Positions 1-64,000 of a stretch of DNA of 64,000 bases are shown here, piece after piece. Numbering within the stretch: the first letter of the stretch is position 1; each line of letters begins with the position of its first letter. The position numbers and the translations under genes were made by a program. The notes beneath the pieces are model-generated. The model did not search any database, was not told the DNA's origin, and saw only the letters and a program-made list of their open reading frames with translations. Origin of the DNA: Anaerolineales bacterium (GTDB taxonomy: Bacteria > Chloroflexota > Anaerolineae > Anaerolineales > UBA11579); NCBI GenBank assembly GCA_025808555.1, contig CP075526.1, positions 760,712 to 824,711 of the forward strand. Reading direction: 5' to 3'.

Positions 1-278
1 TGGCGTTCGATGGCCGGGCCGGCGGTGACCTTGATGTTGACGCCCATCTCATTGGCCAGAATATGCGCCAGGGTGGTCTTGCCCAAACCCGGCGGGCCGT
101 AGAACAGCACATGGTCCAGCGCTTCGCCGCGCTGGCGGGCCGCGTCGATCAGGATGGCAAGGTTTTCTTTGACATTCTTCTGGCCGATGAGTTCATCAAG
201 CTTGCGGGGGCGCAGGGCAGGTTCGCTGCGGTCGGTGGTCTGTGGCGCCGGGTCAACCAGGCGCGGCGTGTCGCTCAT
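1..278 (-). CDS. ruvB: Holliday junction branch migration ATPase RuvB (N-terminal part, cut by window edge)
   Basis: Reading the minus strand from the ATG at 278 gives 92 codons that run off the window. The translation has the RuvB N-terminus ([11 protein letters not shown]) and the Walker A motif GPPGLGKTT at about residues 64-72, followed by the conserved [11 protein letters not shown]. RuvB is the hexameric AAA+ motor that drives branch migration of Holliday junctions bound by RuvA. There is no Shine-Dalgarno upstream. A TATAAT box ends 8 nt before the ATG, so the mRNA is probably leaderless. The rest of the protein lies outside the window. Confidence 0.93.
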
Positions 279-286
279 TGCGAAGG

Positions 287-292
287 ATTATA
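287..292 (-). promoter_or_regulatory. -10 box of ruvB (leaderless arrangement)
   Basis: TATAAT on the minus strand, 8 nt from the ruvB ATG. Transcription would begin at or within 1-2 nt of the start codon. It sits back to back with the upp promoter at 329-334. Confidence 0.6.
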
Positions 293-328
293 CAGGTTCA
301 AAAAATCGCGGCGCACAGGCGGCGCGTA

Positions 329-334
329 TATAAT
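329..334 (+). promoter_or_regulatory. -10 box of upp
   Basis: TATAAT on the plus strand, 39 nt before the upp ATG. This leaves a leader of about 33 nt that contains a good GGAGG ribosome-binding site at 362-366. Confidence 0.6.
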
Positions 335-373
335 CAGCGCAATTTGCAACCCAATAGCCACGGAGGAACGCGC

Positions 374-1000
374 ATGGCCCAGGAATATGTATCCACACAC
401 CCCATGGTCTTACACAAGCTCACTATCCTCAGAGACAAATCCACCGAACCCCGTAAATTCAGAGAATTAGTAAAAGAGATCAGCTCGCTGCTCACCTACG
501 AGGCGACTCGCGACCTGCCCACCATCGACAAACAGGTTGAGACGCCGATGGGCAAGGCCATGGGCGGTGAGATGAAAGACACCATCGGCCTGGTGCCGAT
601 CCTGCGCGCCGGCCTGGGAATGGTGGACGGCGTATGGGAGCTGATTCCCGACGCGCAGGTCTGGCACATCGGCCTCTTCCGCGACGAGAAGACCTTGCAA
701 CCGGTTCAGTATTACAACAAGCTGCCCACCGCCCCCACCGTGGGCGTATGCTTGGTGCTCGACCCCATGCTGGCGACCGGCGGCTCGGCTGCCGCCACAG
801 TAAGCATTCTCAAAGAATGGGGCGTGAAGAACATCCGCTACATTGGCTTGCTGGGCGCGCCGGAAGGCATACAGCATCTGAGCGAACAGCATCCAGATGT
901 GCCCATCTTCCTGGGCGCCAAGGATGAGCGCCTGAACGAGATCGGGTATATCGTTCCCGGCCTCGGCGATGCCGGTGATCGCCAGTTCGGTACTGGATAA
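374..1000 (+). CDS. upp: Uracil phosphoribosyltransferase
   Basis: 208 residues, the usual length for UPRTase, which salvages uracil by converting uracil plus PRPP to UMP. The PRPP-binding loop is seen as [11 protein letters not shown] at about residues 132-142. The C-terminal uracil-binding signature [16 protein letters not shown] closes the protein. An in-frame reading extends upstream to 242, but the ATG at 374 has GGAGG 7 nt before it and begins the conserved family sequence, so 374 is preferred. A hairpin terminator follows the stop immediately, so the gene is probably monocistronic. Confidence 0.96.
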
Positions 1001-1002
1001 AG

Positions 1003-1027
1003 CTGCAAGCGACTAGCTTGCAGTTTT
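1003..1027 (+). terminator. Rho-independent terminator of upp
   Basis: Perfect 8-bp stem CTGCAAGC / GCTTGCAG with a 5-nt loop followed by TTTT, starting 3 nt after the upp stop codon. Confidence 0.75.
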
Positions 1028-1093
1028 GTTAGCTGCTGCTTTTTGACGTTTTTGAAGGGTGTACACTCTCAGATGGGAGAAGTGTTTAAGGTT

Positions 1094-2509
1094 ATGCCGG
1101 TAAAGAAAACTGCAAAGAAAGGTACGGCAAAGACCGCCGTGGCAAAGACCGCCGTGGCCAAGCGTAAGGCGGTCAAGCGCACCGTATCCACGCCTGCATT
1201 GGCCAAGTTGCACAAAGAGAACGCCCTACTCAAGAAAAAACTTGAGAAGGTGTCACTTGAGCGCAATTTTCTTGAACGCGCCATGGCTGATCTTAATTTC
1301 CACAACAACGCCCACGACGGCGTAGTGTATACCGACGCCAGCAACCAGATTACGTATGCCAACCCCTACTTCCTCACCATGATGGGCGAGGAAGCTAACA
1401 GCCAGTTGCTCAACAAGCCTTTCCCCGAATACATGTGGAACAACGAGACCGAGGTTTCCCGGCTGTTTAATGACATCAAGACCAACGGCTTCGTGCGCGA
1501 GCGTGAGCTGAGCCTGTACAACAAGCACGGTGTGCCAGTCTTCGCCATGTGCTCGGCCGTGGCCAGCAAAGATGACGAGGGCAATGTGATCGGCACCGAG
1601 ATCATGTTCTGCAACATCACCGGCAAGCGCCAAGTCCAGGCCGAATTGATGGAGCAGACCGCCTTATTCGATGCGCTGCTGCAAAGCACGCCCGACCCTA
1701 TTCTGTTGTTCTCCTCTCAACTAAGCCTGACCCGCGCCAGCCAGGCAGCCATGGATTTCTTTAACTTGACGGAGCGCGCTCCACTCACGCTGGAGCAGTT
1801 GCTCCAACGCAAGGAACTGGAAGCGAACGAGATCTCCCGCACCTTGGACATGTTCGCCAACTCGAGAGCTTTTGATTTTGAGATTGCTCTGGGTGATCAG
1901 CATTTTGACTGGCACGCCGCCCCGCTCCAATCAGACCAGAGCGGTTGGGTGTGCGTGCTGCACAACATCACCGTACGCAAGCTTACCCAGGAAGTCTTGC
2001 AACACCACGCCACCCACGATGCCCTGACGCAGATCCCCAACCGCTCTTTCTTTCTGGACCATTTGCGGCGCGCCAACTTGCTGGCCGAGAACAACAGTTA
2101 CGGCTACGCAGTGCTGTTCATTGATCTGGACGATCTCAAGGTCTTCAACGACACCTTCGGCCACATGGCCGGCGACGAACTGCTGTATAACTTCGCCCGC
2201 CGAGTGGAAACCAGCATCCGCCCCGGCGATGTGGTTGCCCGCCTGGGCGGCGACGAATTCGCCGTCTTCCTTGATGGCGTGCACCAGGCCGAGGATGCCA
2301 GCCACGTCGCCACCCGCGTGCAGGAGGCGATCGTGCAGCCGTTCCAGCTCAGCAACCCGGCGCAGGAGGTCAACATCACCGCCAGCATCGGCATTGCCCT
2401 CAATGAGGGCAATGCCGATGCTGACGCCCTGCTGCGCGCCGCCGACCAGGCGATGTATGAAGTAAAACAAACAGGCGGAAACAATTTCCGCCTGTTTGGT
2501 CAGTCCTAA
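1094..2509 (+). CDS. PAS-GGDEF diguanylate cyclase with Lys/Ala-rich N-terminus
   Basis: 471 residues. Residues 1-30 are a histone-H1-like Lys/Ala-rich tail containing a tandem repeat (KTAVA twice). A short coiled coil follows at about 35-60, then a PAS domain (about 65-185) and a second, weaker PAS-like region. The C-terminal GGDEF domain has an intact GGDEF motif near residues 383-387 and an RPGD product-inhibition site five residues before it. It should therefore make c-di-GMP and be feedback-inhibited. The start at 1094 has GGAGA upstream; in-frame TTG (1043) and ATG (1073) starts lack a ribosome-binding site. The input sensed by the PAS domain is unknown. Confidence 0.88.
   Translation: MPVKKTAKKGTAKTAVAKTAVAKRKAVKRTVSTPALAKLHKENALLKKKLEKVSLERNFLERAMADLNFHNNAHDGVVYTDASNQITYANPYFLTMMGEEANSQLLNKPFPEYMWNNETEVSRLFNDIKTNGFVRERELSLYNKHGVPVFAMCSAVASKDDEGNVIGTEIMFCNITGKRQVQAELMEQTALFDALLQSTPDPILLFSSQLSLTRASQAAMDFFNLTERAPLTLEQLLQRKELEANEISRTLDMFANSRAFDFEIALGDQHFDWHAAPLQSDQSGWVCVLHNITVRKLTQEVLQHHATHDALTQIPNRSFFLDHLRRANLLAENNSYGYAVLFIDLDDLKVFNDTFGHMAGDELLYNFARRVETSIRPGDVVARLGGDEFAVFLDGVHQAEDASHVATRVQEAIVQPFQLSNPAQEVNITASIGIALNEGNADADALLRAADQAMYEVKQTGGNNFRLFGQS
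2468..2498 (-). terminator. Terminator of the yvcK-pgk-tpiA operon, embedded in the GGDEF coding region
   Basis: Perfect 13-bp stem CAAACAGGCGGAA / TTCCGCCTGTTTG with a 5-nt loop. Read on the minus strand it is followed by a T-rich TTTTAC run, which fits termination after tpiA, whose stop is at 2525. The hairpin lies wholly inside the last codons of the convergent cyclase gene. Confidence 0.7.
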
Positions 2510-2524
2510 GGAGCAAGGCTGCGG

Positions 2525-3283
2525 CTACGCCGCAGCCTGGGTGATGGCGGTAAAGTCCGCCGCTTTCAAACTGGCCCCGCCCACCAGGGCCCCGTCGATC
2601 TCCGGCTGAGAGAAATATTCCTTGGCATTGGCTGCATTCACTGAGCCGCCGTAGAGCACACGCACGCCGTCTGCCAGGTCTTGCCCCAGCAGGCCGGCCA
2701 GCGTGGGGCGCACCACGTTGCGCAGCAGGGTGTTGATCGGCTCCGGGCTGGCGGCTTTGCCGGTGCCGATCGCCCACACCGGCTCATACGCCACCACCAG
2801 CGCCTCGGCCGAATTGACCTGTACGCCTTCCAGCGCAGCGCGCAGTTGGCTGCTCAGCACTTCGGCAGCGCGGCCGGCTTCGTTCTGCTCCAGCGTCTCG
2901 CCGATGCACAGCACCGGCTTCAACCCAGCCGCCAGCGCCGCAACCACCTTGCGGTGCACGTTCAGGTCACTGTCGCCGAACATAGCGCGCCGCTCTGAAT
3001 GGCCCACAATCACATATTGGCAAAACTCGGCCACCATGCCCGCCGAAAGCTCTCCGGTGTAGGCGCCGTCTTTTTCCCAGTATAGGTTCTGCGCGCCCAG
3101 GCCAATGCCTTTACCTTCCAGCATGGCCGCCACCGGCATGATCGCCATGGCGGGCGGGCACAGCAGCTTCTCCACGCCTTGCACCGCCTGCAGGCCGGGC
3201 AGCATTTCATCCACCAGGCGCACTGCCTCCCCCACGGTCTTGTTCATCTTCCAGTTGCCAGCGATCAGCGGAACACGCGCCAT
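2525..3283 (-). CDS. tpiA: Triosephosphate isomerase
   Basis: 252 residues, the standard length. It interconverts glyceraldehyde-3-phosphate and dihydroxyacetone phosphate. The catalytic residues are visible: Lys in GNWKMN near residue 12, His in VGHSERR near 95, and Glu in YEPVWAIGTG near 165. The phosphate-binding end is seen as GALVGGASLK. Its ATG shares one base with the pgk stop codon (TAATG), so it is translationally coupled as the last gene of yvcK-pgk-tpiA. The gene order supports a glycolysis/gluconeogenesis operon. Confidence 0.97.
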   Translation of the reverse strand: MARVPLIAGNWKMNKTVGEAVRLVDEMLPGLQAVQGVEKLLCPPAMAIMPVAAMLEGKGIGLGAQNLYWEKDGAYTGELSAGMVAEFCQYVIVGHSERRAMFGDSDLNVHRKVVAALAAGLKPVLCIGETLEQNEAGRAAEVLSSQLRAALEGVQVNSAEALVVAYEPVWAIGTGKAASPEPINTLLRNVVRPTLAGLLGQDLADGVRVLYGGSVNAANAKEYFSQPEIDGALVGGASLKAADFTAITQAAA

Positions 3284-4458
3284 TATTTATCCTCCAAAGC
3301 TGCCAGACCCGGCAGCAGTTTGCCTTCCAGCATCTCCAGCGAGGCGCCGCCGCCCGTGGAGATATGCGTGATCTTGTCGGCCAGGCCGGATTGCTGCAGG
3401 GCAGCGACCGAATCGCCGCCGCCCACAATGCTGACCGCACTAGAGTCGGCCACGGCCTGGGCCACGCCCACCGTGCCGGCCGCGAACGGCGCCAGCTCGA
3501 ACACGCCCATCGGGCCGTTCCACACCACCGTGCCTGCTGCGCCCACCGCCGCGCCGAAGACGGCCACGCTCTGCGGGCCAATATCCAGCACGCGCCAGCC
3601 AGCCGGCACATCGCCCACCGGCACGGTCTTATGCTGCGCTTCTGCGCTGAACGCATCTGCGATCACAAAGTCCACCGGCAGCTGCAGCTTGCCGCTGCCG
3701 TCCGCCAGCAGGCTCTTGGCGGTATCGACCGCATCGGGCTCCACCAGCGAGTCGCCCATGGCGATACCTTGAGCTGCGAAGAAGGTGTTGGCCATACCGC
3801 CGCCGATCAGCACCTGGTCAGCCTTGCCAAGCAGGTTGCGGATGACCTCTATTTTGTCGCTCACTTTGGCCCCGCCCAAAATGGCTACAAAAGGCCGCTT
3901 GGGCTCGGCCAACGCCTGGCCGAGGTATTGGATCTCTTTCTCCATCAGCAGGCCGGCCACCGCGGGCAGGTGACGCGCCACGCCTTCGGTGGAGGCGTGA
4001 GCGCGGTGGGCCGAGCCGAAGGCGTCATTGACGTAAACATCCGCCAGCTTGGCCAGCGCCTTGGCCATGGCGGGGTCGTTCTTGGTCTCGCCCGGGTAAA
4101 AGCGCGTATTCTCCAACACCAGGATCTCGCCTGGTTTCAACGTTTGGGCGGCGGCTTCGGCCTTCGGGCCTACCGTTTCTTCCACAAAGTGCACCGGCGC
4201 CTGGGTTAGCGTGCGCAGGTGCGCCGCCACCGGGGCCAGCGAATAGTTGGGGTCAGGCGCGTCCTTAGGCCGCCCGAGGTGCGAGCACAGGATCACGGTC
4301 GCGCCGCGCTCGAGCAGGTTCTGTATCGTGGGCAAGGCGGCGGTCATGCGGGTGTCGTCTTGCACCACGCTGCCGTCCAGCGGCACGTTGAAGTCCACCC
4401 GCACCAGCACGCGCTTGCCTTGCGGATCAATGTCTGCGATTGTTTTCTTGTTAAACAT
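3283..4458 (-). CDS. pgk: Phosphoglycerate kinase
   Basis: 391 residues, normal for the family. It transfers the acyl phosphate of 1,3-bisphosphoglycerate to ADP. Visible signatures are [12 protein letters not shown] at the N-terminus (substrate-binding Asp/Asn), the basic patch SHLGRPK, and the nucleotide-domain motif [11 protein letters not shown] near residue 350. The start overlaps the last codons of yvcK by 8 bp and the stop overlaps tpiA by one base. The three genes are therefore one tightly coupled transcript. Confidence 0.97.
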
Positions 4459-5806
4459 CGTTACTCTCGTCTTCCAGGGTCAGGGGGCCAGTGCGTTCCT
4501 GCAGCAGGTCCACCAGCAGTTGGGCCAGTTTATCGGCCATGTGCTGGCCGGGTTTATTGGGATCAGCCACCTGCGCCACGTACAGCGGGTAGTTCTTGCG
4601 CAAATCATCATCAATCGTCACCCACTGGCCACCATCCGGCAGCGGTTTTTCCGGCGGCTGGTTGCCGATGACAACATCAAACAATTGCGGGCCAACATGG
4701 CTCTCCAGAGCGCGCACATGGTCGCCGCAGCTGTAGCCATCCGTCTCGCCTGGCTGGGTGGAAAGATTGCAGATGAAGATCTTCAGCGCCGGGCTGTTGC
4801 GCAGCGCCGCCGCCAGGTCTGGCACCAGCAGGTTGGGCAGGATACTCGTGTACAGGCTGCCCGGCCCCACCACGATCATGTCAGCGTTCAGCAAGGCATG
4901 CACTGCAGACGGATACGCCGGCGGTGCGTTCGGCTCAAGCCAGACGCGGCGCACAGCCGCCCCCGGCTGCTCCGGGATCTTGCTCTCGCCGTGCACGCGC
5001 ACTTCGCCAGACAGCGGCATGCTCAGATCAGCCACCAGGCGCACATCGTGCAGCGTGGCCGGCAGCACCTGGCCGTGCACTGAAAGCACCCGGCCCGATT
5101 CGGCAACCGCCTTCTCAAAGCTTCCGGTGATCTCACTCAGCGCGCTGATGAACAGGTTGCCAAACGAGTGGCCTTCCAGTCCACCCTGCCCGCTGGGGAA
5201 GCGGTACTGGAACAATTGTGTGATCAGCGTTTCATCGTTGGAGAGGGCTGCCAGGCAATTGCGAATGTCGCCGGGCGGCAGCACGCCCATGTTGTCGCGC
5301 AGACGGCCGGAGGAGCCGCCGTCGTCCGCCACGGTGACGATGGCGGTGATGTTATAGGTGTGCGCCTTCAGGCCGCGCAGCAGGGTCGAGAGGCCGTGCC
5401 CGCCGCCGATGACCACAATGCGGTGGCCGCGGCCACGCTTGCGGTGGTCCACCAGAGTATCCACCACCGGGCGGCCCGGGCGCATGTACGGCGCCAGCAG
5501 GGCTCGGTTCATGTTGAGCACGCCATACACCAGCACACCCACGCCCAGCCCTCCAAAAACCAGCACGCGCAGTGGGCGCTCAAGGAAGCGCAGCGACAGG
5601 GTGGAAAGATAACTGGCCCACCAGGTGTCCGGCGCGGTGCGATAAAAATCCAGCACCAGGATCGCCCCGCCCACACCGATGAGAAAGGTGCCCAGCAGGA
5701 TCACCAGCAGCCAGCGCTTGATGCCCAGGCCGGGCGTCAACCAGCGCAGCACGCGTCGCACAGCGACCCAGGCAACCCGCAGCCATTTTTGCAATTGAGC
5801 CAACAT
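4451..5806 (-). CDS. YvcK/CofD-like gluconeogenesis factor with N-terminal membrane anchor
   Basis: 451 residues, longer than the usual soluble YvcK (about 320). The first 120 residues add two hydrophobic segments (about 30-52 and 78-98). The YvcK/CofD Rossmann core then begins with [17 protein letters not shown] and continues with [11 protein letters not shown] and [22 protein letters not shown]. In Bacillus, YvcK is a UDP-sugar-binding protein needed for growth on gluconeogenic carbon and for normal cell-wall synthesis. Linkage to pgk and tpiA fits that role. Transcription appears leaderless from TATCAT at 5820-5815. The membrane anchoring is read from sequence; its purpose is inference. 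Confidence 0.88.
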
Positions 5807-5814
5807 GCCAGAGG

Positions 5815-5843
5815 ATGATAACGCACAAAAAACAGCGTATCAT
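5815..5843. promoter_or_regulatory. Back-to-back -10 boxes of yvcK and recJ
   Basis: TATCAT on the minus strand (5820-5815) lies 8 nt before the yvcK ATG. TATCAT on the plus strand (5838-5843) lies 9 nt before the recJ ATG at 5853. Neither gene has a ribosome-binding site, so both are probably leaderless. Confidence 0.45.
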
Positions 5844-5852
5844 TGCGCCGCG

Positions 5853-7544
5853 ATGCCCCCACTGGAAAAAATTTGGAAAGTTGCTGACCTCATCACGCCC
5901 GAGGCTGACGCCGCATTGTCTGCCTACCCTGGCTTGCTGCGCCAGATCCTGTTCAACCGCGGCCACGCCGAGGCGGACGCCGCCACACGCTACCTCGGCG
6001 CCCTGCCGCCTGACGGTAACAACCCCTTGCGCATCAAGGATATGGGCCTGGCGGTGGACCGCATCGAGCACGCCATCCGCAACCAGGAGCTAGTAGCGGT
6101 CTACGGCGACTATGACGCCGACGGCGTCACCGCCACCGCCCTGCTGGTGCAAGCCATCCAGGCACTGGGCGGCCGGGCGCGTGATTACATTCCCGACCGC
6201 TTCGAGGAAGGCTACGGCCTCAACATCCAGGCCCTGCATACATTGAAAGAAGCCGGTGTCAGCCTGGTCATTAGTGTCGACTGTGGCGTGCGCTCACTGG
6301 CCGAGGCCGCCGAGGCCCGCAAGCTGGGGCTCGACCTGATCATCACTGACCACCACACCCCCGGCCCTGAGCTGCCGGATGCGTTTGCCATCATCAACAC
6401 TAAACAAGACGGCGACGAGTACCCGGAGAAGCAGCTGGCCGGCGTGGGCACCGCCTACAAGCTGGCCGCCGCCCTGCAAGCCCGCCTGCAACCTAACGCC
6501 GACCCGCACATGGGACTCGACCTGGTGGCGCTAGGCACGGTGGCCGACATGGTGCCGCTGGCTGGCGAGAACCGCTGGCTGGTGCGCGAAGGCCTGGCCC
6601 AGATCCGCCGCCCCGCCCGCCAGGGGCTGATGTCGCTCATGGGCGCGGCGGGCGTCAAGCCCGCCGGGGTCAGCTCCGGCGATATTGGCTACATGCTCGG
6701 CCCGCGGCTCAACGCCGCCGGCCGCATGGAGAACGCCAAAGCCGCCTACGACCTGCTGACCACCAACGACATCTTCAAGGCTGGCCAGCTGGCCCAATAT
6801 CTGGATGTGCGCAATAAGGAGCGCCAGGCGCTGACCCGCGAGATGAGCGCCTCAGCCGAGGTGCTGGCCACCCAGGCCAACCCGGATGCGCTCCTGCTGG
6901 TAGCCATCCATCCTGATTACAGCTCAGGCGTGGTCGGCCTGGCCGCCTCACGTCTTGTTGAGCGCTTCTACCGCCCGGCCATCGTCGGCCAGCAGGGTGA
7001 CGCGTTCACGCGCGCCTCCTGCCGCAGCATTCCCCACTTCCACATCACCCACGCGCTGGAGCAGTGCGCCGATCTGTTCCAGAACTTCGGCGGCCACGCC
7101 GCCGCGGCTGGTTTCACCATCCGCAACGAGCGCGTGCCAGAGTTGCTCGAGCGCATGAACGCCATCGCCGTCGACCAGCTCGGCGCGCTGGACCTGCGCC
7201 AGGTCATCAAGGTGGACGCGGAGCTACCGCTACACCTGCTCAAGCCAGACATCCTCAACCAGCTCGCTCTGCTGGAGCCGACCGGCTTCGGCAACCCGCA
7301 GGTCAATTTGGTGAGCCGCGGCCTCACCGTGCGCTCCGCCCGCACCGTCGGCGCCGATGCACGTCACCTCAAGCTCACCGTCACCGACGGGCGCATTGTC
7401 TACGATGCGATCGGGTTTGGGATGGGTGAATGGGCCGGCAACCTGCCCGCCGCCATCGACCTGCTGTATCGTTTCGAAACCAATGAGTTCAACGGGCGCA
7501 CGCAGCTGCAGCTCAACGTACGCGATCTGAAGCCTGCTAGCTAG
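5853..7544 (+). CDS. recJ: Single-stranded-DNA-specific 5'-3' exonuclease RecJ
   Basis: 563 residues from the ATG at 5853. The DHH phosphoesterase motifs appear in order: VYGDYDADGVTAT near residue 82 (motif I), SVDCGVRS, and ITDHHTPG near residue 164. The DHHA1 substrate-binding motif NFGGHAAAAGF is near residue 413, followed by the OB-fold C-terminal region. RecJ trims 5' ends in recombination, mismatch and base-excision repair. An in-frame extension to 5805 would overlap the yvcK promoter; 5853 begins at a typical RecJ N-terminus and sits 9 nt after TATCAT. Confidence 0.94.
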   Translation: MPPLEKIWKVADLITPEADAALSAYPGLLRQILFNRGHAEADAATRYLGALPPDGNNPLRIKDMGLAVDRIEHAIRNQELVAVYGDYDADGVTATALLVQAIQALGGRARDYIPDRFEEGYGLNIQALHTLKEAGVSLVISVDCGVRSLAEAAEARKLGLDLIITDHHTPGPELPDAFAIINTKQDGDEYPEKQLAGVGTAYKLAAALQARLQPNADPHMGLDLVALGTVADMVPLAGENRWLVREGLAQIRRPARQGLMSLMGAAGVKPAGVSSGDIGYMLGPRLNAAGRMENAKAAYDLLTTNDIFKAGQLAQYLDVRNKERQALTREMSASAEVLATQANPDALLLVAIHPDYSSGVVGLAASRLVERFYRPAIVGQQGDAFTRASCRSIPHFHITHALEQCADLFQNFGGHAAAAGFTIRNERVPELLERMNAIAVDQLGALDLRQVIKVDAELPLHLLKPDILNQLALLEPTGFGNPQVNLVSRGLTVRSARTVGADARHLKLTVTDGRIVYDAIGFGMGEWAGNLPAAIDLLYRFETNEFNGRTQLQLNVRDLKPAS

Positions 7545-7547
7545 TCC

Positions 7548-8231
7548 CTAATCAAAAAAGCGATACCAGAACAGCGCCCACACCGCCTCGAACGCATCCT
7601 TCAGCCCGATCTTCTTGCCCTCTGAATAATCCCGCGGGTTGAAGCTGATCGGCACTTCAAAGATGCGCACGCGACGCTTCAGCAGTTTGGCCGTGATCTC
7701 CGGCTCAAAATTAAAACTGTTCGAGCGGATGGTGATGCCTTGTAGCGCCTCACGCTTGAAGAGCTTGTAACCTGTCTCCATATCCGTGAGGATGTTGTTA
7801 TACAGAATATTGGTCAGCAGCGTCAGTAGCTTATTCGCCACCATGTGCCAGAACATCGTTGGCCGGCGCGGGCCGCCCAGAAAACGCGAGCCATACACCA
7901 CATCCGCCCCGGAATTCTGGATCGGGTCCAGCAGTTTCTCAAAATCACGCGGGTCGTACTCCAGGTCGGCATCCTGGATCAGGATCAGATCCCCCATGGC
8001 CGCCCCAATGCCCGTGCGCACCGCCGCCCCTTTGCCCTGGTTGCGCTCGTGGTGCAGCACCTGCACCCCCGGCTGCGCGGCGAACTTCTCCAGCAGCTGC
8101 GGCGTGCCATCTGTGGAGCCATCGTTCACCAGCACCAGCTCGTCCGCCAGGCCCGAGGAACGCACGCGCTTGATAATTTCTTCCAACGTATTGGCTTCAT
8201 TAAAGATGGGGATGACGACGCTGAGCCTCAT
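7548..8231 (-). CDS. Family 2 glycosyltransferase (dolichol-phosphate mannose synthase-like)
   Basis: 227 residues forming a soluble GT-A fold with no membrane segment. It has the N-terminal VVIPIFNEA, the nucleotide-binding VNDGSTDGT, the metal-binding DADLEYDP and the acceptor-loop region VVYGSRFLGG. These are typical of enzymes that transfer a sugar from a nucleotide donor to a polyprenyl phosphate, feeding protein or cell-wall glycosylation. The exact sugar cannot be told. It converges on recJ with a 3-nt gap. Its ATG lies 10 nt after TATAAT, so it is probably leaderless. Confidence 0.88.
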   Translation of the reverse strand: MRLSVVIPIFNEANTLEEIIKRVRSSGLADELVLVNDGSTDGTPQLLEKFAAQPGVQVLHHERNQGKGAAVRTGIGAAMGDLILIQDADLEYDPRDFEKLLDPIQNSGADVVYGSRFLGGPRRPTMFWHMVANKLLTLLTNILYNNILTDMETGYKLFKREALQGITIRSNSFNFEPEITAKLLKRRVRIFEVPISFNPRDYSEGKKIGLKDAFEAVWALFWYRFFD

Positions 8232-8241
8232 AATGCCGCCG

Positions 8242-8247
8242 ATTATA
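8242..8247 (-). promoter_or_regulatory. -10 box of the GT2 gene (leaderless arrangement)
   Basis: TATAAT on the minus strand, 10 nt before the ATG at 8231, with no Shine-Dalgarno between. Confidence 0.55.
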
Positions 8248-8275
8248 TGCGATTGAACCGCGCAAACCCGCCGTG

Positions 8276-8328
8276 TATAATTTGCTCCAACCGCAAACGG
8301 TTGAAGCGTTGCGGTTTTTTGTTACCGC
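8276..8328 (+). promoter_or_regulatory. Promoter and attenuator-like leader of the GH3 gene
   Basis: TATAAT at 8276-8281 preceded by TG. About 7 nt later the leader can fold in two exclusive ways. One is an intrinsic-terminator hairpin AACCGCAA (8289-8296) with TTGCGGTT (8309-8316), running into T6 at 8315-8320. The other is the shorter hairpin CAACCG (8288-8293) with CGGTTG (8298-8303). No plus-strand gene upstream would need a terminator here. Confidence 0.5.
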
Positions 8329-8343
8329 TGTATTGCCGCAAAA

Positions 8344-11202
8344 ATGACGCGCTCCCTGCACACCGCAATCCGCTACCGCCTGGTCCTGGCCGCGCTGCTG
8401 CTGGCCCTGCTCTGGCAGGCCCTGCCCGCCCCGTCTCCGGCGTACGCCGCCTACGCGGCGCCGCTGGCGCAAAGCGACCCGGCCGCCCGGGCTGCCGCCC
8501 TGCTGCAGCGCCTCTCGCCCGAAGAACGGGTGGGGCAGCTCTTCATGGTCACCTTCAGCGGCGCCACCGCGGCCCCCGAAAGCCAGATCTACGATCTGAT
8601 CAATAACTATCACATCGGCGGCGTGGTGCTACGCCGCGATATGGACAATTTCATGGCTCGCCCGGACACGCTCACCGGCGCCCACACGCTCATCAGCCAG
8701 CTGCAAACGGCTGAGCAGCACGCTTCGCTTGCCAGCCGGCGAGATCTCACCAGCCAGGAAGAATACACCCCGGTCTACATTCCATTACTGGTCGCCCTCT
8801 CGCAGGAGGGTGATGGTTACCCTAACGACCAGCTGTTGGATGTGCTTAGCCCGCAGCCCAACGCCATGATGCTGGGCGCCACCTGGCGCACCAGCCTGGC
8901 CCAGCAGGCCGGCGCCCTGCTGGGCAGCGAGCTCTCGGCCCTCGGCGTCAATATGCTGCTTGGTCCCTCGCTGGATGTTATCGAAACGCCGCGGCCTGAC
9001 TCCACTGGAGACTTGGGCGTGCGCAGCTTTGGCGGCGACCCGTACTGGGTCGGCCAGATGGGCCAGGCCTTTATCGCCGGTGTGCATTCCGGCAGCCAGA
9101 ACCGTGTTGCCGTTGTGGCCAAGCACCTGCCCGGATTTGGCGATTCTGACCGCCCGCTGGAAGAGGAAGTCCCCACCATCCGCAAATCACTGACACAACT
9201 CACCCAAGTGGAGTTGCCGCCTTTCTTCTCTGTTACCGGCAACGCCGCCTCTGCAGATGGCGTAGCGGATGGCATGCTGCTGGCCCACATTCGCTACCAG
9301 GGCTTCCAGGGCAACATCCGCACCACCACTCGCCCGCTCAGCTTCGACCCACAAGCCTTCAATGATCTGATGGCCCTGCCCGCCTTTGCCAGCTGGCGTC
9401 AGGATGGCGGCCTGATCATCAGTGACAGCCTGGGCACCCGCGCCGTGCGGCGCAGCTATGACGCCAGTGAGCTGAACTTCAACGGCACGCTGGTGGCGCG
9501 CGATGCCTTCCTGGCCGGCAATGATCTGCTCTACCTGGGCAACTTCATCTCCACCGGGGATGCCAATAGCTACACGACTGTCATCAACACCATGCAGTTC
9601 TTCGCACAGAAGTATCGCGAAGACCTGGCCTTCGCCGAGCGCGTGGATGAATCCGTACTGCGCATCCTCACCCTCAAGTACCAGCTCTACCCCGCCTTCT
9701 CCGCCGCCCAGGTGATCACTGACCCTGCCGGCTTGGAAGCCATTGGCACCAATCGTGACTTTATCTTTGAGGTCGGCCGCCGCGCCGCTACCTTGTTCAG
9801 CCCCACCACCTCTGGCCTGGCCGACGCCCTGCCCGAACCGCCCGGCCGCTTTGAACAGATCGTCTTCATTACCGATAGCTATACCTCGCAGCAGTGTAGC
9901 CAGTGCCCTCCACGGGCGGAGGTTTCCGTCAACTCCTTTGCCCAGGCCGTGGTGAGCCTATACGGACAGGTTGGCGGCAACCAGATCTCAGCCGCCAACC
10001 TGGCGTCGTTCTCCTTCACGCAGCTCACCCGCACGCTGGACGGCAACATTGAAGGCGAGGACCCCCTGCTGGGCAATCTGGCCCGCGCTGAATGGGTCGT
10101 GTTCGGCGTCACGCAGAACGACCCGGCCCGCCCCGATTCACAGGCTCTGCTGCGCCTGCTCTCCGAGCGCATGGACCTGTTGCAGAACAAGCGCGTGGTG
10201 GTCTTTGCACTCAATGCGCCCTATTACCTGGACGCCACCGATGTGACCAAGGTCAGCGTGTATTACGGCTTGTATGGCGAGAATCCTGAGCTGGCCGAAG
10301 TGGCCGCTCGCCTGCTGTTCAAAGAGATCGAAGCGCGCGGCGCATCCCCAGTGAGCGTCGAAGGTGTGGCCTACAGCCTCAGCGCCGCCCTGGCGCCCAA
10401 CCCCGGGCGCGAGATCCCGCTGCTGGTCACCCGAATCCTGCCCGCCGCCACCGCCACGCCGCAGGCCACCAGCGAGTCCGAAGCCACAGCCGAGCCGCCC
10501 ACTTTCCAGGCGGGCGATCTGCTCACTCTGCAGGCCGGCCCGATCCTCGACCACAACGGCAACCCCGTGCCAGACAACACGCCGGTCAACTTTTCCATCA
10601 GTCTGATCACGGAGCAAAGCACTCTGCAGCGCCAGATCACTGCGCAGACCCATCTGGGCATCGCAACTGCCAACTATTCGATCGAAGACGAGGGCACACT
10701 GGTGCTCACCGCCTCCAGCGGTGAGCCACCCGCGCTTGCCCTCGGCCAGCAGTTCAACGTGGCCGGCATCAACCCCGAAGGCCTTGCGCTGCAAGCCACG
10801 CAGACCGCCCAATCCATCCTGGCCACCCAGGCGGCCCTGACGCCGCTGGTCACCCAGCAGCCCGGCGGCGCCGAAAGCACCATTCGCCGCACTGACCTGG
10901 TGGATTGGTTCCTGTGGGTGCTGATCTCCGCCGTGGCCGCCCTGTTCGCATACCAAAGCGGCGCCAACCTGCACCAGGTGCGCTGGGGCGTGCGCTGGGC
11001 GCTCACCACCCTTATTGGCGGCCTGTTGGTAGGTTGCTACCTCTCGCTGGATCTGCCAGCCAGCCGTATGATCCTGGAATTTGGCGGTAAGTGGGGTTTG
11101 GTGATCTCAGTGCTGGCCGGCGCATTGGCCGGCGCACTGGCGGGCTGGTTGTGGTGGCAGTGGACCCGCCGCAAACCGGCTAGTGCCCGATCGTCGCAAT
11201 AA
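8344..11202 (+). CDS. Membrane-anchored glycoside hydrolase family 3 protein (beta-N-acetylhexosaminidase-like)
   Basis: 952 residues. A signal peptide covers about 1-36. The GH3 TIM-barrel follows with the NagZ-type motif AKHLPGFGDSD near residue 258, and the likely nucleophile Asp in LIISDSLG near 358. Next come a second GH3 domain, a Pro/Thr/Ala-rich linker, an Ig-like segment (about 720-800) and three C-terminal hydrophobic helices (about 858-945), so the enzyme should sit outside the membrane. NagZ-type enzymes release N-acetylglucosamine from muropeptides; the true substrate here is unproven. The stop overlaps the convergent kinase gene by 23 bp. Confidence 0.85.
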   Translation: MTRSLHTAIRYRLVLAALLLALLWQALPAPSPAYAAYAAPLAQSDPAARAAALLQRLSPEERVGQLFMVTFSGATAAPESQIYDLINNYHIGGVVLRRDMDNFMARPDTLTGAHTLISQLQTAEQHASLASRRDLTSQEEYTPVYIPLLVALSQEGDGYPNDQLLDVLSPQPNAMMLGATWRTSLAQQAGALLGSELSALGVNMLLGPSLDVIETPRPDSTGDLGVRSFGGDPYWVGQMGQAFIAGVHSGSQNRVAVVAKHLPGFGDSDRPLEEEVPTIRKSLTQLTQVELPPFFSVTGNAASADGVADGMLLAHIRYQGFQGNIRTTTRPLSFDPQAFNDLMALPAFASWRQDGGLIISDSLGTRAVRRSYDASELNFNGTLVARDAFLAGNDLLYLGNFISTGDANSYTTVINTMQFFAQKYREDLAFAERVDESVLRILTLKYQLYPAFSAAQVITDPAGLEAIGTNRDFIFEVGRRAATLFSPTTSGLADALPEPPGRFEQIVFITDSYTSQQCSQCPPRAEVSVNSFAQAVVSLYGQVGGNQISAANLASFSFTQLTRTLDGNIEGEDPLLGNLARAEWVVFGVTQNDPARPDSQALLRLLSERMDLLQNKRVVVFALNAPYYLDATDVTKVSVYYGLYGENPELAEVAARLLFKEIEARGASPVSVEGVAYSLSAALAPNPGREIPLLVTRILPAATATPQATSESEATAEPPTFQAGDLLTLQAGPILDHNGNPVPDNTPVNFSISLITEQSTLQRQITAQTHLGIATANYSIEDEGTLVLTASSGEPPALALGQQFNVAGINPEGLALQATQTAQSILATQAALTPLVTQQPGGAESTIRRTDLVDWFLWVLISAVAALFAYQSGANLHQVRWGVRWALTTLIGGLLVGCYLSLDLPASRMILEFGGKWGLVISVLAGALAGALAGWLWWQWTRRKPASARSSQ

Positions 11203-12163
11203 AGCCCAGCAGCAACAGCAAGCCTGCAAACCACACCAGCGAGCGCTCGGTGCCGCGCGCCAGAATGTCGGCCCAGGTAGGGGCTGGCACGCGCCCCGAG
11301 GCACGTCCGGCGGGCTCCAGCTTGCCAAACAAGGCTTCCTGGAATTGGGCAATGCTCTGCGGGCGCTCTTCAGGGTGCAGACTCAGCGCCCAGGTGACCG
11401 CCCGCTCAGTGCGTGGGCTGATCTCCGGGTTGAGCGAGCGCAGGCTGGGCATCTGCTCCGGATGTAAAAAGCGCTCGCGGGCTTCCACCGGCGGCGTATT
11501 GCTCAGCAGGTGATACAGCGTGGCGCCCAGTGCATACACATCGCTGCGCACATCCGTGTGGCCCGTGTCGCCGCCATACTGCTCCAGCGGCGTGTACAGC
11601 GCCGTACCGCGCCCCTGCACGATCGTCACCGTATCCTCCTGCGCCGCCAGGATCTTCACCAGGCCAAAGTCCACCAGTTTGACCACGCCGTTCGGCGTCA
11701 GCTTCAAGTTGCTGGGTTTCACATCCCGGTGCAGGATCGGCGGCTCCTGGCTGTGCAGGTAACTTAACCCTTCGGCAATCTGGCTGGCCCAGGCCAGCAC
11801 TTCCACCTCGGGCAAAAACTCGTCGCGTTGCTTGGCTTCCATCATCAGTGCCCGCAGGTCGCCGCCGGGCACATAGTCCATCACCAGGTAATCGCTCTGG
11901 CCCTCAGAAAAGAAGTCAGACACCTTGGGCAGGTTGGGATGGTCCATGCGCGCCAGCACAGTCGCCTCGCGCAGGAACTGCGTGCGGGTTTGCTCCAGCG
12001 TCTCATCAGACAGCGAAGGGTCCAGGCGCACTTCTTTGACCGCGCACAGGCGGCCTTCCAGGCGCAGATCTTCAGCCAGGTAGATGCTGCCCATGCCCCC
12101 GCGGCTGATGAACTCTTTGATCTGGTAGCGCTCGCGTAAAATTTCGCCTGTTTCCAAAGGCAT
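11180..12163 (-). CDS. Ser/Thr protein kinase (PknB-type) with C-terminal membrane anchor
   Basis: 327 residues from the ATG at 12163; an in-frame reading to 12259 is less likely because the kinase domain begins here. All Hanks motifs are seen: glycine loop GGMGSIY near residue 20, Lys in CAVKEV, HRDVKPSN, DFGLVK and the PLEQY activation-loop end. The C-terminus is a single membrane helix (about 303-325) with almost no extracellular part, so it has no sensor domain. It is divergent from an FHA-domain regulator, the expected reader of phosphothreonine, which suggests a kinase-effector pair. Confidence 0.92.
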   Translation of the reverse strand: MPLETGEILRERYQIKEFISRGGMGSIYLAEDLRLEGRLCAVKEVRLDPSLSDETLEQTRTQFLREATVLARMDHPNLPKVSDFFSEGQSDYLVMDYVPGGDLRALMMEAKQRDEFLPEVEVLAWASQIAEGLSYLHSQEPPILHRDVKPSNLKLTPNGVVKLVDFGLVKILAAQEDTVTIVQGRGTALYTPLEQYGGDTGHTDVRSDVYALGATLYHLLSNTPPVEARERFLHPEQMPSLRSLNPEISPRTERAVTWALSLHPEERPQSIAQFQEALFGKLEPAGRASGRVPAPTWADILARGTERSLVWFAGLLLLLGFIATIGH

Positions 12164-12261
12164 TCGTCTGTTCTTCTCCAAAAATACGGTCAGGTTACCG
12201 GCCCGGAAGTGCTGGCGCAAGGGCGGATAGCCGAATTTGGTATTATACCTACGGAGCATTA

Positions 12262-12957
12262 ATGCCCCCCAGCGCTGAAACTCACCCCGTATTGATCGCT
12301 CAAAGCGGCCCGCTGAACGGCGAACGCTGGCCAGTGCGCAACCAGCTCACCATCGGCCGCGGTGATGATTGCGACATCATCATCCCAGACCGCAAGATCT
12401 CCCGCCACCACGCCCGCCTTACCCTGGCGCCGGATGGCATCCTCCTCGAAGACCTCGACAGCAAGAACGGCACGCACCACAACGGCAAGCCGCTCAAGGG
12501 CAGCGTGCAGCTGGGCGATGGCGACCTGATCCAGATCGCCCTGGCCCAGAAGTTCACCTTCCTCAGCTCAGACGCCACCGTGCCGCTGGATTTTGACCTC
12601 CCCGCCGAGGTACCCGAGGGCCGCCGCCGCCTGCACATGGACAAGCGCTCGCGCCGTGTGTGGGCCAGCGATGTGGAAGTGCTGCCGCCGCTCTCCGTGG
12701 CCCAGTTCAGCATGCTGGAGATGCTCTACCTGCGCGATGGCCTGGTGGTGACCCGCGATGAGCTGGTCAAGCATGTCTGGCAGGAGGAAGAGGCCCTCAG
12801 TATCTCTGACCAGGCGCTGGATGCGCTCATCCGCCGCCTGCGTGAGCGCCTGGCCAAAGCCGACCCCGATCACGAATACGTCATCACCGTCCGCGGCCAC
12901 GGCCTGCGGCTTGACAATCCCGTAACCCCAGACGAAGAACAAAAAGACCCGCAATAG
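12262..12957 (+). CDS. FHA domain / OmpR-type winged-helix transcriptional regulator
   Basis: 231 residues. The N-terminal FHA domain (about 20-95) has the phosphothreonine-binding signature IGRGDDCDI, SRHHA and DSKNGTHHNG. The C-terminal winged helix (about 140-225) resembles the OmpR/PhoB DNA-binding domain, with the recognition region DALIRRLRERL and the wing ITVRGHGLRL. There is no receiver domain. The order is reversed relative to mycobacterial EmbR (HTH-BTAD-FHA), which the kinase PknH phosphorylates. The adjacent Ser/Thr kinase is the likely partner; target genes are unknown. ACGGAG precedes the ATG. Confidence 0.88.
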   Translation: MPPSAETHPVLIAQSGPLNGERWPVRNQLTIGRGDDCDIIIPDRKISRHHARLTLAPDGILLEDLDSKNGTHHNGKPLKGSVQLGDGDLIQIALAQKFTFLSSDATVPLDFDLPAEVPEGRRRLHMDKRSRRVWASDVEVLPPLSVAQFSMLEMLYLRDGLVVTRDELVKHVWQEEEALSISDQALDALIRRLRERLAKADPDHEYVITVRGHGLRLDNPVTPDEEQKDPQ

Positions 12958-12970
12958 CGGGTCTTTTTCT
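12941..12970 (+). terminator. Terminator overlapping the stop codon of the FHA regulator
   Basis: 12-bp stem AAAAAGACCCGC / GCGGGTCTTTTT with a 4-nt loop. The TAG stop codon (12955-12957) spans the loop and the right arm, so the terminator is built into the last codons. Confidence 0.8.
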
Positions 12971-13000
12971 GTGCATCCCGAGCGCAGCGAGGGACCCTCC
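12971..13000. repeat. Dispersed intergenic repeat, GTGCATCCCGAG type
   Basis: GTGCATCCCGAGCGCAGCGA followed by GGGACCCTCC. A nearly identical copy is at 24061-24090 and degenerate or inverted copies lie in 31.6-31.9 kb. The stretch 13001-13089 holds no gene; it contains AT-richer sequence with repeated TCTGTG-like words. Confidence 0.75.
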
Positions 13001-13089
13001 GTAGCGCTCAGAAATAAGACAGACTTCTGTATCTTCTGTGTTTTTATCTGCGAGCGTTAGCGAACCCAACGCTCATCTGCGGCGATTCT

Positions 13090-14439
13090 TTACTCCCCCT
13101 GCATCCCCTTCTGCATCGAAGCCTTCAACGCCGCCCGGTACGCCTGGCGCACCTTCTCGGCCAGTTCCTTGTCCGGGCTCTCCTGCATCTGCACCATCAT
13201 CGCCGACAGGCTCTCCAGGAACTCGGGCGAGATCGACTCGCGGTTCTCCTCCGCCACCTTAGCCCGCGCTGCATCATCCGGCGCCTCGATCAGTTCCTCC
13301 AGCAGGGCCGGGTTGTAGCCCGGGTTGATCAGCTGCTGGATCAGCATCGCCAGCCGCTGCAACTTCTGTAAGCGCTCGCCGTCCTTCTTCTCGGCCGCGT
13401 CCTGCAGGCTCTGGTTGATCACCTGCACAAACAGCTCATCCAAAATGGCTGGGTTCTGCTGCAGCAGCTCGATCGGGTTCTCGGCGGCCAGCATCGCTTC
13501 CAGGTTGCGCTGGGCCGCGGCCACCCGCACCTGCATCTGCTCGTCGATCTGGCGGGTCATCTCCAACAGCTTCTCGCGCAGGCTGCTCAGCTTGGCCTTC
13601 TCATCCTCGCCGGCCTTGTCAATCTGCTCGCTCAATTGCTGGAAGAACACATAGTCCAGCCCCGGGCGGGCCATGCTCACCATCGCGCTCAGGCGTGCGT
13701 CGCTTTCGGCGGCGGCCAGCAGCAGCTCCAGCAACTTCTCGCGGGTCAGCTCGGCGCCCACGCCTTCCAGCGCGGCCCGCGCCGCCTCGATCTCATCGGC
13801 CTGTTGCTTGATCTGCTTGCCCAGCTCGGTGTTCTCGAGCAGCGCTTCCTGGATCTTGCCCAGGCGCACGGCCGCCTTCTCGTCGCCGGCGCCCAAGCCA
13901 GCCTGCAGCATGCGGCTCAGCAGGGTGAAGAAGTCGTTATCCACCGTCTCTGCATTCTGCTTGACCAGCTCCACCAGGCCATCTTCGGGCGCGGTCAGCA
14001 GGCTTTGCAGCAGCTCCACCCGCTTTTGTTGCGCCTGTAACATTTCCTTGGTGATGCCTTCACCTTCCAATACTTTTTCGATCAGGTTCTGGTAGGTGAA
14101 CATCTGCTGTGGCTTGAACAGATACGCTTTGCGCTCTTCCTGCTTCAAGCTGTTGACCACCCGGTTCATGAACGGGGCGATCTGTTTCTCCTGCTCCATC
14201 ACCGGCGTGTTCAACTCCGGCGGGAAGTAGGTCAGCAACAGTTCTTTGCTGGGGTCGTGATACACCACCGGCACCGGGATCTGGCCCTGGAAGCGGCAGT
14301 TGGGGCACTGGATGACGTTGACCGTGCCGTTCAATAATTTTTGCTTGGCTTGTGGGTCAACCCCCACGTCAAACAGCTGCTCCACTTCAGCGGTGACGGG
14401 CGTGCGGCATTGCGGACAAGCGACTTGTGTTCGTGGCAT
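13090..14439 (-). CDS. CpXC-domain protein with long alpha-helical C-terminus
   Basis: 449 residues. Residues 1-110 form a CpXC domain: two Cys pairs (CPQC near residue 8 and CPNC near 47) that probably bind zinc, then the conserved YHDPSKELLLTYFPPEL. The rest is predicted almost wholly helical and rich in Glu, Gln, Leu and Ala, with several coiled-coil stretches. CpXC domains are common in Chloroflexota and of unknown function. A histidine kinase gene lies upstream on the same strand with a 24-nt gap, so the two may be co-transcribed. Confidence 0.8.
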   Translation of the reverse strand: MPRTQVACPQCRTPVTAEVEQLFDVGVDPQAKQKLLNGTVNVIQCPNCRFQGQIPVPVVYHDPSKELLLTYFPPELNTPVMEQEKQIAPFMNRVVNSLKQEERKAYLFKPQQMFTYQNLIEKVLEGEGITKEMLQAQQKRVELLQSLLTAPEDGLVELVKQNAETVDNDFFTLLSRMLQAGLGAGDEKAAVRLGKIQEALLENTELGKQIKQQADEIEAARAALEGVGAELTREKLLELLLAAAESDARLSAMVSMARPGLDYVFFQQLSEQIDKAGEDEKAKLSSLREKLLEMTRQIDEQMQVRVAAAQRNLEAMLAAENPIELLQQNPAILDELFVQVINQSLQDAAEKKDGERLQKLQRLAMLIQQLINPGYNPALLEELIEAPDDAARAKVAEENRESISPEFLESLSAMMVQMQESPDKELAEKVRQAYRAALKASMQKGMQGE

Positions 14440-14463
14440 CTTCTCTCGTTTGCAGTGAATTTT

Positions 14464-16017
14464 TTAGTGACGCGGCAGTGAAAAACAAATGCACGCGCCG
14501 TCTGTATAGGTCGGGTCCACCCAGATGCTGCCCCCATGTGCTTCCAGGATGGCCCGCGTCAAATATAAACCAAGACCCGCGCCTTTGGTGTTGCGCTGGG
14601 CTTCATCGGCGCGATAAAAGCGGTCAAAGATGTGCGGAATGTCGCCCTGCGCAATACCCGGCCCCTGGTCGCTCACGCACACCACCACATGCTCCGGCCG
14701 CACTTGGCCCCAGATGCGGATCTCGCCACCTTGCGGCGAATACTTGACCGCATTGGACAGCAAGTTCAGCAGCACCTGCCCAATGCGCTGTTCGTCAGCC
14801 AGGATCACCGGATAGTCCGGCGGGAAGTCCAGCACAAACTTGTGCGAAGGCGACTGGGTACGGAAGCGTTCGGCCATGCGTTCCGCCAGCAGCGGCAGCG
14901 AAATGTCGCTGGCGTTGATCGGCAGCACGCCCGCCTCCAGGCGCGAGGCGTCCAGCAGGTTCTCGATCAGCCCGCTCAGGCGGTCGGCTTCTTCTTCGAT
15001 CACTTCCAGGCTGTCCTGCACCACCTTGCCATCCCAGCGCACATCCGGGCGGCGCAGCGTGCCCACATAGCCCTTGATCAGCGCCACCGGCGTCTTGAGC
15101 TCATGGCTGATGACGGAGATGAAGGTAGTCTGCAGCTCCTCCGCCTCGCGGAAGCGGCTCACATCCCGTACCGAGGCGATGATGTTGAGCAGCTGGCCCT
15201 CCTGCGTTTTTAGCGGCGCGTAGGTCACGCCCACCGCCAGCGCGCTGCCATCCGGACGCTGCAGGTCGCCCTCCACGTACAGGGTGGCCGTGGGCGTCAG
15301 CGGCCAGCCGCCGGCTTCCGCCTGCTCCAGCGTGGGGCCGTGCTCCACCTCGCCGAATTGGATCACCTCATTGTGCCTCAGCCCCACCACGTCGCCCGCC
15401 GCCCGGCCCGAGAGGCGCGCGAAGGCCGGGTTGCAGCGCTCGATGGTGTGGTCCGGCCCCAGGATCAGGATGCCGTCTGCGACCGCGTCCAAAATCGCCT
15501 CGGTGCGCCGCCGTTCGCGGTTGGTGCTGGCGTATTGCTGTGCATTCTGCACAGCAATTGCCGCCTGCACCGCAAAGCTCTGCAACAGCACGCGGTCCTC
15601 GCCAGAGAACTGGCCGCGGTAATTGCGGAACACAAAGATCACGCCAAGCACGCGGTTCTGGGCGATCAGCGGCAAGCCCACGCCAGTGAACAGGCCCAGG
15701 CTCACTTCCCGCGCCAGGCGCTGCAGCAGGCGGTTGACCTCGGGCAGCTCAAAGCGGGCCGCATCCTCATGGTCAGGCACGGCCTTCAAGATGGGGTTCA
15801 GATATTGGATCAGCTCGTTGGGAATGCCATACGAGGCGGCCGTGGCCCAGCCGCCCGGTTCGCCACGCAACGCCACCAGCCCGGCCTGGCCGGCCAGCAG
15901 GTCAGCAGCGTGGCGCAAAATGCGCGCCAGCACCTCGTCAAGGTCCAGCTCTTGGGTGATGACCCGCGCGATCTCAAGCAGATAATCACGCTGGCGTACT
16001 CTAAAGTCAGGCAACAT
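14464..16017 (-). CDS. GAF-PAS sensor histidine kinase
   Basis: About 517 residues from the ATG at 16017, which has AAGGA 11 nt before it; a TTG at 16074 is the alternative. A GAF domain (about 10-165) is followed by a PAS domain (about 180-300). The HisKA dimerisation domain has the phosphoacceptor His in SVISHELKTP near residue 302. The HATPase domain shows the N box (LLNLLSNAVKYS), DQGPGI and GAGLGLYL. No membrane segment is seen, so it senses a cytoplasmic signal. No response regulator is adjacent, so it is an orphan within this window. Confidence 0.9.
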   Translation of the reverse strand: MLPDFRVRQRDYLLEIARVITQELDLDEVLARILRHAADLLAGQAGLVALRGEPGGWATAASYGIPNELIQYLNPILKAVPDHEDAARFELPEVNRLLQRLAREVSLGLFTGVGLPLIAQNRVLGVIFVFRNYRGQFSGEDRVLLQSFAVQAAIAVQNAQQYASTNRERRRTEAILDAVADGILILGPDHTIERCNPAFARLSGRAAGDVVGLRHNEVIQFGEVEHGPTLEQAEAGGWPLTPTATLYVEGDLQRPDGSALAVGVTYAPLKTQEGQLLNIIASVRDVSRFREAEELQTTFISVISHELKTPVALIKGYVGTLRRPDVRWDGKVVQDSLEVIEEEADRLSGLIENLLDASRLEAGVLPINASDISLPLLAERMAERFRTQSPSHKFVLDFPPDYPVILADEQRIGQVLLNLLSNAVKYSPQGGEIRIWGQVRPEHVVVCVSDQGPGIAQGDIPHIFDRFYRADEAQRNTKGAGLGLYLTRAILEAHGGSIWVDPTYTDGACICFSLPRH

Positions 16018-16089
16018 AGGCTCGTCCGTCCTTGAAGCTGGCGCGCCGTGGGCGGCCAGCTCCAGGTTGCCCAATCATACGGCGTATGC

Positions 16090-17430
16090 TCAGGCTTTGG
16101 GCAGGCTGGCTTCCAGGATCTCCAGCGCTTTATCAATGATCTCCGCCGGGGTGTCCAGCATGCCGCGGAAGCGTACCGAGCGCGGCCCGCAGCTGAGCGC
16201 GTACACGCCGTGCTCCTTCATGCGCTCCAGTAGGGCGTCACGCGCCGCGCTGTCGGGCGTGTCGAACGCCACCATCATGCCGCGGCCGCGCACATTGTCC
16301 ATAAAGCCATTGGAGTTGGCCGCCACACTGTGAAGGCCGCTTATCAGGCGCTCGCCCATCTTGGCGGTGTGCTCCACCAGCTTCTCTTCCTGCATGATCT
16401 CAATGAAGCGCTGCGAGCGCACCATGTCAGTCAGGTCGCCGCCCCAGGTGGAGTTGATGCGGCTCTCTTCTACGAAGACGTTCTTGTCCACATCATCAAT
16501 CCGGTCGCCGGCAATGAAACCGCACACCTGCGACTTCTTGCCGAACACAATAATGTCCGGCTCAATGCCCATATGTTCCACGGCCCACATCTTGCCCGTG
16601 ATGCCCATGCCGCTCTGCACTTCGTCCATGATCAGCAGGAACTCGTGGTCATCCGCCATGCGGCGCAGTTCCTTGAAGAATTCCGGGCGGAAGTGGTTGT
16701 CGCCGCCCTCGCCCTGGATCGGCTCAATGATCAGCGCGGCAATATCACCCGGGAACTGCTGCAGGGCAAACTCGATCTGCGTGATGGCGATCTGCTCTTC
16801 ACGCTTGACCTCTTCCAGCACCTGGTCGGTCACCGGAAAGCGCAGCTTGGGGTTGAGGATGCGCGGCCACTCGAACTTGGGGAAGTACAGATACTTGCGC
16901 TCGTCGTGCGTATTGGTCATCGAGACCGTATAGCCGGAGCGGCCATGGAAGGCCTGGCGGAAATGAATGACCTTGCTGCCCAGTCCATCAATGCGGTGCA
17001 TACGCCCTTGGGGCGGCTTGCTGATGGTGGCAAAGTTGCGGCGCACCTTCCAGTCGAACGCCACTTTGAGGGCATTCTCTACCGCCAAAGCGCCGCCACC
17101 AACCAGGAACAGCTTCTGCATGCTGGATGGCATCACATACTTGGCAAAGGTCTCGACGAACTCGGCCATATACGTCGTGAAAAAGTCAGACGAAGACGGT
17201 TTGGTGATCGCGACGCTCAGCATCTTCTCAATGAAGGCCGATTCGTGCATTTTGGGGTGGTTATGGCTTACGGGAGCGCTGGCAAAGTAGGTGAAGAAGT
17301 CGATATATTCTTTGCCAGTGATGGCGTCACGCAAATACGGGCCGTGCGAACCCTCAATATCAACGACGATCGGCTCACTGCCTGCCGGCAGATGCTTGGC
17401 AATAATTGCGTGGACGTCAGACGGTTTCAT
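16090..17430 (-). CDS. lat: L-lysine 6-transaminase
   Basis: 446 residues, class III PLP-dependent aminotransferase. The PLP lysine lies in FGKKSQVCG near residue 297, which matches the lysine 6-aminotransferase signature rather than ornithine or GABA aminotransferases. MDEVQSGMG and the substrate-region sequences also fit. It moves the epsilon-amino group of lysine to 2-oxoglutarate, giving the semialdehyde that cyclises to piperideine-6-carboxylate, the first step of a lysine degradation or alpha-aminoadipate route. No next-step dehydrogenase is in the window. An AAAGGA site precedes the ATG. Confidence 0.93.
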   Translation of the reverse strand: MKPSDVHAIIAKHLPAGSEPIVVDIEGSHGPYLRDAITGKEYIDFFTYFASAPVSHNHPKMHESAFIEKMLSVAITKPSSSDFFTTYMAEFVETFAKYVMPSSMQKLFLVGGGALAVENALKVAFDWKVRRNFATISKPPQGRMHRIDGLGSKVIHFRQAFHGRSGYTVSMTNTHDERKYLYFPKFEWPRILNPKLRFPVTDQVLEEVKREEQIAITQIEFALQQFPGDIAALIIEPIQGEGGDNHFRPEFFKELRRMADDHEFLLIMDEVQSGMGITGKMWAVEHMGIEPDIIVFGKKSQVCGFIAGDRIDDVDKNVFVEESRINSTWGGDLTDMVRSQRFIEIMQEEKLVEHTAKMGERLISGLHSVAANSNGFMDNVRGRGMMVAFDTPDSAARDALLERMKEHGVYALSCGPRSVRFRGMLDTPAEIIDKALEILEASLPKA

Positions 17431-17469
17431 TCGTTTCCTTTTACGGGTCTATTCTGAAGTAACGAGCGG

Positions 17470-17475
17470 ATTATA
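17470..17475 (-). promoter_or_regulatory. -10 box of lat
   Basis: TATAAT on the minus strand, 39 nt before the lat ATG. Unlike many neighbours this gene has a conventional leader with a ribosome-binding site. Confidence 0.5.
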
Positions 17476-17512
17476 TCAGCAGCCCCTCAGCGCCCTCCAA
17501 TTACGCCAACGG

Positions 17513-17518
17513 TATAAT
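17513..17518 (+). promoter_or_regulatory. -10 box of the transporter-tgt-uppP operon
   Basis: TATAAT placed 11 nt before the ATG of the 24-codon leader ORF at 17530, and 85 nt before the transporter ATG. Confidence 0.55.
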
Positions 17519-17529
17519 CTTTGCTCCCC

Positions 17530-17604
17530 ATGCTCGTTTCCTTATCCACACGGCCCCGGCCGCCGTTCAACGGCGGCGGCCGCACAAGCGGCCACATCGA
17601 CTGA
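17530..17604 (+). CDS. 24-codon leader ORF before the SLC13 transporter
   Basis: ATG at 17530 opens 24 codons ending in TGA at 17602-17604. The last base of that stop is the first base of the transporter ATG (TGATG). The peptide is Arg/Pro-rich (STRPRPPFNGGGR), and its mRNA contains a GC hairpin GCCGCCG / CGGCGGC at 17561-17579. The transporter has no ribosome-binding site of its own, so it may depend on re-initiation after this ORF. Translation of the leader is inferred, not shown. Confidence 0.45.
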   Translation: MLVSLSTRPRPPFNGGGRTSGHID

Positions 17605-19967
17605 TGACAACTGAGATCGCCCTTACCCTGGGGATTTTGTCCGCCGCCGTGCTGCTGTTGGCCACCGAGCGCTTCCGCGCCGACTTGATCGGCCTGCTGG
17701 TGCTGCTCGGCCTGGCCCTCAGCCGGGTCATCACTCCCACCGAGGCCTTCTCCGGCTTCAGCAACCCGGCCATCATCACCATCTGGGCCATGCTCATCAT
17801 CAGCGCCGGCCTGGCCCGCACCGGCGTCGCCAACTGGCTGGGCCGCCGCCTCAACGCCGCCGGTGGCAAGAACGAGGTGACCTTGCTGGCCGCCACCTTG
17901 TTCATGGTGGCCTTGTTCTCTTCCTTTACCAGCAGCACCGGCATCGTGGTGATGATGCTGCCGGTGGTCAGCCAGATCGCCAAAAAGCGCGGCCTGGCCA
18001 CCTCGCACCTGCTGATGCCGATCGCCTTCGGCACCCTGCTGGGCGGCACCAACACGCTCATCAGCAACGCCTCCAACTTGCTCGCCAACAACGCCCTCAT
18101 CGAGCTCGGCTTGCCTGCCTTCAGCTTCTTTGATTTCGCCCGCGTCGGCCTGCCCGTCACCCTGGGCGGCATCGCCTTCCTGGCCATCTTCGGCCGCCGC
18201 CTCATGCCGCAGCGCACCTCCGCCCTGCAAGTGAGCCAGATGCACGAAACCGGCGAACTCTTCGGCCTGGAGGAGCGCCTGTTCACGGTGCGCCTGCCGG
18301 TGGATTGCAGCCTGGCCGGCCGCCCGCTCAGCGCCAGCCGCCTGGGCGCCGCCCTCAAGCTCAATGTCATCGGCATCACGCGTGACCGCCGCCCGCGCTT
18401 CTCGCCTACGCCAGACACGCTGCTGCGCGGCGGCGACGAGCTGCTGGTGCTCGGCCGCATCGAACTGTTGCAGCAGATCATCCAAGGCCAAACCCTGACC
18501 CTGCCCAGCCGCAACGGCGCCTCCGCCGCCGGTCAGGACCCCAGCCTGGCCGTGCGCGACATCATCTCGCCGCAGGTCTCACTGGTGGAAGTGGAGATCA
18601 CGCCCGATTCCCCGTTGGAAGAGCGCACCCTCTCGCGCATGGACTTCCGCAAGCAGTACAACGCCAACGTGCTCGCCATCCGCCAGGGCGCCAACCTCGT
18701 GCGCACCAACTTCCAGCACCTGCCCCTGCAAGCTGGCGACCGCTTGCTGCTGCAGACCAGCCGCAAGCAGCTCGCCGCCCTCGGCCAATCATCTGATTTC
18801 ACCATCCGCGAAGGCGACTTGGCCGAGTACCGTCTGCAGGACCGCTTGCAGATGCTCACCGTTCCCGAAGGCTCGCGGCTGGAGGGCCTCAGCCTGGCCG
18901 AGAGCGACCTGGCGGATGCCTTCGGGCTCTCGGTGCTCGGCATCCTGCGCGATGGCAAGACCCGCCTGATGCCGCGCCCGCGTGAGCGCTTGCGCGCCGG
19001 CGACCAGCTGGTCGTCGAGGGCCGCGCCGAAGACGTGGAGCTGCTGCACGGCCTGCAGGAGCTCGAGATCATCGGCGATGCAACCCTGCCGCGCCCATCT
19101 GAGCTCGAGACCGAGGATGTGGGCCTGGCCGAGATGGTCATCTCGCCCCATGCTGAGCTCAAAAACAAGACCCTGCACGACATCCATTTCCGCGAGCACT
19201 ACGGCCTGAACGTGCTCGCCATCTGGCGCCGCGGCCGCGCCTATCGCTTCAACCTGCGCGAGATGCCGCTGCACGCCGGCGACACCTTGCTCATCCACGG
19301 CGACCGTAGCCGCATCAAGCTGCTCGCCGAGAGCGGCGAATTCCTCGTCACCTCGCCTGACCTGCAGGAGGCGCCGCGGAAAGAGAAAGCCCTGCTGGCC
19401 GCCCTCATCATGCTCAGCGTCGTCGCCAGCGTCGGCTTCGGCGTGCTGCCCATCGAGATCGCCGCCGTGGCCGGCGCCGCCCTCATGGTGCTCTCGCGTT
19501 GCCTCACCATGGAAGAGGCCCAGCGCTCCATCCACTGGCCCGCCATCTTCCTCATCGCCGGCATGCTGCCGCTAGGCATCGCCATGGAGAATACGGGCGC
19601 GGCCGGCTACCTAGGCGATATTCTCTTCGCCTCGGCGGGCAGCTGGCAGACCCCACTGCTGATCGCGGTGCTTTTCATCGCCAGCAATCTGGCGGCCCAG
19701 TTCATCCCCACCTCGGTGGTCGTGGTGCTGATCTCCAGCGTGGCGCTCAGCAGCCTGGGCGTGCTGGCCGCTTCGCCGCAGGCGATCTTGATGGCCATCG
19801 CCCTGGGCGCCTCGCTGCCCTTCCTCACCCCCACCGGCCACCCCGCCAACCTGTTGGTCATGGGTCCGGGCGGCTATCGCTTTGGCGACTATTTCCGCCT
19901 CGGCCTGCCGCTAACCCTGCTCACCCTGGCCATCGCCGTGGTCGCCGTGCCCTACTACTGGCCATGA
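17604..19967 (+). CDS. SLC13/DASS-family anion transporter with multiple internal TrkA-C domains
   Basis: 787 residues. Residues 1-200 and 575-787 hold the split transporter, with many membrane helices and the motifs NASNLLANN and FLTPTGHPANLLVMGPGGY typical of the ArsB/NhaD/SLC13 superfamily. Between them lie about four repeated TrkA-C (RCK-C) regulatory units (about 205-560), each containing a variant of the Leu-xx-Gly-Asp-xLeu-Leu motif. Bacterial relatives carry sulfate, dicarboxylates or other anions; the substrate cannot be told. The stop overlaps the tgt start by 4 nt (ATGA). It begins directly after a leader ORF. Confidence 0.87.
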   Translation: MTTEIALTLGILSAAVLLLATERFRADLIGLLVLLGLALSRVITPTEAFSGFSNPAIITIWAMLIISAGLARTGVANWLGRRLNAAGGKNEVTLLAATLFMVALFSSFTSSTGIVVMMLPVVSQIAKKRGLATSHLLMPIAFGTLLGGTNTLISNASNLLANNALIELGLPAFSFFDFARVGLPVTLGGIAFLAIFGRRLMPQRTSALQVSQMHETGELFGLEERLFTVRLPVDCSLAGRPLSASRLGAALKLNVIGITRDRRPRFSPTPDTLLRGGDELLVLGRIELLQQIIQGQTLTLPSRNGASAAGQDPSLAVRDIISPQVSLVEVEITPDSPLEERTLSRMDFRKQYNANVLAIRQGANLVRTNFQHLPLQAGDRLLLQTSRKQLAALGQSSDFTIREGDLAEYRLQDRLQMLTVPEGSRLEGLSLAESDLADAFGLSVLGILRDGKTRLMPRPRERLRAGDQLVVEGRAEDVELLHGLQELEIIGDATLPRPSELETEDVGLAEMVISPHAELKNKTLHDIHFREHYGLNVLAIWRRGRAYRFNLREMPLHAGDTLLIHGDRSRIKLLAESGEFLVTSPDLQEAPRKEKALLAALIMLSVVASVGFGVLPIEIAAVAGAALMVLSRCLTMEEAQRSIHWPAIFLIAGMLPLGIAMENTGAAGYLGDILFASAGSWQTPLLIAVLFIASNLAAQFIPTSVVVVLISSVALSSLGVLAASPQAILMAIALGASLPFLTPTGHPANLLVMGPGGYRFGDYFRLGLPLTLLTLAIAVVAVPYYWP

Positions 19968-21079
19968 GCTTCGATTTCAAATTCACGCTCGAAGGCCAAA
20001 GCGGCCGCGCTCGCGCCGGCCGCTTTGCCACCCCGCACGGCGAGCTGCTCACCCCGGTCTTCGCCCCGGTCGGCACCGCCGCCACCGTCAAAGCCATCAC
20101 CCCGCCCCAACTGCACGAGATGGGCGCCAGCCTGGTGCTCTCCAATACGTATCACCTCTACCTGCGCCCCGGCGACAAACTGGTGGCCGAGATGGGCGGT
20201 TTGCACAACTTCATGCAGTGGCCGAATCCCATGCTGACCGATTCGGGCGGCTTCCAGGTCTTCTCGCTGTCGCAAACCCGCTCGGTGGATGACGACGGCG
20301 TAGACTTCCGCAGCCACATTGACGGCTCGCTGCACCGCTTCACCCCCGAAAGTGTGATGGCCATTCAGGAGAATTTGGGCGCTGACATCATCATGGCCTT
20401 CGACGAATGCGCCGAGCCGACCGACCGCGCCTACAACGCGCAGGCGATGCAGCGCACCCACGCCTGGCTGCAGCGCTGCATCGCCGCCAAACGCCGCGGC
20501 GACCAGGCCCTCTTCGGCATTGTCCAGGGCGGCGTCTGGCCTGAGCTGCGTGCCCAGTCCGCCGAGTTCGTGGCCAGCCTGGATCTGCCCGGCAACGCCA
20601 TCGGCGGCCTATCGGTCGGCGAAAGCAAGGAAGACATGCACGCCATGCTGGATGTGGTCGACCCGATCCTGCCCGCCAACAAGCCGCGCTATCTCATGGG
20701 CGTCGGCACCCCCGAAGATCTGGTGCAGTGCATCCAACGCGGTGTAGACATTTTCGATTGCGTGCTACCCACCCGTCTGGGCCGCACCAACGCCGCCTTC
20801 CTGCGGGCCGGCGGCCGCCTCAACCTCAAGAATGCGGAGTACGCCCGCGACGCCCGCCCCATTGACGAAAGCTGCGGCTGCTACACCTGCCGCAGCTTCA
20901 CCCGCGCCTATGTGCGCCACCTGGCTGTGGCCAAAGAGATGCTGGTCGCTACGCTGCTGTCCATTCACAATCTCTATACACTCATTCACATCGCCAAAGA
21001 TCTGCGCGCCGCCATTCTGGATGGCACGTTCCCTCAAGTGGCCGCCGCGCTGGAAGCGCACCACAGCCCCCTCAAGTAA
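19964..21079 (+). CDS. tgt: Queuine tRNA-ribosyltransferase (tRNA-guanine transglycosylase)
   Basis: 371 residues from the ATG overlapping the transporter stop; the same frame stays open upstream only by chance. Tgt exchanges G34 of His, Asn, Asp and Tyr tRNAs for preQ1. Visible motifs are SNTYHLYLRPG, the catalytic Asp in TDSGGFQVFSL, GGLSVGE, the nucleophile region FDCVLPTRLGRT, and the zinc site C-x-C-x2-C (CGCYTC) with a downstream His (SIHNLYTLIH). No queuosine biosynthesis genes are nearby. Confidence 0.97.
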   Translation: MSFDFKFTLEGQSGRARAGRFATPHGELLTPVFAPVGTAATVKAITPPQLHEMGASLVLSNTYHLYLRPGDKLVAEMGGLHNFMQWPNPMLTDSGGFQVFSLSQTRSVDDDGVDFRSHIDGSLHRFTPESVMAIQENLGADIIMAFDECAEPTDRAYNAQAMQRTHAWLQRCIAAKRRGDQALFGIVQGGVWPELRAQSAEFVASLDLPGNAIGGLSVGESKEDMHAMLDVVDPILPANKPRYLMGVGTPEDLVQCIQRGVDIFDCVLPTRLGRTNAAFLRAGGRLNLKNAEYARDARPIDESCGCYTCRSFTRAYVRHLAVAKEMLVATLLSIHNLYTLIHIAKDLRAAILDGTFPQVAAALEAHHSPLK

Positions 21080-21114
21080 GATAAGGCATTCCAAACTGAG
21101 GTTTCATTTTTGAC

Positions 21115-21930
21115 ATGACATTGCTTGAAGCCGCCCTGTTGGGCATTGTGCAGGGCCTGACCGAATTTTTGCCCATCTCCAGTTCCGGCCATCTCATCCT
21201 GGCCCGCAACTGGCTGGGCCTGCCGGCCGAAGACAGCGCCGCCTTCGTGTTCGATGTGCTCATCCAGCTCGGCACCTGGCTGGCCGTGCTGGCCTACTTC
21301 CGCAAAGACTTGCTGGCCATCGCTACAGACATGCTCGCCAGCCTGCGCTCTCGCAACGCCAGCCAGCCTATGCTCACCAATGCCCGCCTGGGCTGGCTGA
21401 TCCTGCTCTCCACCCTGCCGGCCATCCTTGTTGGTTGGCTCATCAAGGACAGTATGGATAGGTTCTCCAGCCTGGCTTACACCGGCGTCTTCCTCATCGT
21501 CAATGGCCTGCTACTGGTGGCTGCCGAGTGGCTGGGCAAAAAACAGCGTCAGCTCAGCCAGCTCACCGCCGCCGATGCACTCTGGATCGGCGTCGCTCAA
21601 ATTTTCGCCTTGCTGCCGGCCGTCTCACGCTCCGCCTCCACCCTCTTCGGCGGCATGCTGCGCCACTTTGACCGCCGCCAGGCCGCCCGCTTCGCCTTCC
21701 TGATGTCAGTGCCTGTCATGCCCGCCGCCGGCTTCGTGGCCCTTTTGCAGCTCGGCAGCCTGGGCAGCGCCGCCGACCTGCTGCTGCCGCTGGCTGTGGG
21801 CTTTGTGGCTGCGGCCCTCGTGGGCTACGCCGCCATCCGCTGGCTGCTCAACTACCTCGCCACCCATTCCTTCTATCCGTTCGCCGCCTATTGCGCCGTC
21901 TTGGGTATCCTTATCCTGTTACTGCAATGA
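21115..21930 (+). CDS. uppP: Undecaprenyl-diphosphatase (BacA family)
   Basis: 271 residues with about eight membrane helices. The two BacA signatures are present: EFLPISSSGHLIL near residue 18 and LLPAVSRSASTLFGGML near 165. The enzyme dephosphorylates undecaprenyl pyrophosphate so that the lipid carrier can be reused for cell-wall and glycan assembly. It lies 35 nt after tgt in the same operon, and its stop overlaps the next gene by 4 nt (ATGA). Confidence 0.96.
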   Translation: MTLLEAALLGIVQGLTEFLPISSSGHLILARNWLGLPAEDSAAFVFDVLIQLGTWLAVLAYFRKDLLAIATDMLASLRSRNASQPMLTNARLGWLILLSTLPAILVGWLIKDSMDRFSSLAYTGVFLIVNGLLLVAAEWLGKKQRQLSQLTAADALWIGVAQIFALLPAVSRSASTLFGGMLRHFDRRQAARFAFLMSVPVMPAAGFVALLQLGSLGSAADLLLPLAVGFVAAALVGYAAIRWLLNYLATHSFYPFAAYCAVLGILILLLQ

Positions 21931-22634
21931 AGTCCGTTTATCTCTTCCTCGCCGCCCTGCTCCTGCTCGGTTGCAGCCCTCAGGCTGCCCCGCAGGAATC
22001 AGTGCGCATCGCCATCAGCCCGGCGGCGTACCCGGCCGCCCAGGCCGTGATGGCGTGCCTGCCGGCAGACGACAGCGTCGCCGCGGTGATCGACTCCGTT
22101 CACGCTTCGCAAATTGACTATAGCGAATACGACTTCTACATTCATCTCGGTCGCAACACCTCGGCCGAGTTCGCCGCCCTCATTGCCACCGAGCACATCG
22201 TGCTGGTCGTCAATCCCGCCCAGGGCCTGAGCAGCTTCAGCGCCCTGCAAGCCGCCGATCTACTCAGCGGCCGCGTACGCGATTGGGCCCAACTGGGCGG
22301 CCGCGCCGAGACGGTGTTGCTCTTCATCCCGCCCGATAGCGATGAGGCCCTGCAGGCCTTCCGCAGCAATGTCGTGCGCGGCGCCTTCAGCAGCCAGGCC
22401 TTCGTCGGCACCGTTCCCTCTGCAGTGCTCGAAAACGTGGCCGCCAACACCAGCGCGGCTGGCATCCTGCCCGCCGCTTGGGCGGACGACAGCGTAGATA
22501 TCTTTGACTACAAGGTCAGCCTGCCCGTCCTGGCTCTGGCCGCCCAGGCCCCGCAGGGCGCCGCCCGCAGTGTGCTGGGCTGCCTGCAAGGGCCGACCGG
22601 GCAGGCCGTGCTGGCCGAAAGCTACGCGCCCTGA
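21927..22634 (+). CDS. Substrate-binding-protein-like lipoprotein (PBP-like domain)
   Basis: 235 residues from the ATG overlapping the uppP stop; an earlier in-frame start (21891) lies inside uppP. A lipoprotein signal peptide ends in the lipobox LLLGC at about residue 16-20. The rest resembles the PBP-like fold of phosphate/molybdate-type binding proteins (VRIAISPAAYPAAQAV at the start; DLLSGRVRDWAQLGG, which resembles the PstS-like IFSGKITNW motif). No permease or ATPase is adjacent, so it may be a sensor or an orphan binding protein. Ligand unknown. Confidence 0.65.
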   Translation: MKSVYLFLAALLLLGCSPQAAPQESVRIAISPAAYPAAQAVMACLPADDSVAAVIDSVHASQIDYSEYDFYIHLGRNTSAEFAALIATEHIVLVVNPAQGLSSFSALQAADLLSGRVRDWAQLGGRAETVLLFIPPDSDEALQAFRSNVVRGAFSSQAFVGTVPSAVLENVAANTSAAGILPAAWADDSVDIFDYKVSLPVLALAAQAPQGAARSVLGCLQGPTGQAVLAESYAP

Positions 22635-22951
22635 TGCGCGCCTTCCACCTGCACGATTTGCTGGCCCAGGTCGGCGGCAGAGACCAGCGCTATCTTGAGT
22701 TCCTGCGCGTGCCCAGCCTCAGCATGGGCCTCTACACCCTGCCCGCCGGCAGCCAGGATATGCAAACCCCGCACAACCAAGACGAGGTGTATTACGTCAT
22801 CAGTGGCAAAGCTATCTTGCGCGTCAACGCGCAAGAACAGCCGGCCATACCCGGCGCACTCCTCTTTGTCCCTGCCCACGCGCCGCACAAGTTCGTAACT
22901 ATAGAAGAACAACTGCAGTTACTCGTATTCTTTGCCCCCGCGGAAGGCTAG
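22634..22951 (+). CDS. Small cupin-domain protein
   Basis: 105 residues forming a single cupin barrel. The first cupin motif is HNQDEVYYVISGKAILRVN near residue 55, and the second is GALLFVPAHAPHKF near 76, with metal-ligand His and Glu positions present. Proteins of this size may be metal-dependent dioxygenases, isomerases or sugar-binding proteins; the activity cannot be assigned. The ATG shares a base with the preceding stop (TGATG), so it is coupled to the lipoprotein gene. Confidence 0.8.
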   Translation: MRAFHLHDLLAQVGGRDQRYLEFLRVPSLSMGLYTLPAGSQDMQTPHNQDEVYYVISGKAILRVNAQEQPAIPGALLFVPAHAPHKFVTIEEQLQLLVFFAPAEG

Positions 22952-22957
22952 CCGGCC

Positions 22958-23977
22958 ATGCCGTCTGCCCAACTGGCCAGCCTGCTGGCCGCCGCCCTCA
23001 AAAACCGCACAGACCTTATCACCCGTCTGCACGCCGAGGACACCGACAGCTATCGCCTCTTTCACGGCACGGCTGAAGGCCAGCCCGGCCTCACCATTGA
23101 CCGCTATGGCGAGCTGCTGCTGATACAGACTTTCCATCACTCACTGGCGCCCGAGCAACTTTCTGAGATCGAAAGCTTTTACGCCAAAGAACTGCCGGCC
23201 CTCACGCCGATCTACAACGACCGCAGCCAAAAGAATTCCCGCATCCGCAACCCGCTGCCCGCCGAGCGGCAGCCGTTTGCCAGCCAGCCGCGCACCGTGC
23301 GCGAGCTGGGCGTGCGCTACCGCATCCAGGCCCGCCATGACGGGCAGGACCCCTGGCTCTTTCTGGATATGCGCGCCGGCCGCCGCCATCTGATGCAGAA
23401 TGCCGCGGGCAGATCGCTGCTCAATCTGTTCGCCTACACCTGCAGCGTTGGCACCGCTGCGGCGGTCGCCGGCGCCCTGGCCGTTACCAACACAGACTTT
23501 GCCGAGAGTGGCCTGGCCGTCGGGCGCCAGAATGCAGAACTAAATACGCTTGGCATCTCGCCTGTCTTCATCAAGAGCGATGCCTTCCCCGCCCTGCGCC
23601 AGTTGGCTGGCATCGGCCAGCCACAGTTCGTGCGCGGCAAGCGCATGCCCAGCTTCCCCAAACTTGCCCCACAACAATTCGATATCGTCTTACTGGATCC
23701 GCCGCGCTATGCCAAAAGCCCCTTCGGCGTCGTGGACTTGGTCAATGATTACCCGGCCGTCTTCAAACCCGCCCTGCTATGCACCGCCGAGGGTGGCACA
23801 CTCTACTGCTGCAACAACGTCGCCGCCGTGGATCGCGACGGCTGGCTGGCGCAGCTGCAGCGCAGCGCCACCAAAGCCGGCCGCCCCATCCGCGCTCATG
23901 AATGGATCACTCCCGAAGCGGACTTCCCCAGCCCTGACAATAATCCCCCGCTCAAAATAGCGGCTCTTTCAGTGTAG
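22958..23977 (+). CDS. Class I SAM-dependent methyltransferase, RlmI/RlmK-like (23S rRNA)
   Basis: 339 residues. The N-terminal part (about 25-120) matches the RlmI-type region (RLFHGTAEGQPGLTIDRYGE), though the PUA domain seems absent or reduced. The methyltransferase domain has the SAM-binding LNLFAYTCSVGTAAAVAG near residue 150, and the catalytic-region motif LLDPPRYAKSPFG near 245. Family members methylate 23S rRNA cytosine (m5C1962) or guanine. The active-site motif is DPPRYA rather than the usual DPP-x-F, so the exact target is uncertain. Last gene of its operon. Confidence 0.8.
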   Translation: MPSAQLASLLAAALKNRTDLITRLHAEDTDSYRLFHGTAEGQPGLTIDRYGELLLIQTFHHSLAPEQLSEIESFYAKELPALTPIYNDRSQKNSRIRNPLPAERQPFASQPRTVRELGVRYRIQARHDGQDPWLFLDMRAGRRHLMQNAAGRSLLNLFAYTCSVGTAAAVAGALAVTNTDFAESGLAVGRQNAELNTLGISPVFIKSDAFPALRQLAGIGQPQFVRGKRMPSFPKLAPQQFDIVLLDPPRYAKSPFGVVDLVNDYPAVFKPALLCTAEGGTLYCCNNVAAVDRDGWLAQLQRSATKAGRPIRAHEWITPEADFPSPDNNPPLKIAALSV

Positions 23978-24003
23978 TGCGTACGCTGCTCCGCAGCCCC
24001 GCA

Positions 24004-24090
24004 CGTCATTGCGAGGCACAGGCTTGCCTGCGCACGAAGCAATCCTCAAGATATTTAACCGTGCATCCCGAGCGCAGCGAGGGATCCTCG
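24004..24090. repeat. Two dispersed intergenic repeats side by side
   Basis: 24004-24047 begins CGTCATTGCGAG and ends GAAGCAATCC with a partly palindromic core (CAGGCTTGCCTG). 24061-24090 is a near-exact copy of the 12971-13000 element. The remainder up to 24178 holds no gene and includes the words CATCTGTGTT and CATCTGTGGA in tandem. Confidence 0.75.
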
Positions 24091-24178
24091 CTGCCATAAA
24101 CTAACCCTCTCACTTATTCATCGGCGACAACATCCGTGTCCATCTGTGTTCATCTGTGGACTGAATTATCTGTCCCAA

Positions 24179-25408
24179 CTACCGTCCCAGCTTCCGCTCC
24201 AAGCGCACCTGGCGCTGCTCCAGCAGCGGCTCCCAGTGCACGCGCTCAAAGTGGGTGGGCCGCTTGCGGCGCACCACTTTGAGCGCCGTCAGCGTGTACT
24301 CCAGCGCCAGCGTGTACTCGCGCGTCTTATGCTCGTAGTATTTGGCGATCTCCACATGCGCGTACACCTGCCCGTCGGCGGCGGCCTGCAGCCACAGCTG
24401 TAGCGCCGCTTCATAATTGCCGCGCCGCCGGAACAAGGCCGCCAGCCGTTCGCTCAGCTGGCCGCGCTTGTCCTCCGGCAGCTCCATCGAGAGCGTGCCT
24501 TGAAAGACTTCGATGGCCTCTTCGGCGAAGCCGGTATCCGCCAGCAGCCGCCCGATCGCCGCCATCTCGCTGCCGTGCTGCACTAGCTCCATCGGCGTCT
24601 CCAGCTTCCGGGCAATGTGCTCCAGCAAACTGGCCATGCTCACCACATCCATGCGGTTGTGATAGAAGGCGCCGGCCAGCGGGCGGGCGTCGCCGGTATG
24701 CATATAGTCCATGAACAGCTGCGGCAGCAGCCAGCCCGGCAGGTCCTCGCCCGTGCGGATGATGCCCAGCAGCTGCGCCTCCAGGTCACCCAGGGCGCGG
24801 CTGGGCAGCAGATCCTTCCACAGACGGCGCGCGATATGCAGCAGGTCAATATGCGGCAGGTTGCGCAACGGCGAGCGCAGCCCGTTGGCCAAGTAGCGGT
24901 TGGCCAGCAACGGCAGGTCGAAGCTCTTGCCGTTGAAGGTCACCAGCGCGTCGTCCGGCGTGATGGCATGGTCGAGCACGGCTTGCATGGCGCGCTCCTC
25001 CGCCGGTTCGCGCAGGAACAGCTGCACGCAGCGGAAGCCGCCCGCCTCGAAGCGCCCCATCCCGATCAGGAACGCCATCGTGCCGCTGCCCCACAGGCCG
25101 GTCGCCTCGGTGTCGAGGAACAGGAAGCGCTCGGCCGGAATCAGCGCCAGGCGCGTGTCGCCCGCCCACGCCGCCATGCGCTGCATCGCCTCCGGGAAGC
25201 GCAGCAGGTGCTGGCCGTGCGGCTCGTCGGCCGGGATGAAGTGCTCGACCACATACGCCTCACCAAAATCGGTGAGCTGCACGCGGCCGGGCACCACCTG
25301 CTCGATGCCCTGGGCAGCCTGCTGCAAGGCAGCTGGCTGCTTGGGCGCAATGTCGCCCGTGCCCAGCTTTACGCCCAGGGCTTTCAGTCGGTCAGAGAGG
25401 GAGGCCAT
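24179..25408 (-). CDS. mrfB: DEDD-type exonuclease with TPR tail, MrfB/YprB family
   Basis: 409 residues. A ribonuclease H-like exonuclease core (about 90-280) shows the DEDD metal ligands: DTEATGL near residue 98, the Asp in TFNGKSFDLPLL, and the Asp in YHNRMDVVSM. The C-terminal 120 residues are TPR-like helices (GNYEAALQLW). This is the domain layout of Bacillus YprB/MrfB, which acts with the helicase MrfA in UvrABC-independent repair of mitomycin C lesions. The mrfA homologue is the next gene upstream on the same strand, supporting the assignment. A repeat-filled 357-bp gap separates them. Confidence 0.85.
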   Translation of the reverse strand: MASLSDRLKALGVKLGTGDIAPKQPAALQQAAQGIEQVVPGRVQLTDFGEAYVVEHFIPADEPHGQHLLRFPEAMQRMAAWAGDTRLALIPAERFLFLDTEATGLWGSGTMAFLIGMGRFEAGGFRCVQLFLREPAEERAMQAVLDHAITPDDALVTFNGKSFDLPLLANRYLANGLRSPLRNLPHIDLLHIARRLWKDLLPSRALGDLEAQLLGIIRTGEDLPGWLLPQLFMDYMHTGDARPLAGAFYHNRMDVVSMASLLEHIARKLETPMELVQHGSEMAAIGRLLADTGFAEEAIEVFQGTLSMELPEDKRGQLSERLAALFRRRGNYEAALQLWLQAAADGQVYAHVEIAKYYEHKTREYTLALEYTLTALKVVRRKRPTHFERVHWEPLLEQRQVRLERKLGR

Positions 25409-25765
25409 GTGTGTCCATTATGCGGTATTCATCCAGTACACGTGCTTCAAAGTCATTCCGAGCCCGAGCGTAGCGAGTGGCGAGGAATCCTTTAGGGCAC
25501 TTGGAAACCACACTGGACTTCACTTGCCTTAAAGAATTCTTCCACAGGAAAGCGGAACGGCTCGGCTGGCCAGCGATCAATGCTGTGGCAGCGGCAAATA
25601 AGCGGCCTCGGAATGACGTTGCGCTTAGAGTTAGGATACCCAGTTGGCCAGACATCAATCCTGACTGCGTAGGGGGCGGGTCTTAGACCCGCCCCTACAG
25701 ATTCTGTGTTGAATTCATCCCAGCGGGCTATGTATCGGCACTGACCAGATAGAGGCGTGTTTGAA
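25409..25765. repeat. Gene-free interval between mrfA and mrfB containing repeats
   Basis: Holds a dispersed repeat at about 25452-25494 (GTCATTCCGAGCCCGAGCG ending CGAGGAATCC) and a second degenerate inverted block near 25602-25620 (CGGAATGACG). GGGGCGGGTC followed by TTAGACCCGCCCC at 25673-25696 forms a strong hairpin. No convincing ORF is present. Confidence 0.55.
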
Positions 25766-28315
25766 CTAAGAGTTGGCCGGCACATGGTTAACCTCGCTTC
25801 TCTCCGCCACCAGCTCGCGCAGCAGCGCCAGCGTCTCGCGCTTGCTGCCCTGGCCCTGTTCACCGCCCGGCCCCACGCACGACGGGCAGCCGTCCTTGCA
25901 CCCGCAGTTCTCGACCAGTTCCAGCGCGGCCGCCATCAGCTCGCCGTGCAAGTCAAACAAACGCTCGCTGAATCCAAGCGCGTTGCCCACGTTGTCGTAC
26001 ATCACCACCACCGGCCCGCCCTCGGCCAGATCTGAGCGCGGGTCGGAATGCACACCCAGGTCGCTCGGGTCGCACATTAAATACAGCGGCGCCAAGTGGC
26101 GCAGCACGAACGAGAGCCCAGCCAGCCCGCTGCGCATCGCCACCACCGCTTCGGCGCGGCGGTGGCAGGTCGGGCACAGGCTCACCAGATTCTCGAGGCG
26201 GTTGCCCTCCTCATGCGAACGGAAGCTGCGCAGCGGCTGCTTGTGGTGCACGTCCAGCGGCTCGGGTGCGCCGCACACCTGGCAGCGATGGCCGTCGCGC
26301 TCCAGCGCCGCCTTGCGCACCGCCATCCAGTCCGGGCCATAGTCGTTGGCATCGTTTGTCCACAGGCCCTGCTCGCGCAGCCGCTCCACCGTATCGTCGC
26401 CGATCGCGAACCAATATCCGTACGTGTTCAGCTCGATCGGCGGCAGGCTGAGCTGCCCGCCGCCGGGGTTTTCCGGGTCGGCCAGGCCGTTACCACTCCA
26501 CTGGATCTTGTCGTAGCCGGTGATCTCAACGGTGATGTTGAGCTCGCCATAATGCTGGCTGCCGCCGGGCGCCGGCTGCTGCTTGTGCTCTTCTACCAGC
26601 GAAACGGTGCTGCGGCTCTTGGGCACGGTGTAATAGTCGGCCTCGATGGGGCGCAGGTAGGCCACCTTCTCGTCGAGATCCAGCTTGTCCACAAAGTACG
26701 TGCGCCCGTCGTGAATATAGATGGCGTCGGGATGCGCAAGCCACAGCGCGCCGTTGGGGTCCACCTCGCCCACCAGCTGCCAGGCGCCCTTGTCGTCGCG
26801 CGCCTGGATGACCACCGAGTCGGTGCTGGCGCCGCGCAGGTTGACGCCGCGCGCCGGCTGCTGCTCCTGCATCCAATAGTATTTGCCGCCCGAGGCGCGC
26901 AGCTCGCCGCCCTCCGCCAGCAGACGCAAAAACTCCTCCACCTCGGCGGCCGGCACCGTGCCGAAGTTCTCACCCGGCTGGAACGGCAGCTCGAAGGCCG
27001 CGCAGCGCAGGTGCGAAAGCAGGATGAGCAAATTGTCCGGGTTGATCAAGGCGCGCTCCGGCGAGCGGCCCAGCAAATATTCCGGGTGGCGCGCCAGGTA
27101 CTGGTCGAGCGGATTCGCCGAGGCGACCAGCACGCCGAGGGCAGGCTGCTCGCCGCGGCCGGAGCGCCCGGCCTGTTGCCAGGTGGCCGCCACGCTGCCG
27201 GGGTAACCGGCCAGCACCGCCGCGCCCATGCCGCCAATGTCTACGCCCAGCTCGAGCGCGTTGGTGGCCACCACTGCGCGCAACTGGCCGCTGCGCAGGC
27301 CGGTCTCGATCTCGCGGCGCTCGGCGGCCAGATAGCCGCCGCGGTAGCCGCGGATCTGTGCCTCGTTGGCCGCGGTGCGGTCGCGCAGATTTTTCAACAT
27401 CACTTCCACCATGCGCCGCGTGCGGCCAAACAGGATGGTCTGCACGTCATAGGCCAGCAGGTCAGACGCCAGGCGCACGCTCTCCTGATACAGGCTGGCG
27501 CGCAGGCCCAGCTGCTCGTCCACCACCGGCGGGTTGTAGACCACAAAATGGCGCGGGCCGCGCGGCGCGCCGTCCTCTTCGATCAGCGTGACCTGGCGCT
27601 CGATCAGGCGCTCGGCCAGCTCGCCCGGGTTGGCGATGGTGGCCGAGGCCAGCACGAACTGCGGTTGCGCGCCGTAAAAACGCGTGACGCGTGCCAGCCG
27701 CCGCAGCACATTGGCCACATGCGAGCCGAACACGCCGCGGTAGTAGTGCATCTCGTCAATGACGATGTGCTTGAGGTTGCCGAAGAACTCCGCCCACTGG
27801 GTGTGCGAGGGCAGGATGCTGTAATGCAGCATGTCGGGATTGCTGATGATGAGGTGCGCTTTGCGGCGGATGTTGGTGCGGTGGTGCGTGGGCGTGTCGC
27901 CGTCGTAGGCGGCCACCGGCAACTTTGCGCTGGCGGCCGCCAGCCATGCATCCAGCTCGTCGCGCTGGTCATGCGCCAGCGCCTTGGTCGGGAACAAGTA
28001 CAGCGCCCGGGCGGCCTCGTCGCGCAGCAGGCTGTCGAGCACCGGCAGGTTGTAGCACAGGGTCTTGCCGCTGGCCGTGCCGGTCACCACCGCCACGTCG
28101 GTGCCCGCCCGCAGGCCGCGCCAGGCAGCGGCCTGGTGGCTGTACAGCTGCCCGTACCCCAGCCGCGCAAAGGCGGCCGCCAGCGCCGGATGCAGTTCGC
28201 TGGGCAGCGGCTCGTACTGGCCCGGGCGGGCCGGCTGCTGGTGCCAGCGGGTGATGTTGCCGCCCACGCCAGGCTCGGCGCGCCAATGGGCCAACAGGGC
28301 TTCCAAATTCGCCAT
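25766..28315 (-). CDS. mrfA: MrfA/YprA-like superfamily 2 helicase with inserted HNH domain
   Basis: 849 residues. Helicase motifs are seen in order: Walker A GTASGKT near residue 80, DEMH (VIDEMHYYRG), ASATIANP, and motif VI QQAGRSGRGEQ near 385. The C-terminal MZB/DUF1998 zinc motif CGCKDGCPSC is near residues 804-813. MrfA is a 3'-5' DNA helicase that works with MrfB on mitomycin-type damage. Unusually, residues 663-722 form a complete HNH fold (CQVCG, DVHHKQPL, NLVSLCPTCHRR), so this protein may also cut DNA. Length exceeds Bacillus MrfA (about 750) by roughly the insertion. Confidence 0.87.
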   Translation of the reverse strand: MANLEALLAHWRAEPGVGGNITRWHQQPARPGQYEPLPSELHPALAAAFARLGYGQLYSHQAAAWRGLRAGTDVAVVTGTASGKTLCYNLPVLDSLLRDEAARALYLFPTKALAHDQRDELDAWLAAASAKLPVAAYDGDTPTHHRTNIRRKAHLIISNPDMLHYSILPSHTQWAEFFGNLKHIVIDEMHYYRGVFGSHVANVLRRLARVTRFYGAQPQFVLASATIANPGELAERLIERQVTLIEEDGAPRGPRHFVVYNPPVVDEQLGLRASLYQESVRLASDLLAYDVQTILFGRTRRMVEVMLKNLRDRTAANEAQIRGYRGGYLAAERREIETGLRSGQLRAVVATNALELGVDIGGMGAAVLAGYPGSVAATWQQAGRSGRGEQPALGVLVASANPLDQYLARHPEYLLGRSPERALINPDNLLILLSHLRCAAFELPFQPGENFGTVPAAEVEEFLRLLAEGGELRASGGKYYWMQEQQPARGVNLRGASTDSVVIQARDDKGAWQLVGEVDPNGALWLAHPDAIYIHDGRTYFVDKLDLDEKVAYLRPIEADYYTVPKSRSTVSLVEEHKQQPAPGGSQHYGELNITVEITGYDKIQWSGNGLADPENPGGGQLSLPPIELNTYGYWFAIGDDTVERLREQGLWTNDANDYGPDWMAVRKAALERDGHRCQVCGAPEPLDVHHKQPLRSFRSHEEGNRLENLVSLCPTCHRRAEAVVAMRSGLAGLSFVLRHLAPLYLMCDPSDLGVHSDPRSDLAEGGPVVVMYDNVGNALGFSERLFDLHGELMAAALELVENCGCKDGCPSCVGPGGEQGQGSKRETLALLRELVAERSEVNHVPANS

Positions 28316-28360
28316 GCTGCGGATTGTAGCAGGAATGGAACGGATATTCTATCAAACGCC

Positions 28361-28385
28361 AACCATAGTGTGTAGAACTATAGTT
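28361..28385 (+). promoter_or_regulatory. Candidate controller-protein operator (two C-boxes) over the -10 region
   Basis: AACCATAGTG (28361-28370) and AACTATAGTT (28376-28385) are decamers repeated 15 bp apart with 8 of 10 identities. The second is a perfect palindrome and contains TATAGT, a likely -10. Operators of restriction-modification controller proteins are typically paired TATA-centred palindromes with ACT/AGT arms, which fits. Confidence 0.55.
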
Positions 28386-28407
28386 AGCATCAGGGTATTG
28401 TTGCGGA

Positions 28408-28623
28408 GTGTCTAGACCAACAGTTTTAGTCACTTTCGGGGCCGCAGTGCGCAAGAACCGTCTAAAAAGGGGCTTATCTCAAGAACAACTGGCAGAGATT
28501 GCGGGTCTTCACCGAACCTATATTGGCATGATTGAACGGGGCGAGAAAAACATAACACTCAAAAACATCTGGAAAATTGCCTATGCGCTGAATTTACCTG
28601 CCAGCAATTTGCTTGAGGAGTAG
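28408..28623 (+). CDS. XRE-family controller (C) protein of a restriction-modification system
   Basis: 71 residues starting at GTG. It is almost wholly a helix-turn-helix domain of the XRE class (RKNRLKRGLSQEQLAEIAGL, then HRTYIGMIERGEKNITL), the same size and pattern as C proteins such as C.PvuII and C.AhdI. Those dimers activate their own gene and the endonuclease gene and later repress them, delaying cutting until methylation is complete. The next gene, 6 nt downstream, is a nuclease. Base composition is AT-richer than the flanks, which suggests transfer. Confidence 0.82.
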   Translation: MSRPTVLVTFGAAVRKNRLKRGLSQEQLAEIAGLHRTYIGMIERGEKNITLKNIWKIAYALNLPASNLLEE

Positions 28624-28629
28624 ACGAAA

Positions 28630-29193
28630 TTGAAAACTTTATGCGCTGTTGCTCTCAGAGACATTGAAACGCCTAAGATAAAAATTCGAAAAAACGAAGT
28701 TGGACTCATTAAATCTACAACTTCCAGAGGGGCAAATATTTTCTTCATCCCTGTTTGGGAATTAGTGGAGTTAAAGTCTTCAGACTTCAAAGAATTTGAT
28801 GCATCAGAAACAGGGGATAATTACCCGGAAAAGATTTGCAACGTATGCCATAGCTTGTTACCAACGACTTTCTTTGACAAAAACCAGACTGCAAAAGGCG
28901 ATAGGGTTCAACGTCGTCCCACCTGTAAAAACTGTCGAAAGATTCTTGAAGGTATTAATCTAAACCAGAAGGTCCGAATTGAATGGAATAAAACCAAACC
29001 CCACAATGTGGAATTTGAGTGCCCAGTTTGCGGCAAACGAACAATTGCGGGCATAACTAGCAAAGTAGTCATTGACCACGATCACAAAACTGGAAACCCC
29101 CGCAACTGGATTTGTGATAGCTGCAATACCGGGATCGGGAGATTCAAGGATGATATTGCAATTCTTGAGCGAGCAATTAAATACTTACGCTAA
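28630..29193 (+). CDS. Endonuclease VII-fold (beta-beta-alpha-metal) nuclease, probable restriction endonuclease
   Basis: 187 residues from a TTG with GAGGAG upstream. The N-terminal 80 residues are unrecognised. Then come Cys pairs CNVC and CKNC, and a second pair CPVC with CDSC, which should bind zinc around the catalytic VIDHDHKTGNPRNWICDSCN of the recombination endonuclease VII family (metal-binding Asp, catalytic His, Asn). The type II enzyme Hpy99I has this fold. Placement between a controller protein and a DNA methyltransferase supports a restriction role. Its stop overlaps the convergent methyltransferase by 4 bp. Confidence 0.75.
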   Translation: MKTLCAVALRDIETPKIKIRKNEVGLIKSTTSRGANIFFIPVWELVELKSSDFKEFDASETGDNYPEKICNVCHSLLPTTFFDKNQTAKGDRVQRRPTCKNCRKILEGINLNQKVRIEWNKTKPHNVEFECPVCGKRTIAGITSKVVIDHDHKTGNPRNWICDSCNTGIGRFKDDIAILERAIKYLR

Positions 29194-30038
29194 TCGTACA
29201 ACGTTGCTTTTAGCCTCTTTTTTGCAAGCTTTACGTAATCAGCAGAGATATCACAACCCAGATAAAGGCGTCTGGCTATCTTTGCCATTTTAAGGGTTGT
29301 TCCTGAGCCACACATTGGATCAAAAACTAAATCACCTTCTTTAGTCCAGGACTTTATATGATCTTCAGCTAGCTTCTCTGGGAATATTGCGGGGTGCTCA
29401 AATGCAAACTTATCTCTAGTAGAACCGCCAAAGCCAACCGCGTATTCCCAAACATTTGTTAATGTTTTTTCTGGCTTTAACTCTCCCAGAACTTTCTTAT
29501 TTACACCATCAGTACCCTTATTAAAGGGGAGCATCTCCTGACCCTGCCTGACAGTTTTTGTCTTCAGTGGACTGAAGACTCTAGGCGAACCCTTACTAAA
29601 CACAAACATAAATTCATAGCAATTAGTGTAGGCATTAGAACGCATGAAGGGCGTATTTTTCTTTTTATAGATCATCACATCGTGCACATTAAAGCCAACC
29701 TCTTGAAAGAAGATAGCTTGACGAAACGAAGTCAATGATCGGTTCCCATTTTTTATCTTGTCATTCACAACCCAAACTACTACTCCACCCTTTTGGGTCA
29801 CCCGATACAAGCTATATGCAATTTTCTCAAACTCAAATTTGTAGCCGTTGTAATCTCGAAGCTCATCATAGGGGGGCGATGTAACTGTTAGGCTGACTGA
29901 ACCTGCGTCCATATGAGCCATAAATTCCACACAATCAGCTTGGTAGACAGTATTGACTTGGATTTCTTGCTTTGTTTCCGCAATTCGCCTGGTTTTTTTT
30001 CCTAGATTAGCTGAAAAGTATGCAGATGCGCTGCTCAT
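29190..30038 (-). CDS. Beta-class DNA methyltransferase with TSPPY motif (probably N4-cytosine)
   Basis: 282 residues from the ATG at 30038; ATGs at 30047 and 30074 are alternatives. Catalytic motif IV reads VTSPPYDELRDY near residue 40. The SAM-binding motif I, DPMCGSGTT, comes near the C-terminus (about 248), so the order is of the beta class. SPPY is typical of cytosine-N4 enzymes, while DPPY marks adenine enzymes. As the cognate methylase it would protect the site cut by the adjacent nuclease. Sequence is AT-rich, like the two genes it converges with. Confidence 0.85.
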   Translation of the reverse strand: MSSASAYFSANLGKKTRRIAETKQEIQVNTVYQADCVEFMAHMDAGSVSLTVTSPPYDELRDYNGYKFEFEKIAYSLYRVTQKGGVVVWVVNDKIKNGNRSLTSFRQAIFFQEVGFNVHDVMIYKKKNTPFMRSNAYTNCYEFMFVFSKGSPRVFSPLKTKTVRQGQEMLPFNKGTDGVNKKVLGELKPEKTLTNVWEYAVGFGGSTRDKFAFEHPAIFPEKLAEDHIKSWTKEGDLVFDPMCGSGTTLKMAKIARRLYLGCDISADYVKLAKKRLKATLYD

Positions 30039-30187
30039 AAGAATCATGCTACCAGAAGGATCGCCTTTTCGCAAACACGAACTTTTTGCGGGTATTTCCT
30101 CCCCCTTGACACCCGCCCCTCCGCGCCCACAAATCGCCCCATCCGTGCTTATATAGCCCCCTCATAGCCATTGCCAAAGGGGGCATC

Positions 30188-31528
30188 ATGCAAGACCAAG
30201 ACACCGCCGCGCAGCCAGCGAGTGAAGACGACGCCATAGTCTTCCCAGATTGGCCACTTGAGCCAGTCCAGTCCACCGCCGCAGACGAAGCGGCCGCCGA
30301 GGTGCTCGGCGCCCTCATCCAGCACGGCTACCGCCCCAACTACCCGCCTGACCTGCTGCCCGGCTGGCAAACCGCCTACGACGCCGTGTGCGAGGTCCTC
30401 GATACCGATTTCCGCACCCGTTTCCAAGCCTTCACCGAAGCCATCAACGACGATGAAGACTTTGTCCTCAAGCTCAACCTCGTCAACGAGGCCATGCCCG
30501 AGGGCGTAGACCGCACCCACCAAACCCGCGAATCCTACTCCGCCGATGAGCTCATGGCCGCCCCGCCCACCATCCAATGGGCCATCCCCAACCTCTTTCC
30601 GCGCCCCAGCCTCAATTTCCTCATCGGCCAGCCCGGCGCCAAAAAGACCTACCTCGCTACCGATCTTGCCGCCTGTCTCGCCCTCGGCAAGCCCTGGCTC
30701 AATCACCCCACCAACCAGTCCCACGTCCTCTTCATTGATGAAGAAACCGGCCTCTATCAGCTCTGGAACCGCTTCGCCGCCGCCCTCAAAGCCCACAACG
30801 CCCCCTGGGGTCTGCCCCTGCACGCCGTCTCCCTCGGCGGTTTCGACCTGCGCAATGTCGCCGATGCCGAGCGCCTCACCCACCGCGCCCTCTCCCACCA
30901 GACCGGCTTCATCATCATAGATGCCTTGGCGAATCTCATGCGCGGCGCTACCGACTCAAGCCTCGCCGCCGTTCAGCCCGTCCTCTTCCGCCTGCGCCGC
31001 CTCGCCGAGCAGACTCAGGCCGCCGTCCTTGTCCTCCACCACGCCAACAAGGAGGGTGACTTTCGCGGCAGTTCCGGCATCGCCGCCTCAGCCGACCTCA
31101 TGCTCATGGCCCATTCCGAGCCCACCAGCAACTATGTCGAGCTGCGCACCCTCAAAGCCCGCTTCTTCGCCCCGCCGCCTTTCGCCGCCCGTGCCGATTT
31201 CACCCCTGCCCCAGACGGCTCGTCCCGCGTCATCTTCCACCCCACCGAGTTACAAGCCGAGCCATCTGTCTTTGCGAGCGAGCAAAAGCGAGCGAAACAA
31301 CCACCAAGCGTGGGCGTTCTCGGCGCCAAGCCCTCGGCAGCCCTCTCCATCCTCACCTATCTCTCCCAGCACCCCACTGCCACTCGCCAAGCCATCACCA
31401 AAGCATTGCCGGCCTTCTCACAGGCAACCGTACGAAACACCCTGCAGCGGCTCAAAAGAACCGCTCTCATCAAACGCACCAACGGCCAGCGTAAAGGAGC
31501 AGAAGCCGTCTATGCCTTACAGGACTAG
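30188..31528 (+). CDS. RepA/KaiC-like AAA ATPase with C-terminal winged helix
   Basis: 446 residues. After an acidic 120-residue N-terminus comes an AAA_25-type RecA fold: Walker A-like GQPGAKKT near residue 154 (Lys in place of the second Gly), Walker B FIDEETG and FIIIDALANLM, and VLVLHHANKEGDFRGSSG, typical of RepA/RegA-like replication helicases of plasmids and phages. A C-terminal winged helix (about 385-440) contains QATVRNTLQRLKR. It is probably a remnant of a mobile element or a replication accessory. GGGGG at 30179-30183 serves as ribosome-binding site. Base composition matches the host. Confidence 0.72.
   Translation: MQDQDTAAQPASEDDAIVFPDWPLEPVQSTAADEAAAEVLGALIQHGYRPNYPPDLLPGWQTAYDAVCEVLDTDFRTRFQAFTEAINDDEDFVLKLNLVNEAMPEGVDRTHQTRESYSADELMAAPPTIQWAIPNLFPRPSLNFLIGQPGAKKTYLATDLAACLALGKPWLNHPTNQSHVLFIDEETGLYQLWNRFAAALKAHNAPWGLPLHAVSLGGFDLRNVADAERLTHRALSHQTGFIIIDALANLMRGATDSSLAAVQPVLFRLRRLAEQTQAAVLVLHHANKEGDFRGSSGIAASADLMLMAHSEPTSNYVELRTLKARFFAPPPFAARADFTPAPDGSSRVIFHPTELQAEPSVFASEQKRAKQPPSVGVLGAKPSAALSILTYLSQHPTATRQAITKALPAFSQATVRNTLQRLKRTALIKRTNGQRKGAEAVYALQD
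31266..31305 (+). repeat. Repeat-derived in-frame insertion in the ATPase linker
   Basis: CTGTCTTTGCGAGCGAGCAA continuing into AGCGAGCGAAACAACC resembles the intergenic CGTCATTGCGAG...GAAGCAATC element of this genome. It is read in frame as FASEQKRAKQPPS, between the ATPase and winged-helix domains. Confidence 0.4.
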
Positions 31529-32012
31529 CTTGTCAAACGCCTTGATGAGAATGACCAAAGCGCTCCCCCCGCCGCAGGTCATTCTCATAATCGCACGAAC
31601 AGGGTGTGCATCCCGAATTGCGCGAATAGGGTGTGCATCCCTCGCTGCGCTCGGGATCCTCATTCACACCATCTCAAATCCAAGTCGGGATGCGCAACAA
31701 AAAGCTCTCCCTAGGAGAGCACGAGCGCAGCGAGCGGGTGAGGGGTACGCAAGCAAGCCACCTTCTGCCGTGCATCCTGAGCCAGGGCAGGTCGCTGCTT
31801 CGCAGCGCACTGCCCGCCGGCGAAGGATCCTCATCCACTCAATACGGAGTTCAAGCCATCCTATCAAACTATCCCCACTAGGATCCCTCGCTCACGCTCG
31901 GGATACGCAACAAAAAGCTCTCCTATGGAGAGCCAATTCTGAATTCAACATTCAAACTTCAACATTGCCTTTGTTCTTCTTCATCGTTCATCCTTCCCCC
32001 TTCATCCTTGCC
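31529..32012. repeat. Cluster of dispersed repeats in a 484-bp gene-free interval
   Basis: Contains GTGCATCCCG at 31606-31615, the palindromic element GTGCATCCCTCGCTGCGCTC continuing to 31661, a longer dyad at about 31782-31814 (GGGCAGGTCGCTGC / GCAGCGCACTGCCC), and an inverted copy at 31881-31904. A unit of GGGAT(G/A)CGCAACAAAAAGC plus a CTCTCC hairpin occurs twice (31688-31720 and 31901-31933). No ORF in it looks real. Confidence 0.75.
31909..31933 (-). terminator. Terminator of the minus-strand operon ending at 32013
   Basis: Read on the minus strand: GCTCTCC / GGAGAGC stem with a 3-nt loop followed by TTTTTGTTG. A second copy of the same hairpin and T-run is at 31696-31720, apparently by duplication. 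Confidence 0.65.
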
Positions 32013-33104
32013 TCACTCCATCCCCAGCTCCTCCGCGATCCCCTCCAAATTCTCGTCCGGCCAGGCGCGGCGCCATTCGCTCAGGATCCAGCGGTCCATC
32101 TCGGCCGGCAGCGGGTGGATGCCGGGGGCATAAGCCTGCGGCGAACGCGCCCAGGCCTCCAGCGCCAGCACATGGGCGGCCAGCGGCGGGTCCACATAGC
32201 GGTTCAGGGTCGGCTGGGCCAGGTGGAAATTAAACGGCACCTGCGTGCCGCCCAGCACCTCGTGCTCCGAGAAGGCGGGGCCGTATTCATCCTCGGCGCC
32301 GAGGCTCACCAGCACCGGCAGGTTGGTGCGCAGCCAGGCGGCCGGCAGCAGGCGGCTGTGCAGCCCGGGTTGCCCGGTAACCGAAATGACAATATCGGTA
32401 GCGGCCAGCCGCGCTTGCAGGGCAGGCAGTGGAGCCGAATCGATGGTTTCGAAGCCTTCGGCGGCGGCGCGCTGGCGGGCCGAGAGGCTGGCATCCACCA
32501 CGGTCAGCTGCACGCCGGCGGCGCGCACGCGGCGGGCCACGCCGCGGCCAATCTTGCCATAGCCGAACAGCACGGCGCGCTTGCCGGCCAACGGGTCGGT
32601 TGGGCGCAGCAACTGCCAGGCCCGCAGGAAAGCATCGCCGGTGCCGAAGAAGCCTTCGATGCGTTTGGCCTTGCAGTCATCCGCGCTCACCACCGGGCAG
32701 GCAATGCCGGTGTAGTGCATCACGCCGGTGCGGGTCACCTCGGCCGCGGCCCGCGGGGTGCGCTTGCGCCCCAGCACGGCGTTGACGTCGACGAAGATGT
32801 CGGCGGCCTGGGCCGCATCGGCCAGCGGCAGCACGTTCACACCGGCCGCGGCCAGCTCGGCTTCCACGGCGGCCGAGGCCGGGCTGCGGTGCGCATCGCA
32901 CAGCACCACTTCGGCCCCGCCGGCGGCCAGCGCTTCGACCACCGCCAGCGAATTGCGCACCAGGATGTGCGAGCAGGCCACGAGCAGCCCCTTGAAGGGC
33001 TGCTCGTCTGTATAGCGGGCGATCAGCGCCCGCAAAATAGGCAAGGAATCTTTTTCAGTCTGTTGAGCCGGCGTGGAGAAGATCGAGGACAACGGCATAC
33101 GCAT
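32013..33104 (-). CDS. Adenosylhomocysteinase-like NAD-binding protein
   Basis: 363 residues, shorter than genuine S-adenosylhomocysteine hydrolase (about 420-470). The central NAD-binding Rossmann motif is VLFGYGKIGRGVARR near residue 182, which matches the AdoHcy hydrolase pattern. The N-terminal domain contains DIFVDVNAVLGRKR, and the C-terminal part NFHLAQPTLNRYVDPPLAAHVLALE fits the AHCY family end. True enzymes convert S-adenosylhomocysteine to homocysteine and adenosine; the shortened catalytic regions make that uncertain. It starts directly after the stop of the TolB-like gene. Confidence 0.7.
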   Translation of the reverse strand: MRMPLSSIFSTPAQQTEKDSLPILRALIARYTDEQPFKGLLVACSHILVRNSLAVVEALAAGGAEVVLCDAHRSPASAAVEAELAAAGVNVLPLADAAQAADIFVDVNAVLGRKRTPRAAAEVTRTGVMHYTGIACPVVSADDCKAKRIEGFFGTGDAFLRAWQLLRPTDPLAGKRAVLFGYGKIGRGVARRVRAAGVQLTVVDASLSARQRAAAEGFETIDSAPLPALQARLAATDIVISVTGQPGLHSRLLPAAWLRTNLPVLVSLGAEDEYGPAFSEHEVLGGTQVPFNFHLAQPTLNRYVDPPLAAHVLALEAWARSPQAYAPGIHPLPAEMDRWILSEWRRAWPDENLEGIAEELGME

Positions 33105-34190
33105 TTAGCTCTCACCCGCCGAAGAGCCAGGGATAGCATCCTGCTCGGGCTCGGCTTGCGGCAAATCGTCCAGCGCCGGGATCTGGGTCACGGGCGACCA
33201 GGCCGGCAGCAGTGCGTACGGGCTCTCGGTGGGCAGGTGCCAGGGGTTGGCCGGGTCATCCAGCGCGATGATGAACAGTTGGAAGTTGCCGGCCCGCGAG
33301 GAATGGAACACCACATAGCGCCCATCCGGCGAGAAGGTCGGGTGGCCGTCTTCGGCCGGGTTGTCGGTCAGTTGGGTCAGGTCGCTGCCGTCGGGGCGCA
33401 TCATGTAGATGTCGGCGTTGCCGTTGCGCCAGGTCTCGAAGGCGATCCACTCGCCATCCGGCGACCAGCTCGGCCGCCAGTCCAGGCCCCACTGGTCGGT
33501 CAGCTGGCGCAGGTCGGTGCCGTCAGCGTTGATGATGAAGATCTCCGAGTTGCCCGTGCGGCGCGAGGTGAACACGATCTGCTCCCCATCCGGCGACCAG
33601 GCAGGTTCGTAGTCATAGGCAATATGGTCGGTCAGCTGCAGCAGCTCGTTGCCCTCGCTGTCCATGATGAACAGATCACGGTTGCCATCGCGCTCCGACA
33701 TGTAGACGATCTTGCTTCCATCCGGCGAGAAGCTGGGATAGCAGTCAAAGCCGGGCAGCGAGGTGAGTGGAGTGTGGGCGCGGTCGGCCAGATTCATGTA
33801 ATAGATGTCGCGCGAAACATCGGAGTTGGGGATGGCGTCGTAAGCGATGCCGCTGCCATCCGGCGACCAGACCGGCGCTTCGGCGAAACCATTGGGGAAC
33901 TCGCCGGTGAGGTTGATTTCACCGCTGCCGTCCGGGCGCATCACCCACACATCCCGCCGCCCGCCGATGCTGGCGGTGTAGGTCAGCCAGCCCAGCTCGT
34001 GCAATTCCAGCGCGGCTTCCGGCGCCAGGGTGGCCACCGCCTGCGGCTCCAGCGTCACGCGCGGCGTGCGGCTGGGCGTTGGAGTGAGGGTGGGCAGGAT
34101 CGTGTTGGGCGGCGCGCAGGCGGCCAGCAGCAGGCTGGCGGCCAGCAGGCCGCTAAAGATTATGGGGAAGCGCGTAGTGCGCAACCTCAC
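33105..34190 (-). CDS. TolB-like beta-propeller lipoprotein
   Basis: 361 residues. A lipoprotein signal peptide ends in LLLAAC near residue 25, followed by a Thr/Pro stalk. The rest is built from at least six WD40-like PD40 blades, each with a copy of (W/F)SPDG followed by a strand such as IVYMSERDGN or IVFTSRRTGN. This is a surface-anchored beta-propeller of the TolB/DPP type without a protease domain; it probably binds a partner or polymer. The start is GTG overlapping the previous stop (GTGA). Confidence 0.82.
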   Translation of the reverse strand: MRLRTTRFPIIFSGLLAASLLLAACAPPNTILPTLTPTPSRTPRVTLEPQAVATLAPEAALELHELGWLTYTASIGGRRDVWVMRPDGSGEINLTGEFPNGFAEAPVWSPDGSGIAYDAIPNSDVSRDIYYMNLADRAHTPLTSLPGFDCYPSFSPDGSKIVYMSERDGNRDLFIMDSEGNELLQLTDHIAYDYEPAWSPDGEQIVFTSRRTGNSEIFIINADGTDLRQLTDQWGLDWRPSWSPDGEWIAFETWRNGNADIYMMRPDGSDLTQLTDNPAEDGHPTFSPDGRYVVFHSSRAGNFQLFIIALDDPANPWHLPTESPYALLPAWSPVTQIPALDDLPQAEPEQDAIPGSSAGES

Positions 34191-35428
34191 GGCTCGTCCT
34201 GCAGCGGGGTTTCGATGATGTCACGCGCCAGCTGGGTCAGCGTGCTGCGCGAGGCTTCGTCGCTAAGTTGGATGGTGTCCCAGTAGATGTCCAACAGGTC
34301 ATACGGGGTCATCTCGCTCACCACGCGGCCCTCGGCGATGCGGCTGCGCAGCCCCACCTGCGGGCGCTTGATGAGATGGAACTCGAAGGCGCTGCCCGCC
34401 GCCCCACGGATGCGGGCCTCATCAATGAAGGGTTCCCATTCACGTGGGTAGTACACCACCAGGCGCACAATGGCGTCCTGCATCTCGGCGGCGGGCGGCA
34501 GGGCCGCCATGATCTCGGCCGTGACGTTGAGCTCGTTCTCGGGGGTCACGCTGCCGGTCCAGAACTTGCGGATGTTGCGCAGCTGGCGCCAATCGAGCTG
34601 GGTATTGCCTTTGTTCACATCGGCGATAACGAAGAATTTGTCGTCGCGTGCCTCGCCAAAGTCAATCCGCTCGATGGAGCCGGGGTACACCACCGGGGGC
34701 TGGCCGCCCTCGTTGAGGTTTTGCTTTTTGTGGATGTGGCCCAGCGCGACGTAATCGAGGCGCTTGTCCTTCACCAGGCCGCCGGAGAGCACCAGGTCGT
34801 TGCCCAGCATCACGGTGTGTTCGCCGCCGTACACCGCGCCCTGCACCGAGGCATGCGCGGCCAGCACGATGGGCAGGCTGTGGTCGGCGTCCTGCTCCAG
34901 GTAACCGGTCACCAGGACGCTAAGGCGCTCGGCCATCTGCTCGTAGATGTCGCCGGTGGCTTCGCCCTGGCTGGCGAGGAACGCCAGCATGCCAGAGCGC
35001 GTGATCCACGGCAGGGCGATGACCTGCAGCGGCAGATCCCACAGATCGGCCGGGCCGAGGAACTGCGGCTGGTCAAGCACCTTGATGTACGGCACCTCGA
35101 GGGTGGCGTACTCCTCAAGGGCGTGGGCGCGGCCCAGGCTGGGCGAAAGATCGTGGTTGCCCACCAGCAGCAGCGTGGGGATGCGCGCTTTGGAAAGCTT
35201 GATCATGCGGCGGCCCCACTCACGCATGAAGGTGGGGGCCGGGTTGCGGTCTTTGTAAGCGTCGCCGGCGAAGAGCACCAGGTCCACTTTCTCACGGATG
35301 GCGGTATCGACGATCTCGTCGAGCGAGCGCAGGTAGTCCATCACGCGGATCGGCAGACCGGTATCGGGATCCTGGCGGCCGGTGTTGGCCATGTCGATGT
35401 GGGCGTCGGCGAAGTGCAGGATCTTCAT
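34187..35428 (-). CDS. SbcD/Mre11-like metallophosphoesterase
   Basis: 413 residues. The calcineurin-like phosphoesterase motifs are all visible: FADAHID at the N-terminus, FAGDAYKDR near residue 55, LLVGNHD near 95, VLAAHASV near 190, and ALGHIHKKQ near 230. The layout matches the SbcD nuclease subunit, which with SbcC cuts DNA hairpins and protein-blocked ends. No sbcC homologue lies in the window, so it may work alone or with a distant partner. It overlaps the TolB-like gene by 4 nt and follows the peptidase gene by 3 nt. Confidence 0.86.
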   Translation of the reverse strand: MKILHFADAHIDMANTGRQDPDTGLPIRVMDYLRSLDEIVDTAIREKVDLVLFAGDAYKDRNPAPTFMREWGRRMIKLSKARIPTLLLVGNHDLSPSLGRAHALEEYATLEVPYIKVLDQPQFLGPADLWDLPLQVIALPWITRSGMLAFLASQGEATGDIYEQMAERLSVLVTGYLEQDADHSLPIVLAAHASVQGAVYGGEHTVMLGNDLVLSGGLVKDKRLDYVALGHIHKKQNLNEGGQPPVVYPGSIERIDFGEARDDKFFVIADVNKGNTQLDWRQLRNIRKFWTGSVTPENELNVTAEIMAALPPAAEMQDAIVRLVVYYPREWEPFIDEARIRGAAGSAFEFHLIKRPQVGLRSRIAEGRVVSEMTPYDLLDIYWDTIQLSDEASRSTLTQLARDIIETPLQDEP

Positions 35429-35431
35429 ATG

Positions 35432-36760
35432 TCAGGGGCTCACGCCGAGGCTCTGCAGCTGCGCAATGCCGGGGCCAAAGTTGGGGTTCAGGCGCACCGC
35501 CTCGCGGTAGTCGGCGATGGCGTTGTCAATTTCGCCAATGGCTTCGCGAGCCCGGCCGCGCCAGTAGAGGCTCTCCTCCAGCGTGGGCTCGGCGATGGTG
35601 GCGAGGGTGGTGTTGGCCAGGTTGATCGTGTCCGGATAGCGGGCGCTGTAGTAATAGGCCCAATAGGGCCAGCTCTGGTACCACAGCATGCGGTACGGCC
35701 GCGCGTCGGGGTCGAGGCTCTGGTAGAGCTGGAAGGCGTAGTCGTAGGCGTGGGCCGCGTCGGCATACTCGAACAGGCGCACGTGGCTGGTGCCGACGTT
35801 GAACCAGGCGTAATAGGCGTCGAGCCCGGTCAGGGTTTCGGTATCGGCACGGGCGATCTGCATAGCGTTGGCGAATGCCCATTCTTCGTCGGCCCACGGG
35901 CCGAGCGCCTCGAGCACGGCGGCCTGCTGCCCTTCGGGGTAGACCACGATGAACAGGAAATTGAACTGGCGCCAGGCAGCGTGGAAATCATCATAGGGCC
36001 AGCGCATATTTTTGCCGGTGCCGCCCTCGCCGCCGCGTTCGTAGGTGTCCTGCACGATGAAGACGCCTTCGTCATCGTCATAGCCGGTGACGAACTGGTA
36101 GTGCCCCAGCCAGGAGTATTTGCCGCTGGCATCGGTGGTGTAGTAGCCCTTCTCCACGATGGCGGGATAGCCGGCGGCCAGCAGCCGCTTGAGCGTCTCC
36201 AGTTCGCCGCCCATGCGGATGAGGGCCTGCATACCCGGAACCTGGGTATTGACGAAGTCCTGCATCTCGTAGGGCATGACGTTCTTGTCTTCGGGCTGGT
36301 TGGGGTTGTTGCCAATGCCGGGCTTGACGTAGCGAGCCACCTCGTCACGGTCACCCTCCCAGCCCCAGAAGTTGAGCGCCATGGTCATGTTGGCCGGGCC
36401 GCAGTAGTTCCAGCGGTTGTGCTGGTCTACATAAGTGAAACCTTCCAGCTGGACGCGGGGCGGCAGCGGCACGGCGGTCGCCTCGGCAGTGGGCTGGGCG
36501 GTGCGGGTGGGCTGCTGGGTTGGCTGGCTGATGGTGGTGATCTGCGGCTGGAAGACCGCCTCTTCGGGCGGGTTGAAGAAGTAGACGATGCTGGTGCGCA
36601 GCGCGTCTACGCGCCAGGCCAGGCGTTCTTTGACGGGCGGCAGGTTATAGACCAGCACGGCCAGCAGCAACGCGCCCAGCAGGATGGCGAGGATGCGCTG
36701 CCACTTGGGCATTGGCGGGCGGCGGCGGCGATTCTTTGGGTTGAGATAAGGCTCTTGCAT
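35432..36760 (-). CDS. Membrane-anchored C39-like cysteine peptidase with TPR tail
   Basis: 442 residues. A basic N-terminus precedes one membrane helix (about 23-43), then a Thr/Pro/Gln-rich stalk (about 75-100). The C39-like papain fold (about 105-290) has the catalytic Cys in NYCGPANMTMAL near residue 119, and the His in LGHYQFVTGYDDD near 219, with Asp in QDTYE. The C-terminus has TPR repeats (about 380-440). Such proteins probably cleave peptides outside the membrane; they are frequent in Chloroflexota. First gene of a minus-strand set with sbcD and the TolB-like gene. Confidence 0.82.
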   Translation of the reverse strand: MQEPYLNPKNRRRRPPMPKWQRILAILLGALLLAVLVYNLPPVKERLAWRVDALRTSIVYFFNPPEEAVFQPQITTISQPTQQPTRTAQPTAEATAVPLPPRVQLEGFTYVDQHNRWNYCGPANMTMALNFWGWEGDRDEVARYVKPGIGNNPNQPEDKNVMPYEMQDFVNTQVPGMQALIRMGGELETLKRLLAAGYPAIVEKGYYTTDASGKYSWLGHYQFVTGYDDDEGVFIVQDTYERGGEGGTGKNMRWPYDDFHAAWRQFNFLFIVVYPEGQQAAVLEALGPWADEEWAFANAMQIARADTETLTGLDAYYAWFNVGTSHVRLFEYADAAHAYDYAFQLYQSLDPDARPYRMLWYQSWPYWAYYYSARYPDTINLANTTLATIAEPTLEESLYWRGRAREAIGEIDNAIADYREAVRLNPNFGPGIAQLQSLGVSP

Positions 36761-36831
36761 GGACTGTGTGCGATTCTATCATCCGCGAGATTAAGCCTAT
36801 CTAAAGCGGGTTATGCCAACTTGCGACGAGG

Positions 36832-36867
36832 AACAGGTTCGTGCCAACAGGTTCGTTCTCTTATAAT
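36832..36867 (+). promoter_or_regulatory. Promoter region of the DEAD-box helicase with tandem 11-bp repeat
   Basis: AACAGGTTCGT occurs at 36832-36842 and again at 36846-36856, immediately before TATAAT at 36862-36867. The spacing places the repeats over the -35 and spacer, where a regulator could bind. The leader to the ATG is about 30 nt. Confidence 0.45.
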
Positions 36868-36903
36868 GAGGGACACTCTTGATCCAGGAAAGCAGTTTTA
36901 CAT

Positions 36904-38364
36904 ATGGAAAACCCCAGTTCAAATAGCATGCCCGAAGCCGCCATGAACGAGCTCAGCAGCCGAATCCAGGCGGCGGCGCAACGCGCCGGCTGGACGCAGC
37001 TTACGCCCGTGCAAGCCAAATCCATCCCCTATATGCTGGAAGGCAAGGACCTGATGGTGCAAGCGCGCACCGGCAGCGGCAAGACCGGCGCGTTTTTGCT
37101 GCCCATGCTGGAACGGCTGGACGCCAGCCGCAAAGAGCCGCAGGCGCTGGTGCTGGTGCCGACACGTGAGCTGGCCAGCCAGGTGACCAAGGACGCCCAG
37201 GTGCTGTTCCCGGGCAGCGGGCTGGAGGTAGTGCCGGTGTATGGCGGCGTAGGCTACGGCCCGCAAATGGAGGCTTTCGAGCGCGGCGCGCAAGTGATCG
37301 TTGGCACGCCGGGCCGCGTGCTGGACCATTTGCTAAAGCGCAACCTGAGCTTGAGTGCGCTACGCATGCTGGTGCTGGATGAAGCTGACCGCATGCTCTC
37401 GATGGGCTTTTATCCAGACATGCTGGAAGTGCAACGCTACCTACCCAAGCAAGGCGTGCAAGCCAGCATGTTCTCGGCCACCTTCCCGCAGACAGTCCAG
37501 AGCCTGGCGCAGCGTTTTCTGGAAACGCCAGACTTCCTGAGCCTGAGCCGCGACCATGTGCACGTGACCAACGTGGAGCATGTGGTGATGACCGTGCCGC
37601 GCATGGACAAAGACCGTACGCTGGTGCGTTTGCTGGAGATCGAGAACCCGCACCAGGCAATCATTTTTTGCAATACCAAGGTACGTGTGAACTATGTCAC
37701 CACCGTTCTGCAGCGCTTTGGCCTCAACGCAGCCGAACTGAGTTCAGAGCTGTCGCAGGCAGCGCGCGAGAAGGTGCTGGGTCAACTGAAGGATGGCTCG
37801 TTGAACTTTCTGGTGGCGACGGATGTGGCGGCGCGCGGCATCGACATCCCGGAACTAGAGCTGGTGATCCTGTACGAGCCGCCCGAGGAGGCTGAGCTGT
37901 ATATCCACCGGGCCGGGCGCACCGGCCGGGCCGGCGCGGGCGGCGTGGCAATTAGCCTGATCATTACCGGGATTGAGGAGCGCGAGCTCAAGAAGATCGC
38001 GGCCATCTACAAGATCGAATTCACCGAGCGGCCTGCCCCGACTGAAGAGGATGTGGCCAGCATTGTGTCGCAGCGGTTGACGGCGCAACTGGAAGCCGAA
38101 CTGCGCGGGCGCGACAAACTGCGCGTGGAGCGCAGCCAGCGCTTCCGCCAGCTGGCGCGTCAGCTGGCCGAGAATGAAGAAGGCCAGGCGCTGCTGGCGA
38201 TGCTATTGGATGACAGTTATCATGCGGCGGCGCACCCGCAGCAGGTGATATCGGCTTACAAGTCGGCGGCGGCAACCAAGCCAGCCAGCCCACGCCCGCC
38301 CCAAGGCGGGAGCGACGCGGGCCGTCGTGATGGCGGGCGCCGGGGTGGCCGCCGCAGAGGATAG
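36904..38364 (+). CDS. DEAD-box ATP-dependent RNA helicase
   Basis: 486 residues. Motifs in order: Q motif (LTPVQAKSIP), ARTGSGKTGAF, PTRELA, TPGRVLD, DEAD (LVLDEADRMLSMGF), SAT (FSATFPQ), and in the second RecA domain FCNTKVRVN, VATDVAARGIDIPE and HRAGRTGRAG. A C-terminal extension ends in a Gly/Arg-rich basic tail (about 455-486) that would bind RNA. It resembles CshA/DeaD-type helicases of ribosome assembly and mRNA decay, often cold-induced. It is monocistronic, ending at a strong bidirectional hairpin. Confidence 0.93.
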   Translation: MENPSSNSMPEAAMNELSSRIQAAAQRAGWTQLTPVQAKSIPYMLEGKDLMVQARTGSGKTGAFLLPMLERLDASRKEPQALVLVPTRELASQVTKDAQVLFPGSGLEVVPVYGGVGYGPQMEAFERGAQVIVGTPGRVLDHLLKRNLSLSALRMLVLDEADRMLSMGFYPDMLEVQRYLPKQGVQASMFSATFPQTVQSLAQRFLETPDFLSLSRDHVHVTNVEHVVMTVPRMDKDRTLVRLLEIENPHQAIIFCNTKVRVNYVTTVLQRFGLNAAELSSELSQAAREKVLGQLKDGSLNFLVATDVAARGIDIPELELVILYEPPEEAELYIHRAGRTGRAGAGGVAISLIITGIEERELKKIAAIYKIEFTERPAPTEEDVASIVSQRLTAQLEAELRGRDKLRVERSQRFRQLARQLAENEEGQALLAMLLDDSYHAAAHPQQVISAYKSAAATKPASPRPPQGGSDAGRRDGGRRGGRRRG

Positions 38365-38371
38365 TAACCAA

Positions 38372-38405
38372 AAACAGGCCCCTGCCATACGGCAGGGGCC
38401 TGTTT
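38372..38405. terminator. Bidirectional terminator between the DEAD helicase and the Gly/Asn-rich protein
   Basis: Perfect 15-bp stem AAACAGGCCCCTGCC / GGCAGGGGCCTGTTT with a 4-nt loop, with A-rich sequence on the left and T-rich on the right, between convergent genes. Confidence 0.85.
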
Positions 38406-38430
38406 GAACCTTGGGGCAAGCGCAGCAGGG

Positions 38431-39153
38431 TTAGTTGACGTTCACGAGCAGGTTCAGCAGATTGTCAAGCCAGTTGCCGTTGGACTGGGTGTTGGCGTTG
38501 GCATTGACATTCACATCAACATCCGGGTCGACATCGGCATCTACATCGGCGGTCAGCAAAGTGCCGTTGCCGTTCAGGCTGACGGCAGAATTGCTGTCCA
38601 CATTCACGCGAGGATCCAGGCTGGCATTGGTATTGGAGTTGATGCACAGCAAGCCCAGGAAACAACGTTCGGTTTCACCGGTGTTGACATCCGCATTCAC
38701 ATTGATGCCGCCATCATTGGTATCGGCATCCACATCAATGTTCAGACCGCCAGCCGTGCCGGCAAATGAGCCGCCGGTATTGACGCTGGCATCGAGACAG
38801 ATGAAGCCGAGCAGACAGCCGGAGTCACCCGAACCGTTGCCGCCACCATTGCCGTTGCCATTGCCATTACCGTTACCATTGCCGTTGCCATTACCATCGC
38901 CATCACCGTTGTCACCACCGCCATTGCCGTTGCTATTGCCGCCGGGAACAGAGATGTCCACATCTCCACCCCCGCCAGTGCTGGCAGGCGGATCTTGAGC
39001 GCGGGTGTCGTTGAAGGCCTGAATGGCGGCTTCCAGGGGCGGCGAGCTAAAGCGAAGACCAGCGGCGGCCGCGCCCCAGACACACAGGGTTGCGGCGGCC
39101 AGTAAGGCGAGCACTGAAGCCAGCAGCCATTTGCGACGATTTTGATTTTCCAT
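38431..39153 (-). CDS. Exported Gly/Asn/Asp-rich protein with duplicated Cys-x5-Cys motifs, function unknown
   Basis: 240 residues, with GGAGGTAA before the ATG. A signal peptide or N-terminal anchor covers about 8-32. A Gly-Asn repeat (about 70-106) is encoded by a hexanucleotide repeat. Two related modules follow: CLLGFICLDASVNTG and CFLGLLCINSNTNAS, each with Cys-x5-Cys and then alternating Asp/Asn-Val strands (ADVDADVDPDVDVNVNAN). The alternation suggests a beta-solenoid or calcium-binding surface polymer. The protein ends in a Leu/Asn-rich amphipathic segment (WLDNLLNLLVNVN). I do not recognise the family. Confidence 0.75.
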   Translation of the reverse strand: MENQNRRKWLLASVLALLAAATLCVWGAAAAGLRFSSPPLEAAIQAFNDTRAQDPPASTGGGGDVDISVPGGNSNGNGGGDNGDGDGNGNGNGNGNGNGNGNGGGNGSGDSGCLLGFICLDASVNTGGSFAGTAGGLNIDVDADTNDGGINVNADVNTGETERCFLGLLCINSNTNASLDPRVNVDSNSAVSLNGNGTLLTADVDADVDPDVDVNVNANANTQSNGNWLDNLLNLLVNVN

Positions 39154-39361
39154 TGCTATTACCTCCGTTTTGTATTGCGTAATTCAGCTGCGCTGCTTAT
39201 TGTGACGAACGCACGTTTGTCGGCGCGCGTTACAAATCGACGGATTAATAGAATCAGGCATGGATTAAGACACTTTGCACACATGTAAGAAACAAGACTT
39301 TTGCCTATGAACAAACCTATTAATTTTTTTCATACTTACAAAAAAGCATCGCAAAACAAAC

Positions 39362-39390
39362 AAAAATGCGAGCCGATGGCTCGCATTTTT
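39362..39390 (-). terminator. Terminator of dnaK
   Basis: Perfect 13-bp stem AAAAATGCGAGCC / GGCTCGCATTTTT with a 3-nt loop, 24 nt after the dnaK stop. A second small hairpin (ATCGCA / TGCGAT, 39398-39412) lies between. The rest of 39154-39361, upstream of the Gly/Asn-rich gene, shows no gene. Confidence 0.82.
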
Positions 39391-39413
39391 GTTAGTGATC
39401 GCATTTTGCGATT

Positions 39414-41309
39414 TTACGCCTCGCGGAATTCGCCTTCAACAACACCTTCTTCGTCATTTGGACTATGAGGGGTGTTGCCGTTTTGTGCAGCACCATTCGC
39501 AGACTGGCCCTGCGCGTACAGCTGCTGGCTGATGGCATGGAACGCGTTCTGCAATTCCTCGCTGAGCTTCTGGATGTGCTGGCGGTCCTCGCCTTCGACT
39601 GCGGTGCGCAGTTCTTTCACTTTCGCTTCGATGCTGCTGCGTTCGGCAGCAGGCACTTTGTCGCCCAGCTCTTTCAGCGTCTTCTCGGTCTGGTAGGCCA
39701 GGCTGTCGGCGGCGTTGCGGGCCTCGACCAGCTCACGGCGCTGGCGGTCTTCGCTCTCATGCGCCTTGGCCTGCTCGACCATGCGCTCCACCTCGCTCTT
39801 GCTGAGATTGGTGGAGGCGGTGACGGTGATGCGCTGCTCCTTGCCGCTGGCCTTATCCTTGGCGGTTACGCTGAGGATGCCGTTGGCATCGATGTCAAAG
39901 GTCACCTCGACCTGGGGCATGCCGCGCGGGGCGGCAGGAATCCCGTCGAGGCGGAAGTGACCCAGGCTCATGTTGTCGGCGGCCTGGGTGCGTTCACCTT
40001 GCAGGATGTGGATGTCTACCGCGGTTTGGCTGTCCTCGGCGGTCGAGTACACCTCGGTCTTCTTGACCGGGATGGTGGTGTTGCGCTCGATCATCTTGGT
40101 CATCACGCCGCCCAAGGTTTCGACACCCAGGGAGAGCGGGGTGACATCCAGCAGCAGCACGTCCTTGACCTCGCCGCCCAGCACGCCGGCCTGAATGGCG
40201 GCGCCCACGGCGACGACTTCGTCAGGATTGACGCCCTTGTGCGGCTCTTTGCCGCTGAGGGTGCGCACCAGCTCCTGCACCATGGGCATTCGGGTGGAGC
40301 CACCCACCAGCACGACCTCGTCGATCTGGCTGGCTTGCATGTCAGCATCTTTCATGGCGGCTTCAAAGGGGCCGCGCAGGCGGGTCAGCAGGCTCTCGGT
40401 CAGCTGCTCGAACTTGGCGCGGCTGAGCTTGTACTGCAGATGCTTGGGGCCAGACGCATCGGCCGTTACATACGGCAGGTTGATGTCGGTCTCCGTGAGA
40501 GTGGAGAGCTCGATCTTGGCCTTCTCGGCGGCCTCACGCAGACGCTGAAGCGCCTGGCGGTCAGCACGCAGATCAATGCCCTGCTCCTTCTTGTATTCGT
40601 CGGCAAGCCAGTTCACGATGGCTTCATCCCAGTCATCACCACCCAGGTGGGTGTCACCATTGGTGCTCTTGACCTCGATGACGCCGTCGCCCACCTCCAG
40701 CAGGCTGACGTCGAAGGTACCGCCACCCAGGTCGAAGACCAGGATGGTTTCATTGGATTTCTTGTCCAGCCCGTAGGCGAGGGCTGCAGCGGTAGGCTCG
40801 TTGATGATACGCAGGACTTCCAGACCGGCGATCTTGCCGGCGTCCTTGGTGGCCTGGCGCTGGCTGTCGTTGAAGTAGGCGGGCACAGTGATGACGGCCT
40901 GGGTGACCTTCTCGCCCAGGTAGGCTTCGGCGTCCGCCTTGAGCTTACCCAGCACCATGGCGGAGATCTCCTGCGGGCTGTATTCCTTGCCCGTGGCGGG
41001 AAGTTTGACGCGGGCGTCGCCGCCGGCGCCTTCGATCACCTCGTAGGGGACCATTTTGCGCTCGTCGGCAACGTCGGCAAAGCGGCGGCCGATGAAACGC
41101 TTGATGGAAGACACCGTATTCTCCGGGTTGATGACGGCCTGGCGCTTGGCGGTCTGGCCGACCAGGCGCTCGCCGTTCTTGCTGAAGGCGACGACAGAGG
41201 GCAGCAGGCGGCCGCCCTCGGCGGTCGAGATGACGGCAGGTTCGCCGCCTTCAATAGTGGCAACCACGCTGTTGGTGGTTCCCAGGTCAATTCCGATAAT
41301 TTTGGACAT
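39414..41309 (-). CDS. dnaK: Molecular chaperone DnaK (Hsp70)
   Basis: 631 residues from the ATG at 41309, which has AGGAGAAAC upstream; an upstream in-frame start lacks support. Signatures: [10 protein letters not shown] at the N-terminus, the phosphate-loop region [24 protein letters not shown], the substrate-binding domain ([14 protein letters not shown], then [14 protein letters not shown]) and a helical lid. The tail is [12 protein letters not shown], reminiscent of the EEVD-like acidic end. It refolds proteins with DnaJ and GrpE; neither lies next to it here, so it is a stand-alone locus. I see no CIRCE element upstream. Confidence 0.97.
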
Positions 41310-41461
41310 GCTGTTTCTCCTATTAGTAAGTTTTGTACGGTTCACTCACATACGAAGTAGAGGATAGTGCCAGAACGCAAGAGGGGCGTTAACGGGATAT
41401 TGGATTCGTATTAGTGAAGACAGGGCATTAAAATGGCGCTCTATACACGAGAGGAATGAAG

Positions 41462-41467
41462 CATAAT
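41462..41467 (+). promoter_or_regulatory. -10 box of the methyltransferase-glycosyltransferase operon (leaderless arrangement)
   Basis: CATAAT, 8 nt before the ATG at 41476, with no ribosome-binding site between. Confidence 0.4.
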
Positions 41468-41475
41468 CACTGCCG

Positions 41476-42294
41476 ATGACTGACCCAAAAACCTCCCTGT
41501 CTGCCCGCATAGACAGCCTGATGCGCCAATATTATGAGAACTATTACCGCAAGGACCTAAGCCTGCGCGATTGGCGTGAACGAACCGAAAATCGCCTGCA
41601 GGAGGAGCATACTTTTGCCGAGCCGAACATCCGCAAAGTGGAAGAGTGGATGGGCGTGAACTTTGCCGGAAAGCGCGTATTGGTAGTGGGTGCGGGAACC
41701 GGCGCCGAGAGCGTGGTGCTGCACCAGCGTGGGGCTGAGGTGCACGGAATCGAGCCGTATGACAAGGCAATGGAGATCCTGGAGCTTAAAGCGGAACTGC
41801 ATGGCATAGCAGCTGAACGATTCCAAAAAGCTAACGCAGAAGATATTCCTCATCCCGATGAAAGTTTTGATTTTGTATATTGCTACACCGTACTTGAGCA
41901 TGTAGAGGACGTAGAGGGGACCATTGATGAAATGATACGTGTTTGTAAGGTGGGAGGCCTGATTCATATCCAAACACCGGATTATCGCTTCCCTTACGAG
42001 GCTCATTATAAGATTGGACGCCGCGCCTTCTCTCCGCGTTGGTTGACGGCCCTGCTTTTGCGACTTCAAGGGCGCTCCCCAGCCTTCATTAATACAGTGA
42101 ATTTCGTCACTGCTCCTCAGTTAAACCGCATCTTCTTTGCACGTAACGTGCTGACCCTGCGTGTAGAGCCGAACTGGCTATATGTATGGAAACAAGCCAA
42201 CCAACAAGACACGGGCGCCTACCGCTTTGCTCAGCGCCAGGGCATTAGCCGCGATCAAAACATCTTTCTGCGCAAGCTGGGGCCGACAAAATGA
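41476..42294 (+). CDS. Class I SAM-dependent methyltransferase (glycan-cluster gene 1)
   Basis: 272 residues. SAM-binding motif I is VLVVGAGTGAESVVLHQRG near residue 73. Motif II acidic residue is in HGIEPYD, and the post-motif FDFVYCYTVLEHVEDVEGT marks the methyltransf_11/UbiE-like group. It is the first of three different methyltransferases followed by a glycosyltransferase, all overlapping. That context suggests methylation of a sugar or lipid-linked glycan, but the acceptor is unknown. Confidence 0.82.
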   Translation: MTDPKTSLSARIDSLMRQYYENYYRKDLSLRDWRERTENRLQEEHTFAEPNIRKVEEWMGVNFAGKRVLVVGAGTGAESVVLHQRGAEVHGIEPYDKAMEILELKAELHGIAAERFQKANAEDIPHPDESFDFVYCYTVLEHVEDVEGTIDEMIRVCKVGGLIHIQTPDYRFPYEAHYKIGRRAFSPRWLTALLLRLQGRSPAFINTVNFVTAPQLNRIFFARNVLTLRVEPNWLYVWKQANQQDTGAYRFAQRQGISRDQNIFLRKLGPTK

Positions 42295-43040
42295 AGCGTC
42301 TGATGCGTGTTGCTGCCAAAGGGTTAGCATGGCTGGTTGGCCTTTTGCCACAGCCCATGCTGGAGCTGGCGCTTGACCGCGTAATCGCACGGCGCAGCAA
42401 GCAATTGCCGGCAGATGAGGCATTACGCTTCCTCTTTCGCCTGGATGCAGAACTGTATGCATTACAAGGTCCGCTGGCGGCAGTGTATGGCGGCGGTGTG
42501 CACACCAAGCATAAGCACACCTCATATCACGATTTTTTCGTTGAGCGCATCAAGGCACAGGAGCGAGTGCTGGACATTGGCTGTGGCTTGGGCGCTGTTG
42601 CAGCAGACATTGCCCTACGCACCGGAGCAACTGTGCATGGGGTAGATCTGAATGACGACAGTATTACAGAAGCGAAGCGGCGCTTCCAATTACCCAACCT
42701 TACCTTCGCGGTACAAGATGCGCTGCAACTTGAAGTAGACAGCTCTTATGACACGATCGTGCTTTCCAATGTACTGGAGCACATCGTGGAACGACCAGAG
42801 TTTCTGCGCGGCGTGATGAATGCCACCAAAGCGAACCGGATATTCATCCGCGTGCCGCTGTTTGAGCGAGACTGGCGCGTGCCGTTGAAGAAGGAACTGG
42901 GCGTGGAGTGGCGGCTGGACCTGGATCACAAAACCGAGTTCACGCTGGCACAGTTTGCGGAAGAAACAGCCGCGGCCGGACTGAAGCTGGTGCACCAGGA
43001 AGTGCACTGGGGAGAAGTATGGGCGGAACTAACCCTGTAG
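42291..43040 (+). CDS. Class I SAM-dependent methyltransferase (glycan-cluster gene 2)
   Basis: 249 residues. ATG overlaps the previous stop (ATGA). The N-terminal 75 residues are helical and unmatched. Motif I is VLDIGCGLGAVAADIALRTG near residue 93, followed by VHGVDLNDDSI and the late motif YDTIVLSNVLEHI. The C-terminal part suggests a small-molecule or glycan substrate. Co-expressed with its neighbours by overlap. Confidence 0.82.
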   Translation: MKRLMRVAAKGLAWLVGLLPQPMLELALDRVIARRSKQLPADEALRFLFRLDAELYALQGPLAAVYGGGVHTKHKHTSYHDFFVERIKAQERVLDIGCGLGAVAADIALRTGATVHGVDLNDDSITEAKRRFQLPNLTFAVQDALQLEVDSSYDTIVLSNVLEHIVERPEFLRGVMNATKANRIFIRVPLFERDWRVPLKKELGVEWRLDLDHKTEFTLAQFAEETAAAGLKLVHQEVHWGEVWAELTL

Positions 43041-43735
43041 ACCTCTCCCTAGACAATCAGTTGTCCTATTCTCTACGGCGCCAGCACGTAGACGAGTTTT
43101 TGGCGCGGCAACTGGGCAGCTTGTCTGACGGCTGCCGCCTGCTGGACCTGGGTGGCGTGAAGCAGGGCCAGCGCGGCTACGGCCAGCGCGTCAGCGGGCG
43201 GCTGCAGGTAACGGTTGCCAACCTTGTGAGCGACAAGGGCTTGGACCTAAAGGCTGACGCTGCCCGGCTGCCGCTGGCGGCAGGCAGTTACGAGGCCGTG
43301 TTGTGCTCCGAAGTTTTGGAGCATGTGAACAACCCGGAGCCTGTATTGCAAGAGATGGTGCGTGTGCTGCAGCCCGGAGGCATTGCACTGATCACGGTGC
43401 CATTTATGTTTCGCCAGCATGCTGACCCGGCAGACTATGGGCGCTATACCGAATGGTTCTGGGCGGAGAACCTGCAGCGCATGGGTTTTAGTGAATACGC
43501 CATTGAGAAGCAAGGCTTGTTTGGCAGCCTGCTGGCAGATATGCTGCGCCATTGGTGGCAGCAAGGAGTCATCGAGGGCCGCGGCCCTCTACCGCGGGTA
43601 CAGCGCTGGCTGCTGCCACGCCTGATGGCAAGTACGCGCCGCCGCGCCTTGCGCTTTGACGCTAATCAACGCACACATCCCGTGTGGAGCAGCTACGTGG
43701 GCGGTTTTGGGATCGTTACCCGCAAACCACGATGA
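43019..43735 (+). CDS. Class I SAM-dependent methyltransferase (glycan-cluster gene 3)
   Basis: 238 residues from the ATG at 43019, which has GGGAGA upstream and lies 22 bp inside the previous gene; a longer in-frame reading from 42908 is not supported. Motif I is modified to LLDLGGVKQGQRGYGQ near residue 40. The late motifs AVLCSEVLEHVNNPE and VLQPGGIALITVPF are canonical. The altered glycine loop suggests a divergent SAM pocket. Its stop overlaps the glycosyltransferase start (ATGA). Confidence 0.8.
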   Translation: MGGTNPVDLSLDNQLSYSLRRQHVDEFLARQLGSLSDGCRLLDLGGVKQGQRGYGQRVSGRLQVTVANLVSDKGLDLKADAARLPLAAGSYEAVLCSEVLEHVNNPEPVLQEMVRVLQPGGIALITVPFMFRQHADPADYGRYTEWFWAENLQRMGFSEYAIEKQGLFGSLLADMLRHWWQQGVIEGRGPLPRVQRWLLPRLMASTRRRALRFDANQRTHPVWSSYVGGFGIVTRKPR

Positions 43736-44814
43736 AAGCACGCATCGCGTATCTGTTGCAGATGTTTGGCGTGGGGGGCATGCCAAAGTGGCTGTACCGC
43801 CTGGCGGGCGAACTGGGCGATGAGTTTGACTTTCACTTTATTGCTACGCATTCAGACTATGTTCTGCCTGACTACAGCCAGGTGGCGAAGGTGAGCGTGC
43901 TGCCCTTTCGCAAGCTGCCGCTGGCCTGGCACCTGCTGTGTGAGCGCATTGACCTGGTGCAGATCGCCAACTTACGTCTATACGCAGATGCGGCCCGCCT
44001 GGCCGGCGTGCCAAGCGTGATCGAACGAGTGGATGGCATGCGCGGCGGGGCGGCCCTGGGACGCAAGGAAGGCCTGGATGCAGTAGTGGCTTCGACGCGC
44101 GGCATGGCCAGCTATCTTGAGCGCATGCTGCCCGCTGACAAGATCCATACGATCTACAACGGAGTGGACCTGGCCGCATTCAATGCTGCGCCGGTTGAAC
44201 GGTTTGGCCTGGGCACTGACAAGATAATCATTGGGCGAACGTCACGGCTGGGTGGTGGCAAGAATATTTCGCTGCTGATCGCGGCGGTGAAGCAACTGCG
44301 CCAACAAGCCAGGTACGCACATGTGCATCTGGTGGTGTGCGGCGGCGACACCACCCAACCGGGCGCAGTGCCGATGCTGGCGCAGCTGCGGGCGGAGGCC
44401 GAGCCGCTGGGCGATGCGGTCATCTTTACCGGGGAAGTTGCCGACCCGACAGCAATCACCAAGGGCTTTGACATCGCCACCTGTACTTCGCTGCCCAGCA
44501 ATGAGGGCATCCCCAATTCGTTGATCGAGGCGATGGCTGCGGGCAAACCCGTAGTGGCGAGCGCAGTGGACGATATTCCGGAGTTGGTGCAGGACGACGT
44601 GACCGGGTTGCTGTTTGAGAGCGGCAACCTGGAGCAGTTGACGGCGGCGTTGGCCAGATTGGTGGATGATGCTGGCTTGCGGGCAAAGATGGGTGCAGCG
44701 GGCCGCGAATATGTTGAGCAGGCGTTTGACTTGAAACGTCAGGCTGAGCAATACCGCCAGCTGTACCGAAGCCTACTGGAGCGCAACGGCCGCCACTGGC
44801 TCAATCGTTCTTAG
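43732..44814 (+). CDS. Family 4 glycosyltransferase
   Basis: 360 residues from the ATG overlapping the previous stop. GT-B fold: the N-terminal LLQMFGVGGMPKWLYRLA loop contacts the acceptor. The C-terminal donor domain has IIIGRTSRLGGGKN near residue 165, and the E-x7-E region PNSLIEAMAAGKPVVAS, followed by DDIPELVQDDVTGLLF. It would add a sugar to a glycan made or modified by the three methyltransferases upstream. Its stop overlaps the convergent AlkZ-like gene by 4 bp. Confidence 0.88.
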   Translation: MKARIAYLLQMFGVGGMPKWLYRLAGELGDEFDFHFIATHSDYVLPDYSQVAKVSVLPFRKLPLAWHLLCERIDLVQIANLRLYADAARLAGVPSVIERVDGMRGGAALGRKEGLDAVVASTRGMASYLERMLPADKIHTIYNGVDLAAFNAAPVERFGLGTDKIIIGRTSRLGGGKNISLLIAAVKQLRQQARYAHVHLVVCGGDTTQPGAVPMLAQLRAEAEPLGDAVIFTGEVADPTAITKGFDIATCTSLPSNEGIPNSLIEAMAAGKPVVASAVDDIPELVQDDVTGLLFESGNLEQLTAALARLVDDAGLRAKMGAAGREYVEQAFDLKRQAEQYRQLYRSLLERNGRHWLNRS

Positions 44815-45938
44815 TCCAGCATTCCCACGACTGGCTTCAGCCCCAAAAACTCCCCGTAGCGCTTGATGCTGGCTTTGAGGGAGCGGGCATCGGCAGCGGC
44901 ATTGCCGCCGAAGGGAGATTGCAGGGTGATGTGCACTTCGTCCTTTTGCAGCTCGCGCTTCCACATGCCGGCGGTGCGCCCGTTGATGACGTAGAAGTGC
45001 GGCAGCATGAGCGCGCCGCCGGCCCACAAGGACTTGTAGTCGTTCGGCTCGGTGTGGCTTCGGTCGGCGAAGCCGATGCCGTATTCGTCAAAGTTGGGCA
45101 GCAGCCAGGCGCCGCGGGCGCTATTGGCGGGCGGCCGCGCCTCGGACCACCAGTAGGCTTTGCCATCCAGCTCAGCGCTGCGCAGTTCGCCCAGCGACAG
45201 GGCTGCAGCGCGGCAATCGGCCACGGTGAGGCCTGACCACCAGGCGAAGTCGTGCGCGGTGGCCGGACCGCGGGCGCCAAAGTAGCGGCGGGCCAGCTCG
45301 GCCAGAGCGTCTTGGCGGGCGAGCGAGCGGCCGCGGGCAGGGGCGCGTTCATCCAGCAACATGTAGGTGAACTGCTTGCCGCGGCGCGGGCCGCTGGTGA
45401 GCAGGCCTTCCAGCTCGGCGAACATGACGAAGTAGGCCAGACGCTGGCCTTGTGCCTCAGGCACACCACCGGCTTGCAAAGCGCTGGCAAGCTCACTGCG
45501 GGTGAGCTGCTGGCCGCCCTCCAGGGCACGTTGGAAGATCTTCAGCGCACGCTTTTGGGCAGGGCCATCCACGCCCAGTTTGCGATACATGTGGCCATTG
45601 AGAGCGTGCACACGCGGCGCGCTGAGCATCAGCATCCAGCGCACATCGGCGGGGGCGACGAAGTGCCAGGTGGGGCGCAAGATGTGCAGGCGCAGGATGC
45701 GGCCATCGGAGAACCAGGCTTCAACCTCGCTTTCGGTCCACCCTGCCTGGAGATTGCTGCGCTTGCTCACTGAGACAGATTGAGGCTGCAGGCGTATCGC
45801 CAGGCCCCACAGCGCTCCGTAAAAATCCTGGGATTGGACGGCACCCTGGGTTGAGACGACCTCAAGCGGGTTGCGCAGTGCGCTGGCAACCAGATGCTGG
45901 TTGGCCAGGCGACGGCGAATGATCTCACTTGTCTTCAT
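44811..45938 (-). CDS. Winged-helix DNA-binding protein of the AlkZ (HTH_42) family
   Basis: 375 residues composed of tandem winged helices, the fold of the YcaQ/AlkZ DNA glycosylases. The conserved N-terminal region reads GAVQSQDFYGALWGLAIR near residue 32, giving a QSQ triplet at the position of the AlkZ catalytic QxQ motif (YcaQ has QxD). HFVAPADVRWML and the late TAGMWKRE region also match the family. AlkZ enzymes excise bulky or cross-linked alkylated bases made by natural products. Activity here is inference from the motif. Confidence 0.75.
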   Translation of the reverse strand: MKTSEIIRRRLANQHLVASALRNPLEVVSTQGAVQSQDFYGALWGLAIRLQPQSVSVSKRSNLQAGWTESEVEAWFSDGRILRLHILRPTWHFVAPADVRWMLMLSAPRVHALNGHMYRKLGVDGPAQKRALKIFQRALEGGQQLTRSELASALQAGGVPEAQGQRLAYFVMFAELEGLLTSGPRRGKQFTYMLLDERAPARGRSLARQDALAELARRYFGARGPATAHDFAWWSGLTVADCRAAALSLGELRSAELDGKAYWWSEARPPANSARGAWLLPNFDEYGIGFADRSHTEPNDYKSLWAGGALMLPHFYVINGRTAGMWKRELQKDEVHITLQSPFGGNAAADARSLKASIKRYGEFLGLKPVVGMLD

Positions 45939-45953
45939 GCAGGGAAGTTATTC

Positions 45954-46044
<91 letters not shown>

Positions 46045-46177
46045 ACTACCGATTATAACGGAGCGAACTCCGCGATTGGGAAACTCACCCGCATTGAGAA
46101 CCCTGTTCACCAATCCACATTGACCGCGAGCGGACAGGGACATACCATGGGCTGAGTTTGAATCTGAGGAGATAAAT

Positions 46178-46906
46178 GTGAGCAGAGGGTTGACTGGCCT
46201 TATGTTGAAAGGCTATGGAGCACGTGATTATGAACTGACATTGCTGGATAGACGCGAGATCACGCCGCACTTCGTGCGTTTTCGTTTTGGCAGCCCACAG
46301 CTATTCAAGGAAATAGAGTGGCACCCGGCGACCTGGCTGCGCTTATGGTTCCCTGACCTGGCGGGCGGTCCACGCGAGTATCAGCGCTCCTACACACTGG
46401 TGGCGGCTTACCCAGAACAGAATGAATTTGAAATTGATGTGCTGATGCACCAGCCGCCCGGGCCGGCAACGTTGTGGTTTAGCCAGGCAACGCCGGGCAA
46501 CAAGCTGGCCAGCACCTTCCTGGGTTCACGCTTTCGCATGCCGCAGGCAGAGCCGGCTGGCTTCCTGCTGATCGGCGATGCGTGCTCAACGCCGGCGATC
46601 AACAACCTCATCGCTGCGGTGCAACCCACCACCCCGCTGGAAGTCTACCTAGAAAGCAGCAGCCTGCAGGATGATGCCATTCCCGTTGAGGCGCACCCAC
46701 TGTTAAACCTGCAGCGCGTGCCGCGCCGCGGGCCAGAGAGCCTGCTGGCAGCCATCCAACGCCGCCCGCGGGCTGGTTGGTACGCCTGGGCGGCCGGCGA
46801 AGCGGCCACGATGAAACTGTTGCACAAAGCACTGAAAGCCGAGCATGGCTTCGACAAAGACGCCATGCATGTGCAGTCTTATTGGTCTGAATCTGGGAAA
46901 CATTAA
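46178..46906 (+). CDS. Siderophore-interacting FAD/NAD(P)H protein
   Basis: 242 residues from a GTG with GAGGAG 6 nt before it. The FAD-binding domain has YQRSYTLVAAYPEQNEFEIDV near residue 68, with the R-x-Y-T flavin motif. The NAD(P)H-binding SIP domain has FLLIGDACSTPAINNLI and AWAAGEAATMKLLHK near the end. Such reductases (ViuB-like) release iron from ferric siderophores in the cytoplasm. No siderophore transporter is adjacent, although an iron ABC importer lies 11 kb away. Confidence 0.87.
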   Translation: MSRGLTGLMLKGYGARDYELTLLDRREITPHFVRFRFGSPQLFKEIEWHPATWLRLWFPDLAGGPREYQRSYTLVAAYPEQNEFEIDVLMHQPPGPATLWFSQATPGNKLASTFLGSRFRMPQAEPAGFLLIGDACSTPAINNLIAAVQPTTPLEVYLESSSLQDDAIPVEAHPLLNLQRVPRRGPESLLAAIQRRPRAGWYAWAAGEAATMKLLHKALKAEHGFDKDAMHVQSYWSESGKH

Positions 46907-46914
46907 GGACTACG

Positions 46915-47763
46915 ATGGCGCATACCTACGGAGAATCTAATTACTTCACTTTGCCCGACGGGCGCAAGCTGCAATATCGTCTGAAGGGTGAAGGCGGACC
47001 GACGGTTGTCTTCGAAGCGGGCATGGGTTTCTCGGGCTCGATGTGGGGGCAGGTGCAGCCTGAGGTGGCCAAGCTGGCCACGACCCTGGTATATGACCGC
47101 ATCGGCACTGGCCGCAGCGATGACCGCCCCGGCGCGCATACCCTGAACATGCTGGTGGCCGACCTGGCGGCATTGCTAGGCGGCCTGCCGCACTTGGCGC
47201 CGTTCATTCTGGTGGGGGCCAGCTGGGGCGGGCCGATCGTGCGGCAGCTGGCCGCTGGCGGCCAGGTGGCGGTGCGCGGGCTGGTGCTGGTGGACCAGAG
47301 CGATGAGAACGCGCCGGATTTCTTCACCCCGGCGGCGCGCAGGCAATTTGAGGGCACGCCGAAGATGCTGATCCTGATGGCGAAACTGGGCCTGTACAAG
47401 CTAATGGGCCAGGGGCCGGGGAAGAACCAGCCCGCGGATGTGCGCGCGGACCATTACGAATACGACTTCACGGTGCGGGCGGCCGAGAACTTTGCCGCCG
47501 AGATCACGAACTTCATTCCTGACATGGAGTGGTTGCGTGACAATCCAAACCGCCTGGACGGCGTCGAGGTGAGCGTGATCAGCGGGATGAAGCCAGGAAT
47601 GCTGGATAAGAAGCAGCGCAAATCGATCAATGCGGCGCACCACAAGACGGTGGAGATGCTGGCGAATGGGCGCTTTGTGCCGGCGGAGAAGGCCGGGCAC
47701 TATGTCATGTTCCACCAGCCGGAGATCATTGTGAGCGAGGTTGCGCGGCTGCTGGGGAAATAG
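46915..47763 (+). CDS. Alpha/beta hydrolase
   Basis: 282 residues, starting 9 nt after the previous gene with AAGGA before the ATG. Nucleophile elbow GASWGG near residue 104 (Ser), oxyanion region VFEAGMGFSG, and catalytic His in AGHYVMFHQPE near 262, with an acid near residue 220. The conserved frame is that of the general alpha/beta-hydrolase_1 family (esterases, epoxide or ester hydrolases); substrate unknown. Probably co-transcribed with the siderophore-interacting protein. Confidence 0.85.
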   Translation: MAHTYGESNYFTLPDGRKLQYRLKGEGGPTVVFEAGMGFSGSMWGQVQPEVAKLATTLVYDRIGTGRSDDRPGAHTLNMLVADLAALLGGLPHLAPFILVGASWGGPIVRQLAAGGQVAVRGLVLVDQSDENAPDFFTPAARRQFEGTPKMLILMAKLGLYKLMGQGPGKNQPADVRADHYEYDFTVRAAENFAAEITNFIPDMEWLRDNPNRLDGVEVSVISGMKPGMLDKKQRKSINAAHHKTVEMLANGRFVPAEKAGHYVMFHQPEIIVSEVARLLGK

Positions 47764-47805
47764 GGGTGCGCGGCGAGTCACGCGCTACTTGGAAGATGTG
47801 TATGC

Positions 47806-47874
47806 AAGGATTCTTCCCGGGTCGGGCATCGGCGATTCTGGTGTAGAGGAATCAACCCGGTCAGAATGACACAG
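47806..47874. repeat. Degenerate member of the dispersed repeat family
   Basis: AAGGATTCTTCCCGGGTCGG through TGTAGAGGAATCAACCCGG to TCAGAATGACA. It has the end words (GGATTC and GAATGAC) of the GTCATTCCGAG-type repeats in inverted orientation. It lies between convergent genes. Confidence 0.4.
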
Positions 47875-47881
47875 GAAGGTG

Positions 47882-49279
47882 CTACCAGAGCTCGGCTACA
47901 TCACCCATGGCGGGAAAGTGCACGTTGGGGAAGCCATCGGCGTTGAGCTTCTCGGTCAGGGCGGTGGCGGGGCCGGCTTCACCGTGTACAAGATAGATAT
48001 TGCGCACGGTGTCCTTTACGGCCGCGGCGTATTCACGCAGGCCATCCTGCCCGGCGTGGGCGGAGAAGCCATTGATAGTAGCCACGCGGATCTTGCGGTC
48101 GTACTCGGTGCCGAAGATGCGGATACGCTCGGCACCCTCCACCAAGCGGCGGCCCAGGGTGTGCGGCGCCATCCACGAGACGATCAGCACCAGGCTGTTC
48201 TCATCGTGCACGTTGTGCTCGAGGTGGTGCAAGACCCGCCCAACTTCCATCATGCCTGAAGCCGAAATGATGATCATTGGATCTTTGCGGTCATTGAGCG
48301 CCTTGGACTCGTCCACCGAGCGAATGTAGGTGAGCATTTCGAAGCCCAACGCTTCGGAGTGATTGCCGTTCTCCAAAAACTGGCGGGTCTCATCGTCGAG
48401 GCATTCGGGATGACGGCGGAAGATGTCGGATACGTTGACGGCCAGCGGGCTGTCCACGAAGACTGGCACCTTGGGCACCTCGTCAGCGGCCATCAGCTGG
48501 TGCAGGTGATACACGATCTCCTGCGTGCGACCCACGGCGAAGGCCGGCACGATGACTTTGCCGCCGCGCCCAAGCGTGTCACCGATGATGCCGCGCAACT
48601 GTTCAGCCGCCTGGGCGGGCGGCTGGTGGTTGCGGTCGCCATAGGTGCTTTCCATCAGCAGCGTGTCAGCTGCGCTGGGCATGACCGGGTCTTTGATCAG
48701 GGTGAGGCCAGGGCGACCAATATCGCCCGAGAACCAGAAACGGCGCTGCTTGCCATGGTCGTCAATATCCAGCGCAATGGCGGCGGAACCGAGGATGTGG
48801 CCGGCTTCGATGAAGGTGGCCTGGACGCCGGGGAAGATCTCGAACGGCGTGGCATATTTCTGCGGCACAAACTGGTCATTGGCCTGGTTGGCGTCTGCCA
48901 CCGTATAAAGCGGCACGATGGGCGACTCGCCCGCTTTGAGGCGGCGGTTCATGTGGGCGGCGTCGCTCTCCTGGATGCGGGCTGAATCCTCCAGCATCAC
49001 CTTGCATAGATCGGCCGTGGCGCGCTGGGCGTGGATAGGCCCAGCGTAGCCATTCTTCACCAAATTGGGCAGGTTGCCACTGTGGTCAATGTGGGCGTGC
49101 GACAGAATGACCGCATCCAGCTCAGTTACGTCATAGTTGAAGTTGGTGTTGCGCTGGATGGCTTCCTTGCGCGGCCCCTGGTAGAGACCACAATCCAGCA
49201 GCACTTTGCGGCCATTGATCTCCAGCAAGTGCTGTGAACCTGTGACGGTTTGGGCCGCCCCGTGAAAATGGATCTGCAT
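47882..49279 (-). CDS. MBL-fold RNA nuclease with beta-CASP domain (CPSF73-like)
   Basis: 465 residues from the ATG at 49279; a TTG three codons earlier is possible. The metallo-beta-lactamase zinc motif SHAHIDHSGNLP is near residue 67, with further ligands in EAGHILGSA and SGDIGRPG. The beta-CASP part has PAFAVGRTQEI, SASGMMEVGRVLHHL and VATINGFSAHAGQDGL, the pattern of KH-less bacterial CPSF homologues (Ysh1-like). Such enzymes cut or trim RNA. It lies 14 nt after the RNase D gene, suggesting a two-gene RNA-processing operon. Confidence 0.92.
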   Translation of the reverse strand: MQIHFHGAAQTVTGSQHLLEINGRKVLLDCGLYQGPRKEAIQRNTNFNYDVTELDAVILSHAHIDHSGNLPNLVKNGYAGPIHAQRATADLCKVMLEDSARIQESDAAHMNRRLKAGESPIVPLYTVADANQANDQFVPQKYATPFEIFPGVQATFIEAGHILGSAAIALDIDDHGKQRRFWFSGDIGRPGLTLIKDPVMPSAADTLLMESTYGDRNHQPPAQAAEQLRGIIGDTLGRGGKVIVPAFAVGRTQEIVYHLHQLMAADEVPKVPVFVDSPLAVNVSDIFRRHPECLDDETRQFLENGNHSEALGFEMLTYIRSVDESKALNDRKDPMIIISASGMMEVGRVLHHLEHNVHDENSLVLIVSWMAPHTLGRRLVEGAERIRIFGTEYDRKIRVATINGFSAHAGQDGLREYAAAVKDTVRNIYLVHGEAGPATALTEKLNADGFPNVHFPAMGDVAELW

Positions 49280-49293
49280 AGTGGGCAATGTCC

Positions 49294-50421
49294 TTAATTA
49301 GGGTGCAAGGCTTTAAGCACTTGATCACCCCAGGTCTTGAGGCGCCAGGGCACGCTGACGAACAGAGGTTCAAGCTCTGTGAAGGTGCGCGGGTTGGCGC
49401 GGGCTGTGCTTTCCATGATATCGCGCGGCAGAACCACGTCTGACTCCACATCCAGCTCCTTGGCGGCGGCTTTGCGCCATAGGCGCAGCAGATCCAGGCG
49501 TTCAATGTAGCTTTCATCGTACGGGCGGCGGGAAGGGCGGCGCAGCGGAGTAGCCTGCTGGCCGTTGCGCACGGCCGCCAGCAGGCCCTTGGCGTGGCGG
49601 CGGATCTGGCCTTCGCTCATGCCGGGCACGGCGGCCAATTCCTCCGCCGTGGTGGGAGCCAGCTTGGCGATCTCGGTCAGCGTGGTATCGCCCATGATCT
49701 TGAAGAGCGGCAGATCGGCCTGGGCGGCGCGGTTGGCGCGGTATTCGGCCAGCTGTTGGAGGATGGCCGCCTGGCGCGGGTTGAGATCGCGGGCGCCTTT
49801 GACGCGCCACACCTCAGGCACATCTTCCACATCCAGGTTGGCGCGGGTGATGGCGGGCAGGCGGGCGAAGTCTTCGCGGGCCAGCTCCCAGCGGCCGGCG
49901 GCCTCCAGATCCTCCTTGAGCTTGTTGCGCAGCTGGATGAGGTAGTGCGTATCCAGGCGGGCATAGTCGAGCAGGGCTGGCAACAGCGGGCGAGCGCCCC
50001 AATCGGCGCGCTGGAAGCGCTTCTCAAGCTTGACGCCAAAATCCTCCTCGAGCAGGCTTCCCAAACCGACGCGTTTGCGGCCAAGGATGCGGGCGGCGAT
50101 CATAGTGTCGAACAGGTTGGCAAATTCCAACTGGTACTGGCGCTGCATCACCAGAATGTCGTATTCTGCCGCGTGAAAGATCTTCTCATGGGCGGGGCTG
50201 GCGAAGAGCGCGGCGAGCGGCTCCAAATCCGAAAGGGGGAAGGGGTCGATCAGCGCATCCTCTTGCGGCGTAGAGAACTGCAAAAGGCACAGGCGCTCAC
50301 GGTAGGCATGCAGACTGTTGGATTCTGTGTCTACGGCGATCAGGGTGTGGCTTTGCAAGCGCTCTGCCAGCGCAGTGAGGGTAGCGGTGGAAGTGATGAG
50401 TGCAGGCGTGCTACCAAGCAT
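49294..50421 (-). CDS. rnd: Ribonuclease D
   Basis: 375 residues from the ATG at 50421; the in-frame extension to 50499 crosses the promoter. DEDDy exonuclease motifs: LIAVDTESNSLHAY near residue 23, FHAAEYDILVMQRQ near 78, and the Tyr-containing YARLDTHYLIQLRNKL near 165. An HRDC domain follows (about 210-290). RNase D trims 3' ends of tRNA precursors. TATAAT lies 9 nt before the ATG with no ribosome-binding site, so it is probably leaderless. It is divergent from the TrmH-type gene. Confidence 0.93.
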   Translation of the reverse strand: MLGSTPALITSTATLTALAERLQSHTLIAVDTESNSLHAYRERLCLLQFSTPQEDALIDPFPLSDLEPLAALFASPAHEKIFHAAEYDILVMQRQYQLEFANLFDTMIAARILGRKRVGLGSLLEEDFGVKLEKRFQRADWGARPLLPALLDYARLDTHYLIQLRNKLKEDLEAAGRWELAREDFARLPAITRANLDVEDVPEVWRVKGARDLNPRQAAILQQLAEYRANRAAQADLPLFKIMGDTTLTEIAKLAPTTAEELAAVPGMSEGQIRRHAKGLLAAVRNGQQATPLRRPSRRPYDESYIERLDLLRLWRKAAAKELDVESDVVLPRDIMESTARANPRTFTELEPLFVSVPWRLKTWGDQVLKALHPN

Positions 50422-50430
50422 GTGGCGGCT

Positions 50431-50436
50431 ATTATA
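50431..50436 (-). promoter_or_regulatory. -10 box of rnd (leaderless arrangement)
   Basis: TATAAT on the minus strand ending 9 nt before the rnd ATG at 50421. Confidence 0.55.
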
Positions 50437-50526
50437 TGTAAGAAAGTGAGCGGGAGCAGTAATGAGCGAGCAGGAAACATAAGGCTGCATCCCGTTCATT
50501 ACTCATTGCTCACTCTTCCTTCTATA

Positions 50527-50532
50527 TATAAT
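50527..50532 (+). promoter_or_regulatory. -10 box of the TrmH-family gene (leaderless arrangement)
   Basis: TATAAT only 6 nt before the ATG at 50539, so the start codon must be at or next to the transcription start. Confidence 0.6.
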
Positions 50533-50538
50533 GCAACT

Positions 50539-51267
50539 ATGAGCAAACTCATCCTTGAAGGCTGGGTATCCGTGCTGGCGGCGCTGCAGGCGCAACGCCG
50601 CAGCATTGAAGCCGTGTATGTGCAACAGGGCAAGGATGTGCGCAACCTGGGCCAGATCGAGCGCCTGGCCGCCGAAGGCGGGATTGCGCTGCACGCGGCG
50701 CCGGCGGCCGAGATCGACGCGCTGGCGCAGGGCAGCAGCCACGGCGGTGTGCTGGCCCTGGCCGGCGAACGCCGCTTTGAGCCGCTGGAGACGCTGGCGG
50801 AGACGCCCGGCTGGGTGGTGATGCTGGACGGTGTGGAGGACCCCTACAACTACGGCCAGGCGATCCGCGCCCTGTATGCGGCCGGGGCCAACGGCCTGGT
50901 GGCCCCGCTGCGCAACTGGGACACCGCGCTGAACGTAGTGGCGCGGGCCAGCGCAGGCGCCAGCGAGCACATGCCCACGGCGCGGGCAGATGTGCTGGAG
51001 GCGCTGGCGTTCTTCAAGGGGCGCGGCTACCGCAGCCTGGCGGCCGCCAAAGCCGCCGGCAGCACGCCGCTGTACGCGGCGGCGCTCGGTGGGCCGCTGT
51101 TCCTGCTGATCGGCGGGGAGCGGCGCGGGCTGAACGCGGCGGCGCTGGCGCAGTGTGATAGGCTCATCAGTATTCCATATGGGCGCGACTTCAAGGCCGA
51201 ACTGGACGTGACCTCTTCCACGGCGGCGATCGCCTTTGAAGTGATGCGCCAGCGTGCATATACTTAA
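50539..51267 (+). CDS. TrmH/SpoU-family RNA 2'-O-methyltransferase
   Basis: 242 residues from the ATG right after TATAAT. The N-terminal substrate-binding region (about 1-85) has VSVLAALQAQRR and SSHGGVLALAG. The knotted SPOUT domain has WVVMLDGVEDPYNYGQAIRAL near residue 94, LFLLIGGERRGLN, and ISIPYGRDFKAELDVTSSTAAIAFE at the end. Family members methylate a ribose in tRNA or 23S rRNA; the usual final SLNVS is replaced by ELDVTSS. Divergent from rnd and near the beta-CASP nuclease, so an RNA-processing neighbourhood. Confidence 0.88.
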   Translation: MSKLILEGWVSVLAALQAQRRSIEAVYVQQGKDVRNLGQIERLAAEGGIALHAAPAAEIDALAQGSSHGGVLALAGERRFEPLETLAETPGWVVMLDGVEDPYNYGQAIRALYAAGANGLVAPLRNWDTALNVVARASAGASEHMPTARADVLEALAFFKGRGYRSLAAAKAAGSTPLYAAALGGPLFLLIGGERRGLNAAALAQCDRLISIPYGRDFKAELDVTSSTAAIAFEVMRQRAYT

Positions 51268-51270
51268 GCC

Positions 51271-51813
51271 ATGACGGGTTATGTAGCCCTGTTGCGGGGC
51301 ATCAATCTAGGCAAACGCAGCGTTAAGATGGACTCGCTGCGCAAACTGTTCGAGGATATGGGCTACGAGAACGTACGCACCCTGCAGGCCGCGGGCAATG
51401 TCATCTTCCATACAAGCAGCAAGGACACCAAAAAACTGCGCAGCGCTATCGAGGCGCAGATCGCCGAGACGTTTGGCTTTCGGTCTGACGTGGTGGTGCG
51501 CAGCGCGGCGGATATTGCCGCGCTGGTGAAAGCGGCGCCATTCAAGAAAGTGAAAGCGGCCGAAGGCGTGCGCATGCACATCACTTTCCTCAATGACGGC
51601 GCCAAGGGCACAAAAAAACTGCCCTACTCCGACCCCGAAGGCAGTTTTGTTGTGCAGGCGGCCACGGCCAGCCATCTGGCCTGTGTGGTATATCCCAAAG
51701 CCAGCTCGCTGGATCTGATGGACTTCCTCGGCAAGGAATACGGCGACGAGGCGACCACGCGCACCTGGAACACGGTGCAAAAGATCAACGACCTGCTGAA
51801 CGAACCCGCATGA
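51271..51813 (+). CDS. DUF1697 family protein
   Basis: 180 residues. The N-terminal YVALLRGINLGKRSVKMDSLR and the later ENVRTLQAAGNVIFHT are the DUF1697 signature, and the end TTRTWNTVQKINDLL also matches. The function of the family is unknown. It starts 3 nt after the TrmH gene and overlaps the next gene by 4 nt, so it belongs to a three-gene operon. Confidence 0.88.
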   Translation: MTGYVALLRGINLGKRSVKMDSLRKLFEDMGYENVRTLQAAGNVIFHTSSKDTKKLRSAIEAQIAETFGFRSDVVVRSAADIAALVKAAPFKKVKAAEGVRMHITFLNDGAKGTKKLPYSDPEGSFVVQAATASHLACVVYPKASSLDLMDFLGKEYGDEATTRTWNTVQKINDLLNEPA

Positions 51814-52394
51814 AGCCCGTGTTCTTTGAATCCCCAGCCGCCCTGCGCAAATGGCTGGCAAAGAATCACAAAAGCGCCGATGAGCTATGGGTGGGCATGT
51901 ACAAGAAGCACACCGGCAAGCCATCCATCACCTGGCCGCAGGTGGTGGACGAAGTTTTGTGCTTTGGCTGGATCGATGGCATCCGCAAGGGGATTGACGC
52001 CGAAAGCTACACCAACCGCATCACGCCGCGCCGCAAGGGCAGCCACTGGAGCGCGGTGAACTTGAAACGTGTGCTGGAACTGCAAGCAGAAGGACGCATG
52101 ACGCCAGCGGGCATGAAGGCTTACGAGGAGCGCGACCCGGCTAAGAGCCAGCAATACTCCAGCGAGCAGCAAGGGGTAGCGCTGCCAACGACGTTGGAGG
52201 CCAGGTTCAAGAAGAACAAGCAGGCCTGGACTTTTTTCAACCAGCAGCCGCCCGGCTACCGCAAGACGATCCTGTGGTGGGTGGTCAGCGCCAAGCGCGA
52301 AGACACGCAGATCAAACGCTTGCAGCGTTTGATTGAGGTTTCGACCGCGGGAGCGCGGGTGGATTTGGGTTCGCCGTTTGGCGGCAAAGCCTAG
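51810..52394 (+). CDS. YdeI/OmpD-associated family protein
   Basis: 194 residues. Opens with PVFFESPAALRKWLAKNHKSA, then DEVLCFGWIDGIRKGID and ITPRRKGSHWSAVN, which are hallmarks of the YdeI/OmpD-associated (bacteriocin-protection) family; the C-terminal LPTTLEARFKKNKQAWTFF also fits. Its biochemical role is not established. ATG overlaps the DUF1697 stop (ATGA); its own stop overlaps the convergent MFS gene by 4 bp. Confidence 0.87.
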   Translation: MKPVFFESPAALRKWLAKNHKSADELWVGMYKKHTGKPSITWPQVVDEVLCFGWIDGIRKGIDAESYTNRITPRRKGSHWSAVNLKRVLELQAEGRMTPAGMKAYEERDPAKSQQYSSEQQGVALPTTLEARFKKNKQAWTFFNQQPPGYRKTILWWVVSAKREDTQIKRLQRLIEVSTAGARVDLGSPFGGKA

Positions 52395-53674
52395 CCAGCC
52401 GGCGTAACGGCATCCGGCAGTTCGCACTCCACGTTGCGCATGCGCGGGTAGGCGTACATCAACAGCGCCGCGCTCACCATCCCCAAGCCAGATAGCAGCA
52501 ACATCAAGCCAATGCCGCGGCCCGGGCCTGCGCCGAGCAGGGCGCCCAGCGGCCCGCTGCCCAGCACGCCGCCCACCGCCATGGCGGGCTCGAATATTCG
52601 ATCGGCCAGCGGGGCAGCCAGCAGCATGGAGAGCAGCACCCCGGCGCGCGAGATCATTACGATCAGCGAGAAGACACGGCCCTGCAAATTGCTGGGCACC
52701 TTGGTTTGCACCACGGCGCGGATCGAGGCGTTGATGGTGGTGATGGGAAACATGAACAGGAAGAAGCCCACCGCGATCAGAACGGGGTTGGGCTGCAGGC
52801 CGCTGGCGGCCAGGCCCAGCCCGCTCACCACGGCACACAGCACCATGGTGAGCACTTTGCGCTGCGGCGAGCGGCCAGCGCTGGCCCACAGGCCGCCCAG
52901 CAGCAAGCCCACGCTGGAAACACTTTGCATCACGCTCAGCACCTGGGCGGTTGTGAAGCCCAGGATCATGGGCGTGGAAAGCACCGTGCTGGCGCTCAGC
53001 ATCAGATTCAACAGTGAAATCAGCACCGCCAGGGAGATCAACCCGGGGCGGCTGCGCAGATAAACAAAGCCCATGCGCAGATCGGCAAGCAGGCTCACCT
53101 TGGCATCCTGGGCGGCAGGCTGGGGGATGCGCGCCAGCAGCAGCATGAGGGCGGCCACGGCGAAGCCGGCCAGATCCAAGCCAAAGATGAAGGTCAGCCC
53201 CAGCGTTCCGTAGGCGGCGGCCGCGGCCACCGGCGACAGGATCGCCGCCAGCGAATGAGCGGTCTGCACCATGGCATTGGCGCGGGTGAGTTGCTCGCGC
53301 GGCACCAGGCTGGTGACGATGGTCTGGTAGGCCAGCATTTGGAAGATGCCGGCCGCCGAGGTGACCAGTGCACCGGCGTACAGCTGCCACAGCTGCAATT
53401 GGCCCTGGCTGAACAGCAACCACAGGATCAATGTGACCACGGCCGTGGCCGTGTCAGCCAGCAGCATCACGGTCTTGCGGTTCAGGCGATCCACCAGCAC
53501 GCCGGCGAAGGGGCTCACCACAAACGGCGGGATGGCATTGAACAGAGCGATCAGGACGAACGGCGTGGCCTGGCCGGTTTGCTCATAGATCCACAGGCCG
53601 AGAGCAAAGGAGGTCATCCCGGAGCTGACAAGGGAGACCACCTGGCCGGCCCAGATAGTTAGAAAAATTCGCAT
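52391..53674 (-). CDS. Major facilitator superfamily transporter
   Basis: 427 residues from the ATG at 53674, which has GGAG 5 nt before it (53677 and 53716 are in-frame alternatives). About 12 membrane helices. The MFS motif A equivalents FAGVLVDRLNRKTVMLLAD near residue 58 and the later GLWASAGRSPQRK are present. The pattern resembles MFS_3/enterobactin- or drug-export-type carriers (TetV-like). Substrate unknown. Monocistronic. Confidence 0.88.
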   Translation of the reverse strand: MRIFLTIWAGQVVSLVSSGMTSFALGLWIYEQTGQATPFVLIALFNAIPPFVVSPFAGVLVDRLNRKTVMLLADTATAVVTLILWLLFSQGQLQLWQLYAGALVTSAAGIFQMLAYQTIVTSLVPREQLTRANAMVQTAHSLAAILSPVAAAAAYGTLGLTFIFGLDLAGFAVAALMLLLARIPQPAAQDAKVSLLADLRMGFVYLRSRPGLISLAVLISLLNLMLSASTVLSTPMILGFTTAQVLSVMQSVSSVGLLLGGLWASAGRSPQRKVLTMVLCAVVSGLGLAASGLQPNPVLIAVGFFLFMFPITTINASIRAVVQTKVPSNLQGRVFSLIVMISRAGVLLSMLLAAPLADRIFEPAMAVGGVLGSGPLGALLGAGPGRGIGLMLLLSGLGMVSAALLMYAYPRMRNVECELPDAVTPAG

Positions 53675-53703
53675 CATTTCTCCGGCGAAAAGGAAACCTG
53701 GAT

Positions 53704-53734
53704 AAGAAAAACGCACGCGGCTGCGCGTGCGTTT
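53704..53734 (-). terminator. Terminator of the tRNA-Pro / small ORF transcript
   Basis: 11-bp stem AAACGCACGCG / CGCGTGCGTTT with a 4-nt loop. On the minus strand it is followed by TTCTTATC. It lies 19 nt after the stop of the small ORF. Confidence 0.75.
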
Positions 53735-53752
53735 GAAGCCATGTCAGGGCTG

Positions 53753-54094
53753 CTACACCAGCGGCGCACCCTCCAGCCAGTCTTGCGGCAGGTCGCCGCG
53801 GCCCTCGCCCAATACCAGGAAGGTGCCCTGGTGGGTCTTCTTGAGGCGCAGGCGTTGGCCCAGCTCAAATTCGGAGGCCCACTGCTCACGGCGGTCGCCG
53901 ATGTAGAAGCGCTTGCCGGCCTGCAGGCGCTGGATCAGCGCGTCCCGGTCGAGCAGGACGGTGTCGGACCAGGTTGGCCCGCGGCGTTCGTAGGCGCGCA
54001 CCCAGTCCAGCTGGCCGTTGGGGTCCAAGTGCACAGCTTCCACCACGCCGTGGGCCTTGCGGTTGTTGCGAACGAAGTTCTTTGTTTTGAACAT
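53753..54094 (-). CDS. Small conserved-looking protein directly downstream of tRNA-Pro, function unknown
   Basis: 113 residues from the ATG at 54094; an in-frame reading to 54127 lies inside the tRNA. The N-terminus is basic (MFKTKNFVRNNRKAHG), and the rest is beta-rich with GKRFYIGDRREQWASEFELGQRLRLKK and an acidic, Gly-rich end (VLGEGRGDLPQDW). I do not recognise the family. The ATG is only 2 nt after the tRNA discriminator base and there is no ribosome-binding site, so its mRNA 5' end may be made by tRNA 3' processing. A terminator follows. Confidence 0.65.
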   Translation of the reverse strand: MFKTKNFVRNNRKAHGVVEAVHLDPNGQLDWVRAYERRGPTWSDTVLLDRDALIQRLQAGKRFYIGDRREQWASEFELGQRLRLKKTHQGTFLVLGEGRGDLPQDWLEGAPLV

Positions 54095-54096
54095 AG

Positions 54097-54170
54097 TCGG
54101 GGTGGGCGGATTCGAACCGCCGACCACCGCGTCCCAAACGCGGTGCGCTGCCAGGCTGCGCTACACCCCG
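54097..54170 (-). tRNA. tRNA-Pro, anticodon TGG
   Basis: Minus-strand cloverleaf: acceptor CGGGGTG / CACCCCG, anticodon loop TTTGGGA within a CGCG / CGCG stem, T-arm GGTTCGAATCC, discriminator A at 54097. No CCA is encoded, unlike tRNA-Ser in this window. TATACT (54186-54181 on the minus strand) lies 10 nt before the 5' end. The next gene starts 2 nt after the tRNA. Confidence 0.96.
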
Positions 54171-54320
54171 CAGCAGGCCCAGTATACCAATGAGCAAAGC
54201 CCGGGGCAGGTTCAACTCTACAAGGAGTAAGCCGATTAACAAAGCGCTGATACAGCGATGATCGATTTCTTACACACGCCGGCTAGCATCCCAGTCAAAC
54301 CTTATTGATAGGAGATGACC

Positions 54321-54707
54321 ATGATGACCCTTTACCTCAACCCCCGCACCCGCCGCTTCAGCCAGGTGCGCAACACCAGCGTGCACATCCCCGTGGATGT
54401 CAGCGCCAATGGCGAGGAGTACATCCTGCGGGCCTACCTGCCCGGCCTGAAGGCCGAGGATGTCCAGATCGAAGTGCTGGAGAACACCATCACCATCCAG
54501 GGCGAGTTCGCCAACCAGGTGCTGGGCGAGAACGAGCAGGTCCTGCTGAGCGAGCTGCCCAGCGGCAGCTTTGAGCGCACCCTGCGCTTGCCGAGCGACC
54601 TGGACGCCGAGCGCGCCCAGGCCGAGATGCAGGATGGTGTGCTGACCCTGCACGTGGCCAAGGCTGAGCACGCCAAGAGCAAGAAGATTGCGGTGCTAGC
54701 CAAATAA
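54321..54707 (+). CDS. Hsp20 small heat-shock protein
   Basis: 128 residues from the second ATG (GGAG ends 6 nt before it; the ATG at 54315 has no spacing). The alpha-crystallin domain spans about 25-125, with VSANGEEYILRAYLPGLKAED at its start, and the conserved LPSDLDAERAQAEMQDGVLTLHVAK at its end (A-x-x-x-n-GVL motif). It prevents aggregation of unfolded proteins without ATP. The usual C-terminal I-x-I anchor is reduced to IAVLAK. Monocistronic with a strong terminator. Confidence 0.93.
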   Translation: MMTLYLNPRTRRFSQVRNTSVHIPVDVSANGEEYILRAYLPGLKAEDVQIEVLENTITIQGEFANQVLGENEQVLLSELPSGSFERTLRLPSDLDAERAQAEMQDGVLTLHVAKAEHAKSKKIAVLAK

Positions 54708-54734
54708 TTTGGCGGCCAAGAAGCATAGACTTGC

Positions 54735-54766
54735 AAAAAGAGCCGGACTTCTGTCCGGCTCTTTTT
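54735..54766 (+). terminator. Terminator of the hsp20 gene
   Basis: Perfect 14-bp stem AAAAAGAGCCGGAC / GTCCGGCTCTTTTT with a 4-nt loop. Confidence 0.88.
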
Positions 54767-54796
54767 GCACCCGCGCGCATCCGCTATACTAGGGGC

Positions 54797-55240
54797 ATGC
54801 GCAGCCAATACCCGCATACCGAAGATCTGTACACCGCCGCCCGCCACCCGGCGGCACGCCGCCGCCATGTGCGCGAGGTGTGGCTGCAGATCGCTCTGCC
54901 TCTCATTTTAGGGACGGCGCTGGCGGGCGTAGGGTTGTATGCCCTGCTCATCGCGCAGGCGGGCACGGCCACGCGGGCTTCGCAGCTGGCAACGGTGCTG
55001 CTGGCCATGCCACTGCTGCTGATGGGCGTAGTGCTGCTGGTGGCGTTGGTGGCCGCCATTTATCTGCTGGCCCGCGCCATGCGCTGGATCCCGCAACACA
55101 CCATCTATGTTCATCGTTGGTTAGAGCAAGCCAACACGGCGATCCTGCGCGGCGCAGACATTGCCGCCAAGCCGATGCTGGCCGCCCAAAGCTGGGCTAA
55201 TGCATTCAGCCGCTTCTTTAACAGGAACCGCTTGCCATGA
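54797..55240 (+). CDS. Two-helix membrane protein, function unknown
   Basis: 147 residues from the ATG at 54797, 6 nt after TATACT with no proper ribosome-binding site, so leaderless. A cytoplasmic N-terminus of about 28 residues is followed by two long hydrophobic helices (about 29-53 and 63-90). An amphipathic C-terminal tail contains TAILRGADIAAKPMLAAQSW. No family recognised. Its stop overlaps the next small membrane protein gene (ATGA), so the pair is co-translated and may form a complex. Confidence 0.7.
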   Translation: MRSQYPHTEDLYTAARHPAARRRHVREVWLQIALPLILGTALAGVGLYALLIAQAGTATRASQLATVLLAMPLLLMGVVLLVALVAAIYLLARAMRWIPQHTIYVHRWLEQANTAILRGADIAAKPMLAAQSWANAFSRFFNRNRLP

Positions 55241-55431
55241 ACAACAAATCGGGTTTGCTGGCCGTAAGTGCGATCCTGGGCGCCGTGATGGGCGTGGCGG
55301 CCGGCATGCTGTTGCTGCGCCGGGCTGAGCAGCGCGGCACGGACATCGCCGTGAGCGGCAGCGAGGGGTTGAGCATTGGCCTGCTGGTAATCGGCCTGTT
55401 GCGCCAGATCTCGACCCTCGGAGAGGAATAA
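55237..55431 (+). CDS. Small membrane protein, function unknown
   Basis: 64 residues with an N-terminal hydrophobic, Gly-zipper-like helix (about 6-27: LLAVSAILGAVMGVAAGMLLL), a charged linker, and a second hydrophobic segment at about 45-55. It resembles short YtxH-like Gly-rich membrane proteins but the match is too weak to name it. Coupled by ATGA overlap to the preceding gene. Confidence 0.65.
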   Translation: MNNKSGLLAVSAILGAVMGVAAGMLLLRRAEQRGTDIAVSGSEGLSIGLLVIGLLRQISTLGEE

Positions 55432-55454
55432 GGAATAGTTTTTTTTGCTCCAGT

Positions 55455-55491
55455 ATATTCCTTGACAGGAATATTCGATATGGGGTATATA
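55455..55491 (+). promoter_or_regulatory. Promoter of the ArsR operon with a perfect operator over the -35 box
   Basis: TTGACA (55462-55467) and TATATA (55486-55491) are separated by 18 bp. The -35 box is the exact centre of the inverted repeat ATATTCC-TTGACA-GGAATAT (55455-55474). An ArsR dimer bound here would block RNA polymerase. The ATG follows the -10 box by 7 nt (leaderless). Confidence 0.75.
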
Positions 55492-55498
55492 TAAAAGC

Positions 55499-55852
55499 AT
55501 GAACAGCGATGTCTTCACTGCCCTGGCCGAGCCCAACCGCCTGCGCATGGTGGAATATTTGCGCAACGGTCCGCGCTCGGTAGGTGAGATCGCCGAGGCG
55601 CTCAGCCTGCGCCAGCCGCAGGTCTCCAAGCACCTGCAAGTGCTTAGCGCGGCCGGCCTGGTGCAGGCGCAAGCGATGGCGCAGCGGCGCATTTATGCGC
55701 TGCAAGCCAGCCGCTTCCGCCAGTTGGAAAGCTGGCTGGACAGCTTTGCGCGCCTGTGGGAGGGCCGCCTGGACGCGCTGGAGCAGCACCTGTTCGAAGT
55801 GCAGACCCAGCCCAAGCGCCGCCGTATGACGCGGCGGGACAGCAAACACTAA
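55499..55852 (+). CDS. ArsR-family transcriptional repressor
   Basis: 117 residues. Winged helix with ALAEPNRLRMVEYLRNGPRSVGEIAEALSLRQPQ split over residues 5-40, and the recognition helix QPQVSKHLQVLSAAGLV at about 38-55. The metal-binding ELCVC-type motif of ArsR/SmtB sensors is absent, and there are no cysteines, so a non-metal signal is likely. It heads an operon with a VOC-family and an SRPBCC-family protein, a very common grouping in which the regulator represses its own operon. The operator at 55455-55474 fits autoregulation. Confidence 0.88.
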   Translation: MNSDVFTALAEPNRLRMVEYLRNGPRSVGEIAEALSLRQPQVSKHLQVLSAAGLVQAQAMAQRRIYALQASRFRQLESWLDSFARLWEGRLDALEQHLFEVQTQPKRRRMTRRDSKH

Positions 55853-55860
55853 GGAGAACT

Positions 55861-56325
55861 ATGCAAAAGATCGTGACGTTCCTCGTATTCAACAATGGCC
55901 GCGCCGGTGAGGCGATCGATTTTTACGCCTCGGTCTTCAAAGACGCCAAGATCAACACCAAGATGCAAATGCCTGACGGGCAGGTGATGATGGGCAACTT
56001 TGAACTGCACGGGCAAGAGTTTTACGCCATCGATGCGCCCGGCGACAACTTCCGCTTCACCGAGGGTATCTCGCTGTTCATCAACTGCGAGACCCAGGAC
56101 GAAGTGGATCATTTCTGGGAGCGGCTGGCCGAGGACGGCGGCGAGCACTCGATGTGCGGCTGGGTCAAGGACCGCTTTGGCGTATGGTGGCAGGTGGTAC
56201 CCACCCTGCTGGGCAAGCTGATGCAGGACCCCGACCCGGAGAAGGGCGGCCGAGTGGTGCAAGCCATGCTGAAGATGCGCAAGCTGGATATGCAGACCCT
56301 GCAAGACGCCTATGACGGCAAGTAG
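55861..56325 (+). CDS. VOC-superfamily (PhnB / 3-demethylubiquinone methyltransferase-like) protein
   Basis: 154 residues from the ATG with AAGGAG before it; an in-frame upstream reading lies inside arsR. It has the family frame KIVTFLVFNNGRAGEAIDFY at the start, QEFYAIDAPGD, ISLFINCETQDEVDHFWERL, and the late GWVKDRFGVWWQVVPTLL. These paired beta-alpha-beta folds often bind metal or small molecules; despite the name, methyltransferase activity is not expected. Second gene of the ArsR operon; overlaps the next gene by 14 bp. Confidence 0.87.
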   Translation: MQKIVTFLVFNNGRAGEAIDFYASVFKDAKINTKMQMPDGQVMMGNFELHGQEFYAIDAPGDNFRFTEGISLFINCETQDEVDHFWERLAEDGGEHSMCGWVKDRFGVWWQVVPTLLGKLMQDPDPEKGGRVVQAMLKMRKLDMQTLQDAYDGK

Positions 56326-56806
56326 TACACCCGCCACGCAAGACCTGGTGGTGCGGCGCATTGTGAATGCGCCGCTGGAACTGGCCTGGCAAGCCTGGAG
56401 CACGCCCGAGCAGATGCGGCGCTGGTGGGGGCCACAGCACTACACCTGCCCGGTATGCGAGATGGATTTCCGCGAGGGTGGGCGCACATTGGTGAGCATG
56501 CGTGCGCCAGATGGCACGGAGCACTACTCGCTGATCGAGTACACGCGCATCATCCCCCACGAGCGCATCGAGTACGTGCACAACCTGGCAGATGCCAGGG
56601 GAGCGCGCATTGCGCCTGAATCGATCGGCATGCCGGCTGATTTTCCACAAGACCAGCACACGGTAGTCACCTTCCGCGCCCTGGGCCAACTCACCGAGCT
56701 GGTAATCACCGAACGCGCTCTGCCCATGAACCCCTTCCGTGTGTATGCGGCGTTGGGGTTGCACGAAATGGCTGACAAGATCACGCAGGTTGCGGAGAGC
56801 TTGTGA
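56312..56806 (+). CDS. SRPBCC (AHSA1-like) protein
   Basis: 164 residues. Typical START/Bet v 1-like fold: VVRRIVNAPLELAWQAWSTPEQMRRWWGP near residue 12-40 (split here to show family), and CEMDFREGGRTLVSM. The C-terminal helix is FRVYAALGLHEMADKI. Such proteins bind a hydrophobic ligand or chaperone; in ArsR operons the ligand is usually unknown. ATG lies inside the previous gene; the stop overlaps the AlkD-like gene (GTGA). Confidence 0.85.
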   Translation: MTASSTPATQDLVVRRIVNAPLELAWQAWSTPEQMRRWWGPQHYTCPVCEMDFREGGRTLVSMRAPDGTEHYSLIEYTRIIPHERIEYVHNLADARGARIAPESIGMPADFPQDQHTVVTFRALGQLTELVITERALPMNPFRVYAALGLHEMADKITQVAESL

Positions 56807-57525
56807 GGCAACCATTGACGGCCAGCAGCTTTATCAAGCAGCTCAAGACAAAACAGTCTGACCTGGAGCTGCAAAAGATCCAACGCTACTTCAAGTCGGG
56901 TGAAGGGGAGTATGGTGAAGGCGATGCTTTTCTGGGTGTGCGCATGGGGGATGTGTTCGCCCTGGCCAAGCAACACATGGGCATGCCGGCGGCGGAACTC
57001 GAAAAGCTGATGGAGCACAAGCTGCACGAAGTACGCGCCGGCGCCATGAGCATCATGGATAAGGACGCCCGCAGCAAGAAGACTACGGCAGAACGGCGTA
57101 CCGAGCTGTATAAGCTCTATATGCGCCGTCATGACCGCATCAACAATTGGGATCTGGTGGATCTGGCGGCGGTACACGTGGTGGGCGGCTATTTGCACGA
57201 TAAGCCGCGCAAGCCGCTATACACGCTGGCCCGCTCCAGGAATATGTGGGAGCGGCGCACAGCCATCGTCGCCACAGGCTACTTCCTGCGTCACGGCGAT
57301 GTGGACGACACTTTCACCATTGCCGAGATGTTGATGAAAGATAAGGAAGACCTCATCCACAAGGCGGCGGGCGGCTGGCTGCGCTTCGCCGGTGATCAGG
57401 ACCCGGCGCGCATGCGCGCCTTCCTGGATACGCAAACGGCCAGCATGCCGCGCACCATGCTGCGCTATGCGATCGAGCATCTCAAGCCGGCGGAACGCAA
57501 GCGCTACATGGCGGCGGGGAAGTAG
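56803..57525 (+). CDS. AlkD-like DNA alkylation repair protein (HEAT-repeat DNA glycosylase)
   Basis: 240 residues from a GTG overlapping the previous stop. It consists of HEAT-like repeats. RMGDVFALAKQH and the HEVRAGAMSIMD segment match AlkD, and NWDLVDLAAVHVVGGYL near residue 110 contains the Trp and Asp used to excise N3- and N7-alkylpurines. WERRTAIVATGYFLRHGD is also diagnostic. It is last in the ArsR operon, which is an unusual place for a repair enzyme. Confidence 0.9.
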   Translation: MRQPLTASSFIKQLKTKQSDLELQKIQRYFKSGEGEYGEGDAFLGVRMGDVFALAKQHMGMPAAELEKLMEHKLHEVRAGAMSIMDKDARSKKTTAERRTELYKLYMRRHDRINNWDLVDLAAVHVVGGYLHDKPRKPLYTLARSRNMWERRTAIVATGYFLRHGDVDDTFTIAEMLMKDKEDLIHKAAGGWLRFAGDQDPARMRAFLDTQTASMPRTMLRYAIEHLKPAERKRYMAAGK

Positions 57526-57711
57526 TGCCCATAAGAGGCACATGCTGCGCCCGTCAAAAGTTATTAGTATTATCTTTTTGACACCACCACCTACTTACAC
57601 ATAACTACAGAGTTTCTACCGGCTTCGCCCGGTAGAATCCAGCGCGCGGCTGCGCCGCGCAAAAATTGCTCTACCCCTTCGGATTGGGGGTTTAACCCTG
57701 TTGAACTCTAT

Positions 57712-57755
57712 ATTCTCACTGGCCTATATGAGAATAGGGGCGCTCCTTCTATACT
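57712..57755 (+). promoter_or_regulatory. Candidate operator and promoter of the iron ABC importer
   Basis: The inverted repeat ATTCTCA (57712-57718) / TGAGAAT (57729-57735) with a 10-bp spacer sits where the -35 should be, ahead of TATACT at 57750-57755. The GAGAAT half-sites resemble Fur-type iron boxes. Upstream, 57526-57711 has two hairpins (CTACCGG / CCGGTAG near 57618 and GCGCGG / CCGCGC near 57642) and no gene. Confidence 0.45.
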
Positions 57756-57809
57756 CGTCGCACGTGGGTAATCCTTATCCACGAATACGCGCTTCGTAAG
57801 AAGGAGAAC

Positions 57810-58889
57810 ATGTCCCGTAAGTTTGCAGTATTTAGTTTCATCGTCATGGTTGGTTTGCTACTGGCCGGATGCGCGCCAGCGACCCAGCTGACTGTGGAGG
57901 CCACTACGGCCCCCGAGCCGACCGAGCCTGCTGCCCCTGTTGAGCAAGAAGCCGATCCTGGCAAACTGGTTATTTACTCGGGCCGCAGTGAAGGCCTGGT
58001 TGCTCCGATCATCCAGCAGTTCGCCGACGCCACTGGCATCGAAGTCGAAGTGCGCTATGGAAGCACTGCTGAAATGGCTGCCGCCCTGCTCGAGGAAGGC
58101 GTCAACTCCCCGGCCGATGTCTACTACGCCCAGGACCCTGGCGGTCTTGGCGCCATTGAGGACGCCGGCTTGCTGAGCACACTGCCCGCCAGCATCCTGG
58201 AGCGCGTGGCCCCCGGTTACGCCTCGCCGAATGGCTACTGGGTCGGCATCACTGCCCGCGCCCGCATTGTGGTCTACAACACCGAGTCGATCAACCCGGC
58301 TGAACTACCGGGTGACCTGCGCGGCTTCACCGCGCCGGAATGGAACGGCCGCGTTGGCGTGCCGCCCACCAACGCTTCCTTCGTCACCATGGTGACCGCC
58401 ATGCGCCAGCTTTGGGGCGAAGACGAGACCCGCGCCTGGTTGGAGGGCATTGCCGCCAACAACCCGGTCTACTACTCCAACAACACGGGTGTAGTGGAAG
58501 CTGTCGCTTCGGGCGAGGTGGAAGTGGGTTTTGTCAACCACTACTACCTGTATCGCTTCCTGGCTGAGCAGGGTGAGGGCTACGGCGCTCGCAACCACTA
58601 CTTGAACAACGGCGGGCCTGACTCGCTGGTGATGGTGGCTGGTGCTGGCATTCTGGCTAACGGCCGGAACCAGGAGAATGCCGTGCGCTTCCTGCAGTTC
58701 ATGCTGTCGCAGGTGGCCCAGCAGTACTTCGCCAGCAGCACCTTCGAGTACCCGCTGGTGGAAGGTGTCGCTACCTCCACCCTGCTGGTGCCTCTGAGCG
58801 AGCTCAACACCCCCGACATCGCTCTGGGCGGTCTGTCTGACATAGCAGGCAGCGCGGCGTTGATCGAAGAAGTAGGCATGGTACCCTAG
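57810..58889 (+). CDS. fbpA: Iron(III) ABC transporter substrate-binding lipoprotein
   Basis: 359 residues with a textbook AAGGAG before the ATG. A lipoprotein signal peptide ends in LLAGC near residue 22, followed by a Thr/Pro/Glu linker. The ferric-binding fold has KLVIYSGRSEGLV near residue 50, DVYYAQDPGGLG, and iron-ligand tyrosines in VYYSNNTGVVEAV and NHYYLYRF. It captures Fe3+ outside the membrane and hands it to the permease encoded 5 nt downstream. Related proteins may bind other oxyanions or thiamine, but the Tyr pattern favours iron. Confidence 0.9.
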   Translation: MSRKFAVFSFIVMVGLLLAGCAPATQLTVEATTAPEPTEPAAPVEQEADPGKLVIYSGRSEGLVAPIIQQFADATGIEVEVRYGSTAEMAAALLEEGVNSPADVYYAQDPGGLGAIEDAGLLSTLPASILERVAPGYASPNGYWVGITARARIVVYNTESINPAELPGDLRGFTAPEWNGRVGVPPTNASFVTMVTAMRQLWGEDETRAWLEGIAANNPVYYSNNTGVVEAVASGEVEVGFVNHYYLYRFLAEQGEGYGARNHYLNNGGPDSLVMVAGAGILANGRNQENAVRFLQFMLSQVAQQYFASSTFEYPLVEGVATSTLLVPLSELNTPDIALGGLSDIAGSAALIEEVGMVP

Positions 58890-58893
58890 CCGA

Positions 58894-60528
58894 GTGCTGG
58901 ATACCGGCAACCTACTGAACGCTGGTAATCAAAAGGTACGGCGGGTCTGGGCAGCAATGCCCAGCCCCCGTGCCTTTTTGCTGTTGTGGCTGCCAGCCAT
59001 CCTGGCCGCGGCGGCGGTGCTGCTGCCGGTGGCCTACCTGCTGTTGCGGGCGGCCAACGGCGGCGACGCTGCCTGGGTAACCCTGCAGCGCCCGCAAACC
59101 CTGGCCACCGTATGGCGTACCGCCGCGCTAGGCGCCTCGGTGACCCTGGTGTGTTTGCTGCTGGCCGTGCCCATCGCCTGGCTGACGGTGCGCACCGACC
59201 TGCCGCTGCGCCGCCTGTGGGCGGTGCTGACTCCGTTGCCATTGGTCATTCCCAGTTATGTCGGCGCGTTCCTATATGCTTCGGCGCTGGGGCCGCGCGG
59301 CCTGCTGCAGGGCTGGCTGGAAGAGCCGTTCGGCATCACGCGCCTACCGGATATTTACGGCTTCCCCGGTGCGCTGCTGGTGTTGAGCCTGCTCAACTAT
59401 CCCTATGTGCTACTGGTGGTGCGCGCCGCACTGCAGCGCATGGACCCGGCGCAGGAGGAGGCGGCCCGCAGCCTGGGGCATGGGCCTTGGTCCACCTTCT
59501 GGCGGGTCACCTTTGCGCAGCTGCGCCCGGCCATGGCCTCCGGCTCGCTGCTGGTGGTGCTGTATGTGCTGCGTGATTTCGGCGCGGTGGCGGTGATGCG
59601 CTACACCACTTTCACCCGCGCCATCTATATCCAATACCAGACCGCGCTCGATCGCTCGGCGGCGGCGGTGCTGGCCCTGATGCTGATCCTGTTCTCGCTG
59701 GCGGTGCTGGTGCTGGAGAGCAAAGCGCGCGGGCGCAGCAACCAGCTCAACAGCGCCGCCAACCCGCGCAAAGCCGAGCGCATCAAGCTGGGTGCATGGC
59801 GCTGGCCGGCGGCGGCCTTCTGCGCCGCGGTCGTGGCGCTGGCCTTGCTGCTGCCAGCAGGGGTGCTGCTGTATTGGCTGGTGCGCGGCTGGCTGGCCGG
59901 CGAAGCGCTGGACAATAGCGCCCGCCTGATATGGAACTCGGTCAGCGCGTCCGGCCTGGGGGCGCTGGCGGTTACGCTGGTGGCGCTGCCGGTGGCGTAT
60001 CTGCTGGCACGCCGGCCCAGCCGGAGCAGCAGCCTGATCGGCAGCATTATTAATCTGGCCTTTGCCCTGCCAGGCATTGTGATCGCCCTGGCGCTGGTGT
60101 TCTTCGGCGCCAATTACGCCCTGCCGCTGTATCAGACCATGCCCATGCTGGTGTTTGCCTACCTGATCCTGTTCCTGCCGCAGGCGGTGGCCGCCGTGCG
60201 GGCTTCGTTCCAGCGCGTGCCGGCCCAGCTTGAAGAAGCGGCCCGCAGCCTGGGCAGCGGGCCGCTGGGGGTGGTGCGGCGGGTCACCCTGCCGCTGCTG
60301 CGGCCGGGCGTGAGCGCCGCGGTGGCGCTGGTGTTCCTGACCGCGATGAAGGAACTGCCCACCACCCTGCTTCTGGCGCCGATCGGCTTCAAGACGCTGG
60401 CGACCAGCGTGTGGTCATTCGTGTCCGAGGCCTTCTTCGCCCGCGCCGCCGCCCCTGCGTTGCTACTGATCTTGACCTCTTCATTGCCGATGGCGCTACT
60501 GGTGTTGCGCGAAGAAAAAGACAATTAG
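58894..60528 (+). CDS. fbpB: Iron(III) ABC transporter permease (two-domain FbpB type)
   Basis: 544 residues from a GTG; an ATG at 58957 is an alternative start closer to the first helix. About 12 membrane helices in two homologous halves. Each half has an EAA loop that contacts the ATPase: EEAARSLGHGPWSTFWRVTF near residue 188 and EEAARSLGSGPLGVVRRVTL near 448. The fused two-permease form is typical of Fbp/Sfu-type ferric transporters. Confidence 0.92.
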   Translation: MLDTGNLLNAGNQKVRRVWAAMPSPRAFLLLWLPAILAAAAVLLPVAYLLLRAANGGDAAWVTLQRPQTLATVWRTAALGASVTLVCLLLAVPIAWLTVRTDLPLRRLWAVLTPLPLVIPSYVGAFLYASALGPRGLLQGWLEEPFGITRLPDIYGFPGALLVLSLLNYPYVLLVVRAALQRMDPAQEEAARSLGHGPWSTFWRVTFAQLRPAMASGSLLVVLYVLRDFGAVAVMRYTTFTRAIYIQYQTALDRSAAAVLALMLILFSLAVLVLESKARGRSNQLNSAANPRKAERIKLGAWRWPAAAFCAAVVALALLLPAGVLLYWLVRGWLAGEALDNSARLIWNSVSASGLGALAVTLVALPVAYLLARRPSRSSSLIGSIINLAFALPGIVIALALVFFGANYALPLYQTMPMLVFAYLILFLPQAVAAVRASFQRVPAQLEEAARSLGSGPLGVVRRVTLPLLRPGVSAAVALVFLTAMKELPTTLLLAPIGFKTLATSVWSFVSEAFFARAAAPALLLILTSSLPMALLVLREEKDN

Positions 60529-60543
60529 ACTCGACTGGTCCCT

Positions 60544-61596
60544 ATGAAACCTAACGCCCTCGAACTCCACAACATCAGCAAGGCTTTCGGAGCCCACCCG
60601 GCGGTGCAAGACGTAAGCCTGCAACTGCCCGAAGGCGAAGTGCTGGCGCTGCTGGGGCCAAGTGGCTGCGGCAAGACCACCGTGCTGCGCCTGATCGCCG
60701 GTTTTGAACGGCCCGATAGCGGGCAGGTGCGCATTGGCGCCCAGCTGGCCGCCAGCGGCCTAAGCTTTACGCCGCCCGAGGGGCGCGGCGTGGGCATGGT
60801 GTTCCAGGACTATGCGCTCTTTCCACACCTGAGCATTGGCGAGAACGTCACCTTTGGCTTGAAGGGGCACAGCCGCAAGCAACGCGAGGAAAAGCTGGGT
60901 TTCATTCTGCGCCTGGTGGGGCTGGAAGGCCGCGCCGCCGATTACCCGCACCAGCTCTCCGGCGGCGAGCGCCAGCGCGTGGCGCTGGCGCGAGCACTGG
61001 TGCCCGAACCGCGCCTGCTGCTGCTCGACGAGCCATTAAGCAGCCTGGACGCGGACTTGCGCCTCAAGATGCGCGAAGACCTGCGCGTGCTGTTGAAGGT
61101 GGGCAAACTGACCGCGATCTTTGTGACCCATGACCAGGAAGAGGCGCTGTATCTGGGCGACCGGCTGGCAGTGATGAACCAGGGCCGGGTAGAGCAGGTG
61201 GGCAAGCCCGAGGATATTTTTCACCAGCCGGCCACGCGCTTCGTGGCCGAGTTCATGGGCAACAGCGACTTCCTGCCCGGGCGGCGCACGCCGCACGGGG
61301 TGGAGACTGAGATCGGCCTGATCACCCAGACGCTGGATGCGCCGGATGGCGCAGATGTGCAGCTGGTGCTGCGCGCAGACGATGTGCGCTTCGAGCCGCA
61401 AACCGGTAGCCAGTCCATTGTGCTGGCGCGGCACTTCCGCGGCGCCATGAACATGTACCGCCTGCGCCTGCCCTCCGGGCGGCTGCTGCATGCCTACGCG
61501 CCGCATGAACAGCGGCTGCCGCCCGGCACGCCGGTGCGGGTATGGGTGGAAAGCCAGCATCCGCTGGCATGGTTTGCAAATCCAAGCAATGATTAA
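60544..61596 (+). CDS. fbpC: Iron(III) ABC transporter ATP-binding protein
   Basis: 350 residues. Walker A GPSGCGKTT near residue 40, Q loop VFQDYALFPHLS, signature LSGGERQRVALARAL near 138, Walker B LLLLDEPLSSLD and switch His in FVTHDQEEAL. The C-terminal TOBE-like domain (about 240-345) carries substrate or regulatory functions. The ATG is 15 nt after the permease stop, completing the fbpABC operon. The motif set also fits other CUT1-type importers; gene context decides for iron. Confidence 0.93.
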   Translation: MKPNALELHNISKAFGAHPAVQDVSLQLPEGEVLALLGPSGCGKTTVLRLIAGFERPDSGQVRIGAQLAASGLSFTPPEGRGVGMVFQDYALFPHLSIGENVTFGLKGHSRKQREEKLGFILRLVGLEGRAADYPHQLSGGERQRVALARALVPEPRLLLLDEPLSSLDADLRLKMREDLRVLLKVGKLTAIFVTHDQEEALYLGDRLAVMNQGRVEQVGKPEDIFHQPATRFVAEFMGNSDFLPGRRTPHGVETEIGLITQTLDAPDGADVQLVLRADDVRFEPQTGSQSIVLARHFRGAMNMYRLRLPSGRLLHAYAPHEQRLPPGTPVRVWVESQHPLAWFANPSND

Positions 61597-61654
61597 ATGG
61601 ATTAACCGGATTAATCCATTAATCGGTTAATCAGATGCTTCAGCCATCTATAAT
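61597..61654 (+). promoter_or_regulatory. Nested inverted repeats and -10 box before the PfkB-like gene
   Basis: GATTAACCG (61600-61608) is inverted as CGGTTAATC (61624-61632). Within and overlapping it ATGGATTAA (61597-61605) is inverted as TTAATCCAT (61611-61619). TATAAT lies at 61649-61654, 9 nt before the ATG (leaderless). The right arm covers the expected -35. It may be an operator, or a terminator for fbpC, though no T-run follows. Confidence 0.5.
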
Positions 61655-61663
61655 CATCCCCCT

Positions 61664-62677
61664 ATGAGTGAAACCACGCCCAGCTGTATCCTGTTGGGGC
61701 GCTTACAGCGCGACACGATCATCAACGCTGCCGGCCAGGCGCTGGTGGATCAGCCGGGCGGCAACCTGCTCTACGCCGCGGCGGCCTACCAGATCTGGGG
61801 CGACACGCCCGGTCTGGTGAGCCGGGTCGGCAGCGACTTTCCCGCAGACTGGGAGCTGCACACCGGCGGCCACGCGCTGGATACGCGCGGCATCATGCGC
61901 TTGGCCGAGCCGCAAGACCTGCGGCGCTTCGTAGCCTACAGCGACGTGGCCACCGCCCACCGCGAGAACCCCATCAAATATTTTGCGCGCCACAACCTGC
62001 CCTTGCCCAAGAGCCTGCTGGGCTACCAGGCCCCGGTGGAGCGCCTGGACCCCAAGCGAGAGCGCAATGCGCTCTCGCTGCGGCCAGACGATGTGCCGGC
62101 CGCCTACCGCGGCGCAGGGACTGCGCACCTGTGCCCACTGGACTATCACACCCACAAGCTGCTGCCGGCGGCCCTGCGTGAGCAAGGCACGCCCATCGTC
62201 ACGCTGGATGCGGGGCGCGGCTATATGCACCCGGACTTTCTGGCCGAGCTGCCCGAGTTGGTCAACGGGCTGACGGTGTTCCTGACCACAGAAGAGCGCC
62301 TGGTGACTCTCTTTGCCAACCGCAGCCAGGGCCTGTGGAAAATGATCGAAACAGTGGGGAGCTTCAACTGCAAGGCGGTGGTGGTGCATAGTGTGCACCG
62401 CGGCCAGTGGCTTCTGGATGTGGAGGCGCGCAAGCGCTACCAGATACCACCTTATCCGGCGCGCCTGGCGGATATCAGCAATGCGGGCAGCAGCTTCTGC
62501 GGCGGCTTCATTGCCGGGCTGCAACGCACGCAGGACTTTCTGCGAGCCACGCTATACGGCAATTCGCTGCAGTCATTGGCAATGGAAGGCAGCGGCGCCT
62601 TCTATGTAGGCGAAACCTTGCCCGGCCTGGCCGAATCACGGCTTAATTCGCTGGCCATGGCTGTGCAAGCCGTTTAG
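61664..62677 (+). CDS. PfkB-like carbohydrate kinase family protein with altered catalytic motif
   Basis: 337 residues. The ribokinase/PfkB frame is clear: N-terminal GGNLLYAAAAYQIWG in place of GGxxxNxA, SRVGSDFPADWELH, and a late segment ISNAGSSFCGGFIAGL that replaces the family signature D-T-x-G-A-G-D-x-F. The catalytic-base Asp is thus Ser, and the anion-hole Gly-Ala-Gly is Asn-Ala-Gly. It may be an inactive, sugar- or nucleoside-binding member, or a divergent kinase. It stands alone behind a repeat-rich promoter and before a strong terminator. Confidence 0.75.
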   Translation: MSETTPSCILLGRLQRDTIINAAGQALVDQPGGNLLYAAAAYQIWGDTPGLVSRVGSDFPADWELHTGGHALDTRGIMRLAEPQDLRRFVAYSDVATAHRENPIKYFARHNLPLPKSLLGYQAPVERLDPKRERNALSLRPDDVPAAYRGAGTAHLCPLDYHTHKLLPAALREQGTPIVTLDAGRGYMHPDFLAELPELVNGLTVFLTTEERLVTLFANRSQGLWKMIETVGSFNCKAVVVHSVHRGQWLLDVEARKRYQIPPYPARLADISNAGSSFCGGFIAGLQRTQDFLRATLYGNSLQSLAMEGSGAFYVGETLPGLAESRLNSLAMAVQAV

Positions 62678-62700
62678 CCCAAGCAAATAGCCTCAAAACC

Positions 62701-62732
62701 AAAGCGAGCTGCCGGTGCAGCTCGCTTTTTTT
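62701..62732 (+). terminator. Terminator of the PfkB-like gene
   Basis: Stem AAAGCGAGCTGC / GCAGCTCGCTTT with a 4-nt loop followed by T8. Confidence 0.88.
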
Positions 62733-62867
62733 TTGTTTCCTCAGCCCAGAACAGTAAAACTAACAGTTCTGCAAAGAGTACCCTCATCCTATTTGATTAT
62801 TACCATTACCTAACTAAAATATAACCAATATTCGAGTTCTCCTCAACTCGGAAGGTAGGTTAGAAGC

Positions 62868-63719
62868 ATGAAATCGCTCAGCATCCTCGTTCTCCTCGGT
62901 ACCCTCTCTGCAATCATCATCGGAGCCTTTTTTGCCATTACGCCGGCCCGCGCCCAAGACAGCGCCCCGGTGGTAGCCGCTGTGGCTCCGGTCACTGGCA
63001 GCCCCGAAGTGGCCGCCCCGGCTGCTGAAGTTGCCGCCCCGGTTGTTGCCGAAGCAGCCGCTGTTGAGCCCGGCGTGGCTCTGGCCCAGACCTTCACCGT
63101 AAACCTGACGAAGGATACCAGCAGCCCAGTCATTGAAACCGAGCCCGCTGTCGAACTGGCCGCGGTGGAAGCCGCCCCTGCCGCCCAGGCAGAAGCTGCT
63201 CAGGTTGAAGCCGCCCCGGCGGTTGCCGCCTTCAGCAGCTTCGTGAATTCGGTGACCAACGGCAACAGCGCCCAGGTGACCGGCATTTATGTGGACGGCG
63301 TGATGGCTTACGGCGTAGTTGGCCAGGGCGGCAGCGCCGCCTTCGTGAGCGAGCAGCCCAACGTGGTGACCCAGTTCGGTCTGGCCTCGCAGTACGGCAG
63401 CCAGGGTTTCCTGGCCCACAACTACCTGGCCGGCAGCGCCTTCACCAACATTGGCATCGGCCAGACAATCACTCTGGTCTACGGCGACGGCAGTACGCGT
63501 GAGTTCCAGGTCACAGGCACCCAGCGCTACCAGGCCCTCTCCCCCGACTCGACCCAATCCAATTTCGTGGACCTGGAGAGTGGCGAGCAGATCAGCGCCT
63601 CCACCCTGTTCCACAAGGTATACAACAACAAGAACTCCCTGGTGCTGCAGACCTGCATCGAGCAGGATGGCATCAGCACCTGGGGCCGTTTGTTCATCAC
63701 CGCGGTTCCGCTAAGCTGA
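62868..63719 (+). CDS. Exported sortase-family protein with Ala/Pro/Val/Glu-rich stalk
   Basis: 283 residues with GGAAGG upstream. A signal peptide covers about 1-30 (cleavage near ARAQD). A low-complexity Ala/Pro/Val/Glu stalk (about 32-120) follows. The C-terminal 155 residues look like a sortase catalytic domain: His in GFLAHNYLAG near residue 184, Cys in LVLQTCIEQDG near 263, and Arg in WGRLFITA near 276. Sortases join proteins to cell-surface polymers or pilins. No sorting-signal substrate is evident in the window. A second sortase gene follows on the opposite strand. Confidence 0.72.
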   Translation: MKSLSILVLLGTLSAIIIGAFFAITPARAQDSAPVVAAVAPVTGSPEVAAPAAEVAAPVVAEAAAVEPGVALAQTFTVNLTKDTSSPVIETEPAVELAAVEAAPAAQAEAAQVEAAPAVAAFSSFVNSVTNGNSAQVTGIYVDGVMAYGVVGQGGSAAFVSEQPNVVTQFGLASQYGSQGFLAHNYLAGSAFTNIGIGQTITLVYGDGSTREFQVTGTQRYQALSPDSTQSNFVDLESGEQISASTLFHKVYNNKNSLVLQTCIEQDGISTWGRLFITAVPLS

Positions 63720-63755
63720 GCGAGCTTCTCTAACCGAGGATGCGGATCCGTTCCT

Positions 63756-63792
63756 AAAAAGATCCCCGCTTGAGGAGGCGGGGATCTTTTTT
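63756..63792. terminator. Terminator between the two convergent sortase-type genes
   Basis: 14-bp stem AAAAAGATCCCCGC / GCGGGGATCTTTTT with an 8-nt loop and a final T6; the A-run on the left allows use in both directions. Confidence 0.85.
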
Positions 63793-63808
63793 GTGTCTCT
63801 TGTATAGC

Positions 63809-63875
63809 CTGCTTGGAGATTGCTTCGGAGCCGAAAGTTGCATATTCATGCAACTTTCGGCAGCCTCACAATGAC
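63809..63875. repeat. Dispersed palindromic repeat with a 13-bp hairpin core
   Basis: End words GAGATTGCTTCGGAG and CTCACAATGACG (inverted form of CGTCATTGYGAG ... GAAGCAATC, as at 24004) enclose a perfect palindrome CCGAAAGTTGCAT / ATGCAACTTTCGG (63831-63860). Confidence 0.75.
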
Positions 63876-63882
63876 GGACAGT

Positions 63883-64000
63883 TTAGGAGCCTGCCGTGAA
63901 GGGCACAGCCACGATCAGCACGCGATGGGTGTTGCTCTCATAGGGCCAGCACGTGATCACAGTCAGGCGCTCATCTTCAGTGGGCTGGATCCACTCGGCA
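63883..64000 (-). CDS. Sortase (C-terminal fragment, cut by window edge)
   Basis: The minus strand reads an open 38-codon end, WIQPTEDERLTVITCWPYES then NTHRVLIVAVPFTAGS, before TAA at 63885-63883. LTVITCWPY is the sortase catalytic Cys motif (TLxTC), and the Arg in THRVLIVA is the catalytic Arg. The rest lies beyond the window. It converges on another sortase-type gene, so two sortase-like enzymes are encoded side by side. Confidence 0.85.
   Translation of the reverse strand, partial: AEWIQPTEDERLTVITCWPYESNTHRVLIVAVPFTAGS

Follow-up and report, generated by a model that had tools for sequence, protein, structure and literature searches.

In bacteria, tRNA genes can be transcribed together with protein-coding genes, as in thrU-tyrU-glyT-thrT-tufB and metY-rimP-nusA of Escherichia coli. 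By the textbook route, tRNAs whose genes do not encode CCA are cut by RNase Z directly after the discriminator base, a reaction that leaves a 5' phosphate. In animal mitochondria, as far as the article citing the original work describes it, tRNA excision makes the 5' ends of near-leaderless mRNAs, on which translation starts at the 5' end (tRNA punctuation; Ojala et al. 1981, cited in PMC5203842). Leaderless initiation favors an AUG placed at the 5' end or close to it and requires a 5' phosphate; an added leader weakens it, and CA repeats downstream of the start codon strengthen it (PMC9031893). Of 12 Chloroflexi genomes, 4 had any predicted leaderless genes, with a modest mean share of 4.7% in these four (PMC3160421). 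Co-transcription of tRNA and protein genes, mitochondrial punctuation and leaderless mRNAs are each known, and our search of the open-access literature returned no bacterial case of a tRNA boundary setting the 5' end of an mRNA; as far as this literature shows, the combination of the three in a bacterium is new.

The locus described here lies on the minus strand of a 64-kb window (64,000 nucleotides, the whole stretch of Anaerolineales DNA that was analyzed). A tRNA-Pro(UGG) gene, the sole gene for the UGG isoacceptor found in the genome, occupies positions 54097..54170 (-) based on ARAGORN and acceptor-stem pairing; the ARAGORN call for tRNA-Pro(TGG), 54096-54170 (-), takes in one trailer base, since the seven-pair acceptor stem sets the discriminator, an A, at 54097. 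As the initial annotation had claimed, CCA is not encoded, and acceptor pairing places the start codon of an open reading frame (ORF) 2 nt 3' of the discriminator: A at 54097, the spacer CT (54095..54096 (-)), which is the predicted entire 5' leader of the mRNA, and ATG at 54094-54092. The ORF has 113 codons, ends with TAG at 53755-53753 (53753..54094 (-) in all), and encodes a conserved small protein specific to Anaerolineales. The order on the minus strand is ...GGTATACT-GGGCCTGCTG-[CGGGGTG...CACCCCG-A]-CT-ATGTTCAAAACAAAG..., and a divergent hsp20 gene (54315-54707 (+)) lies upstream, which makes the tRNA the first gene of its unit. Ten nucleotides 5' of the tRNA, TATACT (54186-54181) preceded by TGG forms an extended -10 element (54181..54189 (-)) of a candidate promoter for tRNA and ORF, the -10 being kept across the genus; relatives add a TTGAC -35, the promoter in the window has no clear -35, and a strict sigma-70 scan gave no promoter there. 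A strong intrinsic terminator with an 11-bp stem and a T-rich tail (53709..53734 (-)) would close the unit, and the nearest relatives have hairpins resembling it. The promoter and terminator that had been proposed to frame the pair were both located, the latter, at 53734-53709, a few bases off the earlier coordinates.

The two genes are, by computation, adjacent on one strand, and the 2-nt gap between them holds neither a terminator nor a promoter (-10 hexamer) nor a Shine-Dalgarno sequence. From this arrangement we infer a single transcription unit, extending from the extended -10 to the terminator, whose precursor RNase Z would cut after the discriminator, freeing the tRNA for CCA addition and leaving an mRNA that begins 5'-P-CU-AUG and would be translated by a leaderless-type (70S, 5'-end) route. 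Deletion of a formerly wider gap in the window's family would have made the ORF dependent on the transcription and maturation of the tRNA. We assign this whole model, from co-transcript to lost ancestral gap, a probability of roughly 0.7.

Proximity by itself carries little weight, since 3.4% of window positions have, within 0-8 nt, an ATG that opens a frame of 100 codons or more, so that a single such pair is no surprise in a genome with 48 tRNA genes. Conservation does go beyond chance: 15 of 19 loci in the window's family have a 2-8 nt gap before an orthologue under strong purifying selection. The initial annotation had named an unconserved ORF as grounds for dismissing its interpretation, and the ORF is in fact a real gene under purifying selection, with dN/dS of 0.035-0.10 within the genus. 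Orthologues occur in 19 of 24 family genomes, including all 12 with a completeness of 90% or more, as well as in sister families within the order Anaerolineales; a profile search of 400 genomes of the phylum found none outside this order. The annotated start is also supported, since differences in codons 2-12 are nearly all synonymous among the window's closest relatives, which places the translation start at or before ATG 54094. The family shares the core motif VRAYERRGPTWSDxVLLDR. The window protein had no match in Pfam or NCBIfam; DUF3892 (PF13031) weakly matched 6 of 25 family members (best E 0.0011) and not the window protein, and running its model on the genome found nothing. There was no sequence relative in the PDB (best E 0.59), and a confident AlphaFold model (pLDDT 83, pTM 0.77) had no Foldseek match below E 0.1 and reached a VIA Z of 4.0 at best. 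With no family, PDB or fold match, we claim no function for the protein.

The initial annotation had proposed checking whether tRNA and ORF stay adjacent in related genomes, and they do: of 51 loci (a set in which some genomes are represented twice), 49 have tRNA-Pro(UGG) upstream of the gene in the same orientation, and these are all the loci where ARAGORN calls a neighboring tRNA. The two others, from sister families (L005 and L008), have no tRNA within 1.5 kb, and there the gene carries a TAAAAT and a GGAGG of its own. In the 23 sister-family loci with the tRNA, the gap is always 68-439 nt, with a TAAAAT or TACAAT hexamer just 5' of the gene in 20 of them and a Shine-Dalgarno sequence, typically GGAGG, in 21. 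The 15 short-gap loci of the window's family have no Shine-Dalgarno sequence at normal spacing and no -10 in the gap; their gap is exactly 2 nt (CT or CC) in ten cases, 3 nt in three (L037, L042 and L046, the last by eye, the 5 nt returned by the script being due to a mispaired acceptor stem), 6 nt in one and 8 nt in one. The remaining four loci have wider gaps: 24 nt (L048) and 53 nt (L050), both without a promoter, and 187 nt (L051) and 305 nt (L047), each with a promoter-like TAAAAT. L047 and L051 retain a wide gap with its own -10, and hence the coupling is not universal in the family. The initial interpretation gains comparative support from this pattern: relatives with a wide gap have a promoter and a Shine-Dalgarno sequence, whereas those with 2-8 nt have neither.

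The variable spacing also bears on the possibility that translation begins at an in-frame GTG (54127) inside the tRNA, giving a 124-aa protein. The frame is open through the 3' half of the tRNA, but the GTG lies within the tRNA structure and, with gaps of 2, 3, 6 and 8 nt among orthologues, the ORF and the tRNA do not keep a constant phase. We consider a start inside the tRNA highly improbable and rejected it because the frame shifts in this way.

A transcript might also start at the ATG itself, from a promoter within the tRNA gene, so that a truly leaderless mRNA would be made independently of tRNA processing. This genome does seem to use genes with a -10 just 5' of the start: among 47 long window ORFs, 10 have such a hexamer 5-10 nt 5' of the start codon, vs. 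about 2.5 in control bins, a count that rests on crude start choices. At this locus, however, the position for a -10 is occupied by CCGCCCACCCCGACT, a sequence without TANNNT; the sequences of the T-arm and acceptor are, in addition, constrained by tRNA function and are of the same type in relatives with a separate downstream promoter. Since the tRNA contains no -10 hexamer at a leaderless distance from the ATG, we rejected the internal promoter, which the initial annotation had named as grounds for refuting its interpretation and whose probability we regard as very low. Leaderless genes as such seem, from the sequence, to exist in this genome, and ORFs with TATAAT or TACAAT 6-10 nt before the start, e.g., 7548-8231 (-), 25766-28315 (-) and 61664-62677 (+), are candidate promoter-made leaderless genes.

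The machinery for the proposed processing appears to be present. Encoded CCA is absent from 44 of the 48 tRNA genes of the genome. Among its genes are an RNase Z homologue, matched over the whole length of the model (E 3e-84; 282 bits, slightly short of the NCBIfam cut-off of 293 bits), and a homologue of the CCA-adding enzyme; that is, homologues of both activities that tRNA punctuation requires, a 3' processing nuclease and CCA addition, are found. The co-transcript could nonetheless be real and translation independent of RNase Z, either because an RNase E/J type cut followed by trimming forms the ends or because initiation takes place on the uncut precursor. Routes of tRNA 3' processing do differ among bacteria, and Propionibacterium acnes has no RNase Z, and its tRNA 3' ends can be formed by other nucleases, with cuts at or within CCA (PMC3848588). 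Against a different nuclease stand the RNase Z homologue and the scarcity of encoded CCA; moreover, at a 2-nt gap, a downstream cut with 3' trimming would be expected to destroy the start codon. On an uncut precursor, only 2 nt would separate the AUG from the closed acceptor stem, and the 30S subunit would find no single-stranded leader. We therefore view translation independent of RNase Z as unlikely, although less so than an internal promoter, and prefer the RNase Z cut after the discriminator. Two loci (L040 and L049) read A-CC-ATG, so that the start codon would supply the final A of an encoded CCA; this start codon would survive cleavage directly after the discriminator and be destroyed by a tRNA end at CCA.

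For the last step of the preferred model, leaderless-type translation, the beginnings of the coding sequences offer a further indication. The window ORF starts with AUG, which the predicted cut would place beside the mRNA 5' end. The first ten codons (2-11) have a mean A+C content of 0.68 in short-gap members, compared with 0.53 in relatives whose gap is wide and 0.48 for those window genes that have a Shine-Dalgarno sequence. The A/C-rich start is pronounced in L041, L049 and their relatives but missing from L040, L044 and L046 (0.50), and it is supportive only, since the short-gap members share ancestry.

In the protein tree, short gaps fall in three separate groups of the window's family: the window's genus plus two neighbors, with a short gap in 12/12; the genera g224/g226, with gaps of 2 and 3 nt beside the 305-nt member; and g229, with gaps of 2, 24 and 53 nt, weakly grouped with the 187-nt member. 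Tentatively, the fusion arose more than once, or arose once and then reopened, with the number of origins uncertain because many forks of the tree have low support. An independent promoter and a Shine-Dalgarno sequence were probably present in a wider gap of the ancestor and later lost in the window's family.

Several other arrangements next to tRNA genes were observed. A tRNA-Gly(TCC) gene lies 4-28 nt 5' of a rhodanese-domain gene in 6 of 10 loci (L133-L142, from the window's own genus and its neighbors), with wider gaps of 54, 89 and 583 nt in three others, and, in the window (44811-46044 (-)), a tRNA-Ser(CGA) gene with encoded CCA lies 18 nt before a gene for an AlkZ-like DNA glycosylase that has no Shine-Dalgarno sequence. 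Both pairs retain a short trailer as leader and are therefore looser examples. A 79-aa ORF 6 nt after tRNA-Arg(TCT) (L056) has an arbitrary-looking translation and was treated as chance. At two loci (L004 and L021), a GIY-YIG nuclease-like ORF (Pfam E 1.9e-17 for that of L004) lies between tRNA-Pro and the orthologue and starts directly at the tRNA 3' end; in L021 it is followed by a duplicated tRNA 3' end, and the arrangement suggests a small element with tRNA-Pro 3' ends as its insertion site. In four loci (L018, L017, L003 and L020), the stretch from tRNA-Pro to the gene holds repeats resembling the tRNA 3' end, up to four in tandem, that contain an inserted hairpin (GGTTTCCCCATTGAGGGGATG...CGAATCCTATCGCCCCGAC). 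Further, a hairpin followed by the motif TAGGAGTTTCTAC recurs just 3' of several tRNA genes of this genome, namely tRNA-Glu(CTC) (L095), tRNA-Arg(CCT) (L096) and tRNA-Leu(GAG) (L103).

As to what the coupling means, we lean slightly toward the view that tRNA maturation creates the translatable mRNA as a bacterial counterpart of mitochondrial tRNA punctuation, reached through the loss of promoter and ribosome-binding site and tying protein output to the processing of tRNA-Pro(UGG). The odds are about even that the fusion reflects mere genome compaction, with the ORF expressed from the tRNA transcript and the coupling devoid of regulatory meaning. The genome is small (2.24 Mb), and the relatives' independent promoter indicates that the coupling is unnecessary for the function of the gene; however, the close fit recurs in separate branches of the tree, and the genus has the similar tRNA-Gly/rhodanese arrangement. 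Compaction concerns meaning and is compatible with the tRNA-processing mechanism that we favor. Under this mechanism, the locus represents a natural test of the translation of 5'-monophosphate, near-leaderless mRNA in Chloroflexota. Further, intermediates survive, from a wide gap with promoter and Shine-Dalgarno sequence through 24-53 nt without a promoter to 2 nt, and hence one can ask how promoter control turns into processing control and how leaderless mRNAs arise.

Compared with the known systems, the locus resembles the E. coli co-transcripts in having the tRNA first, the protein gene second and one promoter; the latter retain a leader with a Shine-Dalgarno sequence, whereas here the AUG is 2 nt from the tRNA. 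It also resembles promoter-made leaderless mRNAs, e.g., those of Deinococcus-Thermus and Actinobacteria (PMC3160421, PMC9031893), in its AUG at or beside the predicted 5' end, without a Shine-Dalgarno sequence, and in the A/C-rich start of most short-gap members, but its 5' end would arise by RNA processing rather than by transcription initiation. An endonuclease cut also yields leaderless mRNAs in the case of E. coli MazF, as far as the articles citing that work describe it (PMC3848588, PMC5397173); MazF leaves a 5' hydroxyl and acts under stress, whereas RNase Z leaves a 5' phosphate and belongs to housekeeping processing. The likeness to mitochondrial punctuation would lie in tRNA excision making the 5' end of a near-leaderless mRNA that is translated from that end, and the start codon is, as there, within a few nucleotides of the predicted processing site (2 nt here). 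The present case differs in being located on a bacterial chromosome, in involving a single tRNA and a single gene with a dedicated promoter and terminator, and in that its cut is a predicted one.
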